Source of the DNA: Clostridia bacterium
GTDB lineage: Bacteria > Bacillota_A > Clostridia > Christensenellales > Aristaeellaceae
Assembly (NCBI GenBank): GCA_025997215.1
Contig: BNUH01000051.1
Coordinates: 1-19,233 of the forward strand
Length of the DNA: 19,233 nt
Reading direction: 5' to 3'
This document shows, piece after piece, positions 1 to 19,233 of the stretch; position 1 is the first letter of the stretch, and the number at the start of each line of letters is the position of its first letter. Position numbers and translations under genes: made by a program. The notes under the pieces were generated by a model, which saw nothing but the letters and a program-made list of their open reading frames with translations, was not told where the DNA came from and ran no database searches.

Positions 1-1
1 G

Positions 2-121
2 CTAACGGAAACGTTGAAGGATAGCTTTGAACATTATCTGTCGAGGTTCATGATTCCTATTACGATTGATCAGCGATACGGTAAGAGTGAACTTGAATAC
101 GTGCGTCAAGTGTGCGGATAA
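2..121 (+). CDS. 3' end of an upstream gene, possibly a DegT/DnrJ-type sugar aminotransferase
   Basis: An open frame enters from the left edge and ends at TAA 119-121, giving 39 C-terminal residues that finish in DQRYGKSELEYVRQVCG. The combination of a short 'IP..IDQRY' strand followed by an acidic '.ELEYV...' helix resembles the C-terminus of DegT/DnrJ/EryC1/StrS nucleotide-sugar aminotransferases. That resemblance is recalled from memory and rests on very little sequence. Such an enzyme would make an amino sugar from a 4-keto intermediate and would fit this cluster. The stop lies 19 bases before the next ATG, which is consistent with one operon. The protein could equally be another biosynthetic enzyme. 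The open frame is fairly sure and the family is weak. Confidence 0.45.
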   Translation, partial: LTETLKDSFEHYLSRFMIPITIDQRYGKSELEYVRQVCG

Positions 122-140
122 AAAACTTGATTGAAACGTT

Positions 141-1034
141 ATGAAACAAATTCTGATAACAGGTATAAATAGCTATATAGGGAATAATATACGGCAATAT
201 TTAAATGTAGATCCTAGTTTTCATGTTGAATCGATATCTGTTCGAAGCCGAGAGTGGATACAAAGTGATTTTTCTAAGTATGATACAGTTATTGATGTTG
301 CGGGCATTGCGCATGTAAAACCGCTTAAGCAACACGAATCACTGTTTTATCAAGTCAACAGAGATTTGGCTATTGAAATATGCAGGAAGGCAAAGGTTGA
401 GCGTGTCAAGCAATTTATTTATCTGTCCAGCATGAATGTCTTCGGCGATACGACAGAAATGATCACCACTGATACGATACCTAAGCCGAAAAATTTCTAT
501 GGAAACAGTAAATTAGAAGCTGACAATGCGATTCAGGCGATGAATTGTTCAGAGTTTCATACTACATGCGTTCGTCCACCTGTAATATATGGTGTCGGTT
601 GCAAAGGGAATTTTCGTTTATTAGAGATGATCGCCAAACACACGCTAATTTTTCCGGATTATCCAAATCAGCGTAGCGTTCTATATATAGACAACTTAGT
701 AGAATTTATAAAGAGGATAATCCAAAATAATGATTCAGGAATATTCTATCCACAAAATAGAGAATATGTATCGACCAGCGAAATGGTAGCTGTTATAGCT
801 GAGGTGCATAAGCACAAGTTGCTTTTAACGAAAAGATATAATAGCATCATACAATATTTAGTGGATCATACTAACAGAGTGGAGAGAGTATTTGGAGACG
901 ATCGCTATGATATGTCGATGTCAAATTATGAAAACTTCAGTTACTGTAAATCCAGTTTTTACGAATCAATCGTGAGAATGGCTCAACAATCGATTGGAAT
1001 GGAATACAAGAAGGGTATGAAGCTCGCATCTTGA
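141..1034 (+). CDS. NAD-dependent epimerase/dehydratase family (SDR) nucleotide-sugar enzyme
   Basis: This is a 297-residue extended short-chain dehydrogenase/reductase. The N-terminus ILITGINSYIGNNI (about residues 4-17) is a Rossmann beta-alpha turn of the G..SYIG type. YLSSMNVFGD (near residue 94) supplies the catalytic serine region and FYGNSKLEAD (near residue 120) is the YxxxK catalytic pair. RPPVIYG follows as the usual substrate-side motif. Family members of this length act in the cytoplasm as 4-epimerases or 4-keto reductases on UDP- or dTDP-sugars. The exact substrate cannot be read from sequence. It could reduce the 4-keto product of one of the two 4,6-dehydratases further down. 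No clear Shine-Dalgarno precedes ATG 141. The 3' end overlaps the next gene by four bases. Confidence 0.85.
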   Translation: MKQILITGINSYIGNNIRQYLNVDPSFHVESISVRSREWIQSDFSKYDTVIDVAGIAHVKPLKQHESLFYQVNRDLAIEICRKAKVERVKQFIYLSSMNVFGDTTEMITTDTIPKPKNFYGNSKLEADNAIQAMNCSEFHTTCVRPPVIYGVGCKGNFRLLEMIAKHTLIFPDYPNQRSVLYIDNLVEFIKRIIQNNDSGIFYPQNREYVSTSEMVAVIAEVHKHKLLLTKRYNSIIQYLVDHTNRVERVFGDDRYDMSMSNYENFSYCKSSFYESIVRMAQQSIGMEYKKGMKLAS

Positions 1035-2155
1035 AAAACGCTCTTCTCCTTGCCCCAGCTGGATATACGCACAGGATGTTTAACGATTCATGTATCCATG
1101 CACTATCGCAGCTAGGTTTTACGATTCATCTGGCTGCTAATTTCGATGAAGACGGCTCAGGTGGCCAAAACACGCGATATGTTGAAGCATGTATTGAAAA
1201 TGGGTATGTGGTTCATTCGTTAGGTTTTCAGCGTGCTTCAATAAAAAAGAACGTTAAACATATACAAAAGTTTAAGGAATGGCTCGCGACGCAGAGCTTC
1301 GACTTAATACATGCGCATACGGAAACAGGAGGGACCATCCTGCGCTTAGCAGGTGGATCGTTGAGGAAAACAAAAAAAGTGTTTACCCCTCATGGGATGT
1401 CGTTCTGGCGTGGGTGTTCATTAAAGCGACAGATGGTTTATCAGCCGATTGAGCGTTGGATAGCTTCCGCGATGGACGTAAATGTTGCTATTAACGAAGA
1501 AGAATATACATACTTTAAGAAATGGAACAATCGTACCGCACGACTGATTCGTGGAGCAGGTTTGGACTTTCGACGTTTCGATAGACCGATTCTATCGCGT
1601 AATGAGATTCGGCGAGAACTGGGAATCCCAGAGAGTTCTATGTTAGTTATAGCTGTTGGAGAACTTAACGAAAACAAAAACCATATAACGTTGATTCGAG
1701 CGGTTGCGGACATGAAAGATCCAAATGTCTGGCTCATCATTTGCGGAACAGGTTCGCTTCGCTCATATCTTCAAGATGAATCAAATAAGTTCGTTATACC
1801 TTCTCATTTGATATTAGCAGGATATCAATCAAATATTTCCGATATGCTTTACGCATCGGATCTGTTTGTAAGCCTTTCCTATCACGAAGGGTTGCCTGTC
1901 TCACTACTGGAAGCCATGCGGGTAGGATTGCCAGTGATCGTCTCTCGGGTACGGGGTCATGTAGATCTCATTCAGGATGGTGTAGGAGGTTATCTTTGCT
2001 CACCGAATGATATTAGCAGAGTGAGCACACTCATAAAGCAGCTCATTAGAGAACCAAGATTGCGCCAGCAGTTTGGGAGTATTAACAGAAGTCGAACAGA
2101 AATATATGAAATAGGCAAAGTTGTGGACGAGCTTAAGGATATATACTGTCTATGA
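1031..2155 (+). CDS. Glycosyltransferase family 4 (GT-B fold)
   Basis: This is a 374-residue cytoplasmic retaining glycosyltransferase. The N-terminal half carries HAHTETGG and FTPHGMSFWRG, typical of the GT4 acceptor domain. The C-terminal half carries the donor-binding signature YHEGLPVSLLEAMRVGLPVI with the E-x7-E pair at Glu286 and Glu294. The start is TTG at 1031, whose TTGA overlaps the stop of the preceding gene. The purine run AAGAAGGG lies about 15 bases upstream, which is rather far, so efficient initiation may depend on coupling. Length and layout match EpsD/EpsF/CapM-like enzymes that add one sugar to the lipid-linked repeat unit. Donor and linkage are not predictable. Confidence 0.9.
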   Translation: MKNALLLAPAGYTHRMFNDSCIHALSQLGFTIHLAANFDEDGSGGQNTRYVEACIENGYVVHSLGFQRASIKKNVKHIQKFKEWLATQSFDLIHAHTETGGTILRLAGGSLRKTKKVFTPHGMSFWRGCSLKRQMVYQPIERWIASAMDVNVAINEEEYTYFKKWNNRTARLIRGAGLDFRRFDRPILSRNEIRRELGIPESSMLVIAVGELNENKNHITLIRAVADMKDPNVWLIICGTGSLRSYLQDESNKFVIPSHLILAGYQSNISDMLYASDLFVSLSYHEGLPVSLLEAMRVGLPVIVSRVRGHVDLIQDGVGGYLCSPNDISRVSTLIKQLIREPRLRQQFGSINRSRTEIYEIGKVVDELKDIYCL

Positions 2156-3273
2156 CTCGCAAACAGTTCAGACTTATATTATTGCTATTGATCGTTCTAT
2201 TTACATTGATCAGAATAGCTCTATTCTTTTTGACACCACCAAACACAAGCAGTGATTCTCAGTTTTATCTGAGTCAAATGCGACTATTACGTGATAATCC
2301 ACGTGTATTCATAACAGATAATATGTATCGCCCTTATTACATTGGTTATCCTGTAGTACTATTTCTATTACAGCTCATTTCTAAAAGCACCTGGTTTTTG
2401 TGTCTATTCAATTTACTTATAGGAATTATCGTTTATCCTTGTGTCTATCTTATTATACGGAGAATGAATGGGGATGCAACTACTGCTCTGATTGGTGTGT
2501 TTTTATATGCATCCTGTTGGGAGATTTTCCATTGGGATTCATATTTACTGTCCGACAGTCTGGGTGTCTCATTATCTCTTATATGTTTGTTCTGCTTCTT
2601 TAATTATCTTCAAAACAAGAATGGTTTTTTACCGTTATTGTTAATCACACTGTTGCTGCTTTTTACGGTACGCCCTAATGCCGTTGTCAGCGTTATTTGT
2701 TGTAGCGTATCTCTTCTCTACTATAAAAAGAATAGATATATAAATACATTGGCTGTATCATTATGTGTTACGATAGCTCTGTTTTGTATTTTACAAGGAA
2801 TAGGGCGACCACATGGATTGTCAAATCGCGTTAAATATTACCTGGATTTGTTTCGATTAGGAAAAGTCATTCCAGCTGATCCCTATTATGATGTGAATAT
2901 AGACAGAAGTAGCTTGCTCACGATGATACTTGGATATTTACTTGTATTTATAAAGAGACTTATTATGTTCTGTTCACCATTCTCACTCACTATTTCAGTG
3001 CGGCATAATATTATGAATGCGTTCATTTTGTTACCTCTATTTGTGCTTGCGCTATATGGAATCCGCGTATCGATCCGTGACAAGGTACTATTTAGAAAGT
3101 ATATAATGTGGGCAGCCCTAATTGTTACGATTGTTCAATGCCTGACTGAAGTCGAATATGACCGGAGATATCGATTACAGGTTCTACCGTATTTGATTGT
3201 ACTAGCATCCTTTGGTACTCGCGAATTGATAAAGAAGTTTGAAGATCGGATGAGAGCAGCAGTTAGAATATGA
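2152..3273 (+). CDS. Polytopic membrane protein, GT-C/GT39-like
   Basis: This is a 373-residue protein dominated by hydrophobic stretches, probably 8-10 membrane spans. A first span at about residues 7-27 is followed by an outward loop with NTSSDSQFYLSQ. That acidic D-x3-Y motif (Asp35, Tyr39) sits where GT-C enzymes of the ArnT/PMT type carry a catalytic acid. The C-terminal EVEYDRRYRLQVLPYLIVLA resembles the 'E..Y..R..P.L' last-helix motif of GT39-like proteins. Such proteins use lipid-linked donors on the outer membrane face. It might add a side-branch sugar, or be the polymerase if the gene at 6731 is not. ATGA overlaps both the previous stop and the next start. The family call is moderate and the function is open. 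Confidence 0.6.
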   Translation: MTRKQFRLILLLLIVLFTLIRIALFFLTPPNTSSDSQFYLSQMRLLRDNPRVFITDNMYRPYYIGYPVVLFLLQLISKSTWFLCLFNLLIGIIVYPCVYLIIRRMNGDATTALIGVFLYASCWEIFHWDSYLLSDSLGVSLSLICLFCFFNYLQNKNGFLPLLLITLLLLFTVRPNAVVSVICCSVSLLYYKKNRYINTLAVSLCVTIALFCILQGIGRPHGLSNRVKYYLDLFRLGKVIPADPYYDVNIDRSSLLTMILGYLLVFIKRLIMFCSPFSLTISVRHNIMNAFILLPLFVLALYGIRVSIRDKVLFRKYIMWAALIVTIVQCLTEVEYDRRYRLQVLPYLIVLASFGTRELIKKFEDRMRAAVRI

Positions 3274-4313
3274 ATGACTTGATAAGTGTAATCATACCTG
3301 TATATCATACAGGTTTGTATATCAATAAATGCCTATCATCCGTATCTTCTCAAACATATGGTAATTTGGAACTGCTATGCGTAATAGATGGGGACTTTGA
3401 CAATAGTTGCCTTGTGATGGAACAGTACACACTGGTAGACGACCGCGTCGTGGCTGTAGAACAAAATAATAAGGGTCAATCGAGTTCGAGGAATACTGGT
3501 AAACACCTAATATCAGGAGAATGGGTTACTTATGTTGATAGCGACGATTGGATTGATCTACACATGCTGGAATCAATGCTGACTACTGCTAATTGTGATC
3601 AATCCGATGCCGTGATGTGTTCATTCCGGAAGGAATTTTCCGACCATAGCGTAGATGTCCATATATTTCAGAGACATCTTACTTTAGGGCGTGACGATAT
3701 CAAGGAGAATATACTTAGAAGATTATTCGGTCCTATGAGGAGGGAACTAAGGAATCCTCAGTATTTGGATCTCTTAGTGCAGAACTGGGCACAGCTCTAC
3801 CGGAGCGATATCCTTTTCGACATCGAGTTTATAGATTCAAAGCTCATCGGGACAGAAGACTTGTTATATCAGGTGATGGTATACAATAAATGCATGAAAT
3901 TTAGTTACATCAGAAAACCATACTATCATTATAGGAAGACGAACCTCTATTCAATAACATCAAGGTATCGTCCTGAGTTATTCAAGCAATGGATCAACCA
4001 GTACATTCTTCTCGCGGATCTAATTATCAAATATCAATTAGAGGGAGAAACACAAATTGCACTAAAAAACCGGATAGGAATTAGTGTATTTTTCTTGCTT
4101 CTTGACATTTGTACTAGTAATCTATCATTCACAGAGAAACGCAATGCAACGGCTGAGATGCTAAGAACGCAACCATATAGAATGGCTGTGCAAGAGCTTT
4201 CTACAAGAGATATGAGAATCGAATGGCGGGTGATATATTTTGTTATTAAGAAAAATCTATGCAGCCTGTGTGTTATTATTTGCGAGCTAATTAATGCCAT
4301 TAGGAGATTGTAG
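3270..4313 (+). CDS. Glycosyltransferase family 2 (GT-A fold)
   Basis: This 347-residue protein opens with ISVIIPVYHTGLYINKCLSS, the GT2 nucleotide-binding start. NNKGQSSSRNTG then precedes the metal-binding VDSDDWID with the DxD-type acids at residues 90-93. A C-terminal segment of about 200 residues has the 'GTEDLLYQ...Y..C..F.YI..P.Y.Y' pattern common in capsule GT2 enzymes, including the likely catalytic acid of the 'ED' pair. It probably transfers one sugar by inversion onto the undecaprenyl-linked acceptor at the inner membrane face. Start ATG 3270 overlaps the previous stop as ATGA. Donor specificity is unknown. Confidence 0.9.
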   Translation: MNDLISVIIPVYHTGLYINKCLSSVSSQTYGNLELLCVIDGDFDNSCLVMEQYTLVDDRVVAVEQNNKGQSSSRNTGKHLISGEWVTYVDSDDWIDLHMLESMLTTANCDQSDAVMCSFRKEFSDHSVDVHIFQRHLTLGRDDIKENILRRLFGPMRRELRNPQYLDLLVQNWAQLYRSDILFDIEFIDSKLIGTEDLLYQVMVYNKCMKFSYIRKPYYHYRKTNLYSITSRYRPELFKQWINQYILLADLIIKYQLEGETQIALKNRIGISVFFLLLDICTSNLSFTEKRNATAEMLRTQPYRMAVQELSTRDMRIEWRVIYFVIKKNLCSLCVIICELINAIRRL

Positions 4314-4349
4314 TAGGTTGATGCTATAAAGAACAGATTGTATGATTTT

Positions 4350-5534
4350 ATGAACAAGACAGTCAGTGTAAAAGAAACAATTAAAAATGTGATACTCATA
4401 TTCGCACATTATATAATGACGATTCTTTGTTGTGTTATGCCAAAATATCATAAAATCTTGATCTATGGTATGATTGACTTTACTGATAACTCAGAAGCTC
4501 TATATCAGTATTTAATCAATAAAAAATTCAATAATAGTTATGAAATTATTTGTTGGAGCAAAGTTGTACCCGCAAACGCAGGTGAGAATCTGATAAATGT
4601 TGTGTTCACGAATAAATTTCTAGTGGTTGCTTATCACCACATGACAGCAAGGTACATATTCTATTCCAGAGAATTACAGTTTACGAATACACCGACGAGA
4701 AGGCAAACAGTGGTCAATATGTGGCACGGTGTACCATTAAAGCGATTCGGTTATATGGTTTCAGAAAAGCAGTGGTTTAATTTATCACGTATGTTTACAT
4801 ATGTATGTGTAAATTCTGATAACCTTGTAGGCGTGATGAAAGCCAGCTTTAGGTGTCAGGATGAGCAGATAGTCGTGAACGGAAATCCTAGATGTGATTA
4901 TCTATTCCAGAAATCAAACTATATTCAAGCCATGGAATCCCTGCGAGGGAATTGGAAAAAAACCATCATTTGGCTTCCCACCTATCGTAAATCAATCGAC
5001 GGAACAGAAGACTCAGCACAATGTGCGCAATTCCAAGATACGGACAGCCTTCATAAATTAAATGACTATTTACTGTGTAAAGATGTTCTACTTATTATCA
5101 AGCCTCACCCATTACAACGGGCAGATGAGGTCACTGTTTCCGAGATGAGTAATATCAAGTTTATTGATAATGGGCTATTGTGTTCAAACCATATTCCTTT
5201 ATACAGTCTGTTGGGCGAAACTGATGCACTTATTACCGACTATTCATCAGTATTCGCGGATTACCTTCTGATAAACAAACCAATCGCGTTCATGGTTGAC
5301 GATATGGACAGTTATGCGGGCAAACGGGGATTTAGCTTTGATGACCCTCTGAACTACATGCCTGGAATAAAGATTCGTAACCAAGCAGAAATATTAGGTT
5401 TCATTGATTCGGTGCTTGTAGGAAAGGATGAGTGGTGTGAAGAACGGAATCGTGTGTGCAGCTTGTTAAATCAATACAAAGATGGTCGCAATGCAGAACG
5501 ACTTGTGGACATTATTATTAGGAAAGTTGATTGA
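4350..5534 (+). CDS. CDP-glycerol glycerophosphotransferase family protein (TagB/TagF-like)
   Basis: This protein of about 394 residues carries the full signature of the family that makes teichoic-acid linkers and glycerol-phosphate substituents. MWHGVPLKRFGY holds the first catalytic His (126, counted from 4350) and GNPRCD follows. WLPTYRKS comes next, then IIKPHPLQR with the second His (253) and DALITDYSSVFADYL, which binds the nucleotide phosphate. It should transfer glycerol-phosphate, or a related polyol-phosphate, from a CDP-linked donor to the growing repeat unit. At this length it is the bare catalytic domain. The frame can extend to TTG 4338, four codons earlier. ATG 4350 is preferred as the conventional codon, but neither has a convincing ribosome site. 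No CDP-glycerol synthase gene is in the window. Confidence 0.88.
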   Translation: MNKTVSVKETIKNVILIFAHYIMTILCCVMPKYHKILIYGMIDFTDNSEALYQYLINKKFNNSYEIICWSKVVPANAGENLINVVFTNKFLVVAYHHMTARYIFYSRELQFTNTPTRRQTVVNMWHGVPLKRFGYMVSEKQWFNLSRMFTYVCVNSDNLVGVMKASFRCQDEQIVVNGNPRCDYLFQKSNYIQAMESLRGNWKKTIIWLPTYRKSIDGTEDSAQCAQFQDTDSLHKLNDYLLCKDVLLIIKPHPLQRADEVTVSEMSNIKFIDNGLLCSNHIPLYSLLGETDALITDYSSVFADYLLINKPIAFMVDDMDSYAGKRGFSFDDPLNYMPGIKIRNQAEILGFIDSVLVGKDEWCEERNRVCSLLNQYKDGRNAERLVDIIIRKVD

Positions 5535-5546
5535 AATAAGCGTATA

Positions 5547-6734
5547 ATGTTAAGTAATGCCACTGTTGATTTACCAGTCCCGATCGGATCGAACGAATCG
5601 TCAATACCTATAAGAGTCTTAATACTTCTCACGATTCTCAATCGTGGTGGTGCAGAAACTATGATAATGAATCTTTACCGCACAATAGAACGATCGGCGG
5701 TACAGTTTGATTTCATGGTCTATAAGCCAGAAAAGGGTATATATGAAGATGAAGTAAAAACTCTAGGCGGGCGTGTTTACCACACGCCACCGTTCGAATT
5801 ACGGACACTGGCTGCCTATATTCGCTCACTGGATACTTTTTTCAGAGAGCATACCGAATATCGTATCGTTCACAATCACATGGGTTCTAATGGCGCGTTC
5901 GTGTGCCGTGCCGCGCGAAAACATAACATTCCCGTCGTAATTGTTCATTCTCATTCTGGATTTGCTCCCATGATTGTTTATGAGCCAAGGATATTGCTGC
6001 GAAAAGTTATCATGACTGCCTTAAGCAAAATATCTAACTACTATTGTACCGATAGGATGGCTTGTAGCAAGGAAGCTGGACAAGCATATTTTGGTAGACG
6101 TAGTAAAGATATAATTGTACTTCACAATGCTTTAGATACAAATATTTTTCGGTACGATCCACGAGAACGCGAAAGAGTCCAAAATATAATGGGGCTTAGT
6201 GGTCTTGTAATAGGACACGTTGGTCGGTTCGACCTGAATAAAAATCATGTCTTTTTACTTAATGTTTTCCATGCAGTATTACGGCGAAAACCAGAAGCTG
6301 TGCTCCTACTAGTTGGAGAAGGCATACTGTCTGAACAAATATACGAAACAGCACGTTCTTTGGGCATTTCGGAAAATGTGCGTTTTTTAGGCGTTCGCGA
6401 GGACATTCAGAGTTTGATGCAGGTAATGGACGTATTTGTTATGCCATCTAAAATCGAAGGACTGCCAGTCGCTTGCATTGAGGCGCAAGCCACTGGGTTA
6501 CCATGCATAATCTCCTCAACAATTACCGCTGAGACGGCCGTTACATCCTTGTGCCGGTTCCTTTCTCTAAACGATACTCCAGAGTTATGGGCAGATGCCG
6601 CAATAACTGCCGCTTCTACCACAATACGGAAAGATATGTCAGCTATCATAACGGCTGCAGGCTATGAGATTTCTCAAACTGCCGCTTGGCTTCGGGACTA
6701 TTATATCGAAAAATACAATGGAACAGAGCAATGA
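5547..6734 (+). CDS. Glycosyltransferase family 4 (EpsF-like)
   Basis: This is a 395-residue retaining GT-B enzyme. After a polar leader of about 22 residues, VLILLTILNRGGAETMIMN gives the 'GG.E' acceptor-side motif of EpsF/CapM-type enzymes. VHNHMGSNGAFVCR and VHSHSGF follow, and then GHVGRFDLNKNH starts the donor domain. SKIEGLPVACIEAQATGLPC contains the E-x7-E pair at Glu304 and Glu312. It adds one sugar in the cytoplasmic assembly of the repeat unit. The gap from the previous gene is 12 bases, with no good Shine-Dalgarno close to ATG 5547, so an internal start before the first conserved strand remains possible. The 3' end overlaps the following gene by ATGA. Confidence 0.9.
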   Translation: MLSNATVDLPVPIGSNESSIPIRVLILLTILNRGGAETMIMNLYRTIERSAVQFDFMVYKPEKGIYEDEVKTLGGRVYHTPPFELRTLAAYIRSLDTFFREHTEYRIVHNHMGSNGAFVCRAARKHNIPVVIVHSHSGFAPMIVYEPRILLRKVIMTALSKISNYYCTDRMACSKEAGQAYFGRRSKDIIVLHNALDTNIFRYDPRERERVQNIMGLSGLVIGHVGRFDLNKNHVFLLNVFHAVLRRKPEAVLLLVGEGILSEQIYETARSLGISENVRFLGVREDIQSLMQVMDVFVMPSKIEGLPVACIEAQATGLPCIISSTITAETAVTSLCRFLSLNDTPELWADAAITAASTTIRKDMSAIITAAGYEISQTAAWLRDYYIEKYNGTEQ

Positions 6735-8059
6735 GAAAGCTATTAGCATTTCTTTTATTAGAAGGGGTGATCGTCTGGCTTTTGCATTTTTTGCTAGGTG
6801 ATTTATTTAACCTAGCGCCAAATATTACTTCGTTGATTATTCTCTTCATAAACACAATGCTCGGATTTGGGGTAATCCAGAGACGATTCTCCGATTGTCG
6901 ACTTCGAACAGTCAACTATATTCTTATTGGTTTTTGTTTAAGAGTGTTCCTAATTTTGTGGGATTTTTATGGAACTAATATGTTTATTTTGCCAAACAGT
7001 CACTCAGATACCGAGTCTTTTCATAGGCATGCAGTTCTTGCGGCCAACTATGGAACTCTTGAAGACTGGTACTCAATGGTTGTCAGCATTGTTTATCGAC
7101 TGTTTGGTGAGCAGAGAGTCACTGCACAATACCTTAATCTTGTTTTTTCAATGCTTACTATCGATATATTGTACAGAATAATGAATTTCATGGATATCGA
7201 TCAGAATATTAAAGAAACCATATTATGTGCATTTTCATTATTACCGAATTATGCGATTGTCTCTATAATACTTCTTCGCGAATGCTTGATATCTTTGTTG
7301 ATTACATATTCATTGTTTATGTTTTTTCAGTGGTGGAAAAAACCGGGTCGCCTATATTGGATTACTGCGGTTGCTTTGTCTATCATAGCTTCGCAATTCC
7401 ATTCAGGCGCAATCGCAGCCGCGTTAGCATATCTTGTCATTACTGTTTTGTCGAAAAGAGACATTGACGGCGTTAATCATCTTCAATTTTCTTTTTCCAT
7501 GTTGTTCAAAGCGGCAATCATCGCTTATATTTGCGCTTATGCATATACGGTATTACAAGACAGTCTATTTGGGAGACTTTACGTACAAGATATCGACAGC
7601 CTAGATAACTATTTCGTAGAACATAGCTTGTACACACAATCAGGTGATACTAGCAGTCATTATGGTGCTGGCATTAACGGGCTTTCCGGAATTACAAATT
7701 TGCTAGTAAACACGCCGATACGGATTTTTTACTATTTACTCGCACCTGTTCCTTGGAATTGGCGCGGTCTTTCTGATGTGTTCGCATTTATATTCAGCAG
7801 TTTTTTTTATTTTCATGCGACACGAACTGCTGTAATCGCCTTGAAGAAAAATGGCAGCAGCATTTTAACAGCGCTATTAATCATTTGTGTGGCAAGTGCT
7901 GTTGTATTTGCTTGGGGTGTTGAAAGCGCTGGAACTGCGCTTCGACATAGAGTAAAATTTTCGAGTGCGTTTTTTTTGCTCTTCGCGGTCGGGAAAAATC
8001 AGATCGTTCTGTCGACTGAATACGTTTCAAAGCGTGAATACAATAATGCAATTCGATAG
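6731..8059 (+). CDS. Polytopic membrane protein, candidate repeat-unit polymerase (Wzy) or GT-C enzyme
   Basis: This is a 442-residue multi-span membrane protein, probably with 10 or more helices. I start it at ATG 6731, which overlaps the previous stop as ATGA like its neighbours. The frame extends 15 codons further up to a TTG inside the previous gene, but that extension is polar and unneeded. An early outside loop has SHSDTESFHRHA (Asp93, Glu95, His98) and the middle has LLRECLISLLITYS and SQFHSGAIAA. Near the end, AGTALRHRVKF recalls the 'GT..RHR..' tail seen in many unclassified capsule-locus membrane proteins. These acidic, His and Arg loop residues suit either a Wzy-type polymerase or a GT-C transferase using lipid-linked substrate. 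A cluster with Wzx and Wzz needs a Wzy, and this is the best candidate. Confidence 0.6.
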   Translation: MRKLLAFLLLEGVIVWLLHFLLGDLFNLAPNITSLIILFINTMLGFGVIQRRFSDCRLRTVNYILIGFCLRVFLILWDFYGTNMFILPNSHSDTESFHRHAVLAANYGTLEDWYSMVVSIVYRLFGEQRVTAQYLNLVFSMLTIDILYRIMNFMDIDQNIKETILCAFSLLPNYAIVSIILLRECLISLLITYSLFMFFQWWKKPGRLYWITAVALSIIASQFHSGAIAAALAYLVITVLSKRDIDGVNHLQFSFSMLFKAAIIAYICAYAYTVLQDSLFGRLYVQDIDSLDNYFVEHSLYTQSGDTSSHYGAGINGLSGITNLLVNTPIRIFYYLLAPVPWNWRGLSDVFAFIFSSFFYFHATRTAVIALKKNGSSILTALLIICVASAVVFAWGVESAGTALRHRVKFSSAFFLLFAVGKNQIVLSTEYVSKREYNNAIR

Positions 8060-9095
8060 TATTTCAGTTATTGTCCCTGCATATGGCGTTGCGCTCTATA
8101 TAGACGATTGTCTATGCAGTATATTTACACAAACGCATCCTGCAGTTGAAATTTTATGTATCGATGATGGTTCCTTAGATGGACTCGCCTGTATTGCTGA
8201 TTCATCCGCATTGGTAAATGCCAATTTATGCAGCATACATAAATTCAACTCTGGGGTCAGTGCGACCAGAAACACTGGTCTTGATCTGGCTAACGGCAAT
8301 TGGATTAGCTTTGTTGATGCGGACGATGTGATTGACCTTGTGTTTTATGATGAATTATTATATTACGCTAAACAATATGATGCTCAGATCATACACTGCA
8401 CTTATCGAAGGGAAGTTAAATATACACCTCAGGATGAAAAATCAACAATGGTGTCCATTGACAATCAAATAGATGGGTTAAAGAAATTCTTATTAGGAAG
8501 AAAGATAGAACCAGGGCTGGGGGCAAAATTGTATTTTAAGTGCTTATTCGAAAACATACGCCTCGATGAAACTCTGCGAATTTATGAAGATTATTTAGTA
8601 AATTTCTATTTGTTTAGTACATGCATTAAGTCGGTTTATCTCGCTAAGGATTTATATTACTACCGGCCTAGGTTCGATTCGGTCTCATCTACTGCTTTTA
8701 GTGATAAGAATTTTGATATGATAAAGGCTGCTGATAAAGTCCTTGAGGATCTTGATGAGCATGCGCAAATTTACGACTATGCATTATTACGGAAAATCAT
8801 GGTTTGTTTCTCGCTAATAAATAAAATGATAATATATAACACTAGCGATAAAAGGTGGAACAGTCTTGTTGATTTTCTAGGACACTACACATGGGAAATA
8901 TTGAGATCTGGTTTGTACAACCCAGTTTGGAAAGCGAGTGCACTTCTCTTGGTTGTGTGTCCATTTGCATACCGAATAATAATTCTTTCCCGTGAACATT
9001 TTAGAGGAATATTGCACCTTATATACGACTCAATATGTATTGTGCGTAGTTTTGTTAACAGATGTCGTGCTTCTAATATTTGGAGGAACAATTGA
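8046..9095 (+). CDS. Glycosyltransferase family 2 (GT-A fold)
   Basis: The protein has 349 residues from ATG 8046, which begins just before the GT2 opening FDSISVIVPAYGVALYIDDC. The frame is open 27 codons further up, but that stretch lies within the preceding membrane-protein gene and shows no GT2 features. CIDDGSLDG and NSGVSATRNTG are followed by FVDADDVID with the DxD acids at residues 91-94. The C-terminal half has the 'YEDYLVNFYLFS' acidic motif and a hydrophobic segment (about residues 298-316) that may dip into the membrane. It likely adds one sugar to the lipid-linked repeat unit. The 14-base overlap with the previous gene implies coupled translation. Confidence 0.9.
   Translation: MQFDSISVIVPAYGVALYIDDCLCSIFTQTHPAVEILCIDDGSLDGLACIADSSALVNANLCSIHKFNSGVSATRNTGLDLANGNWISFVDADDVIDLVFYDELLYYAKQYDAQIIHCTYRREVKYTPQDEKSTMVSIDNQIDGLKKFLLGRKIEPGLGAKLYFKCLFENIRLDETLRIYEDYLVNFYLFSTCIKSVYLAKDLYYYRPRFDSVSSTAFSDKNFDMIKAADKVLEDLDEHAQIYDYALLRKIMVCFSLINKMIIYNTSDKRWNSLVDFLGHYTWEILRSGLYNPVWKASALLLVVCPFAYRIIILSREHFRGILHLIYDSICIVRSFVNRCRASNIWRNN
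9082..9086 (+). promoter_or_regulatory. Shine-Dalgarno GGAGG that sets a TTG start
   Basis: GGAGG sits five bases before TTG 9092. That TTG overlaps the previous stop (TTGA). The spacing decides in favour of TTG 9092 over the in-frame TTG at 9080, which lies before the site. Confidence 0.75.
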
Positions 9096-10111
9096 TTACT
9101 TTAGGAAATCATATAGACGATATCGATATTGTAGTTTTATGGTTGGATGGGAATGATTCAGAATGGCTGATGCAACGAAGGGAGTACGAACTTCGTGAGG
9201 GTAGGGCGCCCATGAATCCCGCACGTTACCGCGAATGGCATATTTTCAAGTATTGGTTTCGAGCGGTTGAAAAATATGCCCCTTGGATCCGTACTGTGCA
9301 TCTGGTAACATGTGGGCATTTACCATCCTGGCTCAATTGTGATCATCCAAAACTACATATCGTTCGGCATAGCGATTTTATGCCTGCAGAATATCTTCCT
9401 ACATTTAATGGAATGGCGATAGAAGTGAATATTCACAAAATTCCTGGTCTTAGCGAACACTTTATCTATTCACAGGATGATATATTTTTCGCTGATTATG
9501 TGAAGCCGTCTGATTTTTTTAAAGATGGGATGCCATGCGAAGCGTTGATGCTGGATAATAATCTACCTCTGAGGGACAGTCACTTTTGGAATCCTGCTAT
9601 GAACACAATAGCCATTCAATCTAATTTTAGCAAGAGAAAATGCATACGCGAAAATTTTTTTAAATGGATAAATTGGCGATATGGTTCGTATAATGTAAAG
9701 AACATGCTACTCCTACCTTGGCCTCGCTTTGAAGGTTTCCATCTTCCCCATGTTATGTTCAATGCTAACATTTCTCTAATTCAAGAAGCATGGGAAAAAG
9801 AGTATAAAGCACTAGAAACCACCAGTTTACATAAATTTCGCGATAACTTTGATTTGTCATTTGAGCTCTTTAGAGATTGGCATCTTGTCACAGGTCGCTT
9901 TGCTCCGAGAAGTCCTTGGATATCCGAGAATATAAGCTTAAATGATAAAGAGTCAACTCTTGGCAGGATTCGTCTAATATTTTCAAAGAGAAAGCGGAAG
10001 ATGCTTTGTATTAATGATAATGAGTGGATTGAAAATTTAGAACTCGTCACAAATGGTATTTGCTCTATTCTTTCGGCTACATTTCCAGATAAATCTAGTT
10101 TCGAGAAATAA
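9092..10111 (+). CDS. Stealth family polysaccharide phosphotransferase
   Basis: This 339-residue protein shows all four Stealth conserved regions in order. CR1 is DIVVLWLDGNDSEW (about residues 12-25). CR2 runs from HIFKYWFRAVEKYAPWIRTV through LPTFNGMAIE to FIYSQDDIFF (residues 124-133, with the acidic pair Asp129-Asp130). CR3 is HLPHVMFNANI with its following helix, and CR4 is KMLCINDNEW near the end. Stealth enzymes transfer a sugar-1-phosphate from a nucleotide sugar, making phosphodiester-linked capsule polymers such as those of Neisseria and Actinobacillus. Here it implies a hexose- or HexNAc-1-phosphate in the repeat unit. Length is normal for the family. Start TTG 9092 is set by the adjacent GGAGG. 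Confidence 0.93.
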   Translation: MITLGNHIDDIDIVVLWLDGNDSEWLMQRREYELREGRAPMNPARYREWHIFKYWFRAVEKYAPWIRTVHLVTCGHLPSWLNCDHPKLHIVRHSDFMPAEYLPTFNGMAIEVNIHKIPGLSEHFIYSQDDIFFADYVKPSDFFKDGMPCEALMLDNNLPLRDSHFWNPAMNTIAIQSNFSKRKCIRENFFKWINWRYGSYNVKNMLLLPWPRFEGFHLPHVMFNANISLIQEAWEKEYKALETTSLHKFRDNFDLSFELFRDWHLVTGRFAPRSPWISENISLNDKESTLGRIRLIFSKRKRKMLCINDNEWIENLELVTNGICSILSATFPDKSSFEK

Positions 10112-10123
10112 TTCTTCTTTATT

Positions 10124-10129
10124 GGGAGG
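10124..10129 (+). promoter_or_regulatory. Strong Shine-Dalgarno before the 64-codon ORF
   Basis: GGGAGG lies five bases before ATG 10135. It is one of the best ribosome sites in the window, yet it serves a very small ORF. Confidence 0.7.
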
Positions 10130-10134
10130 CGAAA

Positions 10135-10329
10135 ATGAAAATCGGTATATATTGTCATAGTCAGTATTCTTATATATCTACTTTTATAGAGAAAAGCAAA
10201 GCAACAATAATCGCGAATGATTCAGTTCGTTCCAAGTATACTGAATCGTCCGCACAATTTATTCTCACGGCAGTGCTCGTTTCATTTAAAGATAGAAACA
10301 CAACTAAACTCCAAGGCGACAATGAGTAA
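10135..10329 (+). CDS. Small ORF of unknown function (64 aa), possible gene remnant
   Basis: This ORF of 64 codons has an excellent ribosome site and starts MKIGIYCHSQYSYIS. I recognise no family. The first beta-strand-like segment would suit the beginning of a Rossmann or GT-B enzyme, such as a pyruvyltransferase or glycosyltransferase. The later part is polar, with a short hydrophobic patch FILTAVLVSF and no clear domain. It runs eight bases into the flippase gene, so ribosomes finishing it would end at the flippase start. Three readings fit: a small protein, a leader that couples flippase translation, or the 5' stump of a deleted capsule gene whose ribosome site was kept. The stump reading seems most natural given its enzyme-like first residues. 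Confidence 0.5.
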   Translation: MKIGIYCHSQYSYISTFIEKSKATIIANDSVRSKYTESSAQFILTAVLVSFKDRNTTKLQGDNE

Positions 10330-11854
10330 AAAGAGAAAGAGTATATTAAACATTGCTTTTGGTTTACTCAATTTATTTTCTGTAACATTAATGGGTATAC
10401 TTATACCGAGAATGTATATTATTAATTATGGTTCTGAGATCAATGGTATCCAAAACACAATTGCCACTGTAATTATATACCTCGGTTTGATAGAAGGTGG
10501 AGTTGGTGCTTCCGCTAATAAATCGATGTTCATTGCACTGAATAATAAAGACACAAATGCGACGAATTCCGTCATTTCTGCTATTCATAGTAAATACTTA
10601 ACCTCATCTAAACTTTATGCTGCATTAGTTTTGACCTTTGCTATTGTATCAGCACTATTTCTTCGCTCAAACGAAGTAAAGCCATTAGTTGTATTCTTTA
10701 TGGTCTTGTTTAGTGCTAGTGGTGGCTTGCTATCGTTCTTGATTCAAGGAGATTTTCTAATCTTTCTAAGTTCTGATGGCCGAGCGTATATTATATCAAT
10801 AATTTCGATGTGTGTAACAATTGTATCTCAACTCTCGAAGTTAATTCTTTTGCATGCGAAACATCCGATTATAGAAGTTTATATAATACATGCAATTATT
10901 GTTTGCCTATCATCGCTTGTATACTGGATATACCAAAAAAGAAGATACCGATGGATCAATAAAAAAGCATCACCTAATCACGCTGCTGTTGGGCAGAGTA
11001 AAGATGCATTTATCCAGCAAATAGCAAGTATGATATGTAATAATAAAGACATGATAGTAATATCATTCTTGCTCCGGGATCTTAAATCCGCTAGTGTTTA
11101 TGGTATCTATGTGCTAATATACGGAACAGTAAAATCTATTATCGTGCAAATTTACGGAGGACTAACTTTTGTTTTAGGACAAATAGTTAATTCTGATCAA
11201 GAAAAAACAGTGTTACTTTACGATCTATTCGTAGTATTGAGCAACATTATCTCTTATTCCATGTTCGGTACAGCAATGCTATTATCTAGATCATTTATTT
11301 CGTTATATACTGCTGGTTCAAACGATTCGATCTATATAAACACAGTCTATCCGCTGCTGTTTTCCATTGTTTATATTCTGCATCAAACACGTTATATTGA
11401 TTCACTCTTAGTACAACTCGGCGGGCATTTTCAAAAAACAAAAAATGGTGCTATTATCGAAATGGTAATAAGCTTAGCCGCAACAATGTGCACTCTAAAA
11501 TGGCTTGGTGTCTATAGTGTTTTATTCGGTACATTTCTATCAACTATCTATCGGTCGGTTGATTTGGGACTATTTGTTTCGCATAGAATATTGAATTATC
11601 AAGCTATACATATTTTTGTAAATAGAATCAAATGCTGCCTTTTTTATCTCCCCCTGTTATATATTTATTATCGTATAGAATTTTCAATCGCCAATTATCA
11701 ACAGTTTATTAGATATTTCTTTCTTCTCTTCCCTGGATTGATTGTCTACTTTTCTTTGGTGAACATAACGATGAGGAGAAAAGCTTTGAGCAAAAACCAG
11801 TACATAAAAGTGTTTGTAAAGCATTTACTATTTTTCAATAATGATGCGAAGTGA
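10322..11854 (+). CDS. wzx: Wzx-type polysaccharide flippase (MOP superfamily)
   Basis: This is a 510-residue polytopic membrane protein with about 12-14 hydrophobic spans. The N-terminal region NYGSEINGIQNTIATVIIYL followed by EGGVGASANKSMF matches the 'YG.E.NGL....Q...Y..L.E.G.G.A' signature of Gram-positive Wzx flippases. It should move the undecaprenyl-pyrophosphate-linked repeat unit to the outer face. ATG 10322 is chosen because MSKKRKS directly precedes the first span. The frame stays open 35 codons further up, but that overlaps the small ORF and is not Wzx-like. A modest AAGG precedes the start, so coupling to the small ORF is likely. Base composition is AT-rich like the preceding genes. 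Confidence 0.9.
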   Translation: MSKKRKSILNIAFGLLNLFSVTLMGILIPRMYIINYGSEINGIQNTIATVIIYLGLIEGGVGASANKSMFIALNNKDTNATNSVISAIHSKYLTSSKLYAALVLTFAIVSALFLRSNEVKPLVVFFMVLFSASGGLLSFLIQGDFLIFLSSDGRAYIISIISMCVTIVSQLSKLILLHAKHPIIEVYIIHAIIVCLSSLVYWIYQKRRYRWINKKASPNHAAVGQSKDAFIQQIASMICNNKDMIVISFLLRDLKSASVYGIYVLIYGTVKSIIVQIYGGLTFVLGQIVNSDQEKTVLLYDLFVVLSNIISYSMFGTAMLLSRSFISLYTAGSNDSIYINTVYPLLFSIVYILHQTRYIDSLLVQLGGHFQKTKNGAIIEMVISLAATMCTLKWLGVYSVLFGTFLSTIYRSVDLGLFVSHRILNYQAIHIFVNRIKCCLFYLPLLYIYYRIEFSIANYQQFIRYFFLLFPGLIVYFSLVNITMRRKALSKNQYIKVFVKHLLFFNNDAK

Positions 11855-11882
11855 TAGCGGCTTAAGGTGCACTTTTAAATTC

Positions 11883-11892
11883 AAGAAGGGAG
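11883..11892 (+). promoter_or_regulatory. Shine-Dalgarno for the CapE-like dehydratase gene
   Basis: AAGAAGGGAG lies six bases before ATG 11899. It is the first junction in several genes where a real gap (44 bases) and an independent strong ribosome site replace an overlap. Confidence 0.7.
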
Positions 11893-11898
11893 CAATAT

Positions 11899-12942
11899 AT
11901 GACTGACTTCAGAAATTGTAATATACTGATAACTGGTGGTACAGGATCATTTGGACATGCTGTTTTAGATAGACTTCTATTATCTGAGATCAATGAAATC
12001 CATATCTTTTCGCGTGATGAAAAAAAACAAGATGATATGAGGCATCATTATCAAAAAGCATATCCAACAAAATATGAAAAGCTTAAATTTTACTTAGGTG
12101 ATGTAAGAGATTTGGTTTCTGTACGGAATGCGATGTGCAATGTTGATTATGTCTTTCATGCAGCAGCATTGAAGCAAGTTCCATCTTGTGAATTCTTCCC
12201 ACTTGAAGCACTCAGGACAAATGTGATCGGAACGGATAATGTTTTGACAGCGGCGGTAGAAAAAGGCATAAAGGCAGTGATATGTCTGTCGACCGATAAA
12301 GCTGCTTACCCCGTTAATGCGATGGGAACAAGCAAAGCCATGATGGAGAAAGTTGTCATAGCTAAAAGCAGAATGTCCGACAAAACAAGGATCTGTTGTA
12401 CTCGGTATGGTAATGTCTTGTGTTCACGCGGCTCTGTCGTCCCCCTTTGGATAGACCAGATCAAAGCAGGTCAACCAATTACAATTACAAACCCTGATAT
12501 GACAAGATTCATAATGAGTTTGGATGAAGCGATTGACTTAGTATTATTTGCTTTTGAGAACGGTGAAAATGGAGATATATTCGTCCAGAAGGCACCAGCC
12601 TGCACTATATACACACTCGCGAAAGCTGTAATTCAGATTTTTGACGTAAATAATGGGATAAAGACAATAGGTATCAGACATGGTGAGAAAATGTACGAGA
12701 CACTCTTGACAAACGAAGAATGCGCTGTATCATTAGATTATGGATGCTACTATAGAATACTTCGCGATCAACGGGATTTAAATTATGATAAATATTATTT
12801 TGAAGGCAATGATAAAAGGAATATTGTAAGTGAATTTAACAGCAACAATACAACAATATTAGATGTAACTGAGGTTAAAATGAAACTTTTGTCTCTGCAA
12901 TATGTTAAGGATGAATTGTCTTCGATTAAGAAAAAACCATAA
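11899..12942 (+). CDS. UDP-N-acetylglucosamine 4,6-dehydratase (inverting), CapE/FnlA-like
   Basis: This is a 347-residue cytoplasmic extended SDR. ILITGGTGSFGHAVLDRLL near the N-terminus is the GGTGSFG NAD(P)-binding motif of this subfamily. IHIFSRDEKKQDDMRHHY and YLGDVRD follow. The active-site stretch STDKAAYPVNAMGTSKAMM begins at Ser131, with Met142 where most SDRs have Tyr and Lys146 after it. This S-M-K arrangement is characteristic of CapE/FnlA/WbjB and PglF/CapD relatives. The family converts UDP-GlcNAc to a 4-keto-6-deoxy sugar with C5 inversion, the first step to L-FucNAc-type sugars. Length matches CapE (about 340). The FnlB and FnlC partner genes are not evident in the window, so the final sugar is uncertain. 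Confidence 0.88.
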   Translation: MTDFRNCNILITGGTGSFGHAVLDRLLLSEINEIHIFSRDEKKQDDMRHHYQKAYPTKYEKLKFYLGDVRDLVSVRNAMCNVDYVFHAAALKQVPSCEFFPLEALRTNVIGTDNVLTAAVEKGIKAVICLSTDKAAYPVNAMGTSKAMMEKVVIAKSRMSDKTRICCTRYGNVLCSRGSVVPLWIDQIKAGQPITITNPDMTRFIMSLDEAIDLVLFAFENGENGDIFVQKAPACTIYTLAKAVIQIFDVNNGIKTIGIRHGEKMYETLLTNEECAVSLDYGCYYRILRDQRDLNYDKYYFEGNDKRNIVSEFNSNNTTILDVTEVKMKLLSLQYVKDELSSIKKKP

Positions 12943-13026
12943 AGTCGCTGGTAAATGAATAAGCATACCTATAAATTTCAATGAGACGAACTACCATACT
13001 AAATCAGATAAATAGGGATAATATTA

Positions 13027-14373
13027 ATGAAGAACATAACGATCACGGATATTCTTAATATAATTCGTCGTTATCTTGTCCTACTAATACTAACACCTAT
13101 CGTAGCTGCGGGAGTCTCCTACATCTACTTTGACCATTCCAGCATAGAAACCTATACCTCCTCCGCAACCCTCTATATCTTGTTCCTCAAGGGTAATTCT
13201 GCAACAGATGTCCAATACGACACCTCATCCGCCCAATACTTTGCCAGCGACTTCCGCGAACTCCTCACTCACTCCACCGTTATAGAAGAAACCAGAAGCC
13301 TACTAGGGTACGATCGTATAAACGAATCAATCACAGTAAGAGCCATCTCAGGTACCCGCCTGTTTCAAGTCGTCGTAACCGGTACCAACCCTCAACGCTG
13401 CATGGATATAGCCAACACAACCAGTGAACTATTCCGCCAGTTCATTATGGATACCCTCATGATAGACGGCGTCACCATCACCCAGAAAGCTGAACTCCCG
13501 ATCGCATCGACGTCCAGCTTTGACTTGCAAAAGGTTGGCATAGCTGCTATAGCTGCATTCGCCGTCGTCTTTGGAATCGCCGTGCTCATCGATATGCTTA
13601 ACACGAAACTAAAATCAGAGCAGCAAATCGAAGATACCCTCAAACAATCCACCCTCGGCAGTATCTGGGACTATCGCACTGCGTTAAAAACCTATCTCAA
13701 TAAAAAAAATGATCTAAAAACAACCCTTTATCAATCCGTCCCGGAAAGCACCAAGGAAAGCGTCAAAGCTGCTGCGCTCAACATCCGATTCGCCGCTGTC
13801 GGCAAGCCCATGCGCAGCATTGCGCTTACAAGCCCGATGTCTGGCGACGGCAAAAGCTCTCTGTCACTATTACTCGCCAGTGTATATGCCGAGGAAGGGA
13901 AAACAGTTCTCCTTATCGACGCCGACTTCCGCAATCCTTCTTTAAACCGAATGCTAAAGAAAAAAGGAACGCACGACTTGCTGGATCACTTAGTCGGCAA
14001 AGCCACGTTGCAAGAAACCATACAACCTACACATATGCGCGATGTATTTTTTATAGATAGTCACCACAACAGCTCGCTCTTGTCCCGCGTCATTCAATCG
14101 GAGGAGTTCGATCACTTCCTGCTATCCATGCAGGATAGCTACGATCTCACTATATTCGATACCCCACCACTTGGTCTGTTCATAGATGCAGCGGTCATAG
14201 CGTCGAAAGTGGACGGTATGGTTGTTGTGGTGCCAACTGAGAAAGTGGAGCCGCAGCGTGTAAAAGCTATCATCGACCAACTAAATAAGAGCAGCGCGCA
14301 CGTGCTCGGCGTCTTACTTAATTTCGTTCCCTTCAAGAAAAGCAAAGACAGTTACTACTACTATCGAAATTAA
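13027..14373 (+). CDS. Fused chain-length regulator (Wzz) and tyrosine autokinase (BY-kinase)
   Basis: This is a 448-residue protein. A span at about residues 14-33, an extracytoplasmic stretch of about 130 residues and a second span at about 168-188 form a short Wzz domain. The cytoplasmic kinase follows. Walker A is SPMSGDGKSS (residues 269-278), Walker A' is VLLIDADFRNP (around Asp298) and Walker B is LTIFDTPP (Asp378). The C-terminus is tyrosine-rich (SYYYYRN), the usual autophosphorylation cluster. Such proteins control polymer length and export by cycles of tyrosine phosphorylation. In most Firmicutes these are two proteins; here they are fused, with a smaller Wzz loop than in proteobacterial Wzc. 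AGGGA sits eight bases before ATG 13027. No phosphatase partner is present. GC content is clearly higher than upstream. Confidence 0.92.
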   Translation: MKNITITDILNIIRRYLVLLILTPIVAAGVSYIYFDHSSIETYTSSATLYILFLKGNSATDVQYDTSSAQYFASDFRELLTHSTVIEETRSLLGYDRINESITVRAISGTRLFQVVVTGTNPQRCMDIANTTSELFRQFIMDTLMIDGVTITQKAELPIASTSSFDLQKVGIAAIAAFAVVFGIAVLIDMLNTKLKSEQQIEDTLKQSTLGSIWDYRTALKTYLNKKNDLKTTLYQSVPESTKESVKAAALNIRFAAVGKPMRSIALTSPMSGDGKSSLSLLLASVYAEEGKTVLLIDADFRNPSLNRMLKKKGTHDLLDHLVGKATLQETIQPTHMRDVFFIDSHHNSSLLSRVIQSEEFDHFLLSMQDSYDLTIFDTPPLGLFIDAAVIASKVDGMVVVVPTEKVEPQRVKAIIDQLNKSSAHVLGVLLNFVPFKKSKDSYYYYRN

Positions 14374-14401
14374 TCCTGACTATAAGGGAATGTGTAAAAG
14401 A

Positions 14402-16303
14402 ATGAACGACCGCAGCTGGCTCAACAGCCCTCTCCTGCGCAGGGTGATCCTTGTCCTAATGGACAGCGTCATTTGCGCCTTATCGCTCCTTTTCGGCATG
14501 CGCGTATGGAACGCATCCCCAAGCGTCACATATATTCTGATGAACTATCGCGCATGGCTATATCTGCTCACATTCCTCACGCTCCACTTTGCTGTCTTCG
14601 TATTAGGCGGTGTCTATAACATCCTATGGAGTCTAGCGAGTGTCGTCGAAGCACTGCAGATGATGTTTCTGGAAGCCTGCCACGTCGTCATCGTGTGTGG
14701 CGCAAACATGCTGTTCCAATGGAACCTCCCAATCGTTGCGCTGATACTGGCATCTACCATGACAGTCCTTATATCAATGACCAGCCGCTTCATCTGGCGA
14801 ATGCTGTGCCTCGGTCGTTTCCGCTCTTTCGGCTTCCATCGTGGCGATCATGTGATCATCGTAGGCGCGGGCGAGGCGGGTGTCTACGCAATCCATCAGT
14901 GTCTGTCTCAATCCGGCTATTCCCCGCAAGCCATCCTGCTGCTAGATGACGACCCAAATAAACAGAAGCTACGCATTCATGGCGTGAAGGTGTGCGGCTG
15001 TGCGCAGGAGATTCCGCACTTCGTGCAAAAATACCTCGATGTACGAGAAATCCTCATCGCGATCCCGTCTCTGAAAGGTGAAGCCTACACAAACCTGATC
15101 ACCTTGTGCAGCGAGACACATTGTAAGGTTCGCATCCTCAGCCCGATCGCCGATGTCCCTTCCGAACAGCCAATCGGTCCAGCCGAGCATCTGAGTTTCC
15201 GTGACCTGAACGTTACCGACTTTCTACCACGCGATGAAGTGAAACTGGATGTCGATAACATCCGCAGCTACCTTACCGATAAAACCGTGATAGTCACTGG
15301 TGGCGGCGGCTCCATCGGCTCAGAAATATGCCGTCAAGTGATGCGTTTTGCGCCGAAGACTCTGTGCATCTTTGATGCTTATGAAAACAACGCTTACGAG
15401 CTCCAAATGGAGCTAGAGCGTGTAGATCACCCAGGAACGCAGATTAAGGTTCTGATTGGTTCGGTGCGAGATGAAAAGCGCCTCCGTCAGGTATTTAGGG
15501 AGATCGCTCCTGAGGTTGTTTTCCATGCCGCAGCGCATAAGCATGTCCCGCTGATGGAGGACAGCCCCGGTGAAGCAATCAAGAATAACATCATAGGTAC
15601 GCGCAATGTCCTGCAAGCAGCCAGCGAATCCGGTGTGGAGCGATTTGTGCTGCTGTCCACAGATAAAGCAGTCAACCCGACGAACGTGATGGGTGCGACC
15701 AAGCGCATGTGCGAGATGCTTGTGCAACACTTCGCACGTCGTACACGAATGAAGTGTATGGCTGTCCGGTTCGGCAATGTGTTAGGTTCGCATGGCAGCG
15801 TGATCCCACTATTCGAATCACAGATACACGCCGGCGGTCCCGTCACTGTCACACATCCTGATATGGAACGCTTTTTCATGACGATCCGCGAAGCGGCGCA
15901 GCTGGTTCTACAAGCGGGTGGCATTGCGCAGAACGGCGCAATCTTCGTACTGGACATGGGCAGGCCCGTCAAGATTATGGAATTAGCCGAGAAGATGATC
16001 GCCTCCCATGGTAAAGTCCCAGGCAAAGATATTCAGATTCAATACACCGGATTACGTCCTGGAGAGAAACTCTACGAGGAATTGTGGATGGAATACGAAC
16101 GGGAGCATATGCAACCAACGGCGCATAAGAAGATCTACATCGCACCGCAGCAAGTGGAAGACGACGTAGCTTTAATGCGGAACTTGGAAGCCTTGGAGCG
16201 AATGAGCAACCACAACGCCCTTGAAATCAAAAGATGCCTGAGCGAGATTGTCGAAAGCTACCATCAGCGAGAAGAGGCACTGCTGCAGGAGGCAGCGGGG
16301 TAA
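14402..16303 (+). CDS. Membrane nucleotide-sugar 4,6-dehydratase, CapD/PglF/FlaA1-like
   Basis: This is a 633-residue protein. Four hydrophobic helices fill roughly residues 10-130. A CoA-binding-like Rossmann domain with HVIIVGAGEAGVYA comes next (about residue 150), then a C-terminal SDR catalytic domain. VTGGGGSIGSEICRQV near residue 300 binds NAD(P). FHAAAHKHVPLME and STDKAVNPTNVMGATKR (Ser419, Met430, Lys434) form the active site, and YTGLRPGEKLYEEL follows. The family dehydrates UDP-GlcNAc to the 4-keto-6-deoxy sugar, usually for bacillosamine- or QuiNAc-type sugars. ATG 14402 is preferred because AAGGG at 14384-14388 is almost touching the alternative ATG 14390, which would add four residues. 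The gene is GC-rich with many C-ending codons, unlike the transferase block. Confidence 0.92.
   Translation: MNDRSWLNSPLLRRVILVLMDSVICALSLLFGMRVWNASPSVTYILMNYRAWLYLLTFLTLHFAVFVLGGVYNILWSLASVVEALQMMFLEACHVVIVCGANMLFQWNLPIVALILASTMTVLISMTSRFIWRMLCLGRFRSFGFHRGDHVIIVGAGEAGVYAIHQCLSQSGYSPQAILLLDDDPNKQKLRIHGVKVCGCAQEIPHFVQKYLDVREILIAIPSLKGEAYTNLITLCSETHCKVRILSPIADVPSEQPIGPAEHLSFRDLNVTDFLPRDEVKLDVDNIRSYLTDKTVIVTGGGGSIGSEICRQVMRFAPKTLCIFDAYENNAYELQMELERVDHPGTQIKVLIGSVRDEKRLRQVFREIAPEVVFHAAAHKHVPLMEDSPGEAIKNNIIGTRNVLQAASESGVERFVLLSTDKAVNPTNVMGATKRMCEMLVQHFARRTRMKCMAVRFGNVLGSHGSVIPLFESQIHAGGPVTVTHPDMERFFMTIREAAQLVLQAGGIAQNGAIFVLDMGRPVKIMELAEKMIASHGKVPGKDIQIQYTGLRPGEKLYEELWMEYEREHMQPTAHKKIYIAPQQVEDDVALMRNLEALERMSNHNALEIKRCLSEIVESYHQREEALLQEAAG
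16287..16292 (+). promoter_or_regulatory. Shine-Dalgarno AGGAGG inside the end of the dehydratase gene
   Basis: AGGAGG lies ten bases before ATG 16303, which shares its A with the TAA stop (TAATG). This supports translation of the 40-codon ORF that follows. Confidence 0.55.
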
Positions 16304-16425
16304 TGAATAATGGAAAAATATCCATGTGCGATTTATTTGAAAGGATCATCACTCATGCGCTGATACTGCCGGACAGATATGCGCATAAGCCACGATATGC
16401 TGCTGATAATGAGGTCATCGTATGA
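16303..16425 (+). CDS. Small coupled ORF of unknown function (40 aa)
   Basis: This 40-codon ORF starts MNNGKISMCDLFERIITHAL. Its ATG overlaps the previous stop (TAATG), and its TGA overlaps the next start (ATGA at 16422-16425). It has an AGGAGG ribosome site. I recognise no family and see no membrane span or signal sequence; a single amphipathic helix is possible around FERIITHALIL. Because it is locked to both neighbours, it may be a real small protein or a relay that lets ribosomes leaving the dehydratase gene reach the repeat-protein gene. It could also be coincidental, since such a short ORF carries little statistical weight. Confidence 0.45.
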   Translation: MNNGKISMCDLFERIITHALILPDRYAHKPRYAADNEVIV

Positions 16426-18572
16426 AACGCAAGATAGTACCGATATATCTGATAGTTTTAGCTATAATATATTCATTATTCAACATTTCATTTTCATATG
16501 CGGAAGTAACGGACACCAGTGAAACCGAATATAGCGTTGAAAAATCAGATGATAATGATCTGAGAACTGACGCATTAGTTGTCTCAACGCCATTGGCGCA
16601 AGTACCAACAGTAAAGAAATACATATCAAAGACGCTTATACAAGAAACTTGGGTCGGTGTAGATGGCAATCGAATCATGAATGAAGATGGCTATTGTTAC
16701 TACAAGATCACCCTCAACGCACACACTAAGCCGGGTCAGATTGACTACTATGATACCGAGGACAATCTCGTTAATACTAAGCAAGGCTATGCAACGATAA
16801 AGCATAAGCTGAACGGTTCAGCTAAACTTATAGAGACAGTGTATAACAACAAGGACGGCACGCAAGTCAATGGTCCGCAGGGGTATGCTAAACTAGTCAA
16901 CACATATAAAGGATTGCGTATATTATCGATTGAATACTTTGACGCGAACGGTAACTATACGGTACCACCAGGTTTATTTGCAAAAAAGGAATATGAGTAT
17001 AATAAAGAAAACAGGTTAATTCGGGAATCTTATTTGGACGCGGATGGCAAGCCAATGCTGAATGCCGACGGTGCTGCTACAATCTTGTACGAGCGTGGAT
17101 CAAGCAACGAAATACTCATCGAACGCTTCCTTGACGCCACAGGTAATCCAACAGTATCAAAGCAGGGTTATGCGTCCTTATTACAAACATTCGATAAAAA
17201 GACACTGTTAACTGCAGAATATCGTGATGAAGACGACGAAATGATGATAGGGCCTAAGGGATACGCACGGATTGTAATCGATTATAAGAATGTTACAAAA
17301 GGTCTGGTGAGTAAGGAGTCATACTATGGAATAGATGAGAAACTGATGCTTATTCATGATGGATATTCAGTGAAAGAGTATCTATATGACAAAATCAGCC
17401 ACTTGATTGAAGAACGATACCTTGATACTGGGGAAAACCTTATTGAATGGCGCGAAGGTTATGCTTCTGTCACATATGCTTATAAAAATAACAATATAGT
17501 TCAAATTGAGTATTATGGTTTGGATGGGAGTCCTATCGATAATCAGTATGGTTACAGTGAAGTGGCTTACGCTTACGACAAAAGAAACAATCGTACACAA
17601 GAGAAATATTATGACGCAGCTGGAGCGCCTGTTCTATGTGAAAAGGGATACCATGAGGTTGATTACCAATACGATAGCAAGAAAGTCTTAATAGCTGAAA
17701 GTTACTTGGATATAGATGGCAACCCAGTAATCCCTATTGATAAAAAAGCTCCTACCGTTCGGTATAAATTCGACAAGAAAGGCCTTATCATAGAGGAGCA
17801 ATATACCGATCACGAAAGCAATCCTGTTTTATGCGACGATGGTTACGCAAAGGTAACAAGGGAATTCGATAAATCTGGTAGAATTACAAAAGAGTCTTAT
17901 TATGATACGGATGGGAACCCTATCTTATCCGTCAACGGGTATGCCAGTCTTACGAAGGAATACGATGCTGCTGGAAACAGCATAAGCGAAACCTACTGGG
18001 ATAAGGACGGCTATCAAATAAACGCGGTTGTTGGCTATGCTCGAATCGAGCGTGTTTATGTGGATAACAGGCTCGTATCAGAAACTTACCTTGACCCTAG
18101 TGGGAATCCAGTAGCGCTTTTGGATGGCTATGCCTCTTTCACACAACGCTATGATAGTAGCGGTAACCTGATCGATGTTGCATACTACGATGAAAATGGT
18201 ATTCTTGTTCCTAGTGTAAAGGCATTGTATGCGAGGGTGTCACGCATATATAACGCTCAAAAACGTGTTACGGAAGAACGATACTATGGGTATAACGGAC
18301 AGCCTTTCATAATGCCGGATGGTTATGCAATGCTCACTCGCGATTACGATATTGCGGGGAATGTTTTAGTTCAATCGTATCGGGACGCTGATGGAGCATT
18401 GACTAATAATACAAAACTGCTTTATGCTGAAGCGAGAAAAACATATGACAAGCATAACCGCTTTTTTGAATTAACAATCTATCGTCTGTACCGTAATAAG
18501 CACGCCTTTGTACATTCCCGTACTGGTCGTAGTCTGATATTTGTCTGGCATAACCGTCTTTTGATAGTATAG
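16422..18572 (+). CDS. Secreted tandem-repeat protein, interrupted at its 3' part
   Basis: This ORF has 716 codons. Residues 1-27 are a signal peptide with a KRK start, a hydrophobic core and a probable cut after SFSYA. After a short acidic linker come about 18 tandem repeats of 31-33 residues, with the consensus GYA...R.YD..GN...E.YYD.DGNP....D. The design recalls YD, MORN and cell-wall-binding repeats, but I cannot assign a named family. GAGG at 16411-16414 precedes ATG 16422. Residues from about 677 onward are not repeat-like: they are the antisense of a repeat, carried by an inverted-repeat arm, and the ORF stops inside an inverted core at TAG 18570. It lies directly after the capsule genes and is translationally coupled to them. 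A role in binding or organising the surface polymer is a guess. Confidence 0.8.
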   Translation: MKRKIVPIYLIVLAIIYSLFNISFSYAEVTDTSETEYSVEKSDDNDLRTDALVVSTPLAQVPTVKKYISKTLIQETWVGVDGNRIMNEDGYCYYKITLNAHTKPGQIDYYDTEDNLVNTKQGYATIKHKLNGSAKLIETVYNNKDGTQVNGPQGYAKLVNTYKGLRILSIEYFDANGNYTVPPGLFAKKEYEYNKENRLIRESYLDADGKPMLNADGAATILYERGSSNEILIERFLDATGNPTVSKQGYASLLQTFDKKTLLTAEYRDEDDEMMIGPKGYARIVIDYKNVTKGLVSKESYYGIDEKLMLIHDGYSVKEYLYDKISHLIEERYLDTGENLIEWREGYASVTYAYKNNNIVQIEYYGLDGSPIDNQYGYSEVAYAYDKRNNRTQEKYYDAAGAPVLCEKGYHEVDYQYDSKKVLIAESYLDIDGNPVIPIDKKAPTVRYKFDKKGLIIEEQYTDHESNPVLCDDGYAKVTREFDKSGRITKESYYDTDGNPILSVNGYASLTKEYDAAGNSISETYWDKDGYQINAVVGYARIERVYVDNRLVSETYLDPSGNPVALLDGYASFTQRYDSSGNLIDVAYYDENGILVPSVKALYARVSRIYNAQKRVTEERYYGYNGQPFIMPDGYAMLTRDYDIAGNVLVQSYRDADGALTNNTKLLYAEARKTYDKHNRFFELTIYRLYRNKHAFVHSRTGRSLIFVWHNRLLIV
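16689..18443 (+). repeat. Tandem protein repeats of about 32 codons (about 96 bp each)
   Basis: About 18 copies stand head to tail. Each starts with G-Y-A (or GYS, GYC, GLFA) and carries a central aromatic-acid pair (YD, FD). It then has 'E.YY' and ends with D.DG.P and four to six variable residues. The copies have diverged at DNA level, so only the protein pattern is obvious. The best conserved units lie between about 17,840 and 18,200. Five further units of the same pattern continue after the rearrangement, up to the window end. Confidence 0.85.
18451..18541 (+). repeat. Left arm of a perfect 91-bp inverted repeat
   Basis: Base by base this arm is the exact reverse complement of 18659-18749, and the identity stops abruptly at both ends. 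Read on the + strand it gives non-repeat residues (HNRFFELTIYRLYRNK and on). Read on the - strand it gives a proper repeat (DYDQYGNVQRRAYYG). Confidence 0.95.
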
Positions 18573-18658
18573 GTTTACCATCTGTGTCAAAGTATTTCTC
18601 CTCCTGTAATTGCTTACCGTCGTATATTCTACGAATTACAGCATAGCCGTTGATGATT
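18542..18658 (-). other. 117-bp inverted core between the repeat arms
   Basis: On the - strand this core encodes INGYAVIRRIYDG, then EEKYFDTDGKPILSKDGYAR, a textbook unit of the surrounding tandem-repeat protein. It therefore lies backwards relative to the gene. Its length is exactly 39 codons, so turning it over keeps the frame. In the given orientation its + strand supplies the TAG at 18570 that ends the gene. In the turned orientation there is no stop, and the frame joins both arms. Confidence 0.85.
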
Positions 18659-18749
18659 AATATCAGACTACGACCAGTACGGGAATGTACAAAGGCGTGC
18701 TTATTACGGTACAGACGATAGATTGTTAATTCAAAAAAGCGGTTATGCT
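18659..18749 (+). repeat. Right arm of a perfect 91-bp inverted repeat
   Basis: This arm is the exact reverse complement of 18451-18541. On the + strand it reads as normal repeat sequence (ISDYDQYGNVQRRAYYG, then QKSGYA) and runs on seamlessly into the downstream repeats. It is therefore the arm that sits in its original context. Confidence 0.95.
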
Positions 18750-19233
18750 GTTGTTAAAAGCGAATATGACATAAACGGGAACCTCCTTCATGAATCATAC
18801 TTAGACAATCATGAGCTTCCCGTCTTTGCTGCTGCAGGCTATTCGAGCAAGAGACAGTCATTCAATGATTTCAACCAAGTCGTGTCCATGTCTTATTATG
18901 ATACAGAGGATAACCTGATAATCATCCCTGCTGGCTATGCCAGTATTGTTCGTGAATATGATTCGGCGGGAAATATAGCGGCGGAATCGTTCTTCGGAAC
19001 AGACAACAACCCTATTATGATATCCAGAGGTTACACGTCGATTCAGAGGGTTTATGATGATCGAATGCATATTGTACAGGAAAGGTATTTTGGTATCAAC
19101 AATGAACCAGTTAATCTTGCGGACGGCTACAGCGCTGTCCAGAGAGAATATGATGATGCTGGCAATGCTGTAAAAGATACATATCTTGGTGTTGATATGC
19201 GTCTTGTACGTACGGCCATGGGTTATGCCATCG
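18659..19233 (+). pseudogene. Separated 3' part of the repeat protein gene (continues past the window)
   Basis: The frame used by the upstream gene reopens at the right arm and stays open to the window edge. It gives about five more repeats (for example GYASIVREYDSAGNIAAESF). No start codon with a ribosome site is visible, so in this orientation the segment is probably not translated. The upstream and downstream parts are in the same phase, separated only by the backward core. If the core is turned over, this becomes the normal continuation of the secreted protein. It is not a free-standing gene. Confidence 0.65.

Follow-up and report, generated by a model that had tools for sequence, protein, structure and literature searches.

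The question raised by this locus is whether a long perfect inverted repeat inside a repeat-protein gene is a reversible switch or has another origin. The window (the whole stretch of DNA analysed, 19,233 nt) carries the 5' part of the gene, as assembled, at 16422-18572 on the plus strand (ORF list, repeat profile and structure model). An earlier note on this DNA had proposed an intragenic inversion switch formed by two perfect 91-nt inverted arms around a 117-nt core, and this anatomy was borne out: positions 18451-18541 match the reverse complement of 18659-18749 in 91 of 91 positions, and the two arms flank a core of 117 nt. They form the sole perfect inverted repeat of at least 25 nt with partners no more than 5 kb apart in the 19-kb window. 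With an identity of 91/91, a chance origin of the arms is not credible, and this reading was ruled out.

The product of the gene is probably a repetitive, secreted protein. In the AlphaFold model of its left part (mean pLDDT: 89.3), a signal-like helix is predicted at the N-terminus (residues 8-22), and 18 profile-matched beta-hairpin repeats of ~32 residues each follow the helix in the product of 16422-18572. The best Foldseek rows for the protein were RHS shells and teneurins (E-values down to 3.4e-21), with TM-scores of at most 0.34 in the best 50 of 397 rows. The Pfam family RHS_repeat reached 17.1 bits, which is below its cut-off of 22. Judged by the model, the protein appears fold-like to RHS/YD-repeat proteins; membership of that family is not claimed. 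In the sequence as given, the ORF list places the stop of the 16422 ORF at 18572, inside the core, as the earlier note had stated. Further repeats of the same gene lie downstream at 18750-19232 (plus strand), in the 16422 reading frame, and run off the contig end (ORF list, phase and profile).

Directly upstream of the repeat gene, on the plus strand, the ORFs and their Pfam families mark a polysaccharide gene cluster. Its members are epimerases, glycosyltransferases, a CDP-glycerol glycerophosphotransferase-like protein, a Stealth protein, a Wzz/AAA protein and a Polysacc_synt_2 protein; the Stealth-family protein (Stealth_CR2) is encoded at 9080-10111. The Pfam scan covered 14 gene-like ORFs out of the 41 listed in the window, of which two lacked any family at E 0.001 and a further one had only a match below the cut-off. 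No recombinase was found by Pfam among these 14, in agreement with the earlier statement that the window holds no recombinase gene.

The strand of the repeats was read with a profile built from 500 of 707 repeat units of homologous proteins and run over six frames. Plus-strand repeats were found up to 18416 and again from 18666, and no plus-strand match above 3 bits occurred between these points in the six-frame run. The minus strand, on the other hand, gave matches at 18460-18555 (20.7 bits) and 18559-18648 (33.4 bits). From this strand pattern it follows that the left arm and the core are one antisense block and that the right arm is native: positions 18451-18658 are one block of two complete minus-strand repeats in a plus-strand array. 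The left arm (18451-18541, minus strand; arm comparison and profile) is the right arm copied backwards, with a repeat on the minus strand only. The core (18542-18658, minus strand; profile and alignment) is an antisense repeat segment, joined without a break to the left arm when read on the minus strand. The right arm (18659-18749, plus strand; comparison and profile) is the native copy of what we call segment B and shares its frame with the repeats downstream. Wrong-strand repeats had been noticed before in the core. The core is indeed antisense, but not the core alone, since the minus-strand matches include the left arm. The 69-residue minus-strand reading of 18451-18658 aligned to homologous arrays from residue 1-5 to residue 69, with a short gap at most and 44-50% identity in the 14 best rows; these alignments leave the repeat-to-repeat correspondence with the homologues unfixed.

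The arm ends share an 11-nt inverted identity, AGCATAACCGC, in which 18451-18461 matches 18739-18749 (no strand assigned; sequence and pair count). It fits the YD..N.R motif in the left flank and the GYA motif in the right arm. Going by the repeat motif, it would be native to the left flank, and it is presumed to be the first switch point of the event proposed below. A count of inverted pairs no more than 400 nt apart over the window's first 18,450 nt gave 0 at a length of 11 nt, 12 at 10 nt and 50 at 9 nt.

When the core alone was reverse-complemented, an open frame was obtained from 16422 to the window end, just as had been claimed. Such an open flipped frame is expected by chance at ~7% (a mean open fraction of 0.212 for 91-nt antisense pieces, multiplied by 1/3), or at 6% when the phase is matched (127/689 multiplied by 1/3), and the ~8% reckoned in the earlier note agrees with both. 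The common reading phase of the two flanks had been counted in the same reckoning. The flanks already share their phase in the sequence as given. The expectation of regular repeats at both core-arm joints held for the right joint but failed at the left one, where YD and the GY that follows it are 36 residues apart. Measured with a simple pattern, this spacing is 24 at 5 of 5 downstream places and 23-28 at 8 of the 10 upstream ones, with 16 and 13 at the other two. At a spacing of 36 instead of ~24, the flipped layout leaves ~25 non-repeat residues. The left arm codes no repeat in the gene direction in either core orientation; because it is a backward copy, neither orientation gives a regular array. 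If the assembly was made from short reads, the core orientation as given may be arbitrary, even at a real locus.

The anatomy was then compared with that of 79 homologous loci, 76 from the sample of one family and 3 from the class sample (in which four genomes matched). These are the loci retrieved among the matches listed; several share a genome, and all are distant homologues. Repeats were counted at 10 bits or more. Inverted repeats had to be perfect, at least 20 nt long, no more than 3 kb apart and inside the array, with non-overlapping arms. No mixed-strand repeats were found among the 3,042 repeats of the 79 loci, and none of the 79 loci had a perfect inverted repeat of at least 20 nt within 3 kb inside its array, which left the window as the sole positive of the 80 sequences. 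The comparison with related genomes that the earlier note had put forward as a check of the switch thus yielded neither arms nor a strand change in any of these distant homologues. The reading of the structure as a conserved feature of the family was rejected for the 79 loci examined (0/79 with the structure). As the homologues are distant, the sequence comparison excludes a device common to these loci, not a recent local one.

Five frame switches were counted in the 80 sequences (79 loci and the window). Two of those seen in the first 40 loci fall in L105, a locus with 56 masked bases, and the perfect inverted pair of at least 25 nt in the same locus is a masked N run and void. Also among the first 40 loci, L114 and L117 had short palindromes (26 and 28 nt), which the non-overlap rule removed. 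A perfect 35-nt inverted pair lies 4.8 kb apart in L138:198-5058, outside the 3-kb limit of the comparison.

A relative carrying the native allele was sought in protein, genome-contig, viral-contig and whole-genome searches, and none was found. The repeat protein occurs in 96 of the 250 genomes of the G216 family sample (E 1e-10), G216 belonging to an order sample drawn around a Christensenella intestinihominis genome, as against 4 of 341 genomes in the class sample. The source organism probably belongs to the G216 family. The best long homologue among the matches listed reached 38% identity over residues 69-647, and the local maxima of identity to distant relatives of the repeat protein were 38%, 35% and 43% (among the matches listed) and 45% over 80 residues. 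Long beta-hairpin repeat proteins like the one encoded at 16422-18446, with open frames of up to 3,385 residues, were seen among the matches listed, and TIR-domain proteins occurred among the homologues in the protein search. Apart from the window's own protein, nothing above 38% identity was returned by two protein searches with the repeat protein, each length-limited and scoring ~8,000 candidates, so that relatives longer than ~1,640 residues would escape them. Searching genome contigs with the repeat ORF gave 19 pattern matches, none of which was confirmed. Neither the epimerase nor the repeat ORF had a match in viral contigs. Among the matches listed for genomes around Christensenella and related groups, none was to the repeat gene at the nucleotide level.

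The upstream epimerase (14390-16303) served as a second probe. Its best identity in genome contigs was 49%, and its relatives in the genomes around Christensenella and related groups reached no more than 50% identity at the protein level and, over parts, 64-75% at the nucleotide level. One relative, P0097, labelled 'Clostridia bacterium' and located on a 13,001-nt contig, is 92% identical; all others are at or below 58% among the 120 matches listed. Since P0097 is the only near relative among these matches, the source lineage looks sparsely sampled. The C-terminus of P0097 is intact, and its contig should therefore continue towards the repeat gene.

We see about an even chance that the structure is a one-off local inverted duplication, produced in the cell by a two-step template switch, and not a dedicated switch. 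Going by the repeat grammar only, the native order would have been left flank A, a short stretch since lost, a segment X, segment B and right flank C. During the copying of A, the growing end with AGCATAACCGC would have annealed to the complementary stretch at the distal end of B on the opposite strand. Synthesis would then have run backwards through B and X before resuming on the original template where B begins. The product would be A - rc(X+B) - B - C with perfect 91-nt arms and a switch-point order of 1-3-4-2. Should the core in fact lie the other way round, the order would be 1-4-3-2, with only B copied backwards and replacing ~13 residues. The usual 24-residue spacing suggests that the lost native stretch was ~39 nt long, and a greater loss by whole repeats is possible. 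The gene as given would be broken by its backward duplicate, with a truncated protein as the predicted effect. Passive inversion between the 91-nt arms is possible, and it may arise spontaneously later, as a side effect.

As a one-step reading, the template switch explains all parts of the locus. It is favoured because the antisense block of two repeats is contiguous, with plus-strand repeats on either side, and because the arm ends share an 11-nt inverted microhomology, a length at which the first 18,450 nt hold no pair within 400 nt. The absence of the anatomy from all 79 homologous loci, the left arm without a repeat in the plus direction and the flipped spacing of 36 instead of ~24 argue in the same direction. 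The left arm is a reverse-complement copy of a neighbouring segment within native sequence, and microhomology is present at the presumed first switch point. Some points weigh against this reading. The searches gave no relative with the native allele, and the ancestral order comes from the repeat grammar only. The frame opens fully on flipping, which has a chance of only ~7% and mildly favours a flipped coding state, present or past. Moreover, the order 1-3-4-2, which the orientation as given needs, is absent from the majority patterns named in PMC7954356. That study sets out the four-point model and the event types of short-range template switches and gives 1-4-3-2 and 3-2-1-4 as the majority patterns in great apes.

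A laboratory chimera predicts nearly the same sequence as a template switch in the cell. Strand-switching in whole-genome amplification or a fold-back misjoin in the assembly would have created the arms, and the true gene would be a plain uninterrupted array. We regard this as somewhat unlikely, but as a serious rival all the same; a single copying accident, be it in the cell or in the laboratory, is the most likely origin overall. Of the 475 chimeras mapped in a study of MDA, 406 (85%) were inverted; complementarity at the junctions extended to as much as 21 nt, and MDA chimeras were often primed at short complementary stretches (PMC1855051). The 11-nt complementarity at the junction and the likely deletion fit such an origin, as do the full identity of the arms and their absence from the 79 homologous loci. 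Nevertheless, two switches no more than ~300 nt apart on one molecule would be required, the product would have to be dominant in the assembly, and no second perfect inverted repeat of at least 25 nt within 5 kb exists in the window. A staggered-break inversion, in which X and B were cut with offset nicks and rejoined backwards while B was duplicated by fill-in, appears very improbable. Staggered-break inversion with fill-in yields a one-sided inverted duplication beside the inverted segment, which is the layout seen here, but gives no reason to expect an 11-nt microhomology where the arms end.

The switch itself, in which recombination between the 91-nt arms would toggle the core and with it a truncated (as given) and a full-length secreted protein, we consider improbable. 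With the core flipped, the frame does stay open as far as the contig end (~7% by chance). The gene adjoins polysaccharide genes, and gut invertons often lie near cell-surface genes (PMC11892184). In yeast, spacers between perfect short inverted repeats in coding sequences are reported to invert reversibly, but with spacer changes of only 2-5 bp (PMC8604942). Against these points, the left arm remains antisense and non-repeat in both orientations, the 14 scanned ORFs hold no recombinase by Pfam, no relative with the other orientation was found and the arms are longer than the 10-40 nt that PMC11892184 gives for invertons. A dedicated ON/OFF device is unsupported given the antisense left arm and the lack of a comparable structure in any of the 79 homologous loci. 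A variant with a still slighter chance, and in our view distinctly improbable, is a newborn contingency locus. Here, a template-switch accident would have made the 91-nt arms in the gene of a surface protein, and ordinary recombination or further template switching would flip the core, so that truncated and full-length forms alternate without a dedicated recombinase. The open flipped frame is the sole hint of it.

Should the newborn contingency locus be true, the origin of an intragenic switch would have been caught at its first step. If the duplication event is real, the locus is a clear example of the gain of an inverted repeat in repeat genes and possibly the starting point of an inversion switch. 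As a chimera, it would be a warning that long inverted repeats in assembled genes can pass for switches. For scans of this kind, the lesson is that the arms should be strand-scored as well as the core.

In hsdS-type and shufflon systems, homologous inverted segments lie in the coding region, and the exchanged modules code in the gene direction after inversion. The present locus shares the homologous inverted segments in a coding region, but its left arm never codes in the gene direction; hsdS-like shuffling was ruled out because this arm codes for repeats in neither orientation. As in the intragenic invertons described by Chanin et al. 2024, inverted repeats flank an invertible core within a gene and a flip of the core alters the stop. 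Unlike in these invertons, the left arm is antisense whichever way the core lies, the distant homologues examined show no conserved structure (0/79) and a site-specific recombinase nearby, which is usual and not required for an inverton, was not found by Pfam in the 14 of 41 window ORFs scanned. The inverted chimeras of MDA (phi29) resemble the locus in the inverted join, the deletion and the short complementarity (PMC1855051), whereas the locus needs two joins, with a return to the original strand. The comparison with short-range template-switch (quasipalindrome-associated) mutations covers the layout and uses an ancestor that is itself reconstructed here. The orientation as given needs the order 1-3-4-2, unlike the majority patterns, and the flipped orientation alone matches 1-4-3-2 (PMC7954356). 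In the remaining features, the locus is like these mutations: a perfect inverted repeat arises from one native copy, microhomology is found at the first switch and the stretch between the switch points is replaced (PMC7954356).
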